Below are positions 1 through 53,720 of a stretch of DNA of 53,720 bases, piece after piece. Below the pieces are notes generated by a model. It saw only the letters and a program-made list of their open reading frames with translations. It had not been told where the DNA came from and did no database searches. A program made the translations under genes and the position numbers. Positions within the stretch are counted from its first letter, which is position 1, and every line of letters starts with the position of its first letter. This DNA is from Cycloclasticus sp. symbiont of Poecilosclerida sp. M (lineage in GTDB: Bacteria; Pseudomonadota; Gammaproteobacteria; Methylococcales; Cycloclasticaceae). Location of the stretch: positions 1 to 53,720 of the forward strand of contig LWTN01000239.1 in NCBI GenBank assembly GCA_002101225.1. The letters run 5' to 3'.

Positions 1-37
1 ATCTTTGTTCGCAGGTCAATTGGGTATATTTTTTCAT
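1..37 (-). CDS. IS30-family transposase, N-terminal fragment (runs off window)
   Basis: Only the first twelve codons are inside the window and they read MKKYTQLTCEQR, a typical IS30-family transposase start leading into the N-terminal helix-turn-helix. The start is supported by AAGGAG seven bases upstream. The protein would bind the element's terminal repeats and catalyse transposition with a DDE active site. The C-terminal part of a matching transposase is seen at the other edge of the window, at 53402-53720, in the same orientation. Confidence 0.8.
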   Translation of the reverse strand, partial: MKKYTQLTCEQR

Positions 38-99
38 GTTTCACTCCTTTTTCTTGTCGGATTAAAGAGTGGTTAATATACCCTTTTGACCAACTAACG

Positions 100-124
100 A
101 GTGTTGCACTTATGATGTGAATTC
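100..124. repeat. IS30 terminal inverted repeat (right end of left copy)
   Basis: Read inward from the outside on the minus strand this is GAATTCA, then CAT, then CATAAGTGCAACACT. The element end at 53398-53422 reads GAATTCA, ACC, CATAAGTGCAACACT. The 22 of 25 matches, in inverted relation to the transposase, identify it as the partner terminal repeat of the same element type. Confidence 0.85.
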
Positions 125-633
125 AAGAGGTGATATTATTCATCTCAAAACAAAAAGATTTCTCTACGCTCATTGACGCTTTTTCAATCGTCCAAAAAAG
201 CATTAATAATACCAAACTTTTAATTTTAGGTGAAGGCGATGAACACGCATCATTACAACTACAAATCAACGAGCTCCAATTAGAAGATGATGTACAACTT
301 TGCGACTTCGTAGAGAATCCATTGTCTTACATGGCCAAATCTGACTTATTTGTACTCTCATCTCTAATAGAGGGAACCCCGAATGTACTACTAGAAGCAA
401 TGGCCTGCGGCTGTAAAATAATAAGCACGGACTCTCTGGGCGGTTCTTCAGAATTACTACATCACGGCATATATGCAGGATTAGTTCCAATGAAGGATCA
501 TCAAACTTTAGTAGCGACAATCATGGCTGTATATTCCGAAAAAATAACGAATGGCCAAGATTTTGCTTTACAACAGAGCCAGAAAAAATCATTGAATAAT
601 TATATTTCAAGCTGTTTTCCAAACTACCAATAA
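125..633 (+). pseudogene. Glycosyltransferase family 4 (GT-B), C-terminal fragment cut by IS30
   Basis: The frame encodes about 168 residues, the C-terminal half of a GT-B retaining glycosyltransferase that would normally be around 350-400 residues. Visible family features are QKDFSTLIDAF, the LLILGEGDE strand, and the nucleotide-sugar site with the conserved glutamates SSLIEGTPNVLLEAMACG. The N-terminal acceptor domain is missing because an IS30 end occupies 1-124, and the frame hits a TGA at 118-120 inside the element. A GTG at 130 could start a short product but would lack half of the active-site cleft, so I treat it as a remnant. Such enzymes usually build surface polysaccharide. The stop is eight bases before ispG. 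Confidence 0.8.
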
Positions 634-641
634 GTAATCAC

Positions 642-1856
642 ATGACTTTAAAGAACTACCAACCCAATATAGTAAAAACTGGCTCTATATCTATTGGGTA
701 CGGGCATCCAATTGCCATACAGTCAATGACTAACACTGACACGGCTGATATTGATAAAACAGTTATCCAGGTACATCAGCTAGCAAAGGCAGGCTCTGAA
801 TTGGTTCGAATAACCGTTGATACTGAAAAGTCTGCTGCTGCTGTTGCTACTATTCGAGAAAAACTAGATGCCATAGGTTGCTCAGTACCTCTGGTTGGTG
901 ATTTCCATTTTAACGGTCACAAACTGCTTGCTAAATACCCCTGTTGCGCCCAAGCACTTGCTAAATATCGCATTAACCCTGGAAACGTAGGACGAGGAAG
1001 CAAGCGTGATCCGCAGTTTGCACAGATGATTGAATTTGCGATTCAGTACGGCAAACCTGTGCGAATTGGAGTTAACTGGGGTAGTTTAGACCCAAGCGTA
1101 CTAGCACGCCTAATGGATGAGAATGCGCAAGCTGCTTCACCTAAGGCTTCAACAGCTGTTATGCATGACGCCGTGATTACCTCAGCACTTGAAAGTGCAA
1201 CAAAAGCCATTGAGCTTGGCTTAGCCAAAGACAAAATTATTCTATCTTGCAAAATGAGTGGCGTACAAGATTTAATTTCTGTCTATAGAGACCTTTCAAA
1301 ACGCTGTGACTTTCCACTGCATCTTGGCTTAACAGAAGCCGGCATGGGGATTAAAGGTATCGTATCGTCTACTGCAGCTCTGGCCATACTTTTACAGGAA
1401 GGAATTGGCGACACGATACGCATTTCGCTTACACCCAAACCCGGTGGTGACCGGTGCCAAGAAGTAATCGTGGCCCAAGAAATTCTGCAGTCGATGGGGT
1501 TGCGGTCTTTTACGCCTACCGTTATCTCATGCCCTGGTTGCGGGCGAACGACAAGCGATTATTTTCAAAAATTAGCACAAGATATTCAATCTTATTTACG
1601 CCATAAAATGCCCGAATGGCGCTCCAAACATGCGGGCGTAGAAGAAATGAAGGTAGCCGTGATGGGTTGCGTAGTGAATGGTCCAGGCGAGAGCAAGAAC
1701 GCTAATATTGGCATAAGTCTGCCTGGAACCGGCGAAAAGCCAGTCGCCCCCGTCTATATAGACGGCATTAAAGATGTGACCTTAAAAGGCAGCAACATAG
1801 CAGAACAATTTCAGGACATTGTTGAACGCTATGTTTTAGAAAAATACAGCCACTAA
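642..1856 (+). CDS. ispG: 4-hydroxy-3-methylbut-2-enyl diphosphate synthase IspG
   Basis: This enzyme of the MEP isoprenoid pathway reductively converts 2-C-methylerythritol 2,4-cyclodiphosphate to HMBPP with a [4Fe-4S] cluster in the cytosol. The 404-residue protein has the TIM-barrel start ([16 protein letters not shown], near residue 27) and the FHFNGH motif. Three cluster cysteines are seen: C297 and C300 in SCPGCGR, and C343 in [10 protein letters not shown], where the NGPGE glutamate is the expected fourth ligand. Length is normal for the longer proteobacterial form. It starts eight bases after the truncated glycosyltransferase, so its native promoter may have been displaced by the IS insertion. 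The usual neighbours rodZ and hisS are not here. Confidence 0.96.
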
Positions 1857-1867
1857 TTAAGTGGCTG
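1838..1867 (-). terminator. Bidirectional-type hairpin ending the cold-shock gene and ispG
   Basis: An 8-bp perfect stem (1847-1854 with 1860-1867, loop AATTA) lies across the end of ispG. On the minus strand, downstream of the cold-shock gene, it is followed by TATTTTTCT, a typical intrinsic terminator tail. On the plus strand no T-run follows, so it would be weak for ispG. Confidence 0.6.
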
Positions 1868-1890
1868 ACAGCAACTCTACTCCAGGGCTG

Positions 1891-2106
1891 CTATTCTAAA
1901 CCCGTTACTTCTTCAGCTTGTAAGCCTTTGTCACCTTTTGTTACAACGAATTCTACAGCTTGATTTTCCTTTAATGTACGGAAACCATCACCTTGAATTG
2001 CTCGGAAATGAACAAATACATCTTCACCACCTGCATCAGGTTGAATAAATCCAAAACCTTTAGAATTATTGAACCACTTAACAACACCTTTAACTCTTTC
2101 TGACAT
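1891..2106 (-). CDS. Cold-shock domain protein (CspA family)
   Basis: This is a 71-residue single OB-fold cold-shock protein that binds single-stranded RNA or DNA and acts as an RNA chaperone. Both nucleic-acid-binding motifs are present: RNP1 KGFGFI and RNP2 DVFVHF, plus the leading [11 protein letters not shown] pattern. I place the start at MSERVKG (ATG 2104-2106), preceded by GAGGAAGAGAA. The frame is open for seven more codons upstream, but family length and the ribosome site favour the inner start. It is transcribed alone, with a leader of about 90 bases and a hairpin terminator at 1838-1867. Confidence 0.95.
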
Positions 2107-2204
2107 TTCTCTTCCTCTATTATTCAATATATCAGTTGGCTTTTATTATTGGATTAATACAGATTTTTTTAATCTAACTGCACTAACCACCTAACTGATG
2201 CTTG

Positions 2205-2210
2205 AGTATA
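2205..2210 (-). promoter_or_regulatory. Candidate -10 box of the cold-shock gene
   Basis: On the minus strand the sequence reads TATACT within TTTTAGTATACTCAAGC. Transcription from here would start near 2198 and give an untranslated leader of roughly 90 bases, which contains a short AGATT/AATCT hairpin around 2161-2175. No good -35 hexamer is evident. Long leaders are common in cold-inducible csp genes, but inducibility here is inference. Confidence 0.4.
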
Positions 2211-2282
2211 CTAAAAGCATGAAAAAAATACTGCATTCTTTTTTAATTGTACCGCAGCAATTAACGTCCAATTTTTATTTAT

Positions 2283-3065
2283 TCACCAACACCTTTTAGC
2301 TTCAAGCCACAAGCGCTCCATTTCTTCAACATCGCACGCTTCTAACGTTTTATTGTTTTTTCTTAATTGTTCTTCGATATAACTAAATCGTTCGAAGAAT
2401 CTCTGATTAGCGCCTCGCAACGCCCCTTCTGCGTCTACACCAATGTGTCTGGCAATGTTTACACAACTAAACAAGACATCTCCTAACTCCTCTTCCACAC
2501 GGCGCTGATTATTTGCCCGCGCTAGCTGTTCCTTAAGTTCAGAAATTTCTTCGTCCAATTTTTCAACTACAGGTGCAACCTCCTGCCAATCAAAACCGAC
2601 TGAAGCCGCTTTTATTTGAAGCTTATACGCACGTCGCATCGCGGGTATCGCTAGAGTCACATCCTCTAATAAACTATTCTTTATTGGAGCTTCACTTTCT
2701 TTTTCATTTCTTTCTGATTTCTTATGCTTTTCCCATTCCTTTGCTAAATCTTTTTCCTCAATTTGCTCACCTTTAAATACATGAGGGTGACGTCGAATAA
2801 GTTTCTCGCATATCCCCTGCAGCACATCAGTAAAATCGAACGCACCTTTTTCTTCGGCCATCTGAGTGTGGTAAACCACTTGAAAAAGCACATCCCCAAG
2901 TTCATCTTGCAATTGCTCCATATCATCTCGCTCAATTGCATCAACAACCTCATAAGCCTCTTCAAGGGTATAAGGCGCAATTGTTTTAAAATCCTGCTTT
3001 ATATCCCACGGGCAACCCGTTTCTTTATCTCTCAGTGCACGCATAATCTGCAAAAGTTTATCCAT
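2283..3065 (-). CDS. mazG: Nucleoside triphosphate pyrophosphohydrolase MazG
   Basis: MazG is a cytosolic house-cleaning enzyme that hydrolyses (d)NTPs to monophosphate and pyrophosphate with Mg2+. The protein of about 260 residues starts with LLQIMRALRDKETGCPWD, the standard MazG opening. It carries two MazG repeats, each with the EExxE...ExxD metal-binding pattern: TLEEAYEVVDAI...DELGDVLFQVVYH in the first and EEELGDVLFSCVNIAR in the second. I prefer the ATG at 3063-3065 (MDKLLQIM), which aligns with E. coli MazG and has GAGAG upstream. An in-frame ATG at 3084-3086 would add seven residues. It stands alone, convergent with no partner. Confidence 0.93.
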   Translation of the reverse strand: MDKLLQIMRALRDKETGCPWDIKQDFKTIAPYTLEEAYEVVDAIERDDMEQLQDELGDVLFQVVYHTQMAEEKGAFDFTDVLQGICEKLIRRHPHVFKGEQIEEKDLAKEWEKHKKSERNEKESEAPIKNSLLEDVTLAIPAMRRAYKLQIKAASVGFDWQEVAPVVEKLDEEISELKEQLARANNQRRVEEELGDVLFSCVNIARHIGVDAEGALRGANQRFFERFSYIEEQLRKNNKTLEACDVEEMERLWLEAKRCW

Positions 3066-3149
3066 ATTATTTGCTCTCTCATCCATCTTTAATACTCTTA
3101 ATTATGATCTGTTAACTTATCTTTCGCATTCACTGTACAATTTTATTCT

Positions 3150-4379
3150 ATGTTAAATGCAATTTGGCTCGGCTTTTTTTTCATCGCCTTCGTAACGGGC
3201 CTATATCGTCTTTTAGTATTAGATGACGTCGATGTTTTCACCGACATGACGCAAGCATTATTTTCACTGTCTACAACCGCTTTTGAGATTTCATTAGGCC
3301 TCACCGGGATTCTTTGCTTTTGGATGGGGGTGATGAAAATTGGCGAGCGCAGCGGCTTTATCGATATTTTATCTCGCCTCTTGCAGCCTTTATTAAAAAG
3401 ACTGATGCCCGATGTACCGGAGAAGAACCCTGCCTTTGGCGCCATTATCATGAATCTCTCCGCAAATATGCTTGGCCTAGACAACGCAGCAACACCGCTC
3501 GGCATACGCGCCATGCAATATCTGCAAGAAATAAACCCGTTAAAAGACACCGCTAGCAATGCTCAAATTCTTTTTCTCGTCATCAACACCTCGGCCGTAA
3601 CACTCTTTCCCATCACCATTTTTACTTACCGCGCACAAATGGGAGCAGCCAACCCAACCGATGTTTTTATACCCATCTTAATTGCCACTTACGCATCTAC
3701 GATGGCTGGATTAATCGCCGTATCCGTTATGCAGCGCATCAAGCTTTATCAACCTGTGGTGATAGGTTACCTCCTAGGTTTCAGCGCTATTATCTTTACC
3801 CTACTTCGGTATTTTTCAAATTTAGACCAGCAAGCGATGCAGCAACAATCCTCACTTATCAGCAACATCACTATTTTCACCTTAATCATTGCCTTTATGC
3901 TGGGTGCGGTTAAGCGACGCGTCAATGTATACGAATCGTTTATTAGTGGCGCTAAAGAAGGTTTCCAAACGGCCATTATGATCATTCCTTACCTCGTAGC
4001 GATGCTCGTTGCGATAGGAGTTTTCAGAGCAAGCGGCGCGCTTGAGGTGTTCTTAGACGCATTACGTTCAACGCTGACATCATTTGCAATTGATACACGG
4101 TTTATTGAGGGACTACCAACGGCTTTAATGAAACCTCTCAGTGGCAGTGGTGCGCGCGCAATGATGGTCGAGACTATGAATACACACGGCGCTGATTCCT
4201 TTGCAGGTAGATTAGCATCCATTGTCCAAGGCAGTACCGAGACAACTTTTTATGTTCTTGCCGTTTATTTTGGTGCTGTGGGAATTAAAAAGGCACGTCA
4301 TGCTGTGGTTTGTGGTTTATTCGCCGATTTAATCGGGATTGTTGTCGCAATAGCCGTTGCCTACTTATTCTTTGGTTGA
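3150..4379 (+). CDS. Fused SpmA-SpmB-type membrane protein (nucleoside-recognition/Gate domains)
   Basis: This is a 409-residue polytopic inner-membrane protein. Residues 1-200 match the SpmA half: GILCFWMGVMKIGE, then NPAFGAIIMNLSANMLGLDNAATPLG split over two helices. Residues 200-409 match the SpmB half: AKEGFQTAIMIIPYLVAMLVA, then LMKPLSGSGARAMM and STETTFYVLAVYFGAVG. In Bacillus the two are separate spore-maturation proteins. Fused homologues occur in non-sporulating proteobacteria, where the role is unproven and transport of a small molecule is the usual guess. It has its own unit, 85 bases after mazG's start on the opposite strand. Confidence 0.88.
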   Translation: MLNAIWLGFFFIAFVTGLYRLLVLDDVDVFTDMTQALFSLSTTAFEISLGLTGILCFWMGVMKIGERSGFIDILSRLLQPLLKRLMPDVPEKNPAFGAIIMNLSANMLGLDNAATPLGIRAMQYLQEINPLKDTASNAQILFLVINTSAVTLFPITIFTYRAQMGAANPTDVFIPILIATYASTMAGLIAVSVMQRIKLYQPVVIGYLLGFSAIIFTLLRYFSNLDQQAMQQQSSLISNITIFTLIIAFMLGAVKRRVNVYESFISGAKEGFQTAIMIIPYLVAMLVAIGVFRASGALEVFLDALRSTLTSFAIDTRFIEGLPTALMKPLSGSGARAMMVETMNTHGADSFAGRLASIVQGSTETTFYVLAVYFGAVGIKKARHAVVCGLFADLIGIVVAIAVAYLFFG

Positions 4380-4425
4380 AAGATGAATTTGTATTTACCT
4401 TGTGATATCCATTTATCAGAGACAC

Positions 4426-5142
4426 CTAAGGATAATGTTCGCTACTAAACCTCTGCCTTTTAATCGTGCAATGTCTACTCTTCACAACCATTGCCGCACT
4501 GACTCCATCCTCATCCATAATGATACATGACCAACCGTCTACAGAACCATATTCATTCGGACAATCCAGTAGCTTTGTGCTTTCTAAAGAAAAACTGCAC
4601 CGCGTCAAACCCAGTCCCAAACCCCGCCCTGTTGCTTTTATAAAGGCTTCTTTAACTGACCATAATTTAAAGAAAGTCGGCAATTTATCATCTCCAGAAA
4701 CGTTTTCCCATTGCATTTGTTCATTATGAGAGAAATTACGTTTAACAAGCCCTCGCAAGTTATCTAGTGGCCGCCAATATTCTATATCGACGCCTAACCC
4801 ATCAAGTAAACTAATAGCTACCAATGTTCGGTCACCTGAGTGAGAAATATTAAACTTGATATCTGAATTCTTCACATAAGGTTTACCGTATTCCCCCACG
4901 CCAAATTCAATTTCATGCGCAGCAATAGACATATATTTTGAAAGCAATAATCGTAACTGAATACGAACAGCAAGCGCCCGCCAGCGATGTTTAGCTTGTA
5001 CAAGTCGCGCGGCCTTTTTTTGCTCTGCATCGTCAAGTATGTACAGCCACTTATCCCAAGTTTTCTCAGGTATTGACAGGTCCATATCCCATACATGAAC
5101 TCCGTTAACATCTAAGGAAAATGGTTTTTTTACTTTATTCAA
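4426..5142 (-). CDS. 4'-phosphopantetheinyl transferase, Sfp/Gsp type
   Basis: It transfers 4'-phosphopantetheine from CoA to a serine of a carrier protein. The 238-residue pseudo-dimeric length is that of the Sfp class rather than the short AcpS. Visible motifs are FNISHSG (97-103), GVDIE (117-121) with the Mg2+-binding Asp and Glu, and WSVKEAFIKATGRGL (161-175) with the third acidic ligand and the CoA-contacting lysines. No AcpS or polyketide synthase gene lies in the window, so it could serve AcpP or a carrier protein elsewhere. It is divergent from the acyltransferase-hydrolase fusion gene, with 124 bases between the two starts. Confidence 0.92.
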   Translation of the reverse strand: MNKVKKPFSLDVNGVHVWDMDLSIPEKTWDKWLYILDDAEQKKAARLVQAKHRWRALAVRIQLRLLLSKYMSIAAHEIEFGVGEYGKPYVKNSDIKFNISHSGDRTLVAISLLDGLGVDIEYWRPLDNLRGLVKRNFSHNEQMQWENVSGDDKLPTFFKLWSVKEAFIKATGRGLGLGLTRCSFSLESTKLLDCPNEYGSVDGWSCIIMDEDGVSAAMVVKSRHCTIKRQRFSSEHYP

Positions 5143-5235
5143 CTTAACAATTCAGTTTGGATTTAATTTGAAACAATAAGGCTTTAACCTCACAAAATAA
5201 CATCGTACATCACATACCTATTAACTAATTATTTG

Positions 5236-5241
5236 TATAAT
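5236..5241 (+). promoter_or_regulatory. Candidate -10 box for the acyltransferase-hydrolase gene
   Basis: A perfect TATAAT lies 25 bases upstream of the ATG at 5267. A start near 5248 would leave a leader of about 19 bases. No convincing -35 hexamer is found at the expected distance, so the call rests on the -10 and its position in the divergent intergenic region. Confidence 0.4.
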
Positions 5242-5266
5242 CCTGATAAGCCACAATAAAACCTGC

Positions 5267-7564
5267 ATGACTGACAACGAAAAAATCACTGGGTCAACCG
5301 AAGCCTTTCCAATTGATAAAAACACCTACCAATGGACTTACCGTGCGATGGAGGTTCTCTTCGATTTTTTAAAATTAAAAATTCATGTTCATGGGGATAA
5401 AACAACTTGGCGTGAAGGAGATATTTTCTTATTTAATCATTTCGCTCGTTTTGAAGCCATTATCCCACAATTTCTGATTTATCAAAAAACACGTCGTTAC
5501 TCGCGCTCAATTGCAACTAAAGATTTATTTACCGAGGACAGCTTATTCAGTCAGTATTTAAAAAACCTTGGAGGGATTCCTAACAATACAAAATCGTTAC
5601 TTTATCTGGTCGCAAAAGACATTTTCAAGGAACTCAAATTAGTCGCCTTTCCTGAAGGCGGCATAGTTAAAGATCGACTGGTTATGGACGATGAAGGGAA
5701 GCATCAGGTGTTTTCACGGTCCTCTATGCTGCGCAGGAAACCACACAAAGGCCCTGCCGTTATTGCTCTTGCCATAGCCATATTCAAATCTACTGTGCGC
5801 CAACTAAGCGAAAAAGGTGATGCTGATAAGTTAATAGAATGGGCAGCAGAAATCGGCCTTGATAACTATGAACAGTTGGTGACTCTAAGCCATTTACCAA
5901 CTAAAATAATTCCCTGCTGCATCACCTTCTACCCATTACGCTTATCAGAAAACATGTTACAGAAGAGCATTGGATTTGTTGTGCCTGATGTATCAAAGCG
6001 TGTATCTGAAGAGCTGCTTATCGAAGGGAACCTACTGCTCAAAGAAAGCGATATGGACATTCAAGTTGGTGAGCCTATTGTCGTTGAAGACTACTTAAAT
6101 GAGTGGGAAGGAGCCTTGCTTTCAATTTTAGCTGATCACTCTACGTTTTCGCTAAAGGAGCTTTTCGATACCACTAAAAATAATAACACTTGGGGAGACC
6201 GATTCTTTAAAACCACCTATTTGCGTAGCGTTAGAAAAATTCGCGATGACTATATGTTGCGTATTTACACAGGGGTTACACTTAATATCGCCCACGTCGC
6301 ATCAACGCTAATTATCGCTCTAGCCAAAAAAGGCGTTGAATCAATTCCGCGTGAACGTCTTCATCGCTTAATTTACATTGTTATCAAAGATCTCCAATTA
6401 TTGGAGCACTTAAATTTCCACCCCAGTCTTAGCGACCCGTCTATCTATCATCGTATTCTCTACAAAAAACAAGAAAACTTTGAACAATTTTTACGCACCA
6501 TGAAGACGGCTGGGCTGCTTAAAAGCCAAGGTGCTATTTATTCATTGTCGCCATCTTTGGTAGTACCTTCTGAATTTGACAGCATTCGTTATAAAAATCC
6601 CGCCGCCGTCTACGCCAATGAAGCAAGTCCCATTGCCGATTTAAAGAATATTATCGACGAAACGTTAAGTAACAAATTAGAAATTTCATCAGAGAACTTA
6701 GCAGGCCTCTTGTTCGACGATGAGCTTCGTGAATTTGAAGCGGACACATCTCAATTCCGCGCGAAACGGTGCAGTGCTATTAATAAACTACAAACTGCCA
6801 CGCAGCCCCCCAAACCCTATTTATTGAGCCCTGAGAAGCCAAATGGCGCATGTGTCATTCTTGTGCATGGCTTGCTGGCCACACCTGCTGAAATGCGTTC
6901 TCTGGCTGAAAAACTCGTATTACAAGGCTATATAGTTATCGGCACGCGTCTTAAAGGTCATGGAACCTCGCCATGGGACTTAGAACGAACGACGTGGCGA
7001 GCGTGGTATCAGTCTGTAAAACAGTCTCTTCGTATTGCGCAATTTTTAAGTACCAATATACATTTAGTTGGTTTTTCCTGCGGTGCGCTACTGACCATTT
7101 TGTTAGCCGGGCACAAGGAACTGGCCTTTAAATCCATTGTTTTGTGCTCCGCACCGTTTGTACTTAAAGACCGTTTCGCCTCTCTTTCTACGGTGATGGA
7201 TGCGGGTAATAAATTGGTAAAAGCTATACTTAGGACCGATGGCATTATGCCCTTTAAAGAAAACGATCCCGAACACCCTAGTATTAACTACAACCACATT
7301 CCTATTTCGTCCATTAGCGAATTGCTCAACTTAGCTGAAAAGGCAAAACCCAAAGTAAAAAGAATTATCGCCCCAACACTATGCCTACAAGCCACTGAAG
7401 ACCCCGTTGTTGAAGCATCTAGCATGCAAGAGTTATTGGATGAGTTAACATCTACAGAAGTAGAAACAGAATGGGTTGAGTCAACCCATCACGGGATCAT
7501 TTACCAAAACACACACGACTGTCAGCAGCGCATTATAAGCTTCATTGAAAAGCACACAAATTAA
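5267..7564 (+). CDS. Fused PlsC-like acyltransferase and alpha/beta hydrolase
   Basis: This 765-residue protein has two recognisable enzymes. Residues about 30-330 look like a glycerolipid acyltransferase: LFNHFARFE (H58, with E63 where the family HX4D motif has Asp) and the FPEGG phosphate-binding block at 128-132. Residues about 335-520 are helical and unassigned. Residues about 530-765 are an alpha/beta hydrolase with VILVHGLLATPAEM (oxyanion region), nucleophile S604 in GFSCG, D712 in ATEDPV and H741 or H742 in STHHG, resembling carboxylesterases and monoacylglycerol lipases. It may couple acyl transfer with deacylation of a lipid or acyl-carrier substrate; that is inference. No signal peptide is evident. 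It is divergent from a phosphopantetheinyl transferase gene. HX4E might reduce acyltransferase activity. Confidence 0.82.
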   Translation: MTDNEKITGSTEAFPIDKNTYQWTYRAMEVLFDFLKLKIHVHGDKTTWREGDIFLFNHFARFEAIIPQFLIYQKTRRYSRSIATKDLFTEDSLFSQYLKNLGGIPNNTKSLLYLVAKDIFKELKLVAFPEGGIVKDRLVMDDEGKHQVFSRSSMLRRKPHKGPAVIALAIAIFKSTVRQLSEKGDADKLIEWAAEIGLDNYEQLVTLSHLPTKIIPCCITFYPLRLSENMLQKSIGFVVPDVSKRVSEELLIEGNLLLKESDMDIQVGEPIVVEDYLNEWEGALLSILADHSTFSLKELFDTTKNNNTWGDRFFKTTYLRSVRKIRDDYMLRIYTGVTLNIAHVASTLIIALAKKGVESIPRERLHRLIYIVIKDLQLLEHLNFHPSLSDPSIYHRILYKKQENFEQFLRTMKTAGLLKSQGAIYSLSPSLVVPSEFDSIRYKNPAAVYANEASPIADLKNIIDETLSNKLEISSENLAGLLFDDELREFEADTSQFRAKRCSAINKLQTATQPPKPYLLSPEKPNGACVILVHGLLATPAEMRSLAEKLVLQGYIVIGTRLKGHGTSPWDLERTTWRAWYQSVKQSLRIAQFLSTNIHLVGFSCGALLTILLAGHKELAFKSIVLCSAPFVLKDRFASLSTVMDAGNKLVKAILRTDGIMPFKENDPEHPSINYNHIPISSISELLNLAEKAKPKVKRIIAPTLCLQATEDPVVEASSMQELLDELTSTEVETEWVESTHHGIIYQNTHDCQQRIISFIEKHTN

Positions 7565-7611
7565 ACTCGATTAAATGCGGTAAAATATACTTTTAATATT
7601 ACCCCCCCACC

Positions 7612-8886
7612 ATGCGCGTACACTTTAAAACCCTTGGCTGTCGGCTAAACGAAGCTGAAACAGAATCGTGGGCAAACGATTTTCAACGCCAAGGCCATCA
7701 GGTAGTAGACGACAAACAAACGCCGGATGTTTTAGTCATCAACACCTGCGTTGTTACAGCGGGTGCAGTTAGAAAATCACGTCAGCTAATCAGAAAAGCG
7801 CATAGCCATAACCCCAAAGCAAAACTGGTCGTTAGCGGCTGCTATGCGACACTTAACAAGGCCGAAACAGAAGGCATCGAGGGCGTCGACCTGCTCATCA
7901 ACAATCAACAAAAAGACAAGCTGGTCGAGCTAACATTACAGAATATTGACACCAGTATCATGCCTGCCCTATCCACCCAGTCAGGTGAAAACACCCTCTT
8001 TTCACGTGGCCGACAACGTGCCTTTATCAAAGTACAAGATGGTTGCCGATATCGCTGTAGTTTCTGCATTGTGACTAAGGCTAGAGGTGATGAAAAAAGC
8101 AGAAAAATCAAAGAGATAGTCAATGAAGTTAATGCTATACATGCCTCTGGTATCTCGGAAATTATTATCTCAGGTGTACATTTAGGGGGCTACGGAAGCG
8201 ACATTGATAGTAATTTACATCAACTCGTCAGCGCCTTGCTTGAACACACCGATATGCCACGTATTCGCATGGGCTCTTTAGAGCCTTGGGATTTACCAGA
8301 GAACTTTTTTCAGCTCTTTACTAATAAGCGGCTGATGCCGCATATGCACCTACCCATTCAAAGTGGTTCGAATACGGTACTCCGTCGTATGGCAAGGCGT
8401 TGTAAAACCGAAGAGTTTCGCTCCTTGGTTCAACAAGCCCGCGCTGAAATCACCGGGCTCAACGTCACCTCTGACATCATCGTCGGCTTCCCGGGCGAAA
8501 CAAAAGATGAATGGCAGCAGACGTTAGACTTTGTTGAAGAAATGAACTTTGGCGATTTACACATATTTAGCTATTCCAAACGCGAAGGCACCAAAGCGGC
8601 AACACTACCCGGTCAAGTTGACGAAACGACCAAAAAGTCACGCAGCAAAACCTTACACGCCCTAGCGAGTGAGCTAAAACTCCATACACTAAAAGCACTC
8701 ATCGGTAGTGAGCAGTCAATTTTATGGGAAGGCAAAAAGAAAAATGCGCAAGATTCGTATGAGGCCTTCGGCTACACACCCAATTATCACCGCGTTAAAA
8801 CACCCATTAAGAAAGACGCTTTACTGAGTAACACCATTACTCACTCAAAAATTAAGTCTCTCGACGGCAGTATGCTTGCTATTTAA
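7612..8886 (+). CDS. mtaB: tRNA t6A37 methylthiotransferase MtaB
   Basis: MtaB is a radical-SAM enzyme that methylthiolates t6A at position 37 of ANN-decoding tRNAs to ms2t6A. The 424-residue protein shows the three domains in order: N-terminal UPF0004 with cluster cysteines (KTLGCRLNEAE, VINTCVVT, VSGCYAT), the radical-SAM core with CRYRCSFC (CX3CX2C) followed by GEIP-like strands, and a C-terminal TRAM-like region. KTLGCRLN rather than KTxGCQMN favours MtaB over MiaB or RimO. The start is preceded by a C-rich ACCCCCCCACC with no Shine-Dalgarno, so initiation may be leaderless or weak. Confidence 0.93.
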   Translation: MRVHFKTLGCRLNEAETESWANDFQRQGHQVVDDKQTPDVLVINTCVVTAGAVRKSRQLIRKAHSHNPKAKLVVSGCYATLNKAETEGIEGVDLLINNQQKDKLVELTLQNIDTSIMPALSTQSGENTLFSRGRQRAFIKVQDGCRYRCSFCIVTKARGDEKSRKIKEIVNEVNAIHASGISEIIISGVHLGGYGSDIDSNLHQLVSALLEHTDMPRIRMGSLEPWDLPENFFQLFTNKRLMPHMHLPIQSGSNTVLRRMARRCKTEEFRSLVQQARAEITGLNVTSDIIVGFPGETKDEWQQTLDFVEEMNFGDLHIFSYSKREGTKAATLPGQVDETTKKSRSKTLHALASELKLHTLKALIGSEQSILWEGKKKNAQDSYEAFGYTPNYHRVKTPIKKDALLSNTITHSKIKSLDGSMLAI

Positions 8887-9376
8887 GTCTCGCAACATAA
8901 AAACTAATAAGCACAGAACCCAATTTACCTTTATCGCGCTAAAAGTATAAATAATTTCAGATAGGTGAGTGCGTTGTTTGAGCCTGTTGTTTAGGCAGGT
9001 TCAGCAATCACTCGAAATAATTTAGACTTTTGCGATTAAGGTGACCTTTCCTTTGGTTCGTGACTTTTAGTCTCGCTTAGCGGTAGTCGTTTAATCGCTT
9101 AGTGAGACTTATACCTTTAGGTGATGGTCACACAAAAGACATGAACACCCTCGCGGTAGCGAAAACCATTTGCCATATTGCTACCAAATAGCAACTGTAT
9201 AAAACCAATTGTTTGTCATTTCATAAGAAAAAGCACAAACCCCCGCTAAGCCAGGGAGAACAGCTCGGCTCGGCTAGCCTCGACCTGCAATGTCCAATAG
9301 ACCCTCATTCTACTTAAAGCCAAAGCTAACCAGCTCGATTAAGTTTTGATTATTAAGGACCCAATCCTTTATAGGA
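8887..9376. other. Non-coding interval with hairpins, no gene seen
   Basis: This 490-base gap between mtaB and the broken cysZ has no credible reading frame on either strand. It contains a small hairpin near 8975-9004 (GAGCCTG paired with CAGGTTC), the long imperfect hairpin at 9041-9131, and a C/G-rich patch near 9240-9290 with the palindrome GGCTAGCC. It may be the remains of a mobile or intergenic repeat element. Confidence 0.6.
9041..9131. repeat. Long imperfect inverted repeat (REP/MITE-like hairpin)
   Basis: The innermost arms AGTCTCGCTTAGCG (9069-9082) and CGCTTAGTGAGACT (9096-9109) pair at 12 of 14 positions around a 13-base loop. The outermost bases GTGACC (9041-9046) and GGTCAC (9126-9131) pair perfectly, and imperfect pairing lies between. 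A related segment, GAGACTTATGCCCTGTAGGT, occurs near 30880-30899 in another intergenic patch. Confidence 0.55.
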
Positions 9377-10078
9377 TTAACTTTCAAACCCACCTCCCTC
9401 ATATAACATCTTAGCCGCACCCGCGACCGATACAGCCGGAGCAAACATATTAACGATAGGTATAGCCGTTGCCAGTAAACTAAAACCTCCAAAAACAACC
9501 GTATCTAGCCGCCGTTCATTCAAACGTTTCTTTTGTTCCTTAAACAATACCTTATGGTTTTCGAAACTATAAGCCGCGTATTCAAAGGTTAAAAACCGAG
9601 CACTAAATAATAACCAACAAAAAATAGCAATGACATTAATACCGGGAACGAACGTTAGCAGTATTAAAGGCGTTGCTCGAACAAAATAGTACGAAATTTT
9701 TCTCAGCTCTGAGCCGATTAAAAGGAATGATTCTTTAAAAAAATTACCCGATACCTTATCTTAAATAAGCTCACCACGAAGGTGATTTTCGACCGCCTTT
9801 GATAATTGCGCATAAAAAGGCGCTGCAATCATATTTGCTACAAGGGTGAAGAAGAAATACACGGCAGACACCATAGATAATGCAATGATGGGTATAACTA
9901 ACCAAGCGAACCAGTTGGGTAAAAAATCATCAATAAGCGCCGACAAATAAACCCACAAAAACCAGCCTGCTAAGGTAAATAAAATACTATTAATGAGTAG
10001 CGGGAGAAAAATAAAACGTCTTAAGCTCGGCTGTAGTATTAAGCGAACACCGCTAAAAAAACAGGTTAAACCCTTCAT
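9377..10078 (-). pseudogene. cysZ: CysZ/EI24-family membrane protein interrupted by one in-frame TAA
   Basis: The N-terminal part (start 10078, MKGLTCFFSGVRLILQPSLR) matches CysZ-like proteins, with ILQPSLRRFIFLPLLIN and two long hydrophobic hairpins. TAA at 9761-9763 (codon 106) stops it, but the same frame then continues without any shift for 127 codons to TAA at 9377-9379. That downstream part reads ESFLLIGSELRKISYYFVR, then LILLTFVPGINVIAIFCWL, then the NHKVLFKEQKKRLNERR region and a final hydrophobic segment, all expected of the family. CysZ of E. coli is a sulfate channel of about 250 residues, and the restored length here (233 codons) fits. A single base change such as GAA to TAA, or a sequence error, explains it. 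It may still yield a 105-residue fragment. Confidence 0.85.
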
Positions 10079-10109
10079 GGTTTATGCATTAACAACTATA
10101 AGGGAATCA

Positions 10110-10892
10110 TCAACGATTAAATAAATCGTTGTAATTACGACAGCTCACATCCGCGATATTATTCACGCTAACACCGCGCAACTCAGCCATCTTGTCTGCA
10201 ACATAGCGCACATAATTTGGGTAGTTTTGCTTTCCGCGCATCGGCACTGGCGCTAAATAGGGAGAGTCTGTTTCTATTAAAAACCGGTCAGCAGGTACCT
10301 TTTTTGCCACTTCTTGGATTTGCTTCGCGTTTTTAAAGGTTACGATGCCCGAAAATGAAATATAAAAATTCATATCTAAGGCGCGTTTGGCCATATCCCA
10401 GTCTTCGGTAAAACAGTGTAGCACTCCGCCTGTTTCACCCGCCGCCTCGTCACGTATCAGCGCTAACGTATCTTCTTTCGCGCTACGTGTATGGACAATG
10501 ATGGGCTTGTTAAGTTGCTTAGCCGCTTGAATATGAGCACTGAACCGCTTGCGTTGGATATCGACGCCTTCTGTATCAGTGTCATCCAGACGAAAGTAAT
10601 CGAGGCCCGTCTCTCCAATAGCCACCGCACCATCTTTGATTGCTGCATCTACGAGCTCTTGAACACTTGGGTCGTGTCCTTCAATCTCATTTGGGTGTAC
10701 GCCGACAGAAATAGAAATTTGTGAGTGATTAGCCACCAAACCACACATCGCCGGGTAATCTTCCCAGTTAATTGACACACAGAGCATATGATCAAGCTGG
10801 TCTTTCTTAGCTTCATCTAAAAAAGCGCTGATTTCATTACCATACGGCACCAAATCAACACGATCCAAATGGCAATGTGAATCAATAAACAC
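10110..10892 (-). CDS. TatD-family metal-dependent deoxyribonuclease
   Basis: This is a 260-residue TIM-barrel hydrolase of the TatD/YcfH family, which degrades DNA 3'-ends or abasic DNA using two metal ions. Seen in order are the metal site HCHLD (residues 6-10), GVHPNE, ETGLDYF with the bridging Glu, HTRSA, HCFTED and ETDSPYLAP near residue 205, where the last catalytic Asp sits. It follows pilZ and holB on the minus strand, the same order as holB-ycfH in E. coli, so it most resembles YcfH. The gap to pilZ is 35 bases. Confidence 0.93.
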   Translation of the reverse strand: MFIDSHCHLDRVDLVPYGNEISAFLDEAKKDQLDHMLCVSINWEDYPAMCGLVANHSQISISVGVHPNEIEGHDPSVQELVDAAIKDGAVAIGETGLDYFRLDDTDTEGVDIQRKRFSAHIQAAKQLNKPIIVHTRSAKEDTLALIRDEAAGETGGVLHCFTEDWDMAKRALDMNFYISFSGIVTFKNAKQIQEVAKKVPADRFLIETDSPYLAPVPMRGKQNYPNYVRYVADKMAELRGVSVNNIADVSCRNYNDLFNR

Positions 10893-10927
10893 GGGCTAAA
10901 GGCTAGGTTAGAAAACGCGTAGTAAGC

Positions 10928-11284
10928 TTACATGGTATGCGTTGGACGTCCAGAATCAGACATGCCTGCAAGGTGTGTTTCAATGATGGCGCGTGCCGCC
11001 CTACTTTCAGCACCTTTAAATTGCACGCCAATACCCGCCGCTCGTGAGCCTTGCGCATCTGAAGGTGTTACCCAAATCACCTTTCCAGTAATAGGAAGTT
11101 TTTCGCTACTTTCCATTAGGCTTAACAAAATATGCACATCATCGCCAAGCCCGTAGTCTTTTGCAGTGGGTATAAAAATACCGCCACCTTCCACATAATC
11201 TATAAAAGCAGCGAAAAGCGCATGCTTATCTTTTATCGATAAAGATAAAATACCTGGCCGTGATTTATTTTTTTTTGCCACCAT
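10928..11284 (-). CDS. pilZ: PilZ-domain protein (type IV pilus assembly PilZ-like)
   Basis: This short 118-residue protein consists of one PilZ domain. Features are SLSIKDKHALFAAFIDYVEGGGIFIPT near residues 14-40 (split here as the family start and strand), then LLSLMESSEKLPITGKVIW and the closing AAGIGVQF strand. It lacks the N-terminal RxxxR and D/NxSxxG c-di-GMP-binding motifs in clear form, as do the orthologues of Pseudomonas PilZ that act in pilus assembly without binding the nucleotide. The position directly downstream of holB (stop adjacent to the next start) is the classic tmk-holB-pilZ-tatD order. Confidence 0.88.
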   Translation of the reverse strand: MVAKKNKSRPGILSLSIKDKHALFAAFIDYVEGGGIFIPTAKDYGLGDDVHILLSLMESSEKLPITGKVIWVTPSDAQGSRAAGIGVQFKGAESRAARAIIETHLAGMSDSGRPTHTM

Positions 11285-12286
11285 TTAGTAAATCCCTTTT
11301 TTATCAGTTTTACTTAAACAATTTATAGCAAAACTTTCAAACATAAGCTGCTTGTTTATTGAGCTATTGTCGCGCTGTACGTTTCTTGCTGAAAGCATAA
11401 ACAAACGATGCACCTTACGTAATTGTAGTTGTTCTAAAAGAACTTTCAAGCGAGCCGATAAGTCCATATTTAACAAAGCTTTTGACTCCGCCTGGCTAGC
11501 TAATTTAGCTGCATCAATAAGCCAGCCCATCAACCATTCCAACACAGGGTATTCTTTCCTCTTAAGATACATCTCTGAAAAGTCTATAGGTGATATTTTA
11601 CCTTGCACTAAAAGCTCAAAGCAACTGAATAGCTCGTTTCTCACATCTATCGCACCCTGTTGCCATAACTCACGTGCAAATAATGGTTGTCCATTTGCAA
11701 GATTCAAATATTGTAACGCCTGATTGCAGCCTTGCTGTTCTAGCCAACTCGACATGGCAACAGCATCTTTTACCTTTGTAGACAATAGTTGGCAGCGGCT
11801 GCGAATGGTAGCGGGTAACCGCTCGGCTTTCTGCGCAACTAAGATAATAGTTGTGTTTCCATTAGGCTCCTCAAGCGTTTTAAGTAAGCTATTAGCCGCC
11901 GCATGAGGCATAGCATCAGCAGGATAAATTAGAACTATACGTCGTTGAGTATATTGATTTGCCAAAGCGAGTGTTTTCGTTAAACTCCTAATGGCATCAA
12001 TTTTAATGCTCGACTCGCCCTCTTCTGGTTTCACAAGAAGATAATCTGGGTAACTGCCCGCTTTGAACAAGACACAAGGCGAACAGCATCCACACGCTTG
12101 GTCAGCTTGTCCTTTATTTGCGCAAAAGACAGATTGCGAAAAATGTTCTGTCAACTCAAATAGACCCAACCCTTCATCACCGATTAGCATGAGCGCACTA
12201 GGCAAGCGATCCTGATTTTTATAGGCTACTAGCTTTTGCCAAGTCGCGTCTAACCAAGGGTAGACTTGTTGTCTTGGGTTGCTCAT
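11285..12286 (-). CDS. holB: DNA polymerase III delta' subunit HolB
   Basis: This is the clamp-loader delta' subunit of 333 residues. The AAA+ core has a degenerate P-loop (GDEGLGLFEL) as expected for the non-ATPase delta' subunit. Four zinc-binding cysteines follow (FCANKGQADQACGCCSPC), then LIYPADAMPHAAANSLLK, LLKTLEEP, and the sensor RSRC motif (SRC) that contributes the arginine finger to a neighbouring subunit. The C-terminal collar domain is helical. It sits eight bases after tmk on the minus strand and abuts pilZ, so it is part of the operon that runs on to tatD. Confidence 0.94.
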   Translation of the reverse strand: MSNPRQQVYPWLDATWQKLVAYKNQDRLPSALMLIGDEGLGLFELTEHFSQSVFCANKGQADQACGCCSPCVLFKAGSYPDYLLVKPEEGESSIKIDAIRSLTKTLALANQYTQRRIVLIYPADAMPHAAANSLLKTLEEPNGNTTIILVAQKAERLPATIRSRCQLLSTKVKDAVAMSSWLEQQGCNQALQYLNLANGQPLFARELWQQGAIDVRNELFSCFELLVQGKISPIDFSEMYLKRKEYPVLEWLMGWLIDAAKLASQAESKALLNMDLSARLKVLLEQLQLRKVHRLFMLSARNVQRDNSSINKQLMFESFAINCLSKTDKKGIY

Positions 12287-12293
12287 GTTTTTA

Positions 12294-12914
12294 TCACAAC
12301 AAACCTTCTAAGTGTTTAACAATTTGTCGCTGCACTGTGGACAAGTCCTGCATGGCATCAACCATACAAAATCTGTTTTTATCCGCCTTAGCACGCTCTA
12401 AGTAAGTCGCCCTAACGCGTTCAAAAAATAATTTCTTTTCGACCTCGAAACGATCTGGTTCACTACGGCTTGCAGCCCTTTTTAGCCCCACCTCAACGGG
12501 TAAGTCCAACAAAATCGTCAAATCGGGTGACAATCCTTTTTGCACCATGTTTTCTAACCATGCTATTTTTTTCATAGGGGAATTCCGTCCACCCCCTTGG
12601 TAAGCAAACGTTGCATCGGTAAACCTGTCGCATACGACCCACTGCCCTGCTGCTAAGGCTGGCTTTATAACGTGCTCTAGGTGTTGCGAGCGTGCAGCAA
12701 ACATGAGCAACAACTCAGCATCAGCTGTTAGAGCCTCCTCATCATGGTTTAATAATAACCCCCGAATCTTTTCGGCAATAGCCGTACCACCGGGCTCACG
12801 CGTGGTGAGCACCTCTTTGCCTGACTCCCTGACATATGAAGAGATAAAACCCAGGTTAGTTGATTTTCCAACGCCTTCCACGCCTTCAAGCGTTATAAAT
12901 AAATTTTTTATCAT
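12294..12914 (-). CDS. tmk: Thymidylate kinase Tmk
   Basis: Tmk phosphorylates dTMP to dTDP with ATP in the cytosol. The 206-residue protein has the P-loop EGVEGVGKSTN (residues 10-20), TREPGGT (dTMP-binding), the CDRFTDATFAYQGGGR motif with the DR signature, and a lid segment AASRSEPDRFE. P-loop GVGKST with arginines in the lid corresponds to the type II (E. coli-like) enzyme. It lies between mltG (23-base gap) and holB (7-base gap). Confidence 0.96.
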   Translation of the reverse strand: MIKNLFITLEGVEGVGKSTNLGFISSYVRESGKEVLTTREPGGTAIAEKIRGLLLNHDEEALTADAELLLMFAARSQHLEHVIKPALAAGQWVVCDRFTDATFAYQGGGRNSPMKKIAWLENMVQKGLSPDLTILLDLPVEVGLKRAASRSEPDRFEVEKKLFFERVRATYLERAKADKNRFCMVDAMQDLSTVQRQIVKHLEGLL

Positions 12915-12937
12915 TTTTTATTTTCTTTCTTGATTTT

Positions 12938-13927
12938 TCACTGATACTTATCAACTGCAGCATTATGCTGCTTTAGTGTTTCAGAAAACACGTGGGTACC
13001 ATCACCTCGTGATACAAAATACAAACTCTTCGTTTTATTAGGGTGAAACACAGCATCAATAGACGCTTTCCCAGCCATTGCTATAGGTGTTGGTGGCAAG
13101 CCATAACGCGTATAAGTGTTGTATGGGGTATCTTGCCTTAAATCTCGGAAACGTATATCACCCTTATACCGACTGCCCATGCCGTAAATAACCGTCGGGT
13201 CCGTTTGTAACTTCATGCCAATTTCTAGACGGCTTAAAAACAAGCCTGCTATTCGTTTTCTTTCGTCCGCTACGGCCGTTTCACGTTCAACTATTGAGGC
13301 TAAAATAAGCGCTTCATAGGGCGTTTTAATGTGTTTATTTTTTTCACGTTTTTCCCAAGCTTTTTTTATAAAAACTCGCAGGGCTTTATGTGCACGTAGA
13401 ACGATTTCCTTATCACGCGTTCCTTTAACAAAGAAGTAGGTTTCAGGCATCAAGCTGCCTTCAAGATTCTCTTCAGACAGGCCTAACTGCTTTGCATATT
13501 CGCGCATTGTCCCATTCGTGGGGAGTGTCCTTTTGAGCACCTTATGTTGATGGAGCTGCTTGATGACCTGAAAAAAAGTTTGCCCTTCAATAATCGACAC
13601 CTTGTACTGATTGACTTTCCCCAGGCGAAGCACATCTAGAATTTGCCGCGGCGTTGTTCCAGTTGAAAACTCATATTCGCCAGCTTGTATTTTATTTTCT
13701 GCCTCTTCTAGTTTAACCAAAATTTTAAACCAAGTTGGGTCGATGGCCTGCCTTCTTAACAACTTATTAATCACATTATTCAAGCTATCGCCTGGTTTAA
13801 CCACAAGCACAACGGGTCCAGACTCACTCGAAATATGAGTGCTATCAATCGAAGATTGATACGAAAACCAGATCCATGCTGATGCAATAATGCAGAGCAA
13901 ACTCGTAATAGTTAAAATTCGTTTCAT
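12938..13927 (-). CDS. mltG: Endolytic murein transglycosylase MltG
   Basis: MltG is an inner-membrane-anchored endolytic lytic transglycosylase that cleaves nascent glycan strands and sets their length. The 329-residue protein has an N-terminal anchor (ITSLLCIIASAWIWFSY, residues 6-22) and a LysM-like part (VVLVVKPGDSLNNVINKLL). The YceG catalytic domain has SLMPETYFFVKGT, LASIVERETAVADERK with the catalytic Glu, and LQTDPTVIYGMG followed by YNTYTRYGLPPTPIAMAG. It begins one base after pabC's stop, so the two are translationally close, as in the pabC-yceG pair of E. coli. Confidence 0.95.
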   Translation of the reverse strand: MKRILTITSLLCIIASAWIWFSYQSSIDSTHISSESGPVVLVVKPGDSLNNVINKLLRRQAIDPTWFKILVKLEEAENKIQAGEYEFSTGTTPRQILDVLRLGKVNQYKVSIIEGQTFFQVIKQLHQHKVLKRTLPTNGTMREYAKQLGLSEENLEGSLMPETYFFVKGTRDKEIVLRAHKALRVFIKKAWEKREKNKHIKTPYEALILASIVERETAVADERKRIAGLFLSRLEIGMKLQTDPTVIYGMGSRYKGDIRFRDLRQDTPYNTYTRYGLPPTPIAMAGKASIDAVFHPNKTKSLYFVSRGDGTHVFSETLKQHNAAVDKYQ

Positions 13928-13928
13928 A

Positions 13929-14774
13929 TTATTTAACGCTTTGCTTCCTAATTTCTTTATTCAACTCATCACGTGCCCAGTTGGAAAAATAGCCAGACGA
14001 TTTCCTTAAACTTTTTTGCTTCATTTTTATCTCTGAAATAAACCAAACGGGCATCAAACTATTGGTTATAAAAACTTCGTCAGCAGATAACACATCATCC
14101 AACGATAATTCTTTTATTACAACCCTATAGCCTTGGTCTTTTGCTTGATTAAAAAGGAACTGACGCATCACACCTTCAACACCTGCGAAATTTAAAGCTG
14201 GGGTTTGCAATTGATCATCTTTGGCGATAAAAAGATTGCTCATTGTACCTTCAATGACAAAGCCATCCGTGTCTAACATGAGGCCCTCGTGTATATTTTT
14301 TTCACACCACTCATTGCGCGCCAACACACGTTCGAGTTGATTTAAATGTTTTATGCCGGCTAAGGCAGGTTGTCGACTAAGCCGCATATTACATACTCTC
14401 AATACTTTAGGTTTATTCACTTTCAAAACCGATTCTTGACACTGCGTAAACGATACGATGCGCGTGACCTTTAATAAAGGAGATGCTAAGAACCCTCTCT
14501 CACCAACACCGCGTGTAAGAATCACCTTAACGACGCCTAGCATTTGGTTTTCAATTAATTGATTTATTTCATCCGTTAATTGAAGCATATCAATCTTTGG
14601 AAAACCTAAAATCTCACATCCTTTTCTTAACCTGCTTAGGTGCTCATGTAAAAAAATAGTGTTGCCAGATTCAACCAAAATTGTCTCAAAAATACCATCG
14701 CCATATTGCAAACCTCTATCGGTTGCCGCGACAGATTGATGGGTGACCCCATTAATTAAAATATCAGCTTTCAT
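13929..14774 (-). CDS. pabC: Aminodeoxychorismate lyase PabC
   Basis: This PLP-dependent fold-type IV enzyme converts 4-amino-4-deoxychorismate to p-aminobenzoate and pyruvate in folate synthesis. The 281-residue protein shows the family opening DRGLQYGDGIFETILV (near residue 19), and the PLP lysine expected in GIKHLNQLERVLARNEW. EGTMSNLFI and the ADEVFITNSLMPVWFI strand that closes the active site follow. Its start overlaps the end of pabB by 11 bases, so the two are co-translated. Confidence 0.93.
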   Translation of the reverse strand: MKADILINGVTHQSVAATDRGLQYGDGIFETILVESGNTIFLHEHLSRLRKGCEILGFPKIDMLQLTDEINQLIENQMLGVVKVILTRGVGERGFLASPLLKVTRIVSFTQCQESVLKVNKPKVLRVCNMRLSRQPALAGIKHLNQLERVLARNEWCEKNIHEGLMLDTDGFVIEGTMSNLFIAKDDQLQTPALNFAGVEGVMRQFLFNQAKDQGYRVVIKELSLDDVLSADEVFITNSLMPVWFISEIKMKQKSLRKSSGYFSNWARDELNKEIRKQSVK

Positions 14775-16131
14775 GAATATTTAAAGTTCTATACATACCT
14801 TTGGCCTTATGCATAGTTTCTGCTAACTCGTCTTCAACTACGGAGTCCGACACAATGCCCGCCCCCGTTCTGAAATTAACTTTCTTATCTTCGATAACCA
14901 TCGTGCGAATAAGGATATTTAAATCGAGGTCACCATTGTAATTAATATAGCCCATAGAGCCCGTATAAGCACCTCTCGGTGATTTCTCAAGCTCATGAAT
15001 AATTTCCATGCAACGAACTTTAGGACAACCTGTAATCGTTCCACCAGGAAAAACGGCTCGAATAATATCGGTTGCCTTAACACCCGTTTGTAACTTTCCA
15101 CAAATATTCGAAACAATATGGTGAACCGTTGCATAAGACTCAATCAACATGCTTTCATCAAGTTTTATAGTGCCTGCTTCACAGATACGACCAAGATCAT
15201 TCCGGATCAAGTCCAACAGCATGATGTGTTCTGCATTTTCTTTCTGATTAGCGAGCAATTCCTCAGAAAGAGCTTGGTCTTCTACACTATTGGCACCACG
15301 CGGCCTTGTTCCAGCAATTGGACGCATCTCGACAACGTTGCCCTTACTTCTAACCAAGCGCTCGGGGGATGCGGAACAAATTACACTTTCACCAATACAG
15401 GCTAATCCAGAAAAAGGCGCAGGATTTTGTTTTCTCAAAGAGCGGTAAACGTCTAGGTAATCAATCTTGCTATCCAATTTTCCAACGTATCGCCTAGATA
15501 AATTGACCTGAAAGGTATCACCTTCCTTTAAGTAGTGCTGAACCTTTTCGACAGAGGATAGGAACTCCTTAGCTGGTTCCTGCCTAATTGCGGCCCAACT
15601 TGTCTCCTTGCAATGCCTAGGCTCTACTTGTTCATCTGCACAACTTAATATATCCAGATAAATTTCATTCAATAAATTTTCTGAATCATGCGAGCCTACA
15701 AGCCAACTTTTGTTTTCCTTGTGATCTTTAATAATTGCGGCAGGCATACTAACAGCAAGCGCTATAGGAAGTTGGGTATCGACATTGATCCCCGATAACT
15801 TAGGCTCTATTGAAGCCACTAGCTCATAACTTAGGTATACAAACCAACCACTCCTGAACGGAAGATCAGCTTGAGTTGGCGTACTAAGATTTATTGAATC
15901 AAGCTCGCTCTCTAACTCGTCAAAAAAATTATTGTTAAGCGAATTAGCTTCTATTTTTTCACCTGGAAAGGCGAATAAAATATCAAATCGAGATTGTGCG
16001 GACGCTTGAGAATGGCTCTCTAAAAAAAAGGGATAACGTTCAGGATTTAACTGATGGCAGCTTAGAAGATCCAGATCTTCATCGACTAACACCCGTAAGC
16101 CAGCGGCGTCTTTTTCAAACAACAGAGACAC
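14764..16131 (-). CDS. pabB: Aminodeoxychorismate synthase component I PabB
   Basis: This 455-residue chorismate-binding enzyme aminates chorismate at C4 with ammonia from the PabA glutaminase (not in the window). Motifs in the C-terminal half are FQVNLSRRY, SPERLVR, MRPIAGTRPRG, LDLIRNDLGRICEAGTI, AVFPGGTITGCPK and FRTGAGIVSDS. The PIAGT motif has Ala where E. coli PabB has the covalent-intermediate lysine (PIKGT). On sequence alone TrpE-like chemistry is therefore possible, but the overlap with pabC supports PabB. It lies between pabC and fabF, an insertion relative to E. coli gene order. Confidence 0.88.
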   Translation of the reverse strand: MSLLFEKDAAGLRVLVDEDLDLLSCHQLNPERYPFFLESHSQASAQSRFDILFAFPGEKIEANSLNNNFFDELESELDSINLSTPTQADLPFRSGWFVYLSYELVASIEPKLSGINVDTQLPIALAVSMPAAIIKDHKENKSWLVGSHDSENLLNEIYLDILSCADEQVEPRHCKETSWAAIRQEPAKEFLSSVEKVQHYLKEGDTFQVNLSRRYVGKLDSKIDYLDVYRSLRKQNPAPFSGLACIGESVICSASPERLVRSKGNVVEMRPIAGTRPRGANSVEDQALSEELLANQKENAEHIMLLDLIRNDLGRICEAGTIKLDESMLIESYATVHHIVSNICGKLQTGVKATDIIRAVFPGGTITGCPKVRCMEIIHELEKSPRGAYTGSMGYINYNGDLDLNILIRTMVIEDKKVNFRTGAGIVSDSVVEDELAETMHKAKGMYRTLNIHES

Positions 16132-16149
16132 TTTGAAGCGCCTCTAACT

Positions 16150-17391
16150 TTACTTTAAACGTTTAAAAACGAGTGTACCGTTGGTGCCACCAAAACCGAA
16201 TGAGTTCGATACGACGACGTCCATTTTCATGTCACGCGCCGTGTTTGGCACATAATCTAGGTCGCAGTCAGGGTCTGGAGTAAATTGATTAATCGTGGGC
16301 GGCGCAACTTGGTCTTGTATTGCGAGTATTGAAAATACCGCTTCGGTGCCACCTGCCGCACCCAACATATGACCCGTCATCGATTTTGTTGAGCTCATGG
16401 GTACATCGTAAGCCTTATCACCCAATAGTGATTTTGCAGCTTGTGTTTCTGCCAAATCACCCGCTGGGGTAGATGTTCCGTGGGCGTTGATATAACTAAT
16501 ATCGTCTGGGTTTAAGCCCGCATCATTGAGTGCATTCTTCATACAGCGGTACGCGCCGTCACCATTTTTAGATGGCATCGTCATATGGAAGGCATCTGAA
16601 CTCATGCCGTAACCTGCTAGCTCTGCATAAATTTTTGCGCCACGTTTTTTAGCGTGCTCATATTCTTCAAGCACGATAACCCCAGCCCCATCGCTTAATA
16701 CAAAACCATCACGGCCTTTATCCCAAGGACGACTTGCTGTTTCTGGTGAATCATTACGACGTGATAATGCACGCGCAGATGAAAAACCGCCATATGACGT
16801 TGCAGACGTTGCCATTTCTGCGCCACCCGCCACCATCACATCAGCATCTCCATATTGAATGATGCGCATCGCATCACCTATATTATGGGCACCTGTCGTA
16901 CACGCGGTAACAATGGCAAAATTTGGTCCCTTCAACCCTCGAAGGATAGAAAGATTGCCCGATATCATATTAATGATATTTGATGGCACAAAGAAGGGAG
17001 AAATTTTTCTTTGCCCTCCGTTTAGAAATTTATCATGCCCCGCTTCAATACCTTCTATTCCGCCAATTCCTGCACCAATCGCAACGCCAATCCGCTCAGC
17101 ATTTTCATCGGTTACTTCTAATCCCGAATCATCAAGCGCTTGAATACCAGCTGCAACACCATAATGGATAAACGGGTCCATTTTTTTGGCGTCTTTAGGG
17201 GAAAGGTAGTCACTGACATCAAAGTCTTTAACAGCACCGGCAAAAGTTGATGGGAAACCTGTTGTGTCAAACCGTGTAATCGGGCCGATTCCGCTTTGCC
17301 CAGCTAGAATATTTTTCCAAGAAGCTGCAACACTACCACCAACGGGTGTTAATGCTCCTAATCCAGTTACTACTACTCTACGCTTAGACAC
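16150..17391 (-). CDS. fabF: 3-oxoacyl-ACP synthase II FabF
   Basis: FabF is the condensing enzyme that elongates acyl-ACP with malonyl-ACP. It is cytosolic and forms a homodimer. The 413-residue thiolase-fold protein shows the catalytic triad: C164 in VTACTTGAH, the first His in [11 protein letters not shown], and the second in GHMLGAAGG. The C-terminal [10 protein letters not shown] loop is typical. It is downstream of acpP across a terminator-like hairpin (17415-17449), so it may depend on readthrough. The gap to pabB is 18 bases. Confidence 0.96.
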
Positions 17392-17414
17392 AAATTTAAC
17401 TCGAATATAAGGTT

Positions 17415-17449
17415 GAAAAATTAAAGCACGGCAAACTATGCCGTGCTTT
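17415..17449 (-). terminator. Intrinsic terminator between acpP and fabF
   Basis: Downstream of acpP on the minus strand a perfect 11-bp stem, AAAGCACGGCA with its complement (17439-17449 and 17423-17433, 5-base loop), is followed by AATTTTTC. Strong stem plus T-run is a textbook intrinsic terminator. It would make acpP mainly monocistronic, with partial readthrough into fabF-pabB-pabC-mltG. Confidence 0.8.
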
Positions 17450-17462
17450 AGGTAAAACGATA

Positions 17463-17699
17463 TTAATCGACGTTTTTATTAACGTAATCGATTGCTTGCT
17501 GAACAGTTGTAATGCCTTCAGCCATTTCATCTGGGATTTCACAGTCGAATTCTTCTTCAAGTGCCATCACTAGCTCAACAGTATCTAATGAATCAGCACC
17601 CAAGTCGTCGATGAATGAAGCTTCGTTTGTTACTTCTTCTTCTTTTACACCAAGCTGTTCTGCAACGATTTTTTTGACGCGATCTTCAATGTTACTCAT
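17463..17699 (-). CDS. acpP: Acyl carrier protein AcpP
   Basis: This 78-residue acidic helical carrier protein holds growing acyl chains on 4'-phosphopantetheine. The modification site S37 sits in [10 protein letters not shown], the exact AcpP signature, and helix I begins [18 protein letters not shown]. The start is preceded by TGAGGAAATAC. It has its own strong -10 (17753-17758), a hairpin at the very 5' end of the predicted transcript, and a strong terminator after the stop, as expected for a very abundant protein. Confidence 0.98.
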
Positions 17700-17728
17700 T
17701 TTATGTATTTCCTCAGTTTTAAAAAAAT

Positions 17729-17745
17729 CGTAAGTTAAACTTACG
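17729..17745 (-). promoter_or_regulatory. Palindromic hairpin at the predicted 5' end of acpP mRNA
   Basis: A perfect 17-base palindrome with 8-base arms (CGTAAGTT and AACTTACG around one base) sits about 30 bases before the acpP ATG. On the minus strand it is followed by ATTTTTTT. Since the -10 box is at 17753-17758, transcription would start at about 17746, putting the stem-loop at the first bases of the transcript. A 5'-terminal stem-loop of this kind can protect mRNA; attenuation is the alternative. Confidence 0.5.
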
Positions 17746-17752
17746 GGGATTC

Positions 17753-17758
17753 ATTATA
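17753..17758 (-). promoter_or_regulatory. Candidate -10 box of acpP
   Basis: On the minus strand TTCTTAATATAATGAATCC contains a perfect TATAAT about 54 bases upstream of the acpP start. The -35 region 17 bases upstream reads TTTTAA, which is poor. Upstream sequence is AT-rich, which could serve as an UP-like element. Confidence 0.5.
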
Positions 17759-17911
17759 TTAAGAATTCTCAAAAGTTAAAAGAACTCTATCGATATTAAC
17801 CAGTTCTTTAGCACCTCATTATCAGAAAAAAACAAAATACTTCTTATAATTCAGTTATTAAAGACTACTTCATAGAATGCATCACTGCGAAATAAAGCTA
17901 AAAATTTCTCC

Positions 17912-18643
17912 TTAACTCATGTACATGCCACCATTCACATGCAATGTTTCTCCAGTAATGTATGCCGCTTTAGTCGAACATAAGAACGATACCGCATTAG
18001 CAATCTCTTCCGGTTGACCCAATCGAGCCAAAGGAATTCCGCCTAATAAAGCCGCTTTTTGATCTTCTGCTAAAGCCTTAGTCATATCTGTGTCAATAAA
18101 CCCTGGAGCTACTGTATTGACGGTGATATTTCTTGAACCGATTTCTTTTGCTAATGACTTGCTAAAACCTATGATGCCGGCTTTGGCTGCGGCATAGTTT
18201 GTTTGGCCAGCATTACCGGTAACACCGACTACTGATGCAATATTAACAATACGACCACTTCGGTTCTTCATCATGCCACGCATACACGCCTTCGATACAC
18301 GAAAAATCGAACTGAGGTTAGTATTAATAATGTCGTCCCACTCATCAGTCTTCATGCGTAAAAACAAGTTATCGCGTGTGATCCCCGCGTTGTTAACTAA
18401 CACGGTCGGTACACCAAACTTTCCGTTGATAGTTGATACAACCCATTCGACCGACTCTGCGCTAGTGACATTCAACGTCAAACCCGCACCTGAGCCAGCT
18501 AAATAATCTGAAATGGCCGCCGCACCTGTATCAGAGGTCGCCGTACCGATAACAAAGAAACCATCTTCCACAAGTTCTTGTGCAATAGCTTTACCAATTC
18601 CCCTACTCGCACCTGTAACCAGCGCAATCGTTTTATCGCTCAT
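17912..18643 (-). CDS. fabG: 3-oxoacyl-ACP reductase FabG
   Basis: FabG is the NADPH-dependent ketoacyl-ACP reductase of fatty-acid elongation. The 243-residue short-chain dehydrogenase has the nucleotide motif TGASRGIGKAIA (residues 10-21), NNAG (84-87), and the catalytic S137, Y150 and K154 in the YAAAK motif. The C-terminus ITGETLHVNGGMYMS is typical. It overlaps fabD by four bases (ATGA), giving translational coupling. A 212-base gap follows before acpP. Confidence 0.97.
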   Translation of the reverse strand: MSDKTIALVTGASRGIGKAIAQELVEDGFFVIGTATSDTGAAAISDYLAGSGAGLTLNVTSAESVEWVVSTINGKFGVPTVLVNNAGITRDNLFLRMKTDEWDDIINTNLSSIFRVSKACMRGMMKNRSGRIVNIASVVGVTGNAGQTNYAAAKAGIIGFSKSLAKEIGSRNITVNTVAPGFIDTDMTKALAEDQKAALLGGIPLARLGQPEEIANAVSFLCSTKAAYITGETLHVNGGMYMS

Positions 18644-19587
18644 GATAATGCCTCCAATGTTTTGTTAAACGCGCCTTCATCGCCCATCGATAAAAGCGTT
18701 AAGTCTCTGTTGATTCTTTTGTTCAAACCACTCAAAACCTTTCCTGGCCCGCACTCAACAAGGGTGCTTGCGCCTCCTTCGAACAACTTAAGCGCTGTTT
18801 CTGTCCAGCGAACGGGCGTATAAAGTTGCTTAATCAAGGCTTCTTTAATTTGATTAGAATTAGTGTGAGCTAAAACATCGGTATTATGCAAAACCGTCAC
18901 GTCAGGAGAGGCAAAAGAAAGTTCATTCAAACTGCCAGTCAATCTGTCGGCAGCTGGTCCCATCAAAGCACAATGCGAAGGTACACTAACGGGTAATGGT
19001 AAAGCGCGTTTAGCCCCTTGATTTTTAGCCTCATCAATCGCGCGATTAACGGCAGCTGTATTACCTGCAATAACGACTTGCCCGGGCGCATTAAAATTTA
19101 CCGCCGATACGACTTCACTTTGTGACGCTTCGTCACAAATCTTTATAAGAACATCGACCTCTAAACCTAAAATAGCCGCCATGGCGCCTTCACCTTCTGG
19201 AACGGCGGCTTGCATAAAATTTGCCCGTTGCTCGACAAGCTTTACAGCATCGACAAAATCTAAGCTATTTGCGCAAACAAGCGCTGAGTACTCACCTAAG
19301 CTGTGCCCAGCCATAGACGCTGGCGCAATCGACACTTGGCTTTGTAGTGCGCGCCACAGCGCCACACTCGCCGTTAATACGGCAGGTTGTGTATTACGCG
19401 TCATATTTAATGTATCAACGGGGCCTTCTTGAGATAAAGCCCATAGGTCCCACCCTAAAGCATCTGACGCCTCTTCGAATGTTTGTTTGATTTCCGGGTA
19501 GGAAGCGGACAAATCACCCAGCATACCGACTGATTGTGAGCCTTGTCCTGGAAATACAAACGCTAAACTTGTGTTTATTGGTGACAT
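18640..19587 (-). CDS. fabD: Malonyl-CoA:ACP transacylase FabD
   Basis: FabD loads malonyl groups from CoA to ACP. The 315-residue protein opens with LAFVFPGQGSQSVGML and has the nucleophile S96 in GHSLGEY. A conserved arginine lies in VEQRANFMQ and the catalytic His in SVPSHCALM. It lies 27 bases after fabH and overlaps fabG by four bases, the usual fabHDG order. Confidence 0.97.
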   Translation of the reverse strand: MSPINTSLAFVFPGQGSQSVGMLGDLSASYPEIKQTFEEASDALGWDLWALSQEGPVDTLNMTRNTQPAVLTASVALWRALQSQVSIAPASMAGHSLGEYSALVCANSLDFVDAVKLVEQRANFMQAAVPEGEGAMAAILGLEVDVLIKICDEASQSEVVSAVNFNAPGQVVIAGNTAAVNRAIDEAKNQGAKRALPLPVSVPSHCALMGPAADRLTGSLNELSFASPDVTVLHNTDVLAHTNSNQIKEALIKQLYTPVRWTETALKLFEGGASTLVECGPGKVLSGLNKRINRDLTLLSMGDEGAFNKTLEALS

Positions 19588-19614
19588 TTTTTATATACTT
19601 TATTAAATATAAAT

Positions 19615-20577
19615 TTACATTTTAACCAGTGCCGAGCCCCAAACAAAACCGCCGCCAAAGGCTTCCATCAGAACAGTTTGACCTTGCTTGATGCGCCCGT
19701 CACGTACCGCCTTATCTAACGCTAAAGGAATCGAAGCTGCTGATGTGTTCCCTTGCTCTTCAATAGTAAGGATGACTTTCTCCATCGGCATATTGAGTTT
19801 TTTTGCCACTGAGGCAATAATTCTAATATTGGCCTGATGCGGTATTAACCAGTCAACATCGCTCTTCTGCATCCCATTAGCATCAAGCGTTTCGTCCACA
19901 ATACGCCCTAACGTTTTAACCGCTACTTTATAAACATCATTACCCAACATGGTCATATAAGCCTGTTCGCCATCTTGCTTTTGGCCTGCTATCGGATTAT
20001 TTATGTACAGAACGTCTTGGTGGCTACCATCGCTATGTAAATGCGTCGATAGAACACCCTCTTCTTCACTGGATTCAAGCACTACAGCACCAGCACCATC
20101 GCCAAAAATAACGCACGTTGAGCGGTCGCTCATATCGAGAATTCTTGAGTTAGCTTCAGAGCCTATAACCAGCGCTTTTTTTGCACCGCCCGCCCGTATA
20201 AATTGATTAGCAATACCGAGGCCATAGATAAAGCCTGAGCAAGCAGCTTGAACATCAAAAGCAGCACAATCACCTACGCCTAGTTTATCTTGAAGAATAC
20301 ACGCTGTGCTGGGGAATACACGGTCAGGAGAACTGGTGCCGATAATAATAAGGTCAATTTCAGAAGCCGATATGCCCGCCGCTTCTAACGCTTGAGTCGC
20401 GGCAATCTCAGCCATGCTAGAGCACGTTTCTGAGTCAGCAATAACGTGTCTTTGTTTAATGCCCGTTCTGGCATAAATCCACTCATCGGTCGTATCAATC
20501 ATCGACTCAAAGCCTTTGTTTGTACGAATTTCTTTCGGGAGGTAGCTACCCGTCCCTGTTATTTTTGCGTTTGCCAT
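19615..20577 (-). CDS. fabH: 3-oxoacyl-ACP synthase III FabH
   Basis: FabH performs the first condensation, acetyl-CoA with malonyl-ACP, in type II fatty-acid synthesis. The 320-residue protein has the initial GTGSYLPKE, active-site C113 in [11 protein letters not shown], His in [10 protein letters not shown] and Asn in [12 protein letters not shown], and the GGGFVWGS end. It begins the fabHDG unit. The terminator at 20648-20685 separates it from rpmF, so it should have its own promoter in the ~70-base gap. The plsX gene that usually precedes fabH is absent. Confidence 0.97.
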
Positions 20578-20647
20578 TAATTCATATCTCTTATAAAGCT
20601 AGGGCTGCCCACTGAATATTATGCTTAAAAACTAAAAGTGATCTGGC

Positions 20648-20685
20648 AAAAAAATAGCAGAGAAACAAAACTTATTCTCTGCTAT
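20648..20685 (-). terminator. Intrinsic terminator of the yceD-rpmF operon
   Basis: On the minus strand, after the rpmF stop, a perfect 11-bp stem ATAGCAGAGAA/TTCTCTGCTAT (20675-20685 with 20654-20664, 10-base loop) runs straight into a tract of seven Ts. This is among the clearest terminators in the window. Confidence 0.88.
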
Positions 20686-20705
20686 TCCCAAACTATAAAG
20701 GTTTT

Positions 20706-20882
20706 TTAGTCTTTATCTGCAATCACTTGCTCGCCACGATAAAAACCATCGGGGCTAATGTTATGGCGCAAATGCACTTCACCAGTTGTAGGCTCTGTTG
20801 ATAATGTTTTACCACTAAGCGCATCATGTGAACGGCGCATGCCGCGTCTTGAACGTGATTTTTTACTTTTTTGAACTGCCAT
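20706..20882 (-). CDS. rpmF: 50S ribosomal protein L32
   Basis: This is a small 58-residue basic ribosomal protein. The frame reads [20 protein letters not shown] at the start and includes [17 protein letters not shown], the diagnostic L32 ending, before VIADKD. The ATG is at 20880-20882 with AGGAGAATTTGAG upstream. No CX2C zinc motif is present, so it is the zinc-independent form. It follows yceD by 57 bases and ends in a strong terminator. The usual next gene, plsX, is missing. Confidence 0.96.
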
Positions 20883-20939
20883 CTCAAATTCTCCTGAGAA
20901 ATTTTAATCTAAACATAGCCAACAATTATTGGACCATCT

Positions 20940-21452
20940 CTAATGTTTCAAATTCTTTAGAACCTCAAATGGGTTCTCTTTTACCTCTAACTCTTCTACA
21001 ACAAAGTCCTTGCTTGCACTGGTATGCGGCAGGTCGTTAATGCAGCGATCATGTTTTGCAATAATCGGCAGGGTCAGTAACACCTCATCTTCTACTATTG
21101 AACTCAACTGCAAACAGCGGTCTTCAACAACACAAGGCTCGTACGAATCAGGCACGTAATCCATTAACGATTGGTCTCTAATAACGGCTAAACCAACCTG
21201 GATATCTACTGGGAACGACATTGGCTCTAGGCAAGCTGCGCATTGTAACATGAGCTCTCCTGAAATCCGACCCGTAATAATAATATTCTTCTGTTCTTTA
21301 AAAAATTGAAATTCGATATCTAACAAGGCTTCCGACGCTAATACATCTTCGAGCAGGCGAGGCAATTCCTTAATCGAAAGCTGCCCAGAAAAATAGCGCT
21401 TTTGCTCGGCGCATACAAAGGGGTCAATTTCTGCCAGTAAACTATTACTCAT
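20940..21452 (-). CDS. yceD: YceD/DUF177-family protein (23S rRNA accumulation)
   Basis: This protein of about 170 residues matches the YceD family, known to be required for normal 23S rRNA levels and always upstream of rpmF. Recognisable parts are the opening FSGQLSIKELPRL, the cysteine pair LQCAACLEPM, and the negatively charged C-terminal half ending in NPFEVLKNLK. The frame is open to 21620, but that would overlap the divergent maf gene. I place the start at ATG 21450-21452, which gives the E. coli-like length. No clear Shine-Dalgarno is seen. Confidence 0.88.
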   Translation of the reverse strand: MSNSLLAEIDPFVCAEQKRYFSGQLSIKELPRLLEDVLASEALLDIEFQFFKEQKNIIITGRISGELMLQCAACLEPMSFPVDIQVGLAVIRDQSLMDYVPDSYEPCVVEDRCLQLSSIVEDEVLLTLPIIAKHDRCINDLPHTSASKDFVVEELEVKENPFEVLKNLKH

Positions 21453-21499
21453 AAGGTAAAATGCGTCATTAAAATCACATTTATCATCCTCGCTATTAT

Positions 21500-22093
21500 A
21501 TGAAAAAACAGCCCAACATTGGAATAGTATTGGCTTCAAGTTCACTTTATCGCCGTGAACTTCTGACAAAAATTTGTCCTGAGTTTGAAAATCACAACCC
21601 AGATATTGACGAATCAGCACGCGTTAATGAGTCTCCACTCGTTTTATCACAACGCTTAGCGACAGAAAAAGCTCAAGCTTTGGCAACAATCTATCCCAAG
21701 CACCTTATCATCGGTTCTGACCAAGTGGCTATGCTGAGTGACAAGCAACTAAGCAAACCGGGTTCGCATGCAAAAGCTGTTCAGCAACTGCAGAGTTCAT
21801 CTGGGAAAGTCATCGGTTTTTATACCAGTTTGTGCGTTTTAAATACTCAAACAAACACCCAATCTAATGATGTTGATGTCTGCCGAGTTTATATGAAAAC
21901 ACTATCTCTAGAAGAAATTGAGAGCTATGTTAATCGTGAAAAACCTTTCAATTGCGCGGCTTCATTCAAGTCTGAAGGTTTGGGTATCGTTTTATTTGAA
22001 AAAATAGAAGGCGACGACCCGAATGCGTTGATTGGTTTGCCGCTTATCAAGCTAGCAAAATTACTTGCCTTAAATGGCTACAAGGTCCTTTAA
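21500..22093 (+). CDS. Maf-family nucleotide pyrophosphatase (YceF-like, m7GTP-type)
   Basis: Maf proteins hydrolyse modified or canonical nucleoside triphosphates to monophosphates. YceF in E. coli acts on 7-methyl-GTP. The 197-residue protein has [12 protein letters not shown], then the PDIDESA and [17 protein letters not shown] metal-binding segments and [11 protein letters not shown]. Position beside yceD-rpmF, divergent as in E. coli, favours the YceF subgroup. Its stop overlaps the end of the convergent glyoxalase gene by four bases. Confidence 0.92.
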
Positions 22094-22470
22094 TTCGCTA
22101 ACAGCTCAATAAGATAACCGTCTGGGTCTTTTGCAAATGCAAGCACGCTACGGCCGCCCTTCATTGGGCCTGCCTCGCGCACTATCTCCCCGCCTTTAGC
22201 TTTAATTGCATCGCACGCTTTATAGACATCGTCCACTTCAATGGCGATATGGCCAAAGCCTGTTCCTAAATCATAATCTGACGTATCCCAGTTATAGGTT
22301 AGCTCAATGGCTGCCTGTTCGGACTCGGCCTGATAGCCGATAAACGCCAATGTAAATCGACCTTCTGGAAAGTCTTTTTTCCTTAATAACTTCATGCCGA
22401 GTAACTTGGTATAAAACGCAATGGAACGTTCTAGATTCCCTACCCTCAACATGGTATGCAATATTCGCAT
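22090..22470 (-). CDS. gloA: Lactoylglutathione lyase (glyoxalase I)
   Basis: GloA isomerises the methylglyoxal-glutathione hemithioacetal to S-lactoylglutathione. The 126-residue VOC-fold protein shows both beta-alpha-beta-beta-beta units. Metal ligands are in [15 protein letters not shown] (His 5), [19 protein letters not shown] (His 74-75 region) and [10 protein letters not shown] (Glu 122-123). Length and lack of extra insertions are typical of the bacterial Ni-type enzyme. It is convergent with maf and seven bases after the lytic transglycosylase. Confidence 0.95.
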
Positions 22471-22477
22471 GAAAAAC

Positions 22478-23140
22478 TTATGAACTGCTTGGGTTTAAGT
22501 ACGTTTGATAATGCGCTAAAACACGCTTAACGTAAGCTTGTGTTTCAGGGTATGGAGGGATTTTGTTGCCGTACTTAGCAATCGCTGTTTCACCTGCGTT
22601 ATAAGCCGCGACCGCCAACTTCAGATTGAACTCATATTTGTTAAGCAGATGTTTCAAGTACTTCATGCCACCATCAATATTTTCCAAAGCATTTTTTCGA
22701 TCATTCACGCCATAATGTTCTGCAGTTTCTGGCATCAACTGCATCAAACCCACAGCACCTGCTTTTGAAATTGCATTTTTGTCGTAATATGACTCCGTGT
22801 GAACAACGGCTAAGACCAGCGCTGGGTCAATGCCAAGACGGCTAGCACGCCGTCTAATTATTGGCTCATAACGCTGACGATTCAATTTATATCGCGTATA
22901 TTCAGTGCTCCTCTTTACAGGTGCCTTGCGTAGAAGCCGATAACCTTCACCCCTTGGCCGATCAGTAAAATGTACATCGCCGTAACGATCAACTTTCTTA
23001 TAAATATCTGCGATAGCAAATTGAGCGGCTAAAAACAAAAGTAACAAAAAAAACAAGCAAGCCTGTTGAAATAAATATTTCGTACCTATATCAGCATTCA
23101 TTAGTTGGTTTTGCACTGTTATGTTTTTAATAATTTTCAA
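22478..23140 (-). CDS. Periplasmic lytic transglycosylase (SLT/goose-lysozyme fold)
   Basis: This 220-residue protein cleaves peptidoglycan glycan strands. A hydrophobic signal ([16 protein letters not shown], residues 30-45) leads into a DUF4124-like segment [19 protein letters not shown]. The SLT domain then has [20 protein letters not shown] (Glu catalytic), [14 protein letters not shown], and [16 protein letters not shown] followed by AVAAYNAGE. The long N-terminal lead before the signal may mean that translation starts at a later ATG (23099-23101). The partner gene gloA is seven bases downstream. Confidence 0.9.
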
Positions 23141-23246
23141 GTTTTAAACCTACCTATTCAAAAATAGCTCTCTTATTACTTTAAGTTTAGCAGCTCATAA
23201 GTGAAGCACTTAACTAATAAAAAACTATCACCATGAAATCACGGCT

Positions 23247-24038
23247 TTATTTAATAAGTCGTTTTTCAATTCTGTGAGTCGCAGCAACGCCTGCCACGAC
23301 GCCAAAGGCAAGCAAAACGAATATATGGAGAAAAACCGAGTGAACCTCACCCCCCGTCATTAAAGGTCGGACAAGCGATATTGCGTGATAAAGCGGTAGC
23401 GCTTTAGCAAGGTTTTGCACCAAATATGGCAGTGCCTCAATTGGAAAAAATACACCACTCAGCAAAACCATAGGGGTAATAAACAAGGTGGTGTAATAGA
23501 GAAAGAAGTCATAACTTTTCGCACTCGATGTGACAAGTAAAGCTAGTGAAGCAAAGCTAAGGCCTGTTATAAATGCGACCGGCAAAATGAAGAGCGCCCA
23601 AGCATCTGCAACCAAACCCAATGCGGTTGCGACGATTAAAATCGCACTTACGCTGATAAGACTTTTAGTGGCTGCCCATAAAATTTCACCAAAAACGACC
23701 TCGCCAACATTAACAGGCGTTGAAAGCATGCCCAGCCATGTTTGCTGTACATCCATACGCGTATAAGCAGAATACATACCCTCAAAGCTCGCCGAATTGA
23801 CCGCACTCGTGCAGACGACACCAGACGCTAGGAACACCATATAGGTCATACCTTCAACATCACCCACAAACTGGCCTAAGCCATAACCAAGAACTAAAAG
23901 ATACAGCAAGGGCTCGCCAAAATTCCCCATTAACGAAGGGCCTGCAAGCTTGCTCCAAACACGAATATTTCGCGACCAGATAGAGGTACTACGTGATAAA
24001 AAAAGCATCAAGCCTGTCGTGTTATTCACGGAGGTCAC
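23247..24038 (-). CDS. ABC-2 type exporter, membrane subunit (NodJ-like)
   Basis: This 263-residue integral membrane protein has six predicted helices of the ABC-2 exporter family. FGEPLLYLLVLGYGLGQFV near residue 41, the central VCTSAVNSASFEGMYSAY motif, and FFPIEALPYLVQ-L-ALPLYHAI are typical of the NodJ/DrrB-type permease. With the ATPase upstream (overlap of 17 bases) it forms a two-gene exporter. The substrate is unknown; family members export lipooligosaccharides, polyketide drugs or polysaccharides. Confidence 0.88.
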   Translation of the reverse strand: MTSVNNTTGLMLFLSRSTSIWSRNIRVWSKLAGPSLMGNFGEPLLYLLVLGYGLGQFVGDVEGMTYMVFLASGVVCTSAVNSASFEGMYSAYTRMDVQQTWLGMLSTPVNVGEVVFGEILWAATKSLISVSAILIVATALGLVADAWALFILPVAFITGLSFASLALLVTSSAKSYDFFLYYTTLFITPMVLLSGVFFPIEALPYLVQNLAKALPLYHAISLVRPLMTGGEVHSVFLHIFVLLAFGVVAGVAATHRIEKRLIK

Positions 24039-24954
24039 GCCCCGTTAGTTTAATGAAAACATCCTCTAAATTAGCTGGACGAAACAAATAGTCGTCATGA
24101 GCGCTTTGCTCTAACACCTCCAACGCCTGTTTTAATTTATCGCCGTAAAAGAAGTGTATATCACCTGATTTTTCGAAGCGTGCAATAGACGTGTCCCGTT
24201 GAATCTTCCCAATCAACACATCATCGCACGCGTGCACCTCAAGAACGTGTGATTCAATTTGATCTCGGATCAAATTTCTTGGTGGGGCGTCCGCCATCAT
24301 CTTTCCATGATCCATAACAATGACACGATCACACAGTCGCTCGGCCTCTTCCATATAGTGCGTGGTTAGAATGAGCGTTATGCCCTGCTTTTTTAATTCG
24401 CGAAGCTTTTGCCATATCGCTTGACGCGCTTGTGGATCTAACCCCGTTGTCGGCTCATCCAATATCAACAACTTGGGCTTATTTATTAAGGCACGGGCCA
24501 GCGTCAAACGCCGCCTCATACCACCTGATAACTCAGAAATTCGGCTGTTTGCCTTTTCTTGTAATGATGAAAATTCAAGTAATTCAGGGATTCTCTTCTT
24601 CAACACAGCCAACGCAATACCAAAGAAGCGACCATAAACGTATAAGTTTTCTTCTACCGTAAAGTCAGGGTCGAGATTATCCATTTGTGGAACCACCCCC
24701 ACTAACGAACGAACAAATGACGCGTGCTTAGGCATTGAATATCCGAACACCTGCAACTCACCCGCATCGATGGGGCAGTGTCCAATAAACATCCTCAGCG
24801 TCGTCGTCTTGCCCGCACCATTGGGGCCTAAAATTGCACAGAAACTACCCGATTCTATTGCTAGATCAAGCTCGTTAACGACGCGTTTGCCGTCGTAAAT
24901 TTTGCATAATTTACTGGCATTAACGACTGAAGGTAAATTTTTAACCGCGCTCAT
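24022..24954 (-). CDS. ABC exporter ATP-binding subunit (NodI-like)
   Basis: This 310-residue ATPase has Walker A GPNGAGKTTT (near residue 44), Q-loop VVPQMDNLDPDFTVEEN, signature ELSGGMRRRL, Walker B LLILDEPTTGLDP and switch His in ILTTHYMEEAERLCDRV. A C-terminal extension of about 90 residues follows, as in DrrA/NodI-type exporters. It overlaps the permease start and lies first in the pair. Confidence 0.93.
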   Translation of the reverse strand: MSAVKNLPSVVNASKLCKIYDGKRVVNELDLAIESGSFCAILGPNGAGKTTTLRMFIGHCPIDAGELQVFGYSMPKHASFVRSLVGVVPQMDNLDPDFTVEENLYVYGRFFGIALAVLKKRIPELLEFSSLQEKANSRISELSGGMRRRLTLARALINKPKLLILDEPTTGLDPQARQAIWQKLRELKKQGITLILTTHYMEEAERLCDRVIVMDHGKMMADAPPRNLIRDQIESHVLEVHACDDVLIGKIQRDTSIARFEKSGDIHFFYGDKLKQALEVLEQSAHDDYLFRPANLEDVFIKLTGRDLRE

Positions 24955-25128
24955 TATCTGTTGGGAATTACAAATTTTGCTTTGGGTTGCGCATTATAGC
25001 TCAGCTACTTACTTAGTGGCTCTTATCCAAACCATTTAAATACTGATTAAAATCACGTCAGAACACGTTCAGTTAAAAACTATTTATACTAAGTTTTCTA
25101 CGACCACCTATGCTTACTCAACGACACC

Positions 25129-25233
25129 ATGGACATTAAAACTTTACCTCTCAGCGTTAAAATTGCACTTGTTTGTGCAATCTGCTTAACCGTATTCGTT
25201 AGCATTGCCCTATTGATTGAAAAATCCGCTTAA
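25129..25233 (+). CDS. Candidate 34-residue single-pass membrane peptide
   Basis: The ATG at 25129 opens a 34-codon frame, MDIKTLPLSVKIALVCAI at its start, then a hydrophobic stretch ending in LLIEKSA: one transmembrane segment with charged ends. A TATACT at 25085-25090 upstream could be a -10. There is no Shine-Dalgarno. The end overlaps the end of the convergent gene by 24 bases. I know of no family, so this is only a candidate. Confidence 0.3.
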   Translation: MDIKTLPLSVKIALVCAICLTVFVSIALLIEKSA

Positions 25234-25821
25234 CCAGCGCTGATAATCATCAGGCGTATCAACATCCCATAAGGTGGATAATAAGGCGTACGTTAGCCCG
25301 CAACGTTTGATAGCCAATATATTTTGTCGCAAGGTTTTTTTTGTACTCCAGTCAACGCCGTCAAACAGCGCCACATTCGTTTTTCTGCAGGCAATCAGCA
25401 CATAACCCCCATCTTCAACTGGGCCAAATACCACATCAACTGTGTCAAGCTTCTCAAATGCAGCGGCAATGTAATCCCGTGTTAATACAGGGCAGTCCGT
25501 ACCGATAAGCACGACTTTTTTTGCATTTTCCAAGCCCGCCTGCAAAGCAAACAACATACGCCCCCCTAAATCATCAGCCTGCTGCTCCCTTAAAACAAGG
25601 CCGAATGCAGACTGATACTGTTGAAAACTTTCATGACTAATATCGGGGCTACACCACAACTCACCTGCCCAACTATTCGAAACACTGTTCTGCAGCGTAT
25701 GATGCAATAATGCCTCGTATACTTCGCACGCTTTTGCTCTACCTATTTCAACAGCCAAACGCGTTTTAACCTGCCCTAGAATAGGCGCTTTAGCAAAAAC
25801 TTGGAGTAATTGTGACCTCAT
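25210..25821 (-). CDS. GT-A superfamily glycosyltransferase-like protein (DUF2064/TIGR04282)
   Basis: This 203-residue protein belongs to the small TIGR04282/DUF2064 family with a GT-A nucleotidyl/sugar-transferase fold. The opening LLQVFAKAPILGQVKTRLA has the nucleotide-binding K-x-RLA pattern, and VVLIGTDCPVLTRDYI supplies the DxD-like acidic residues. VFGPVEDGGYVLIACRK and LWDVDTPDDYQRW follow. The reaction is not established in this family. It stands alone between the ABC exporter and the dap operon, convergent with a possible small peptide gene. Confidence 0.85.
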   Translation of the reverse strand: MRSQLLQVFAKAPILGQVKTRLAVEIGRAKACEVYEALLHHTLQNSVSNSWAGELWCSPDISHESFQQYQSAFGLVLREQQADDLGGRMLFALQAGLENAKKVVLIGTDCPVLTRDYIAAAFEKLDTVDVVFGPVEDGGYVLIACRKTNVALFDGVDWSTKKTLRQNILAIKRCGLTYALLSTLWDVDTPDDYQRWLSGFFNQ

Positions 25822-25912
25822 AAAAAGAAATTTAATCGCTACAATGCTTTTAATTTTAACCTGCTGACGAATAATTTATACTACCTCAACTTTTTAAACT
25901 TCACACACCGTA

Positions 25913-27109
25913 ATGAATCCTGATTTAGCGCTTTTGCAGTCCTATCCATTTGAAAAACTGACTCGATTAAAGAGTTGTGTAACGCCCCCCTCTCATCTCG
26001 AGCATATTGCATTATCGGTTGGTGAACCCAAGCACCCTACACCTAAAATAATTACACAGGCATTGCTCGAACACTTACATGCTTTGGGGCAATACCCAAC
26101 AACACGCGGGCTTGATGCGTTAAGAGAAAACATCGCCGAATGGTTATGTAAGCGTTTTTCGATTCAAGCGAGCGACATCAGCCCACACGATCACATATTG
26201 CCTGTTAGCGGTACGCGCGAAGCCCTATTTTCCTTCGCCCAGTGTATTGTTAATAAGCAAGAAAATGGCGTTGTGGCAATGCCTAATCCCTTCTACCAAA
26301 TATACGAAGGCGCCGCCCTGTTGGCCGGTGCGGAGCCGTTTTTTATCAACTGCGATGAAAGTAATGGCTACCTACCAAACTATGATGCTGTGCTTGAAAA
26401 CGTCTGGAAACGATGCCAGCTACTCTATATATGTAATCCGGGGAACCCGAGTGGCGCGGTTCATAGCGCTTCGCAGTTGCGTCATTTAATTAAGCTTGCG
26501 CACCGCTATAATTTTGTTATTGCCGCTGATGAATGCTATTCGGAGATATATTTTAAAGACAAAATAAAGCCAACTGGTTTGCTCGAAGCCAGTGCGTCAA
26601 TGGGTAATGCAAATTTCGCGCGTTGCGTGGTTTTCCACAGTCTGTCCAAACGCTCTAACGCACCAGGGCTACGCTCTGGATTTGTAGCGGGCGACCCAGC
26701 TATTATTAATGAATACTTTCGTTACCGCACCTATCACGGCTGCACTCTGCCCGTTCCAACACAACACGCAAGCATTGCGGCGTGGTCAGATGAAAAACAT
26801 GTACAACTCAACCGAGAGCTATACCAACAAAAGTTCTCCCGTGTCATCGATATTGTCGGTGACAGCATGGAGCTCAAGCTACCTGACGCAGGTTTCTATC
26901 TGTGGGCAAAAACGCCGATTGCGGACGATGTGCTCGCTCAAAAGCTCTTCGCTCAACAGAACATAACGGTACTACCAGGGCAATATTTATCGCGTGATAC
27001 AACAAATGGCAACCCAGGCAAAAACCATGTGCGCATGGCGCTTGTAGCATCTGTTGAGGAATGCGAAGATGCTGCACATCGACTAAAAGAGTTTGCTAAC
27101 GCGCTCTAA
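25913..27109 (+). CDS. dapC: Succinyldiaminopimelate aminotransferase DapC
   Basis: This 398-residue PLP-dependent fold-type I aminotransferase transfers the amino group to N-succinyl-2-amino-6-oxopimelate in lysine and peptidoglycan precursor synthesis. Seen are IALSVGEPKHPTPK, AMPNPFYQIYEGAALLAGA, CNPGNPSGAV, ADECYSEIYF with the PLP-ring Asp, and HSLSKRSNAPGLRSGF with the PLP lysine in SLSKRS. It is the first gene of dapC-dapD-yffB-dapE, and that context supports DapC over another aminotransferase. Confidence 0.94.
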   Translation: MNPDLALLQSYPFEKLTRLKSCVTPPSHLEHIALSVGEPKHPTPKIITQALLEHLHALGQYPTTRGLDALRENIAEWLCKRFSIQASDISPHDHILPVSGTREALFSFAQCIVNKQENGVVAMPNPFYQIYEGAALLAGAEPFFINCDESNGYLPNYDAVLENVWKRCQLLYICNPGNPSGAVHSASQLRHLIKLAHRYNFVIAADECYSEIYFKDKIKPTGLLEASASMGNANFARCVVFHSLSKRSNAPGLRSGFVAGDPAIINEYFRYRTYHGCTLPVPTQHASIAAWSDEKHVQLNRELYQQKFSRVIDIVGDSMELKLPDAGFYLWAKTPIADDVLAQKLFAQQNITVLPGQYLSRDTTNGNPGKNHVRMALVASVEECEDAAHRLKEFANAL

Positions 27110-27146
27110 GAATTCAAAAAATTAACATCAATCTTTAGGAAAAACT

Positions 27147-27965
27147 ATGCAAAATCTTGAAACCGCCATTAACGAAGCCTTCGATAACCGCGCTGACTTC
27201 GACTCTAAAACTGTATCAGCCGAAATTCGCAGCGCTGTAGAACAGTCTCTCAGTATGCTCGACAGTGGCGAAACACGCGTTGCCGAAAAAAAAGGTGACA
27301 AATGGGTGGTCAATCAATGGCTAAAGAAAGCCGTTCTTTTGTCTTTTAAAATCAACGATAACCGCGTCATGGACGGCGACAATAATCGTTACTACGACAA
27401 AGTAGAAACAAAGTTCTCTAACTACACAGAAAATGACTTTAAAAAAGGCGGTATGCGCGCTGTTCCTGGCTGTGTTGTTCGTGCGGGTTCTTATATTGGT
27501 CCTAACGTAGTTCTCATGCCTTCTTTCGTCAACATCGGCGCCTATGTTGATAGCGGCTCCATGGTCGATGGCTGGGCAACAGTCGGCTCTTGCGCACAAA
27601 TTGGCAAAAACGTTCATTTATCGGGTGGTGTAGGTATTGGTGGTGTTTTAGAACCTCTCCAAGCAGGCCCAACTATTATTGAAGACAATTGCTTTATCGG
27701 CGCACGTTCAGAGGTGGTTGAAGGCGTTATTGTTGGCGAAGGCTCTGTTATCTCCATGGGTGTTTATATCGGCCAAAGCACAAAAATCTATAACCGTGAA
27801 ACGGGCGAAACGATGTTTGGTCGTATCCCGCCATACTCTGTTGTCGTTCCAGGCAACCTACCCTCAAAAGACGGTACACACAGTTTATACGCGGCGATTA
27901 TCATTAAAACAGTTGACGCTAAAACACGTAGCAAAACAGGCTTAAACGACCTCTTAAGAGATTAA
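27147..27965 (+). CDS. dapD: Tetrahydrodipicolinate N-succinyltransferase DapD
   Basis: DapD succinylates tetrahydrodipicolinate using succinyl-CoA. The 272-residue protein is a left-handed beta-helix of hexapeptide repeats running from about residue 105 ([20 protein letters not shown]) through [16 protein letters not shown] and [14 protein letters not shown]. The acidic DNNRYYDK and the KGGMRAVPG block mark the DapD N-terminal part. AGGAAAAACT precedes the start. yffB begins one base after its stop. Confidence 0.97.
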
Positions 27966-27966
27966 T

Positions 27967-28317
27967 ATGCCGAACGTTATTTACGGTATAAAAAACTGCG
28001 ATACCATTAAGAAAGCTCTTAAGTGGCTCGACTCGAATGGTGTTGAGTTTGTTTTTCATGATTACCGAAAAGACGGTTTAGATAATACTTTATTGGAATC
28101 ACTTGAATCTAAGCTCGGCTGGGAAACTATGGTTAATAAGCGTGGAACAACGTGGCGCAATTTGCCCGAGGAAACCAAAGAGGTGATGGATAAAAGCTTA
28201 GCCCTAAAAACCATGCTTGATAATCCAGCGATTATCAAACGCCCCATTCTCGATACCGGAAACCGTTTGAAACTGGGTTTTTCAGATACCACCTACCAGC
28301 AATTATTTTCAGCATGA
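27967..28317 (+). CDS. ArsC/Spx-family reductase-like protein YffB
   Basis: This 116-residue thioredoxin-fold protein of the ArsC family has the opening [16 protein letters not shown]. The single cysteine in NCDT replaces the CxxC of thioredoxins, as in Yff[12 protein letters not shown] and [10 protein letters not shown] are the family's other signatures. True arsenate reductases carry more basic residues around the site, so arsenate activity is doubtful; glutathione-dependent thiol reduction is the usual proposal. It lies inside the dap operon and overlaps dapE by four bases. Confidence 0.92.
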
Positions 28318-29441
28318 ATGAAACCATAAAACTCACCCAGCAGTTGATTGCTAAAGCGTCACTGACGCCTGAAGACGCCGGCTGCATGGATTTAATGGCC
28401 GAATACCTTCAGCAACGTGGTTTTACAATCGAGTGGATGAATTTTGGTGAAACTAAAAACCTTTGGGCAAGACGCGGAACTACAACACCTGTTTTTGCAT
28501 TTGCAGGCCATACCGATGTAGTACCTACCGGCCCATTAGACGAATGGGATTCACCCCCGTTTGAACCTACCATTAAAGATGGTCTTCTCTATGGCCGAGG
28601 CGCTGCGGATATGAAAGGTAGCCTCGCGGCTATGTTAACCGCATGCGATAGCTTTATAGAGGAACACGAAAAGCACGATGGCTCTATCGCCTTCTTAATT
28701 ACCAGTGATGAAGAAGGCCCCTCGACTGACGGCACCGTAAAGGTCATGGAGGCCTTAGATCAACGCGGAGAGCAGATTGACTATTGCATCGTCGGCGAAC
28801 CCTCAAGCCATAAAAGCTTTGGCGATATGGTGCGCGTAGGCCGCCGTGGTTCAATCAACGGCTATTTAACGCTCAACGGCAAACAGGGCCATGTAGCCTA
28901 CCCAGAACTCGTCGAAAACCCCATCCACGCACTCGCACCTATTCTGTCTAAAATGACAGCAGAGCGTTGGGATGAAGGCAATGAATACTTTCCACCCACC
29001 AGCTTTCAGATTTCTAATCTCAATGCTGGCACAGGCGTTGAAAATGTTGTACCCGGCGAACTAAAGCTGGTTTTTAATTTGCGCTTTTCAAGCGAATTAA
29101 CACCTGAAGTCATTAAAAGTCGCATCACCCATATCATTGATCAGCATTCAGATGATTATGAATTAGTCTGGAGATTATCTGGCCTACCTTTTATTACCGA
29201 ACGTGGAGAATTGACTAACGCGGTCGAAAAAGCGGTGCAAGATGTAACGAGCAGCAAACCCGAACTATCTACAGGAGGGGGAACATCAGACGGCCGTTTT
29301 ATCGCACCCTATGGCGTGCAAGTGATTGAACTTGGGCCGATTAACGAAAGCATTCATAAAATTAACGAATGCGTTAGTATAAATGATTTGCACCACCTTT
29401 CAGTCATTTATAAAAAAGTTTTAGAAAATATTTTACTTTAA
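28314..29441 (+). CDS. dapE: Succinyl-diaminopimelate desuccinylase DapE
   Basis: DapE is a di-zinc hydrolase that releases succinate from N-succinyl-LL-DAP. The 375-residue protein has [13 protein letters not shown] (zinc His and bridging Asp region), [28 protein letters not shown] with the catalytic Glu and metal Glu, [10 protein letters not shown], and the last metal ligand His in [13 protein letters not shown]. It overlaps yffB by four bases and ends the dap operon. Confidence 0.97.
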
Positions 29442-29467
29442 TTTTCTAACCTAACTAATTGTTTTAT

Positions 29468-30817
29468 ATGAAATATGATTACGGTTTAATTGCAATTGGT
29501 GGGGGTAGCGGCGGCATTGCAGGCGCAAACAGAGCGGCCTCTTACGGCGTCAAATGTGCCGTTATTGAACAAGCACGTTTAGGTGGTACTTGCGTTAACG
29601 TTGGTTGCGTTCCAAAAAAGGTTATGTGGTTTGCAGCCAATATCGCAAACACAATCCGTTCAGCAGAAAACTACGGTTTTGATGTATCGCTAAACGGTTT
29701 CAATTGGCCTGAGCTGAAGCAAAAAAGAGACGCCTACATTCAACGATTAAACGGTATTTATGCCAACAATTTAACCAACAATGGCGTTGATCACATCGAA
29801 GGCACAGCCTCTTTTATCGACCCACATACCCTTCAAGTGGGCGACAGGCAGATAACGGCCGAACGTTTTCTTATTGCAACAGGCGGCAAGCCGTCTATTC
29901 CTAATATTCCCGGTGCAGAGTACGGCATTACATCCGATGGTTTTTTTGAACTTACGGAGCAGCCCAAAAACGTAGCTGTTATCGGCGCGGGTTTTATTGC
30001 CGTTGAATTAGTCGGCGTATTTCAATCACTCGGTACACAAGTTAGCCTAATAGTCCGCGGCGATCATGCCCTACGCCAATTTGATTCCATGCTCGGCGAA
30101 GAGCTCGCTAAAGCCATGCAACACCAAGGCATTAGATTAAAAACAAACACCTCACCCACGTCTATTGAGAAAACGTCTACTGGCAAATTCATTATCAAGA
30201 CAAAAGACAGCCAATTAGATGGTGAATTTGATGGGATTCTCTGGGCCGTCGGTAGAGCCGCCAACACAGATGGGTTAAACCTTCACGCCGCAGGGCTTGA
30301 ATCAGACCAACGTGGTTTTATCCAAACGGACGAATGGCAAAAAACAACGCAAGACCATATCTTTGCCGTTGGCGATGTCACTGGCCAAATCGCCCTCACC
30401 CCTGTTGCCATTGCCGCTGCACGGCGTTTAAGCGACCGTTTATATAGCGATCAAACCGATAGAAAATTAGATTACGACCTAATTCCCAGCGTTATCTTTT
30501 CGCACCCTCCTATCGGCACTATTGGTTTAACCGAGCAACAAGCCAAAGAACGACACGGTGAAGCCGTTAAGGTATACACATCCAGCTTTAACCCAATGAC
30601 ACAAGCTTTATCAGTCGATAAACAACCCACCGCCATGAAACTTGTGACGGTAGGCGAGGATGAAAAGATTATCGGTTGCCACCTGTTTGGAGAAAGCTCA
30701 GATGAAATACTCCAAGGCTTTGCGGTGGCCATTAAGATGGGTGCGACAAAGAAAGACTTTGACGATACCGTCGCTATTCACCCGACGAATGCGGAAGAGT
30801 TGGTAACGATGACGTAA
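29468..30817 (+). CDS. gor: Glutathione-disulfide reductase Gor
   Basis: Gor reduces GSSG to GSH with NADPH and FAD. The protein of about 449 residues has an FAD site (IAIGGGSGGIAGANRAA), the redox-active disulfide GGTCVNVGCVPKKVMW, and an NADPH site VAVIGAGFIAVELVG. A second FAD motif, IFAVGDVTG, is followed by the closing HPTNAEELVTM with the His-Glu pair. The ATG at 29468 is preferred. The in-frame TTG at 29459 would add three residues. It is separate from dapE by 26 bases. Confidence 0.95.
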   Translation: MKYDYGLIAIGGGSGGIAGANRAASYGVKCAVIEQARLGGTCVNVGCVPKKVMWFAANIANTIRSAENYGFDVSLNGFNWPELKQKRDAYIQRLNGIYANNLTNNGVDHIEGTASFIDPHTLQVGDRQITAERFLIATGGKPSIPNIPGAEYGITSDGFFELTEQPKNVAVIGAGFIAVELVGVFQSLGTQVSLIVRGDHALRQFDSMLGEELAKAMQHQGIRLKTNTSPTSIEKTSTGKFIIKTKDSQLDGEFDGILWAVGRAANTDGLNLHAAGLESDQRGFIQTDEWQKTTQDHIFAVGDVTGQIALTPVAIAAARRLSDRLYSDQTDRKLDYDLIPSVIFSHPPIGTIGLTEQQAKERHGEAVKVYTSSFNPMTQALSVDKQPTAMKLVTVGEDEKIIGCHLFGESSDEILQGFAVAIKMGATKKDFDDTVAIHPTNAEELVTMT

Positions 30818-30942
30818 AGATTTTTTTGTTCTAATAATTGATGGATAAAGCCAAGCCAAACAGCCTTATCGTTTGAGCGAGACTTATGCCCTGTAGGTAT
30901 ATACAATTAATACGCGAAAATCGCTTCCGCTTATTCACACTA

Positions 30943-30980
30943 TTAGGTCTGCGCCATTCCGCTACGCGTCGCAGACCTAA
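30943..30980. repeat. Perfect inverted repeat (11-bp stem) upstream of the restriction gene
   Basis: TTAGGTCTGCG (30943-30953) and CGCAGACCTAA (30970-30980) are exact complements around a 16-base loop. There is no T-run on either strand, so it is not a simple terminator. It lies in the 229-base gap before the restriction-endonuclease remnant. The gap also holds GAGACTTATGCCCTGTAGGT (30880-30899), which resembles part of the hairpin at 9041-9131. Confidence 0.6.
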
Positions 30981-31046
30981 GGGCAACCGCGGATTGACGC
31001 CCACCTAGTTAATCGGTGTTAGCATTCAAAGATAATTGCACCGTAT

Positions 31047-31951
31047 ATGGACAAAAAAGAATACATCATCAGACAACCAGGTAGAACAAAAAGCAAAAAA
31101 TATGAAGCTTATGTTGTTACCAGAATTATTCATTTAATAGATGATTTTAGCATTAAATTTGTTACTCAACAATATGTAACTCGCCCCGAAGGTAGGGCAT
31201 TGACAGATCTATTTTTTCCTCAATTTGGGGTGCATATTGAAGTAGATGAGGGTCAGCATTTTATCGATAATAATATCAAAGAAGACAAAATTCGCGAGGC
31301 GGATATTATTAATGCAACAGGACATGAAGTGCTACGTGTTGATGTTACAAAATCATTTCAGAGCATCAATACTAAAATTAACAAAATAGTGAAAAAGATT
31401 AAGCAATTGAGAAACCATAATCAGTTTATCGCTTGGGTTATTGATGCAGAATATAATTCTAAAACATATATTTCACAAGGTTACATTGATGTTTCTGATA
31501 ATGTTGCATTTAAACCCATAAAAGATGCCTGTAATTGTTTTGGGCATAATTATTCTGGCTATCAAAGGGCAGGTGCATCTCACCCAAACCCTGCTATTAT
31601 GCTTTGGTTTCCAAAATTATTCTTGGGTCATGACAAGTTAAGCGGCTCTTTTCTGAACATTTTGAGTAAAATATTGTATATATCTTGCTCTCGATTATTA
31701 AATCTAAACTCACACTCTTTAAGGTGCAAATTGAACAAACCTTTATCCATTCCTTTAAACTTCACCAGTCGTATTTTAGCATAAGAAAGAAACACCAAAG
31801 GATTGTTTTTGCAAAAGTAAAGGGTAATCTAGGAGATGTATTATATCGATTTAAGGGTTTGTATAAATTAGATGCTCAAAAAAGTAATCAGAAAAGAGGG
31901 CTTGTTTGGACAAGAGCCGAAACAAGAGTTAAGACCTATACACAAAAATAG
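31047..31951 (+). pseudogene. AbaSI/PvuRts1I-type modification-dependent restriction endonuclease, frameshifted
   Basis: The first frame (31047, reads to 31784) gives a Vsr-like nuclease domain with ALTDLFFPQFGVHIEVDEGQH, where D54, E65 and D67 form the expected acidic site, and GHEVLRVDV after it. Further on, GYQRAG and IMLWFPKLFLG are typical of the AbaSI/PvuRts1I C-terminal half, an SRA-like domain. Around 31667-31690 the homology moves to another frame, which carries KKHQRIVFAKVKGNLGDV, LYRFKGLYKLD and RVKTY and stops at 31951. Restored length of about 301 residues suits the family. These enzymes cut DNA with 5-hydroxymethyl- or glucosyl-hydroxymethyl-cytosine, as in T-even-like phages, and have no methylase partner. 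The region is markedly AT-rich compared with its neighbours, suggesting transfer. Confidence 0.75.
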
Positions 31952-32005
31952 TGCTGACGAATCATTCCAGCCGACCGCCAGTGGCGCGTCGGCTGAATTC
32001 AAGCG

Positions 32006-32311
32006 TTAACTCCCCTTCCGCCTCTTCTCACCCTCTTCAAACGCTGTTAACTGTTCAGGCGTTGCTGGCTTCTGATGCTTCTCTTTCCATTCCGTAAAAG
32101 GCATTCCGTACACAACTTCTCTGGCTGCGTCATAGTCTATTTCTACACCCTTCTCTTTGGCTTCCGCCATATACCACTTAGAAAAGCAGTTACGGCAAAA
32201 GTTCGCTAAATTCATTAAGTCTATGTTTTGCACATCGGTATGGGTTTGGAAGTGATTGATAATGCGTCTAAAGGCGGCGGCTTCTATCTCTAACTGTGTT
32301 TGCTTATCCAT
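32006..32311 (-). CDS. DUF1244-family protein
   Basis: This 101-residue cytosolic protein of unknown function matches the DUF1244 family. The family block DLMNLANFCRNCFSKWY has two cysteines three apart, followed by YDAAREVVYGMPFTEWK. No catalytic role is established. It lies 12 bases after zapE on the same strand and is likely co-transcribed. Confidence 0.88.
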   Translation of the reverse strand: MDKQTQLEIEAAAFRRIINHFQTHTDVQNIDLMNLANFCRNCFSKWYMAEAKEKGVEIDYDAAREVVYGMPFTEWKEKHQKPATPEQLTAFEEGEKRRKGS

Positions 32312-32323
32312 CTTGTTCTCCTA

Positions 32324-33421
32324 TTACGGTAAATGGGGGCGTTCTAAGTATTCGTGTGATTGCATTTCTAGCAAGCGGCTCACGGTGCGTTCAAACTGAA
32401 AGGCTAACTTCTTGCCTTGGTAGAGCTTTTCTGGCGGTTCTTGTGCCGATATAATTAGCTTAACATTATGGTCATAAAGCTCATCGACCAAGTTAATAAA
32501 ACGGTTAGCCAAATCATTTTGCATATCTGTCATGACCGCCACATCAGAAACCAGTACGGTATGGAAGCAGCGTGCGATTTCTATGTAATCAGCCGAACCT
32601 CTAGGTATATCACATAGCGCGAGGTATTCAAACCAAACAACGCCCTCGGCACATTGTTTCACTTGCACCTGCCGCCCTTCTAATTCCAGACTCGATTCAA
32701 ACTCTACGTCAGTTGCCGTCATATGTTTAAAGGTTGACAGTAACGTCTCATCAGCTTCTTTATCAAGCGGTGAATGGTATATTTCCGCTTGTTCTAATTC
32801 ACGTAAACGATAGTCCGTACCGCTATCAAGCTTCTTAACATCACAGTGTTTTTTTAAGGCCGCTATGGCGGGTAAAAATCGCGCTCTTTGCAGACCATCT
32901 TTATACAGCCCATCGGGTTCGATATTTGACGTGGCCACGAGGCAAATTCTACGAGAAAACAAGGCTTCAAATAAACGGCCTAGCAGCATCGCATCGGTAA
33001 TATCGGAAACAAAAAATTCGTCAAAACATATTACTTTGCTTTCTTTGACTATCTGATCAGCCACACTTTGAAGCGGGTCTGTAACATTATTTAAATCGCC
33101 TAACTGCTTGTGAACCTTTTGCATAAAGCGATGAAAATGCGTGCGCTGTTTTTTCTTAAACGGTAGCGCATCATAAAATACATCCATTAAATAGGTTTTA
33201 CCCTGGCCTACGCCACCCCAAAGATATAAACCTTTTGGCACATTATTAGCTTTATCGCTCGCACTAAACTTAGAAAAAAACCCGTTTGATTTCGAGCTTT
33301 TTTGAGTTGTAACCAGTGCTTCGTATAGCTCTGACAGGCAGTCAATAATTTGGCGTTGTGCAGGATCGTTCACAAAACCTTGTTTTTTAAGGTCTACTTT
33401 GTAACGTTCCAATGGGCTCAT
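32324..33421 (-). CDS. zapE: AFG1/ZapE-family cell-division ATPase
   Basis: This protein of about 365 residues is an AFG1-like P-loop ATPase. E. coli ZapE destabilises FtsZ at the division site and may contribute to degradation of respiratory components. Walker A is GGVGQGKTYLMD, followed by THFHRFMQKVH. Walker B is VICFDEFFVSDI, and DGLYKDGLQRARFLPAI and FERTVSRLLEMQS are characteristic of the family. I chose ATG 33419-33421 (MSPLERY) because it matches the family start; the frame stays open to 33493. Confidence 0.93.
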   Translation of the reverse strand: MSPLERYKVDLKKQGFVNDPAQRQIIDCLSELYEALVTTQKSSKSNGFFSKFSASDKANNVPKGLYLWGGVGQGKTYLMDVFYDALPFKKKQRTHFHRFMQKVHKQLGDLNNVTDPLQSVADQIVKESKVICFDEFFVSDITDAMLLGRLFEALFSRRICLVATSNIEPDGLYKDGLQRARFLPAIAALKKHCDVKKLDSGTDYRLRELEQAEIYHSPLDKEADETLLSTFKHMTATDVEFESSLELEGRQVQVKQCAEGVVWFEYLALCDIPRGSADYIEIARCFHTVLVSDVAVMTDMQNDLANRFINLVDELYDHNVKLIISAQEPPEKLYQGKKLAFQFERTVSRLLEMQSHEYLERPHLP

Positions 33422-33517
33422 GGTGTTTTCAACATCTAAGTATGATAAATTACGCAGGCTTTTGTGTTGCACAGCAGCGCGTATTGTAATCAATTAAACC
33501 GAAAACACGATGTTATT

Positions 33518-34078
33518 TTGAAATTTTTAAGCGACTTCTTCCCCATACTTTTGTTCTTTATCGCATATAAATGGCAAGGTATTTATGCCGCCACCGTGGT
33601 GGCTATAGCTGCATCAACCCTTCAAGTTAGCTTTCATTGGCTGAAACACCGCCGCTTTGAACAAATGCACTTATCAACACTTGCCATCATTTGTGTGTTT
33701 GGTGGTGCAACACTGTACTTCCAAGATGAAACCTTTATAAAATGGAAGCCCACAATCATCAATTGGTTATTTGCCTTGGCGTGCATTGGCAGTCAGTTTA
33801 TCGGTGAGAAGCCACTCATCAAACGTATGATGGGAAGTAGCATTCAGTTACCGAGCAACATTTGGCTGAAACTCAATATGGCTTGGGCTGCGTTTTTCCT
33901 TGTTGCTGGCAGCGCTAACCTTTATGTGATGTATCACTTTGATACGGACACTTGGGTAAACTTCAAATTGTTTGGTATGTTAGGTTTAACCACCCTCTTT
34001 ATCATCGCCCAAGGTTTTTATCTTTCGCGCTATATACAACTACCAGAACTTATAGACAATTCTAATTCGGACAAATAA
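33518..34078 (+). CDS. yciB: Inner-membrane septation protein YciB (IspZ)
   Basis: This is a five-helix inner-membrane protein involved in cell-envelope integrity and septation. The segments FFPILLFFIAYKWQGIYAAT and VFGGATLYFQDETFIKWKP match YciB. KPLIKRMMGSSIQLP and LNMAWAAFFLVAGSANLYV, with WVNFKLFGM, complete the signature. The best start is TTG at 33518-33520 (then KFLSDFFPILL), giving about 186 residues; the frame is open to 33464. It is divergent from zapE and six bases from bolA. Confidence 0.93.
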   Translation: MKFLSDFFPILLFFIAYKWQGIYAATVVAIAASTLQVSFHWLKHRRFEQMHLSTLAIICVFGGATLYFQDETFIKWKPTIINWLFALACIGSQFIGEKPLIKRMMGSSIQLPSNIWLKLNMAWAAFFLVAGSANLYVMYHFDTDTWVNFKLFGMLGLTTLFIIAQGFYLSRYIQLPELIDNSNSDK

Positions 34079-34083
34079 CCAGC

Positions 34084-34362
34084 ATGACGACACGTACAGA
34101 AATCATACGCACTATTCTTAACGACGCTATTGAGCCAGACTTTATTGAAGTACTCGATGATAGCCAAGCTCACGCAGGACACGAAGGGGCTAAAGCTGGC
34201 GGCGGACACTTTTATTTAACCATCGTGTCAGATAAATTTAACGAGAAATCACGCATTCAACGCCATCAGCTTATTTACCAAACACTCGGCGATATGATGA
34301 AGAGTGACATCCACGCATTAAGCATTAAAGCCTTTACTCCTGAAGAAAAACCCACACCCTAG
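34084..34362 (+). CDS. BolA-family protein
   Basis: This 92-residue protein has the class II KH-like BolA fold. Features are the N-terminal IRTILNDAIEPDFIEV, the loop DDSQAHAGHEGAKAGGGHFY with the cluster-binding histidine candidates, and SRIQRHQLIYQTLGDMM. BolA proteins work with monothiol glutaredoxins in Fe-S handling or as regulators. It lies between yciB and the ppiC lipoprotein gene. Confidence 0.92.
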   Translation: MTTRTEIIRTILNDAIEPDFIEVLDDSQAHAGHEGAKAGGGHFYLTIVSDKFNEKSRIQRHQLIYQTLGDMMKSDIHALSIKAFTPEEKPTP

Positions 34363-34370
34363 GAGATAAA

Positions 34371-35189
34371 ATGAAGCTTTATACTGCCTCACTCGCGCTG
34401 ACTTTTTCATTATTGGTTACCGCTTGCCTACCTGAAGAAACTAATTCAAAAGATGACCCAACCATTGCAACGGTAAACGGTGAGGCTATCAAAAAATCAA
34501 CCCTACAATTTTATGCCCTTGAACGTCGCCAAGGTTCTGCGAACCAAAACACACCTAAAGAAAACTTGATTAACGATCTCATTAACATGAAGTTATTGAG
34601 AAAAGAGGCTGAAAAAAGTAACCTTGATGATTCTGACGATTTTAAATCACGCATCAGCTTCATTAAATTAAACCTTTTATCGCAAGCTGCGATGAACGAT
34701 TACATCAGCAAAAACCCCGTTTCTGATGAAGACCTAAAAGCAGAGTACGACGCGCGCATTGGAGATGTAAGCATCACTGAACTTAAAGCTAGTCATATTT
34801 TATTAAAGGATGAAGCACTTGCTAAAAAAATTATTGTGCAACTGACTAAAGGTGCTAACTTTGCCACCCTAGCTAAAAAACATTCGACTGGGCCAACGGG
34901 GCCTAAAGGCGGAGATTTAGGTTGGTTCAATCCAAACAGAATGGTACCTGAATTTTCTCAAGCCGTTGCTGCTCTTAAAGACAAATCGTTTACAAAAGAG
35001 CCTGTACAAACGCAGTTTGGCTGGCACATTATTAAACGTTCGGGCACTCGCGCGGGTACTCCACCTAGTTTCGAGCAGATTAAACCGAAAATTGCGGCCA
35101 TGCTCGCTCAGAAAAGCGTCCAAGAACACCTTGCAACCCTTCGTGAAAAAGCAAACGTTGCGATTGAAGCAGATAATCTAACTCAATAA
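34371..35189 (+). CDS. PpiC/parvulin-type peptidyl-prolyl isomerase lipoprotein
   Basis: This 272-residue periplasmic folding factor has a lipoprotein signal, with lipobox LVTAC and a cysteine near residue 19. A SurA-like N-terminal region (ENLINDLINMKLLRKEAEK) follows. The parvulin domain (about residues 130-225) has KASHILLKDE, GPTGPKGGDLGWFNPNRM and VQTQFGWHIIKR. It resembles PrsA/PpiC-type isomerases. AGGAGATAAA precedes the ATG. A terminator-like hairpin lies ten bases downstream of its stop. Confidence 0.93.
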   Translation: MKLYTASLALTFSLLVTACLPEETNSKDDPTIATVNGEAIKKSTLQFYALERRQGSANQNTPKENLINDLINMKLLRKEAEKSNLDDSDDFKSRISFIKLNLLSQAAMNDYISKNPVSDEDLKAEYDARIGDVSITELKASHILLKDEALAKKIIVQLTKGANFATLAKKHSTGPTGPKGGDLGWFNPNRMVPEFSQAVAALKDKSFTKEPVQTQFGWHIIKRSGTRAGTPPSFEQIKPKIAAMLAQKSVQEHLATLREKANVAIEADNLTQ

Positions 35190-35198
35190 AACAACGGG

Positions 35199-35222
35199 GG
35201 CCTTTGGTCTTATCCAAAGGCC
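35199..35222 (+). terminator. Stem-loop after the ppiC lipoprotein gene
   Basis: A perfect 9-bp stem GGCCTTTGG/CCAAAGGCC with a 6-base loop lies ten bases past the stop at 35189. There is no T-run, so it may stabilise the message rather than terminate. Confidence 0.5.
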
Positions 35223-35361
35223 TCACACCTTGCAACAGAGATTACAAACCCATTATTGATCCGATTCCACGGCTTTTGCACTGTGAAAAAGTAGCTTAAA
35301 GGGCATTAATATGGTACTTTTGCGCGCTCGATTTTTTACATTTACGTTAACCAAAAACTAA

Positions 35362-36015
<654 letters not shown>

Positions 36016-36016
36016 T

Positions 36017-36055
36017 CAACACATCTATTAGCTAGGCAGCTCTTTTAAGATGTTG
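36017..36055 (+). terminator. Weak stem-loop after adk
   Basis: CAACACATCT (36017-36026) pairs imperfectly, with one bulge, with AGATGTTG (36048-36055). An inner AGCT-AGCT stem sits in the loop and a T-rich GTTTGGCTATTTTAT follows. The arrangement is weak but placed right after the stop of adk. Confidence 0.3.
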
Positions 36056-36103
36056 TTTGGCTATTTTATATTTATTAAAACCATCTACAAATAAGGATTA
36101 CAA

Positions 36104-37123
36104 ATGAAGACCTATGACGTTGTCGTTGTTGGCGCGACCGGTGCTGTCGGCGAGACTATGCTCGCCATACTCGAACAAAGAAACTTTCCTGTAGGTAACC
36201 TATACCCACTTGCGAGCAGCCGCTCAGCGGGTGGAACTATTCAGTTCAAAGGTAAAAATATTAAAATTCAAGATCTTGCCAATTTTGATTTCAAGCAAGT
36301 ACAAATTGGCTTATTTTCTGCTGGCGGTTCGGTTTCTGAAGAATACGCACCGAAAGCTGCAGCCGCTGGCTGCATAGTTATCGACAACACATCACATTTT
36401 CGCTACGACGATGATATTCCTTTGGTTGTACCTGAAGTTAACCCTGAAGCAATTGCACAGCACGTTAACAGAGGCATTATTGCCAATCCAAATTGCTCCA
36501 CTATCCAAATGTTGGTCGCGTTAAAGCCCATATACGACGCAGTTGGTATTGATCGCATCAATGTCTGCACCTACCAAGCCGTGTCTGGCGCGGGTAAAAA
36601 TGCCATAGAAGAACTTGCTGGACAAACGGCTAAATTGCTTAATGGTAAAGCCGCCGAGCCTAAGGTTTATCCAAAACAAATTGCTTTTAATGTGTTGCCT
36701 CAAATTGATGTGTTTCTTGATAATGGTTATACCAAAGAAGAAATGAAGATGGTTTGGGAAACGAATAAAATTTTTAACGACGATTCGATCAAGGTCAATC
36801 CAACGGCTGTTCGCGTACCGGTTTTTTACGGCCATTCTGAGGCAATACACATTGAAACCAAAGAAAAAATTACTGCGAAAGCTGCAACAAAATTATTGAA
36901 TGAATTTGCTGGAATAACGGTTCTAGATGAACGTGAGGACGGCGGTTATCCTACAGCTGTAAGCGAATCGGCAGGTTTTGATGACGTATATGTCGGTCGC
37001 ATAAGGGAAGATATTTCTCATCCAAATGGTTTGAATTTATGGGTGGTTGCCGATAATGTAAGAAAAGGCGCTGCATTAAATAGCGTTCAAATTGCAGAGC
37101 TGCTAGTAAAAGATCATATTTAG
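36104..37123 (+). CDS. asd: Aspartate-semialdehyde dehydrogenase Asd
   Basis: Asd reduces aspartyl phosphate to aspartate semialdehyde with NADPH, feeding lysine, DAP, threonine and methionine. The 339-residue protein shows GATGAVGETML (nucleotide-binding, near residue 10), catalytic C131 in ANPNCSTIQM, YQAVSGAGKNAIEEL and VFYGHSEAIHIET with the active-site His. AAGGATTACAA precedes the ATG. It precedes fimV as in many gammaproteobacteria. Confidence 0.97.
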   Translation: MKTYDVVVVGATGAVGETMLAILEQRNFPVGNLYPLASSRSAGGTIQFKGKNIKIQDLANFDFKQVQIGLFSAGGSVSEEYAPKAAAAGCIVIDNTSHFRYDDDIPLVVPEVNPEAIAQHVNRGIIANPNCSTIQMLVALKPIYDAVGIDRINVCTYQAVSGAGKNAIEELAGQTAKLLNGKAAEPKVYPKQIAFNVLPQIDVFLDNGYTKEEMKMVWETNKIFNDDSIKVNPTAVRVPVFYGHSEAIHIETKEKITAKAATKLLNEFAGITVLDEREDGGYPTAVSESAGFDDVYVGRIREDISHPNGLNLWVVADNVRKGAALNSVQIAELLVKDHI

Positions 37124-37198
37124 TCTATATTTACACGCGTAAAGCGATTTAAATTATCACAGCTTAAAAAAGCCGTGTGACTCTACGAGGAGATTGAA

Positions 37199-39517
37199 GT
37201 GAGTAAAGCGAAAAAGGTTCTCGCCACAGCGTGTCTAATTAGCTCTACGAGCGTATTCGCACTTGGTATTGGCGATATAACGGCCTATTCAGCATTGAAT
37301 CAAGCATTAAATGCTGAGATTGCTCTGGTTGGTTCTGAGAATGAAGACCCAAGCAATATACGTATTTCTATCGCCTCCAGAGAAGCTTTCAACGATGCAG
37401 GTATTGATAGACCTTATTTTTTAAATGAACTGAAGTTCACGCCCATTGTTGAAGAAAATGGCGAAATAAACGTTAAAGTAACTACGAGGAATGCTATCAA
37501 GGAACCCTTCGTTAATTTTATAATTGAATTAGAGTGGCCTAAAGGGCGTACCTTGAAAGAATTCACCATTCTTTTGGACCCACCCGTCACAATGCGTGAC
37601 GTCAAACCAAACGTTGTCAGTCCAGAAATAAGCACGCAAGTTCCAAAAACACCCAAGACTCAACAGCAACAACTACAAGCAGAAAAAATTATTGTTACAA
37701 CAATCCCAGCTGTTACGACCTCTAGCGATTATGGCCCAACAATAAAACACGACACACTTTGGAGTATTGCGAAAATTTTTACAGCACAAAACACTAATGT
37801 AACTCATGCACAAATGATGCTCGCCCTTTTCCATAACAACCCAGAGGCGTTTTATCAAAATAATATTAATGCATTAAAAAAGGGACATATCTTAAAGTTA
37901 CCTAAGCAGCAAACAACCAACAATTTAATTGCTAAGCAAGCGCGAGACGAATTCCGCCGACAAAACAAAGTTTGGTCGGAAACTTTTCAGGCTAGCCAAG
38001 CAGCAAAAACAGAACAGCCTTCAACCTCAAACCCAGAACAACCAGAACCGACTGTTGGCTCTTCAACAAAAACAGGAGCGGATGTACAATTAAAACTTTT
38101 ATCGCCAAGCGAAAACACTAATTCGACTACTGAAAAAGCAGAAGGGAACTCTGAAGGCGAAGCAGCTGGCGCGCTAAATGCTAAAAATAACGAAAAGAAC
38201 CTCGCGCTCGAGATGGTGGCTACATTAGAAGATGAGAGGAATGAAGCTACTTCACGCGTCGTCGATTTACAGTCGCAAGTTGAAAAATTACAACACCTAC
38301 TCACCTTAAAAAATGAACAGTTAGCACAATTACAAAATAACGCGGCTACATCAACCGAATTAGAGAACAATCTAACTAAAAACGAGCCTGAAAAAAACAC
38401 CCATGAGAATGAAGAGAGCGTTGGAAGTAAGACTTTAGATGCAACACCAGTGATATCTAACGGTAGCAAAGAAGAAAAAACTAAAACTGAACCTGCAAAA
38501 AAATCTGAACCCGTTAAAACTACTAAGCCCCCCGAAGACGATGACCTGATGCTGTATGCAGTTGGTGGATTGGTTATTTTATTACTCGCCTTCATCGGTT
38601 TGCGCAAAAAGAAGAAAGGTTCAATCGAATTTGAAGAAGAATCTGAGGTTCAAATTTTTGAAGAACCAGAATTTCTAGCAAATGACACAGATGAGTTAGA
38701 CGATGGTCTCTCAGACGACTTTCTTTCCACAGAGGAAGCAGAAGAAGTTGACCCATTAGATAAATGCGATGAATTGATAGCATCAAACGAACTTCAAAAA
38801 GCCGAAGAGACAATCCAAAAGGCCCGTTCATCTGAGCCTAATAATGTCACCTACACACAAAAATTATTTGAAATACTCTACCGCGCTTCTGATGCTGACG
38901 GGTTTCAAACCCTTGCAAATGACGTTAATGAAATCCAACATTCAAATCCTGAAGTTTGGGAAAGCGTAGAAGAAATGGGTAAAGAGCTATGCCCCACTTC
39001 AGTTTTATTTATGACGCCTGTTTCAGATTCTACATCTGCCGATATTTCAGATGTGGTTGATGAAATTGATGACACATCAGATCAAAAAAGTAACGACGAT
39101 GTAGAATTTGACTTCAATTTTAACACCGTCCAACAAAACTCCACGAACGGTGAGCCTCAAGAAGAAACTACTGAAGATACAAAGCAGATCGGCGAAAGTA
39201 GCTTACCAGAGGAGCAAAACAGTCAGCTGAGTGAGGTAGAAGCTCTGCTTATTAAAGAGCAGCCGAATAACAAAGAAGAGGAGCTTGAAGCGATTGATTT
39301 CAAAATAACGGACCCTGTAGTTAAAGAAGCTAGCGCCCCATCGGCAGATACTAACACCGATTCGTCCATGAAGGATATTGATACTAAAATTTCTCTTGCC
39401 AAAATTTACATCGAAATGCAAGACGATGCTGCTGCTAAAGATGCACTTGAAGACGTCTTATCTCACGGTACTGATGAGCAGAAAAAAGAAGCGCAATCTA
39501 TGCTCAATAAGTTATAG
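37199..39517 (+). CDS. fimV: FimV/HubP-family polar hub protein
   Basis: This 772-residue inner-membrane protein organises the cell pole and supports type IV pili and twitching. The GTG start (37199-37201) follows GAGGAGATTGAA. Layout: signal peptide (about 1-22); a periplasmic FimV N-domain beginning LGIGDITAYSALNQALNAE; a LysM-like segment (HDTLWSIAKIFTAQN, about 185-235). A Glu/Ser/Thr-rich linker with a coiled coil (LQSQVEKLQHLLTLKNEQL) follows, then one membrane helix (YAVGGLVILLLAFIGL, about 447-463). A very acidic cytoplasmic tail ends in the TPR-like FimV C-domain (SLAKIYIEMQDDAAAKDALEDV). The usual downstream truA is not here; the Sox operon follows. Confidence 0.93.
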   Translation: MSKAKKVLATACLISSTSVFALGIGDITAYSALNQALNAEIALVGSENEDPSNIRISIASREAFNDAGIDRPYFLNELKFTPIVEENGEINVKVTTRNAIKEPFVNFIIELEWPKGRTLKEFTILLDPPVTMRDVKPNVVSPEISTQVPKTPKTQQQQLQAEKIIVTTIPAVTTSSDYGPTIKHDTLWSIAKIFTAQNTNVTHAQMMLALFHNNPEAFYQNNINALKKGHILKLPKQQTTNNLIAKQARDEFRRQNKVWSETFQASQAAKTEQPSTSNPEQPEPTVGSSTKTGADVQLKLLSPSENTNSTTEKAEGNSEGEAAGALNAKNNEKNLALEMVATLEDERNEATSRVVDLQSQVEKLQHLLTLKNEQLAQLQNNAATSTELENNLTKNEPEKNTHENEESVGSKTLDATPVISNGSKEEKTKTEPAKKSEPVKTTKPPEDDDLMLYAVGGLVILLLAFIGLRKKKKGSIEFEEESEVQIFEEPEFLANDTDELDDGLSDDFLSTEEAEEVDPLDKCDELIASNELQKAEETIQKARSSEPNNVTYTQKLFEILYRASDADGFQTLANDVNEIQHSNPEVWESVEEMGKELCPTSVLFMTPVSDSTSADISDVVDEIDDTSDQKSNDDVEFDFNFNTVQQNSTNGEPQEETTEDTKQIGESSLPEEQNSQLSEVEALLIKEQPNNKEEELEAIDFKITDPVVKEASAPSADTNTDSSMKDIDTKISLAKIYIEMQDDAAAKDALEDVLSHGTDEQKKEAQSMLNKL

Positions 39518-39594
39518 AAATCACTTATTTATAACAATTTAATATAACTATATAGGCAATTGATGATATACAATTTAAGCACTACGTTCATCGA

Positions 39595-40911
39595 GTGCTT
39601 AATGTGTCAAAAAATAAAATAAGCGGCAAAGCTTACTTAGCTGAACTCGCAAATAATGTCCCTTCAAATGCACGGCGTAACTTTTTAAAACAAGGTGTTA
39701 AATTTAGCACAGGACTCGTCGCTGCGGTTGCAAGCAACGAAGCAATATCAGGTAACAGCACCGCACTAGACGTACCTAGCTGGAGCAAATCATTAGGTTC
39801 TGGAGTGGTTTCAACACCTTACGGCATACCTTCAAAATTTGAAAAGAACGTCATACGACGTACCGTACCTTGGTTAACCGCCGACAAAATATCTTCCATA
39901 AGCATGTCTCCTATTCAAGAATTAAAGGGGATAATCACACCTAACGGCTTAGTGTTCGAACGGTACCATGCCGGCTCACCAACGGTTGACCCTGAACAAC
40001 ACCGTTTAATGATTCATGGGCTTGTGGATAATCCACTCATGTTCACGATGGATGACTTGATGCGTTTTCCTTCAGAGTCTGTCATTCACTTTCTTGAGTG
40101 CCCAGCTAATGGTGGGATGGAATGGCGTGGCCCTCAAATGGAGGCTCTGCAGTTCACCCATGGAATGGTAAGTTGCTGCGAATGGACGGGCGTTAGACTT
40201 TCAACACTTCTTGATGAAGTTGGCCTAAAAAGCAAGGCTAAGTGGGTGCTTGCTGAAGGTGCAGATGGTGCAGGCATGAGCCGTAGCATCCCGCTCGACA
40301 AAGCACTGGATGATGCACTTATTGTGTATGCACAAAACGGTGAAATGCTTCGTCCTGAACAAGGCTACCCCGTTCGTTTATTCAACCCTGGCTGGGAAGG
40401 CAATACATCAGTTAAGTGGTTACGACGCTTAGAAATTGGCGATAAGCCATGGCATCACCGTGAAGAAACATCAAAGTATACTGACTTAATGCCTGATGGC
40501 CGTGCAAGGCGTTTCACGTATGAGCAAGAAGCCAATTCTGTCATTACTTCCCCTTGTCCTGAAAACCCGTGGGGCAGCCGTGGTTCGTATCAAATTGAGG
40601 GCATTGCTTGGAGTGGGCGTGGCAAAATAAAACAAGTAGATATCTCACTCGACGGTGGTGTTAGTTGGCGGCCAACTAAGCTAAAGGGTCTCGTACTCTC
40701 TAAAGCCCTAACGCGTTTTTCTCTACCTTATAGTTGGGATGGTGCACCCGCTCTGCTTCAAAGCCGTGCTATTGATGAAACAGGCTACGTTCAACCCACT
40801 CTTTCGCAACTTAGAAAGGTGCGTGGCACAAATACGATTTACCATAAAAACTCTATACACACATGGCAGCTGTTAAGTGATGGGAAAGTTAAAAATGTAC
40901 AACTCAAGTAA
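39595..40911 (+). CDS. soxC: Sulfane dehydrogenase SoxC (molybdenum subunit)
   Basis: SoxC, with SoxD, oxidises the SoxY-bound sulfane sulfur in the periplasm. The 438-residue protein has a twin-arginine start (ARRNFLKQGVKFSTGLVAAV, about residues 27-46). The sulfite-oxidase fold has RYHAGSPTVDPEQHRLMIHG, the Moco-ligand cysteine in HFLECPANGG, and a dimerisation domain (WSGRGKIKQVDISLDGG). The GTG at 39595 is used; an in-frame GTG at 39604 is also possible. It is the first gene of the Sox operon and overlaps soxD. Confidence 0.94.
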   Translation: MLNVSKNKISGKAYLAELANNVPSNARRNFLKQGVKFSTGLVAAVASNEAISGNSTALDVPSWSKSLGSGVVSTPYGIPSKFEKNVIRRTVPWLTADKISSISMSPIQELKGIITPNGLVFERYHAGSPTVDPEQHRLMIHGLVDNPLMFTMDDLMRFPSESVIHFLECPANGGMEWRGPQMEALQFTHGMVSCCEWTGVRLSTLLDEVGLKSKAKWVLAEGADGAGMSRSIPLDKALDDALIVYAQNGEMLRPEQGYPVRLFNPGWEGNTSVKWLRRLEIGDKPWHHREETSKYTDLMPDGRARRFTYEQEANSVITSPCPENPWGSRGSYQIEGIAWSGRGKIKQVDISLDGGVSWRPTKLKGLVLSKALTRFSLPYSWDGAPALLQSRAIDETGYVQPTLSQLRKVRGTNTIYHKNSIHTWQLLSDGKVKNVQLK

Positions 40912-41842
40912 AATTTCTATAGCCATAACGTGCGCTATTGCACTGCTGTTTTCAGCCGCCGCGCTTGCAGGGCCTAAAACAAGCTATGGATTGGGCGTAA
41001 CGCCTACTAAAGAAGAAATTGCTCTGTGGGATATTGATGTAAGACCAGATGGTCAAGGCTTACCGATTGGTAAAGGCTCAGCAATTGAGGGTGAAGCGAT
41101 GTACGAGGCTAAATGCGCCTCTTGTCACGGATCTTTTGGTGAAGGTGAAGGGCGCTGGCCGCCCCTTGCTGGTGGCGAAAACACCTTAAAGGATGACCGC
41201 CCCGAAAAAACCGTCGGGAGTTATTGGCCTTATGCGTCAACGCTTTGGGATTATATTAATAGAGCCATGCCCTTCCCTGCACCAAAAACGCTGACTGTTC
41301 ACGAGGTCTACGCAATCACAGCTTATGTTCTTTACCTCAACGACTTAATTGAAGACGACTACGTGCTTACGCAAGATAACTTGGCGCAAGTTAAAATGCC
41401 CAATCAAGATAACTTTTATGCTGACGACCGCCCCGACACACATAACACTCGCTGCATGAATAATTGTAAAAAACCTAAAGACATTGTCATCGTGCAATCT
41501 CTTCGCGGCATCACACCTGAGCAGGAAGAAGAGCAAGAACAGGGTGCAGCTAAAGTTGAAGAAAAAGCTAAGCCCACGCTCAGCAAAAATGCCTTAGCGG
41601 GTGAAGCACCTTATAAGCAAAGCTGCTTTGTTTGTCATGGAAGTGGTATTGCTGACGCGCCAAGAACGGGTGATAAAAACGCTTGGGCTAGCCGCCTTAA
41701 ACAGGGCACACCAATGCTAATTAAACACGCTATTGAAGGCTATATTGGTGACGCTGGCGTAATGCCTCCTAAAGGCGGTAATATGAACCTAACAGACGAA
41801 CAAGTAACTGCCGCTGTTCACTACATGCTTGAACAAAATTAA
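40895..41842 (+). CDS. soxD: SoxD diheme cytochrome c subunit of sulfane dehydrogenase
   Basis: This is the c-type cytochrome electron acceptor for SoxC. The protein of about 315 residues has a Sec signal (ISIAITCAIALLFSAAALAG) and two heme c sites: CASCH in the N-terminal domain and CFVCH in the C-terminal domain. A region rich in Glu/Gln/Lys (TPEQEEEQEQGAAKVEEKAK) separates them. ATG 40895-40897 is preferred because GGGAAAGTTAAAA precedes it. The start lies inside the end of soxC (17-base overlap), giving coupled expression. Having both hemes fits a complete SoxCD. Confidence 0.93.
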   Translation: MYNSSKISIAITCAIALLFSAAALAGPKTSYGLGVTPTKEEIALWDIDVRPDGQGLPIGKGSAIEGEAMYEAKCASCHGSFGEGEGRWPPLAGGENTLKDDRPEKTVGSYWPYASTLWDYINRAMPFPAPKTLTVHEVYAITAYVLYLNDLIEDDYVLTQDNLAQVKMPNQDNFYADDRPDTHNTRCMNNCKKPKDIVIVQSLRGITPEQEEEQEQGAAKVEEKAKPTLSKNALAGEAPYKQSCFVCHGSGIADAPRTGDKNAWASRLKQGTPMLIKHAIEGYIGDAGVMPPKGGNMNLTDEQVTAAVHYMLEQN

Positions 41843-41860
41843 TTAATTGCTTTATTTCAT

Positions 41861-42205
41861 ATGTTGAAAAAAACAAACACTCTCAAGTTACTTCTTAGCT
41901 TAACGTTAACAACTGCAAGTTTAGCTACGCCCTTATTCGCAGCGACTGGAAAAGAAATTGCATTTGACCGTAAAAAAGGTAATTGCCTAGCGTGTCACGC
42001 GATGGATGACGGTGATATGCCTGGCAATATCGGCCCACCTTTAGTGGCTATGACGGCAAGATTCCCTGACCGTGCTATTTTAAAAGCGCAAATATTCGAC
42101 GCAACGAAAAGAAACCCTATTTCCATCATGCCGCCCTTTGGCAAACATGAAATACTGAATGATGCTGAATTAGAAAAAATTATCGATTACTTATATACAC
42201 TTTAA
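41861..42205 (+). CDS. soxX: SoxX monoheme cytochrome c
   Basis: SoxX is the smaller subunit of SoxXA, which couples thiosulfate to the SoxY cysteine. The 114-residue protein has a Sec signal (LLLSLTLTTASLATPLFA), one heme site NCLACHAMDDGDMPGNIGPP, and a downstream Met axial-ligand region (ISIMPPFGKHEIL). No clear Shine-Dalgarno is seen, but the 18-base spacing from soxD supports co-translation. Confidence 0.92.
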   Translation: MLKKTNTLKLLLSLTLTTASLATPLFAATGKEIAFDRKKGNCLACHAMDDGDMPGNIGPPLVAMTARFPDRAILKAQIFDATKRNPISIMPPFGKHEILNDAELEKIIDYLYTL

Positions 42206-42225
42206 CCACAATATACGGAGAAAAT

Positions 42226-42684
42226 ATGTACATTACACGAAGAAAATTTTTAAACATACTTACAGTGAGCACCGCTGCATGCGCCACCTTATTAGCCCCT
42301 ATAACGACGTGGGCTGCTTGGGCGAGCAAAGCATTTAACGCGACAAAATTAGACGACGCATATCAAAACTTATTCGGCACAACTACGCTTACCGCAAGCG
42401 ATAAAATCGTTTTGAAATTACCGAAAATTGCTGAAAATGGTGGTGCCGTTCCTGTATCCGTTAAAACAGACCTTGATAGCGTCGAAACCATCAATATTTT
42501 TGTTAAAGACAACCCTAACCCACTAACAGCTTCATTCCATATACCCGAAGGAACGATTGCAGACATTTCAACGCGTATACGCTTGGCTCAAACCAGTACC
42601 GTTACCGCTGTCATTAACGCGGGCGGCAAATTACATAGCGCTAGCCAAGAAGTAAAAGTAACGATTGGCGGCTGCGGCGGCTAA
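42226..42684 (+). CDS. soxY: SoxY sulfur-carrier subunit
   Basis: SoxY carries covalently bound sulfur intermediates on a C-terminal cysteine. The 152-residue protein has a Tat signal (ITRRKFLNILTVSTAACATL) and an Ig-like fold, and ends exactly in GGCGG, the swinging-arm motif with the substrate-binding Cys. Its partner SoxZ follows after 22 bases. ACGGAGAAAAT precedes the ATG. Confidence 0.97.
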   Translation: MYITRRKFLNILTVSTAACATLLAPITTWAAWASKAFNATKLDDAYQNLFGTTTLTASDKIVLKLPKIAENGGAVPVSVKTDLDSVETINIFVKDNPNPLTASFHIPEGTIADISTRIRLAQTSTVTAVINAGGKLHSASQEVKVTIGGCGG

Positions 42685-42706
42685 GAAACATATTTAGGAG
42701 ACAAAC

Positions 42707-43009
42707 ATGAAAGTTAAAGCAAAATTTAAAAACAATATTACAAGCGTACGTCTACTAGCCAAACACCCGATGGAAACTGGGCGTAGAAAAAACAAAGAAA
42801 CAGGCGAATTAATTCCCGCCAAATACATCCAAGAGCTAAGTTGCGAGCACAATGGAAAAGTCGTATTTCTAGCGCAGCTTGGGACGTCAGTTTCCAAGCA
42901 CCCCTACTTCGCCTTTGCATTCAATGGTGGCGAAAAAGGTCAAACAGTACAGCTGCGTTGGAATGACAACACAGGTGACGTTAAAAAAGTTGACGCGACC
43001 ATTAAATAG
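42707..43009 (+). CDS. soxZ: SoxZ sulfur-carrier partner protein
   Basis: SoxZ forms the heterodimer with SoxY and has no signal of its own, so it is carried to the periplasm with SoxY by the Tat pathway. The 100-residue protein shows VRLLAKHPMETGRRKNKETG and LGTSVSKHPYFAFAF, which are characteristic SoxZ segments. AGGAGACAAAC precedes the ATG. Confidence 0.96.
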   Translation: MKVKAKFKNNITSVRLLAKHPMETGRRKNKETGELIPAKYIQELSCEHNGKVVFLAQLGTSVSKHPYFAFAFNGGEKGQTVQLRWNDNTGDVKKVDATIK

Positions 43010-43025
43010 ACCTTAAGGAATCTTT

Positions 43026-43859
43026 ATGCAACGCCTGCTCAACACTTTTCTATCCCTTTCATTAATCGTGGTTGCTATACCTGCCGTAGCCACGCCTGAA
43101 CAGAATAAGGAGAGCTTTCAAAAGTTTTATATGGATCGCTTTTCTCACATAGAAAAAGATGACTTTGCCAACGGCGTATACGCGCTTGATCAGGATGCGC
43201 GCGATCAATGGGAAGCGATGAGTGACTTTCCACCCTTTGAAGATGACTTAGACGAAGGTGAGGCGTTATTCAACACGCCTTTTGCTAATGGCAAACAGTA
43301 CGCTGATTGTTTCGAAAACAAAGGTCAGGGAGTCCGTCAGAACTACCCGCAATTCGACTCTAAAAGTGGGCAAGTTATCACATTAGAACTCGCAATTAAT
43401 AACTGCCGCACCCAACATGGTGAGAAAGCCTTACCTTATAAAAAAGGTGATCTTGCAAAAGTTTCAGCTTATATGGCATCAACGTCTAAAGGTGAACGTT
43501 TTGATATTAAAATACCTAACGACAAACGTGCACAACAAGCCTATGAGGCCGGCAAAAAATATTACTATTCTAAGCGTGGCCAATTAAATTTCTCTTGCGC
43601 AAATTGCCACGTACAAAACGTGGGTCGTAAAGCACGCTCAGAAACATTAAGTGCTTCTCTTGGTCACCCTACCCATTTTCCTGTTTATCGCATGAAATGG
43701 GAGTCCTTTGGCACCTTGCAAAGACGTTTTGACTCTTGTAATAAGCAAGTGCGCGCCCAGCCGCTTGAAGGTCAAGCTAAAGATTACAGAAACCTTGAAT
43801 ACTTCCTAACTTATATGAGTAATGGACTGCCCGTTAACGGTCCAGCTTCTAGAAAATAG
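43026..43859 (+). CDS. soxA: SoxA cytochrome c (monoheme type)
   Basis: SoxA is the catalytic subunit of SoxXA. The 277-residue protein has a Sec signal (LSLSLIVVAIPAVATP). Only one CxxCH (FSCANCHVQNVG) is present, so this is the single-heme type and not the diheme Rhodovulum form. The N-terminal half keeps cysteines (YADCFENKG, NNCRTQHG) where diheme SoxA has its first heme. The active-site heme-ligand cysteine, modified to persulfide, is the C in RFDSCNKQVRAQP. It sits 16 bases after soxZ and 17 before soxK. Confidence 0.94.
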   Translation: MQRLLNTFLSLSLIVVAIPAVATPEQNKESFQKFYMDRFSHIEKDDFANGVYALDQDARDQWEAMSDFPPFEDDLDEGEALFNTPFANGKQYADCFENKGQGVRQNYPQFDSKSGQVITLELAINNCRTQHGEKALPYKKGDLAKVSAYMASTSKGERFDIKIPNDKRAQQAYEAGKKYYYSKRGQLNFSCANCHVQNVGRKARSETLSASLGHPTHFPVYRMKWESFGTLQRRFDSCNKQVRAQPLEGQAKDYRNLEYFLTYMSNGLPVNGPASRK

Positions 43860-43876
43860 CACCTACACAGAATATT

Positions 43877-44197
43877 TTGAATACAAAGAAAATGCTTTTA
43901 CCGTTACTTTCGCTCTCATTACTCATGTGCGTTTTCAGCACAGGCGTTATTGCAAGTGATAAACAGTCAGCTCAAGCAGCTATTAAAAAAGCAACCACAC
44001 TTTTACAGCAATCAAAAAATCTTGGTTTTGAATGGAATACAGTCACACCCCTTATTCTCCAAGCGCAGGATGCTATAAAAGCCAACGATTTCGATAATGC
44101 CACCCAGTTTGCAGTAAAAGCTAGTCAACAAGCCAAATTGAGTATTCAGCAAGCTGAGAACGAAGAAAAAAACTGGCATTTTAATCTTCCTAAATAA
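43877..44197 (+). CDS. soxK: SoxK-like SoxXA-binding protein
   Basis: This 106-residue secreted protein has a Sec signal ending near VIASD (about residue 27). It then has two helical repeats of the type KKATTLLQQSKNLGFEWNTV and AQDAIKANDFDNATQFAVKA. The short form, the place between soxA and soxB, and the GFEW plus AKANDF-type pattern match the SoxAX-binding protein (SoxK/SAXB) described from other sulfur oxidisers, which stimulates the SoxXA-YZ reaction. A TTG start (43877) is possible; ATG at 43892 would still leave a signal peptide. Confidence 0.75.
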   Translation: MNTKKMLLPLLSLSLLMCVFSTGVIASDKQSAQAAIKKATTLLQQSKNLGFEWNTVTPLILQAQDAIKANDFDNATQFAVKASQQAKLSIQQAENEEKNWHFNLPK

Positions 44198-44221
44198 CGC
44201 CCGTACTGGAGTTGCACGACC

Positions 44222-45970
44222 ATGAATCGCCGCGAATTTAACCGCTTATTAGTCGCTGGCGCGGTAGCTGGCATTATTCCTAAAACTGGTTTCGCGCTTT
44301 CTCAGGTCAAACCTAACTACAACATTCCTCAAAAAGGCAACGCACGACTGCTCCATATTACAGATTGCCACGCACAGCTCAACCCTGTGTATTTTAGAGA
44401 GCCCGACGTCAATTTAGGTTTCCATAAGGCGCTTGGACGGACGCCTCATATCGTTGGCGAAGCTTTTTTAAAGAAAAACAATCTATCTAAAAATTCGCTA
44501 GAAGCTCACGCTTTTACCTACCTAAACTTTAACTCTGCTGCAAAAGAGTATGGAAAAGTTGGCGGGTTTTCCCACTTAAGCACGCTAGTTAAAAAACTAC
44601 GCGGATTAGCGGGTGGCGAAAACAATTCATTATTGCTCGATGGGGGCGATACTTGGCAGGGCTCTGCAACCGCGTACTGGTCACGCGGAAAAGATATGGT
44701 TCAAGCGGCCAACCTATTGGGGGTTGATATCATGACCGGCCATTGGGAGTTTACATATCAGGACGAGGAAGTGTTTTCCAATATAGATGATTTTGAGGGT
44801 GAATTTTTAGCACAAAATATAAAACTGACGGAAGACGCCTTATTTGAAGGCAAACAAACACACGACGAAGATACAGGTCACGTCTTTAAACCCTACATAA
44901 TTCGCGAAATTAATGGACAACGCTTAGCCATAATTGGCCAAGCCTTCCCTTACACACCGGTTGCCAATCCAAAACGATTTATTCCCGATTGGACATTCGG
45001 CATTCGCAACCAAGATTTACAAGAATTAATTAACGCCATTAAAGTTGATGAGAAACCAGCTGCCATTATTCTACTTTCGCATAACGGCATGGACGTCGAT
45101 TTAAAACTTGCATCTGTTGTCACGGGCATCGACTTTATCTTGGGTGGCCACACACACGATGGTGTTCCTACGCCCGTATCTGTTAAAAATAGCCTCGGTA
45201 CAACGATCGTCACAAATGCCGGATCCAATGGTAAATTTTTAGGTGTATTAGATTTGAATTTGCAAGATGGCGGACTTAAAGGTTATGAATATCGGCTACT
45301 CCCTGTTTTCTCAAACTTCATTGAACCCGATAAACAGATGAACGCGTTAATTGATGAAATACGCAAACCGCACTTAGACGCACTCCAAGAAGAATTGACC
45401 GTGACCGAGACACTGCTCTACAGACGTGGCAACTTCAACGGCACATTCGACCAGCTGATTTGTGATGCACTACGCCACGAGCTCAATGCGCAAATTGCTC
45501 TATCCCCAGGTTTTAGATGGGGTACGACCGTTCTTCCTGGTGAGGCCGTTACCTTTGAAAACGTCATGGATCAAACCTGCATTACCTATCCAGAAACATA
45601 CGCTCGAGATATGCTCGGTAAAGAAATCAAGGCTATTTTAGAAGACGTTGCAGACAACCTATTCCACCCAGACCCATTTTATCAACAAGGCGGCGATATG
45701 GTGCGCGTCGGTGGCATGAACTACATCTGCGACCCTATGGCAAAACCGGGTAACCGCATTTCTAATATGACACTCGACTCGGATAAGGCAATTATGCCCA
45801 ATAAAACTTACAAAGTTTCTGGCTGGGCAACGGTCGGTTCGAAAGCGCCTGGAAAACCTATTTGGGACGTCGTGGCATCTTACCTTCGAAGCCAAAAAAC
45901 AATCAATATCAGCCACCTCAATTCGCCTGTTTTAAAAAATATCGATAATAACCCTGGCATAGTTCTTTAG
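44222..45970 (+). CDS. soxB: SoxB sulfate thiohydrolase
   Basis: SoxB hydrolyses the terminal sulfone from SoxY-bound intermediate to release sulfate, using two Mn ions. The 582-residue protein has a Tat signal (NRREFNRLLVAGAVAGIIP) and a metallophosphatase domain: LLHITDCHAQLNPVYFRE, LLDGGDTWQGSATAYWSRG, MTGHWEFTYQ, AIILLSHNGMDVDLK and ILGGHTHDGVPTP. A 5'-nucleotidase-like C-domain follows. The TGDVALTG-type loop and the QGGDMVRVGGM segment are typical. It closes the operon; a possible terminator hairpin lies at 46031-46047. Confidence 0.96.
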   Translation: MNRREFNRLLVAGAVAGIIPKTGFALSQVKPNYNIPQKGNARLLHITDCHAQLNPVYFREPDVNLGFHKALGRTPHIVGEAFLKKNNLSKNSLEAHAFTYLNFNSAAKEYGKVGGFSHLSTLVKKLRGLAGGENNSLLLDGGDTWQGSATAYWSRGKDMVQAANLLGVDIMTGHWEFTYQDEEVFSNIDDFEGEFLAQNIKLTEDALFEGKQTHDEDTGHVFKPYIIREINGQRLAIIGQAFPYTPVANPKRFIPDWTFGIRNQDLQELINAIKVDEKPAAIILLSHNGMDVDLKLASVVTGIDFILGGHTHDGVPTPVSVKNSLGTTIVTNAGSNGKFLGVLDLNLQDGGLKGYEYRLLPVFSNFIEPDKQMNALIDEIRKPHLDALQEELTVTETLLYRRGNFNGTFDQLICDALRHELNAQIALSPGFRWGTTVLPGEAVTFENVMDQTCITYPETYARDMLGKEIKAILEDVADNLFHPDPFYQQGGDMVRVGGMNYICDPMAKPGNRISNMTLDSDKAIMPNKTYKVSGWATVGSKAPGKPIWDVVASYLRSQKTINISHLNSPVLKNIDNNPGIVL

Positions 45971-46030
45971 ATATTTATAAAAACCTCGCACACCTTTCTG
46001 TTCTGCTCTAAACCCCTCCTAGAATAATAT

Positions 46031-46047
46031 AAACGTTTCTAACGTTT
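46031..46047 (+). terminator. Weak hairpin after soxB
   Basis: AAACGTT and AACGTTT form a 7-bp stem with a 3-base loop, followed by TACCCCCC rather than Ts. It is AT-rich, so it is a weak candidate. Confidence 0.3.
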
Positions 46048-46158
46048 TACCCCCCACAACAACCTTGTAAATAGGGGCAATAGTGCTATTATTCCGAACA
46101 TAAAATAATTGACTTATTAGTGCTAAAAATTGCCTTCTTTTAGAGAAAGGTTCTTACC

Positions 46159-46235
46159 GCCTCGGTAGCTCAGCTGGATAGAGCGCACCCCTCCTAAGGG
46201 TGAAGTCGCAGGTTCGAATCCTGCTCGGGGCACCA
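46159..46235 (+). tRNA. tRNA-Arg (anticodon CCU)
   Basis: The 77 bases fold as a complete cloverleaf. The acceptor arm GCCTCGG pairs with TCGGGGC (two G-U pairs), then discriminator A and encoded CCA. The anticodon stem CACCC/GGGTG encloses the loop CTCCTAA, with anticodon CCT (CCU in RNA) reading AGG. The T arm GCAGG-TTCGAAT-CCTGC is perfect. It lies between soxB and sucA. tRNA genes are common integration sites, but I see no repeat of its 3' end elsewhere in the window. Confidence 0.97.
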
Positions 46236-46295
46236 TTAAAATGCTTTTATCTCATTAATTTAGTTGTTAAAAATAATACATTTTGGAACCGGTAA

Positions 46296-49115
46296 ATGAA
46301 CAACCTACTGCAGTTATTTAAAAGCTCATCTGCGTTTAACGGATCAAACGCTAACTTTGTCGAAGAAATGTACGAACAGTACCTTAACGACCCCGATTCG
46401 GTCAGTGAACAATGGCGTCAACAATTTAACGCCATTCGTGAAAGCTCAGAAACTGTTGATATACCCCACTCATCTATAAAAAAACACTTTTCCGATCTGG
46501 CAAAAGCTCCAACGGGCGTTCGAGTCATTCAGGCGGGGGACACCGCAGCTCAATTAGCTAAGCAAGCTGCTGTTTCACGACTAATGAATGCCTACCGCAT
46601 CAACGGCCATAAAGACGCTAAAGTCAACCCGCTTAATTTTACGGCTAAAGAAGCGATTCCTGAATTAAATATCGCGTTTCATGGCTTGAGCGAACTCGAC
46701 CTAAACACCCTGTTTGATACGGGCACCTTACACAACACGCCTAAACAGCTGGCTCTAAAAGACATTATTCCCATACTCGAAGAGACCTATTGCAGCAGTA
46801 TCGGTGTTGAGTATATGCACATTTCGAACACTGAAATGCGCTCATGGGTACGCCGCCGCATGGAAGGACCGCGCGGGCACCTCAACCTTGACGCTGAACA
46901 AAAACAGTGGCTGCTAAAGCTTCTTACTGCGGCTGAAGGCATTGAGAACCACTTACACAGAACCTATGTAGGCCAAAAGCGTTTCTCCTTAGAGGGTGGT
47001 GAAAGTTTAATCCCTATGCTCGACGAAATGCTACAGCGCTTTGGCGAACACGGCGTTAAGGAAACGGTTATTGGCATGGCGCATCGTGGCCGCTTGAACG
47101 TGTTAGTAAACATTTTTGGTAAAAACCCTTCGATTCTTTTTGAAGAATTTGAAGGCAAACGTTCAGCTTCACCCACTAAAAATGGCTCCGGTGACGTTAA
47201 GTACCATATGGGTTTCTCATCCGATATCGCAACACCCAGTGGTGAAATGCACATAGCCCTCGCCTTTAACCCGTCCCACCTCGAGATCATTAATCCTGTT
47301 GTCGAAGGATCCGTTCGTGCGCGACAAGATAGACGTGGCGTTAATAAAGAAGATGAGGTTGTTGCCATTCAAATTCACGGTGATTCCGCATTTTCCGGTC
47401 AAGGCGTGGTAATGGAAACGTTACAAATGTCGCAAACACGGGGTTATGGCACGGGTGGCACGATACACATTGTTATTAATAACCAAGTGGGGTTTACCAC
47501 CAGTAACCCTGCGGATACCCGCTCGACGCCCTACTGTACTGATGTTGCAAAAATGCTCGAGACGCCTATTTTGCATGTTAACGGCGATGACCCTGAGGCC
47601 GTTCTTTTTGCTTCACAACTTGTTGTTGATTTTAGAAAAGAATTTAAGCAAGACATCGTACTCGACATGGTTTGTTATAGGCGTCGTGGACACAACGAAG
47701 CGGATGAGCCGGCTGTTACCCAACCGCTTATGTACCAAACTATTCGTTCGCTTTCAACCACACGAAAAATCTATGCAGACCGTTTAGTTAATGAAGGAAC
47801 AATTAAAAGCAATATGCCTACTGAATTAGAAAAAGGCTATCGCTCATCGCTCGAACAAGGCGAGATTGTTTCTCGTCCAATACTTGAACACAAAGTAAAC
47901 CCATTCGTCGCAAAATGGGATGCCTTCTTAAGCAGCAAGTGGGATGACGCTTGCGACACAACTGTGCCTGCTAAAGAGTTCCATGAAATCTCTTCATTAA
48001 TGCTCGAATTACCGCCCGAGTTTGCCGTGCAAGCACGGGTCGAAAAACTACTTGAAAGCAGAAATAAAATGTCCGTTGGTGCCCAGCCTATTGATTGGGG
48101 CTACGCCGAAAATATGGCATACGGTACGTTATTAGCAAAAGGTCGAGATATCCGGTTAACGGGCCAAGACGTTGGCCGCGGTACATTTTTTCACCGCCAC
48201 GCCGTTTTACACAATACCCATAATGGTGAAACCTATATTCCTCTTAGGCACTTATTCCTAGAGCAAGGAACCTTTTCACTGTATGACTCATTCTTGTCCG
48301 AAGAAGCCGTGCTCGGCTTTGAATATGGTTATGCTACAACCGAACCCGATGACTTAGTTATTTGGGAAGCACAATTCGGCGATTTTGCTAATGGTGCGCA
48401 GGTTTTAGTCGATCAATTTATTAGTTCTGGTGAAACAAAATGGGGACGCCTATGTGGCCTCGTTATGTTGCTACCTCATGGATATGAAGGGCAAGGTCCT
48501 GAGCACTCATCGGCTCGTTTAGAACGCTACCTACAGCTTTGTGCAGAACACAACATGCAAGTCTGTGTGCCCTCTACACCTGCGCAAATATTCCATTTAT
48601 TGCGACGCCAAGCTTTGAGTTATTTCCGTAAGCCACTGATTGTTATGAGTCCAAAAAGCTTGCTTCGTCACAAATTAGCTACCTCAACGCTTGAAGAGTT
48701 AACAGAAGGATCATTCCAACCCTTAATTCAAGAAATAGACGAACTCGACACGAAGAAAATTACACGTATGGTCGTCTGCTCTGGCAAGGTCTACTACGAC
48801 TTACTGGAGAAGCGACGCGCTGATGAGTTGGAAAATGTCGTTATTTTAAGGGCAGAACAACTTTACCCCTTTCCGATTGAAGAACTTGAGAAAAGTTTTA
48901 AGCGTTACCCAAAGTTAAAACAACTCGTCTGGTGTCAAGAAGAGCCCATGAACCAAGGTGCTTGGTACCAAATTAGGCACAGGTTCTTTGACCTCATCAG
49001 CACAAAATTAGAACTAAAATATGCAGGCCGACATATGTCAGCGTCACCCGCTGTCGGACAATTTAGCTTACACGTCGAGCAACAACAAACACTTATCCAA
49101 GAAGCACTTTATTAA
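46296..49115 (+). CDS. sucA: 2-oxoglutarate dehydrogenase E1 component SucA
   Basis: SucA decarboxylates 2-oxoglutarate with thiamine diphosphate, loading the succinyl group on the E2 lipoyl arm. The 939-residue protein shows the N-terminal FVEEMYEQYLNDPDSVSEQW, ThDP-domain start (GMAHRGRLNVLVNIFGK), HLGFSSD-like block (YHMGFSSDIATP), FNPSHLEIINPVVEGSVRAR, DSAFSGQGVVMETLQ and the C-terminal VFCQEEPMNQGAW-type motif (WCQEEPMNQGAW). It is first in sucA-sucB-lpd-fum; sucCD and sdh are outside the window. GGAACCGGTAA precedes the ATG. Confidence 0.97.
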   Translation: MNNLLQLFKSSSAFNGSNANFVEEMYEQYLNDPDSVSEQWRQQFNAIRESSETVDIPHSSIKKHFSDLAKAPTGVRVIQAGDTAAQLAKQAAVSRLMNAYRINGHKDAKVNPLNFTAKEAIPELNIAFHGLSELDLNTLFDTGTLHNTPKQLALKDIIPILEETYCSSIGVEYMHISNTEMRSWVRRRMEGPRGHLNLDAEQKQWLLKLLTAAEGIENHLHRTYVGQKRFSLEGGESLIPMLDEMLQRFGEHGVKETVIGMAHRGRLNVLVNIFGKNPSILFEEFEGKRSASPTKNGSGDVKYHMGFSSDIATPSGEMHIALAFNPSHLEIINPVVEGSVRARQDRRGVNKEDEVVAIQIHGDSAFSGQGVVMETLQMSQTRGYGTGGTIHIVINNQVGFTTSNPADTRSTPYCTDVAKMLETPILHVNGDDPEAVLFASQLVVDFRKEFKQDIVLDMVCYRRRGHNEADEPAVTQPLMYQTIRSLSTTRKIYADRLVNEGTIKSNMPTELEKGYRSSLEQGEIVSRPILEHKVNPFVAKWDAFLSSKWDDACDTTVPAKEFHEISSLMLELPPEFAVQARVEKLLESRNKMSVGAQPIDWGYAENMAYGTLLAKGRDIRLTGQDVGRGTFFHRHAVLHNTHNGETYIPLRHLFLEQGTFSLYDSFLSEEAVLGFEYGYATTEPDDLVIWEAQFGDFANGAQVLVDQFISSGETKWGRLCGLVMLLPHGYEGQGPEHSSARLERYLQLCAEHNMQVCVPSTPAQIFHLLRRQALSYFRKPLIVMSPKSLLRHKLATSTLEELTEGSFQPLIQEIDELDTKKITRMVVCSGKVYYDLLEKRRADELENVVILRAEQLYPFPIEELEKSFKRYPKLKQLVWCQEEPMNQGAWYQIRHRFFDLISTKLELKYAGRHMSASPAVGQFSLHVEQQQTLIQEALY

Positions 49116-49140
49116 CATCGTTTTTTAATAGGAATTAACC

Positions 49141-50382
49141 ATGAGCATAGAAGTAGTCGTACCCAGTCTCCCAGAATCTGTTGCAGATGCCACTTTAGTC
49201 ACATGGCATAAGAAAGCCGGCGACACCATTTTGAAAGATGAAAATCTTGTAGACCTTGAAACAGACAAAGTTGTATTGGAAGTGCCTGCCTTAACAAACG
49301 GCGTTTTAGCTGAAATTATAGAAGCTGAAGGGGCAACCGTTCTTAGCGGCCAATTAATTGGACGCATAGAGCCTGGAGCCGTAACGGCAACAGCGCCAGC
49401 CGCTGAGCCTCCTAAAGCTGCCGCAACCACACTCCCAACCGAGAAAAACTCTGGGTCAACCGCTGCATTAAGCCCAGCGGTTAGAAAACTCGTAGCGGAA
49501 CATGGCCTAAACCCAAGCGCCATTACTGCATCAGGTAAGGGTGGCAGAATCACTAAAACTGATATATTAACTCACCTTAAGTCTCAAGCGTCTGACACAG
49601 CGGTACCTAGCGCTGCGCCTATTGCTAGCGCGCCTACTAAGGCTTCACCTGCCACGCCTATGCCTACTCTTCCATCAAGCGATAGAGCTGAACAACGCGT
49701 GCCAATGACTCGGTTGCGCGCAAAAGTTGCGGAAAGACTTATTCAAGCGCAGCAAAATACCGCCATGCTGACGACCTTTAACGAGGTCAACATGCAACCT
49801 ATCATGGATATCCGTAATAGATATAAAGATAAATTCACCAAAACGCATAATACTAAATTAGGCTTCATGTCATTTTTTGTAAAAGCGGCGGTTGAGTCCT
49901 TAAAGCTATTCCCTGCGGTTAACGCCTCTGTAGATGAACAAGATATTATCTATCACGGTTATTACGATATTGGCATCGCGGTATCTTCTCCGCGTGGGTT
50001 AGTCGTTCCTGTCTTAAGAGACGCGGATCTAAAGAACTTTGCAGCTATTGAAAGCGGCATTACAGAATTTGGTGGGAAAGCGCGTGAAGGAAACCTAAGT
50101 TTTGACGATCTATCCGGTGGTACTTTCACCATTACGAATGGCGGAATTTTTGGATCAATGATGTCCACTCCGATTCTGAACCCACCACAAAGCGCAATTC
50201 TTGGTATGCACGCCATTAACAAACGTGTTGTCGTTGAAAATGATGAGATGATTATACGCCCCATGATGTACTTGGCGCTTTCCTATGACCATAGAATTAT
50301 TGATGGCAAAGAGGCTGTATCATTTCTAGTCACGATTAAAGATTTCTTGGAAGATCCCGCAAGACTCTTGCTAAACGTATAA
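49141..50382 (+). CDS. sucB: Dihydrolipoyl succinyltransferase E2 SucB
   Basis: SucB transfers the succinyl group to CoA and forms the core of the complex. The 413-residue protein has one lipoyl domain with K43 in [10 protein letters not shown], an Ala/Pro-rich linker, a peripheral-subunit-binding domain ([18 protein letters not shown]) and the catalytic domain ending [13 protein letters not shown] (His catalytic). It is 25 bases after sucA. E1, E2 and E3 together make the full complex. Confidence 0.97.
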
Positions 50383-51825
<1,443 letters not shown>

Positions 51826-51845
51826 AAAAACCTTCAGCCACAATC

Positions 51846-53369
51846 ATGACTATCATAAAACAAGACGATTTTGTTGAAAGCGTAGCCGCAGCTTTTCAAT
51901 TTATTTCTTACTACCACCCAAAAGACTATATTCAAGCGCTTGGTAAAGCTTATGAGCTTGAAGAATCGCCCGCCGCAAAAGATGCAATGGCACAAATTCT
52001 TCTTAACTCACGCATGTGCGCTATGGATCACCGCCCTATTTGTCAAGATACCGGCATTGCTAACCTATTCCTAGAAGTTGGAATGGACGTGCAATGGGAC
52101 GCAAACATGAGCGTTGAAGACATGTGTAATGAAGGCGTTAGGCAGGCCTACAATCACCCTGATAATGTACTCCGTGCTTCAATCGTCGCGGACCCATTGG
52201 GTGCACGAAAAAACACCGGTGATAATACGCCTGCCGCTGTCCATACTCGCATTGTTCCAGGAAACACTGTTAGCGTGCACGTCGCAGCGAAAGGCGGTGG
52301 CTCAGAAAATAAATCAAAGTTCGTCATGCTAAACCCCAGCGATAGCTTAGTAGATTGGGTTCTTAAAACGGTGCCAACGATGGGCGCAGGTTGGTGTCCA
52401 CCAGGGATTTTAGGTATTGGGGTTGGCGGCACTGCAGAAATGGCCATGAAGCTCGCCAAAGAATCACTCATGCAACATATTGATATTCAAGAACTAAAAG
52501 ACCGTGGCCCAGCGGATCGCGCTGAGGAACTACGCCTAGAACTATTCGAAAAAGTAAATGCCTTGGGTATTGGCGCGCAAGGACTGGGTGGGCTTACCAC
52601 TGTTTTGGATGTAAAAATCAATCATATGCCTACCCATGCAGCCTCACTACCGATTGCGATGATTCCAAACTGTGCCGCCACGCGCCACGCACACTTTGTG
52701 CTAGATGGTTCCGGACCCTCATTTATCGAACCGCCAAAGCTTGAAGATTGGCCCGATGTTGCTTGGGCACCCGGTGCGCAAACAAAACACGTTAACCTCG
52801 ATACGGTTACCGAAGAAGAAGCACAAGCTTGGCAGCCCGGTGATCGTTTATTGCTCAGCGGACATATGTTAACGGGACGCGATGCGGCCCATAAACGCAT
52901 TGCCGATATGTTTGCCAAAGGCGAAAGTCTACCTGATGGTGTGGACTTCAAAAATCGTTTTATTTACTACGTAGGCCCAGTTGACCCCGTTGAGGGTGAA
53001 GTTGTGGGCCCTGCTGGCCCTACAACTGCGACCCGTATGGATAAATTCACCGAAATGATGCTTGATAAAACAGGCCTTCTCGGCATGATTGGCAAAGCCG
53101 AACGCGGACCCGCTGGAATCGAGGCCATTAAAAAACATAAAGCGAGCTATTTAATGGCCGTCGGCGGCGCCGCTTATTTAGTTTCAAAAGCCATTAAAGA
53201 ATCAAAAGTCATCGCCTTTGAAGATTTAGGTATGGAAGCGATACGAGAGTTTTATGTAGAGGATATGCCGGTAACCGTGGCCGTCGATTCAAAAGGTGAA
53301 TCTGTCCATAAAACAGGCCCTGCCCTATGGCAGTCTAAGATCGCTGGAATCCCCATTGTTACCGAATAA
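51846..53369 (+). CDS. Class I fumarate hydratase (Fe-S, FumA-type)
   Basis: This 507-residue iron-sulfur fumarase hydrates fumarate to malate. The N-terminal alpha domain carries MDHRPICQDTGIANLFLEVG with the first cluster cysteine, and GGSENKSKFVML and WCPPGILGIGVGGTAE motifs. The C-terminal beta domain begins near KHVNLDT and holds GHMLTGRDAAHKRIAD and VGPAGPTTATRMDKF. A single chain of 507 residues has both halves fused, as in FumA/FumB. It lies 20 bases after lpd and ends 28 bases before the IS30 element at 53398. Confidence 0.93.
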   Translation: MTIIKQDDFVESVAAAFQFISYYHPKDYIQALGKAYELEESPAAKDAMAQILLNSRMCAMDHRPICQDTGIANLFLEVGMDVQWDANMSVEDMCNEGVRQAYNHPDNVLRASIVADPLGARKNTGDNTPAAVHTRIVPGNTVSVHVAAKGGGSENKSKFVMLNPSDSLVDWVLKTVPTMGAGWCPPGILGIGVGGTAEMAMKLAKESLMQHIDIQELKDRGPADRAEELRLELFEKVNALGIGAQGLGGLTTVLDVKINHMPTHAASLPIAMIPNCAATRHAHFVLDGSGPSFIEPPKLEDWPDVAWAPGAQTKHVNLDTVTEEEAQAWQPGDRLLLSGHMLTGRDAAHKRIADMFAKGESLPDGVDFKNRFIYYVGPVDPVEGEVVGPAGPTTATRMDKFTEMMLDKTGLLGMIGKAERGPAGIEAIKKHKASYLMAVGGAAYLVSKAIKESKVIAFEDLGMEAIREFYVEDMPVTVAVDSKGESVHKTGPALWQSKIAGIPIVTE

Positions 53370-53397
53370 TTAAGATTTACGCGTTTTAAACTTCGGC

Positions 53398-53422
53398 GAA
53401 TTCAACCCATAAGTGCAACACT
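53398..53422. repeat. IS30 terminal inverted repeat (left end of right copy)
   Basis: The sequence reads GAATTCA, ACC, CATAAGTGCAACACT from the outside inward. It contains the transposase stop codon (TGA at 53402-53404 on the minus strand). It is the partner of the repeat at 100-124. Confidence 0.85.
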
Positions 53423-53720
53423 TCCATTTAAAAAATAGTCTTCACCAGTCATCTTAGCAAAAACCTCAAATGGAGTCTTATACTCCAAACATTTCCTAGG
53501 TCTATTATTCATTAAATCCGTCGCCCTAAATGCTTCTTTTTCACTCACACTATCCAAAGCCATTTGCTTAGGGAAGAATTGCCTTAACAAACCATTATGG
53601 TTTTCGTTTAAGCCACGCTCCCAGCTATGATATGGTTTAGCAAAGTAGGTGTTACAGTCTAATGTCTCAGCTAATTCATCATGCCAACTAAACTCTCTAC
53701 CATTATCAAAGGTTAAAGTT
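53402..53720 (-). CDS. IS30-family transposase, C-terminal part (runs off window)
   Basis: About 105 codons are visible and the start is beyond the window. The DDE catalytic domain shows LTFDNGREFSWHDELAETL with the second acidic residue, then FAKPYHSWERGLNENHNG with the final catalytic Glu. RPRKCLEYKTPFEVF is the IS30 C-terminal signature. It catalyses transposition of the element. The N-terminal start of a like transposase is at the left edge (1-37). Confidence 0.93.
   Translation of the reverse strand, partial: TLTFDNGREFSWHDELAETLDCNTYFAKPYHSWERGLNENHNGLLRQFFPKQMALDSVSEKEAFRATDLMNNRPRKCLEYKTPFEVFAKMTGEDYFLNGSVALMG

What the first reader, a model, noticed from the sequence alone, without database searches (positions are those of the whole stretch)
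31047..31951. Frameshifted AbaSI/PvuRts1I-type (5hmC-dependent) restriction endonuclease in an AT-rich island
Two adjacent frames together encode about 301 residues. The first carries a Vsr-like nuclease core (ALTDLFFPQFGVHIEVDEGQH, with D54, E65 and D67) and a GYQRAG / WFPKLF segment. The second carries RIVFAKVKGNLGDVLYRF, which ends the SRA-like domain in this family. Such enzymes act against phages with hydroxymethylated or glucosylated cytosine. The frame changes around 31667-31690 next to an A-run, so it is either a decayed defence gene or a sequence error. The gene is stand-alone, AT-rich, and flanked by a perfect inverted repeat at 30943-30980, which hints at transfer.
Basis: partly seen in the sequence, partly recalled or inferred. 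Interest (0 to 1): 0.7.

Follow-up and report, generated by a model that had tools for sequence, protein, structure and literature searches.

The report
Broken AbaSI cassette at orphan attI
The suspected 'frameshifted' anti-phage restriction gene is a real AbaSI-family gene that was carried in as an integron gene cassette and later destroyed by an insertion-sequence fragment. It sits beside a truncated copy of an integron landing site (attI) that is scattered, mostly without an integrase gene, over the chromosomes of this bacterial genus.

Summary
The gene identity is confirmed; the stated cause of the break is not. Window 31047-31951 is an AbaSI/PvuRts1I-family endonuclease (PF21598 plus both ends of PF18491; best PDB match AbaSI). 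The frame change is not an A-run slip or read error. A 159-bp remnant of an IS1595-family element (31625-31783, 98-100% identical to eight other copies of that IS end in this genome) replaces about 38 codons, including residues that form half of the 5hmC pocket in PvuRts1I.

The gene is an integron cassette (31019-32005). It ends in an attC site (31951-32012), and DNA homology to an intact relative in another genus starts exactly at the cassette boundary. Upstream is the right half of an attI (30895-30945).

Following that site out of the window gave the more novel result. The genus carries about 35 dispersed ~97-bp attI copies without intI, downstream of core genes such as metZ, recJ and moeB. 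Conservation stops at G|TTA. All 60 attC sites found in these loci lie downstream on the same strand. Orthologous sites in different species hold unrelated cassettes. This looks like multi-platform integrons rather than one array per integrase. Whether the resident integrase serves these sites in trans is inferred, not shown.

The parts
29459..30817 (+). gor-like (glutathione reductase family) gene; core gene upstream of the insertion
   Evidence: ORF list. In relative G015 gor is followed directly by the 101-aa gene, with no attI or cassette.
30895..30945 (+). right half of an attI (type A), ending in a degenerate core A|TTAGGT (crossover 30942/30943; 37 of 38 full-length copies have G there)
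   Evidence: nhmmer model columns 46-97, E=2.7e-7; 85-88% identical to four copies elsewhere in the genome, including the one beside intI on C218
30943..31018 (+). gene-less segment starting at the attI crossover; contains the 11-bp inverted repeat 30943-30953/30970-30980
   Evidence: sequence; DNA fold z=-3.4. A similar TTAGGTCTGCGCC start follows a type-B attI downstream of metZ in the same genome.
31019..32005 (+). integron gene cassette holding the nuclease gene (left core G|TTAGCA, right boundary G|TTAAC)
   Evidence: DNA homology to L007 (another genus) begins exactly at 31019 and runs into the attC; attC at the 3' end
31047..31624 (+). N-terminal nuclease domain and first part of the SRA-like domain, AbaSI/PvuRts1I family
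   Evidence: PF21598 E=2e-34, PF18491 profile 1-70; PADLOC mREase_II E=1e-82; AbaSI 4par E=3.5e-58
31625..31783 (-). IS1595-family remnant: intact outer IS end (GGGTCATGACAAGTTAAG at 31625) and transposase C-terminus on the minus strand; rest of the IS and about 38 nuclease codons deleted
   Evidence: 98-100% identity to 8 other IS ends, all with the same outer boundary; PF12762 DDE_Tnp_IS1595 E=2e-10 on a longer copy, L026
31784..31951 (+). C-terminal end of the SRA-like domain, out of frame with the N-terminal part
   Evidence: PF18491 profile 93-145 E=8e-14; AbaSI E=6e-8
31951..32012 (+). attC site (R'' GCTGAC 31953-31958; R' GTTAAC 32005-32010)
   Evidence: bottom-strand fold z=-3.7, 0 of 200 shuffles as stable; covariance model R2 45.8 bits, E=2e-6 and E=1.1e-5 in a whole-genome search; R1 also scores it, but it was in that model's seed
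32006..32311 (-). 101-aa core gene; its stop codon abuts the cassette end exactly (G|TTA)
   Evidence: present in 16 of 18 genus genomes

Best explanation
The locus is a dead AbaSI-family (5hmC/glucosyl-hmC-dependent) restriction gene delivered as an integron cassette. An integron integrase inserted the circular cassette (31019-32005, attC at its 3' end) behind an attI located away from the integrase gene, between gor and a conserved 101-aa gene. Later an IS1595-family element jumped into the gene. A deletion then removed most of the IS together with about 38 codons of the SRA-like domain. What remains is 159 bp of IS end that splits the protein into two frames and removes half of the base-binding pocket, so no active enzyme is expected. 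The landing site is a truncated member of a family of ~97-bp attI copies dispersed over the chromosomes of this genus, nearly all without intI and each with its own exchangeable cassettes. Shown: gene family, IS remnant, attC, cassette boundaries, attI copies, cassette turnover. Inferred: the order of events, 5hmC specificity, and that IntI expressed from one locus (C218 in this genome) served these sites in trans.
For: Gene family. IS remnant with the same outer boundary as eight other copies, and AbaSI homology resuming downstream after the loss of ~38 codons. attC. Cassette boundary: homology to L007 starts at 31019, and L007 keeps the left half of an attC after its stop codon. attI half-site. 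Integrase: one intact intI in this genome, C218, 445 bits. Gene present in 1 of 18 genus genomes. Empty site in G015. Genus-wide solo attI with attC always downstream on the same strand (60 of 60) and different cassettes at shared sites.
Against: The window's attI is only a half-site with a G-to-A change at the crossover, so its own activity is doubtful. The left core GTTAGCA deviates from GTTRRRY at its last two positions. Most AbaSI homologues outside this lineage (L006, L008-L024) have no attC of this type. The assembly is a 244-contig draft with contigs ending in this IS, so a misjoin cannot be fully excluded, although the loss of gene sequence and the same-gene flanks argue against one. 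No expression or activity data.
Confidence: 0.85

Rival explanations
1. Solo attI sites are ruins: each was once a complete integron (intI-attI-cassettes) whose intI was deleted, leaving attI plus cassettes (the usual reading of CALINs).
For: Five copies without an intI ORF keep detectable intI 5' DNA next to the attI (L088, L089, L097, L103, L114); L088 is cut by its contig start. Several genomes hold solo type-A attI but only a type-B or type-C integrase (G015, G008, G017, G005).
Against: About 30 copies show no intI remnant, although the intI start codon lies only about 13 bp from the attI in complete platforms; random decay should leave variable remnants. The right edge of conservation is sharp at G|TTA. 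Cassettes differ completely at six shared upstream-gene sites, so they changed after the site was in place.
Confidence: 0.35
2. The window gene carries a simple frameshift or sequencing error and is otherwise an intact 301-aa enzyme.
For: Both ends of the protein match AbaSI well.
Against: 31625-31783 is IS DNA and aligns to no AbaSI residue; about 38 codons are missing relative to the intact homologue L007.
Confidence: 0.02
3. The 97-bp repeats are a palindromic REP/MITE-like element that happens to lie near cassettes, not attI.
For: The element has internal inverted repeats (CCATGT...ACATGG; TATCCAC...GTGGACA) and is multicopy (sequences).
Against: In five genomes it occupies the intI-cassette intergenic space. 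Identity ends within a few bases of the G|TTRRRY crossover in most pairwise comparisons. Cassette ORFs start just after it and 57 of 59 run in the same direction. A REP would not predict this.
Confidence: 0.05
4. The AbaSI gene was not a cassette; the attC next to its stop codon is a chance hairpin.
For: The attC R''/R' pairing is imperfect, and a simple palindrome scan scores it near background.
Against: Covariance E=1.1e-5 in a whole-genome search; L007 has a half attC at the same place; homology starts at the left core base; the 3' boundary abuts the neighbouring gene's stop codon.
Confidence: 0.05

Closest known systems
AbaSI / PvuRts1I family of modification-dependent (type IV-like) endonucleases
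   Same: N-terminal nuclease domain (PF21598) with the acidic core TD...IEVDE, and SRA-like domain ends (PF18491); best PDB matches AbaSI 4par and PvuRts1I 4oky
   Different: Pseudogene: IS remnant inside, about 38 codons lost. By the alignment the loss spans PvuRts1I residues ~212-242, including Trp215 and Asn217, proposed to stack on and hydrogen-bond the flipped base (PMC4157451). Carried as an integron cassette.
Sedentary chromosomal integron (intI + attI + attC cassettes)
   Same: Intact integron integrase (TIGR02249, 445 bits), attI beside it, attC cassettes
   Different: attI is multicopy and dispersed, mostly without intI, at core-gene 3' ends; known integrons typically have one attI next to the integrase (PMC9024848)
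CALIN (cluster of attC lacking integrase)
   Same: attC-bearing cassettes far from any intI
   Different: These clusters begin with a conserved attI copy. [quoted passage not shown]
delta-attI-type gene cassettes of class 1/2 integrons
   Same: attI sequence found away from the platform (PMC12901181)
   Different: There the partial attI replaces the attC at a cassette's 3' end inside one array; here near-complete attI copies head separate arrays at separate loci
attG insertion of cassettes (Loot et al. 2024, cited in PMC11023631; not read here)
   Same: Cassettes inserted in the genome outside the integron
   Different: attG sites are non-classical genomic targets, not copies of attI
IS1595 (ISXO2-like) insertion sequences
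   Same: PF12762 transposase C-terminus; multicopy in this genome
   Different: Only 159 bp of one end remains in the window

Membership tests
AbaSI/PvuRts1I endonuclease | PvuRts1I-like N-terminal nuclease domain with acidic catalytic core | tested here: met
   PF21598 E=2e-34; ALTDLFFPQFGVHIEVDEGQH aligns to AbaSI
AbaSI/PvuRts1I endonuclease | complete SRA-like base-flipping domain | tested here: not met
   PF18491 profile positions 71-92 missing, replaced by IS DNA; pocket residues equivalent to PvuRts1I Trp215/Asn217 fall in the lost part
AbaSI/PvuRts1I endonuclease | single intact reading frame | tested here: not met
   two frames
AbaSI/PvuRts1I endonuclease | cleavage of 5hmC/glucosyl-hmC DNA | not testable with these tools
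   needs an assay; intact homologues L006 and L007 exist
Integron gene cassette | attC site at the 3' end of the ORF | tested here: met
   31951-32012, R2 E=2e-6; fold z=-3.7
Integron gene cassette | left boundary at G|TTRRRY | tested here: inconclusive
   G|TTAGCA at 31018/31019 departs from RRRY at its end, but homology to L007 starts exactly there
Integron gene cassette | absence of the unit in relatives (mobility) | tested here: met
   1 of 18 genomes has the gene; G015 empty locus
Complete integron | intI adjacent to attI | tested here: not met
   no intI in the window; the only over-cut-off intI is on C218
attI recombination site | sits between intI and the first cassette and ends at the crossover | tested here: met
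   for the full-length family; the window copy is a half-site only
attI recombination site | IntI binding and recombination | not testable with these tools
   needs a plasmid recombination assay
IS1595 element | IS end plus IS1595-type transposase | tested here: met
   remnant only

The most novel reading that the evidence does not exclude
In this genus the integron is not one array beside one integrase. attI itself has become a dispersed repeat. One chromosomal integrase (type A or B) works in trans on many solo attI platforms fixed behind core genes, giving each genome several independent cassette docks, often stocked with defence genes (CBASS, TIR, AbaSI-type).
Probability: 0.5. Interest if true: 0.85.

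Novelty: new variant of a known kind. Interest (0 to 1): 0.6.

Why it matters
The nuclease pseudogene is ordinary by itself. The dispersed attI copies are not. Integrase-less cassette clusters are usually read as broken integrons, and detection software does not look for attI outside class 1. If solo attI platforms are served in trans, those clusters can be live, the cassette capacity of a genome is spread over many promoters and replication contexts, and how attI sites themselves spread becomes testable in a small-genome lineage with closed chromosomes. It would also explain how defence genes keep being swapped at fixed chromosomal addresses.

Tried and rejected
(1) Simple frameshift or A-run slip: rejected by the IS match. 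(2) A hand-written palindrome finder for attC was too lax, then too strict; replaced by covariance models. (3) NCBIfam gave nothing for the nuclease. Pfam did not recognise the 56-aa transposase tail alone; a longer copy did. (4) AbaSI homologues in general as cassettes: no attC of this type in L006-L024; only L007 shows a half attC, seen by eye and by DNA alignment but not by the covariance model. (5) A second boundary at -81 in attI comparisons looked like a recombination edge but is explained by a variable 5-6 nt spacer. (6) A consensus promoter scan of attI found nothing. (8) Literature: five open-library searches aimed at multiple, solitary or dispersed attI found no report of dispersed attI copies; subscription papers and preprints were not searchable. 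(10) Some searches failed on coordinates and were repeated or dropped.

Full report
What was claimed and what is there. The family assignment holds. ORF 31047-31784 matches PF21598 (PvuRts1I-like_N, E=2e-34) and the first half of PF18491 (SRA, profile 1-70). The second frame matches PF18491 profile 93-145 (E=8e-14). PADLOC calls both pieces mREase_II. The best solved structures are AbaSI (4par, E=3.5e-58) and PvuRts1I (C-terminal part). The acidic nuclease core TD...IEVDE is conserved.

The break is an IS remnant. Between the two matched pieces lies DNA that no AbaSI relative has. Read on the minus strand it encodes the C-terminus of a transposase. A search of the same genome found it at nine further places at E<=1e-4, eight of them near-identical. 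DNA comparison shows all eight start at the same outer IS end, GGGTCATGACAAGTTAAG, which in the window is 31625; identity (98-100%) runs to 31783. A longer copy, L026, matches PF12762 DDE_Tnp_IS1595 (E=2e-10). The intact homologue in L007 has about 40 residues between WFPKLF and HQRIVFAKV. In the window about 38 of these codons are gone and the IS fragment stands in their place. The lost part aligns to PvuRts1I residues of about 212-242, which include Trp215 and Asn217, proposed to hold the flipped 5hmC (PMC4157451). So the gene is dead by a two-step event, an IS insertion followed by a deletion across the IS edge, not by a base slip. A pure assembly jump over a whole IS would resume at the target duplication, not about 110 bp further into the gene; that argues for a real deletion, although the genome is a draft of 244 contigs.

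The gene is an integron cassette. Immediately after the stop codon, 31951-32012 folds as an attC (bottom strand z=-3.7, none of 200 shuffles as stable). A covariance model built from seven sites and extended to 48 scores it 45.8 bits: E=2e-6 over 440 kb and E=1.1e-5 in a search of the whole genome. The window site was in the seven-sequence seed and in the extended set, so these scores are not fully independent evidence. The genome has exactly one integron integrase over the TIGR02249 cut-off, intact, 445 bits, on another contig, C218. DNA homology between the window and L007 (titled Candidatus Ruthturnera MAG) starts exactly at 31019, the first base after the left core G|TTAGCA, and continues into the R'' half of the attC; L007 keeps GTGCTAACAAATAGCGCCAGC after its stop codon, half of an attC. 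That is independent support. The right boundary G|TTAAC at 32005/32006 abuts the stop codon of the neighbouring 101-aa core gene. The nuclease gene occurs in one of 18 genomes of the genus, and in G015 the gor/101-aa junction has neither cassette nor attI. Among 19 AbaSI-type homologues found in named genomes no other attC of this type was seen.

The landing site. Upstream, window 30895-30945 is 85-88% identical to four other places in the genome, one of them between intI and its first cassette on C218; that is the attI.

Dispersed attI copies. With the C218 attI as query, 15 of 18 same-genus genomes have matches, up to seven per genome, and none of 23 genomes from other families of the order do. 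A class-wide sample of 369 genomes gave one strong match outside the genus (G183, 90%, near a contig end) and otherwise weak or short matches. I fetched 40 stretches with these copies. The unit is about 97 bp. Five copies lie beside an intI of type A. About 35 do not, including copies in two closed genomes, G008 (intI at 2.46 Mb; attI at 1.13, 1.80 and 1.80 Mb) and G015 (intI at 0.14 Mb; attI at 0.35, 1.02, 1.25 and 1.41 Mb). Solo copies usually lie 3-300 bp behind a gene that runs towards them. By sequence these genes include metZ (three species), a HI0933-type oxidoreductase (three), recJ (two), moeB/thiF (two), tauD (two), an MFS transporter (two) and pepN (names are mine from the sequences).

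Why these are attI sites. (a) Over 38 full copies, columns -14 to 0 (TTATTAACACTG|TTA) are 92-100% conserved except one column, and conservation drops at +1. (b) When the same site is compared between species, DNA identity runs through the upstream gene and the attI and stops within a few bases of the crossover: +2 for the MFS site (96% over 477 bp), +2 for the oxidoreductase site (90% over 808 bp), 0 for tauD (78% over 1.5 kb), +14 for metZ G001/G017. (c) With the covariance model searched on both strands of whole stretches, all 60 attC sites at E<=0.01 lie downstream of the attI on the same strand, in 26 loci; four of these loci contributed seed sequences, so about 22 are independent of the seed. 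(d) 57 of 59 ORFs between attI and the last attC run in the cassette direction. (e) At six shared upstream genes, no downstream protein is shared between species among the first three held. (f) At metZ, G017 has metZ-attI-cassettes-yebC over about 8.4 kb, whereas seven relatives have metZ and yebC about 100-300 bp apart.

What the cassettes carry. 56 predicted proteins span 36 Pfam families, with none of the 25 listed families shared by two members. A two-gene CBASS (Cap15 2TM effector and oligonucleotide cyclase) sits at the metZ site of G001, and a TIR protein at the MFS site of G015. An AbaSI-type gene fits this stock.

How it may work, and limits. The simplest model is that IntI expressed from one locus recombines cassettes at any attI copy it recognises. 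In support, C217 and C220 of the window's genome carry the same first cassette (99.5% identity from -81 to +361, up to the contig ends) behind two different core genes. Against a simple model, integrases fall into three clades (A, B, C; 42-66% identity between clades), and the A and B clades have their own attI type beside them. G015, G008, G017 and G005 hold solo type-A attI but only a type-B integrase, while the window's genome has type A and two solo type-B attI, at C222 and behind metZ on C231. Either recognition crosses types or some solo sites are orphans. Five copies keep intI 5' relics, so at least some derive from former complete platforms. How attI copies spread is open. I rate trans service at about 0.5.

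Known versus new. The gene family, the IS family, attC cassettes and integrase-less attC clusters are all known. [quoted passage not shown] PMC12901181 describes partial attI inside class 1/2 arrays, a different arrangement. Five searches of the open library aimed at this point found no report of dispersed attI platforms; subscription papers and preprints were not searchable.

Noticed in passing
G000 contigs C217:1-456 and C220:1-443 (L093, L095): Two attI platforms behind different core genes carry the same first cassette (99.5% identical over 443 bp up to the contig ends), a possible recent cassette copy between platforms.
   Followed up: partly
G000:C231 (L168 2695-2803) and G000:C222:778-876 (L174): Solo copies of a second attI type (type B, cognate to integrases of G015/G008/G017/G005) in a genome whose only integron integrase is type A.
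   Followed up: partly
L104 5121-6748 (G001, metZ site): A two-gene CBASS (Cap15-like 2TM effector plus cyclase) sits in a cassette position directly behind a solo attI.
   Followed up: partly
L007 1797-4178: In another genus the same AbaSI cassette relic also lies next to the 3' end of a gor-like gene, but in the opposite relative orientation; coincidence or a shared insertion preference.
   Followed up: no
L114, L120, L124: Some attI copies are split near column 50 by inserts (about 47-180 bp); L114 and L120, in different genomes, share about the same insert, and the L124 insert contains attC-like hairpins.
   Followed up: no
G008:C1:1799721-1803206 (L102): Two attI copies in the same orientation 3.4 kb apart in a closed genome.
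   Followed up: no
L119 1962-3230 (G001:C79): A tyrosine recombinase (Phage_integrase, 423 aa) distinct from intI is the first gene behind a solo attI, followed by an attC.
   Followed up: no
G183:C1:499-596 (L145): A 90% identical attI in a genome of another family, near a contig end; transfer or contamination of a draft genome.
   Followed up: no
window 39595-45970: Sox-type sulfur oxidation gene cluster (SoxB-like, sulfite dehydrogenase-like, cytochromes), judged from the sequences only.
   Followed up: no
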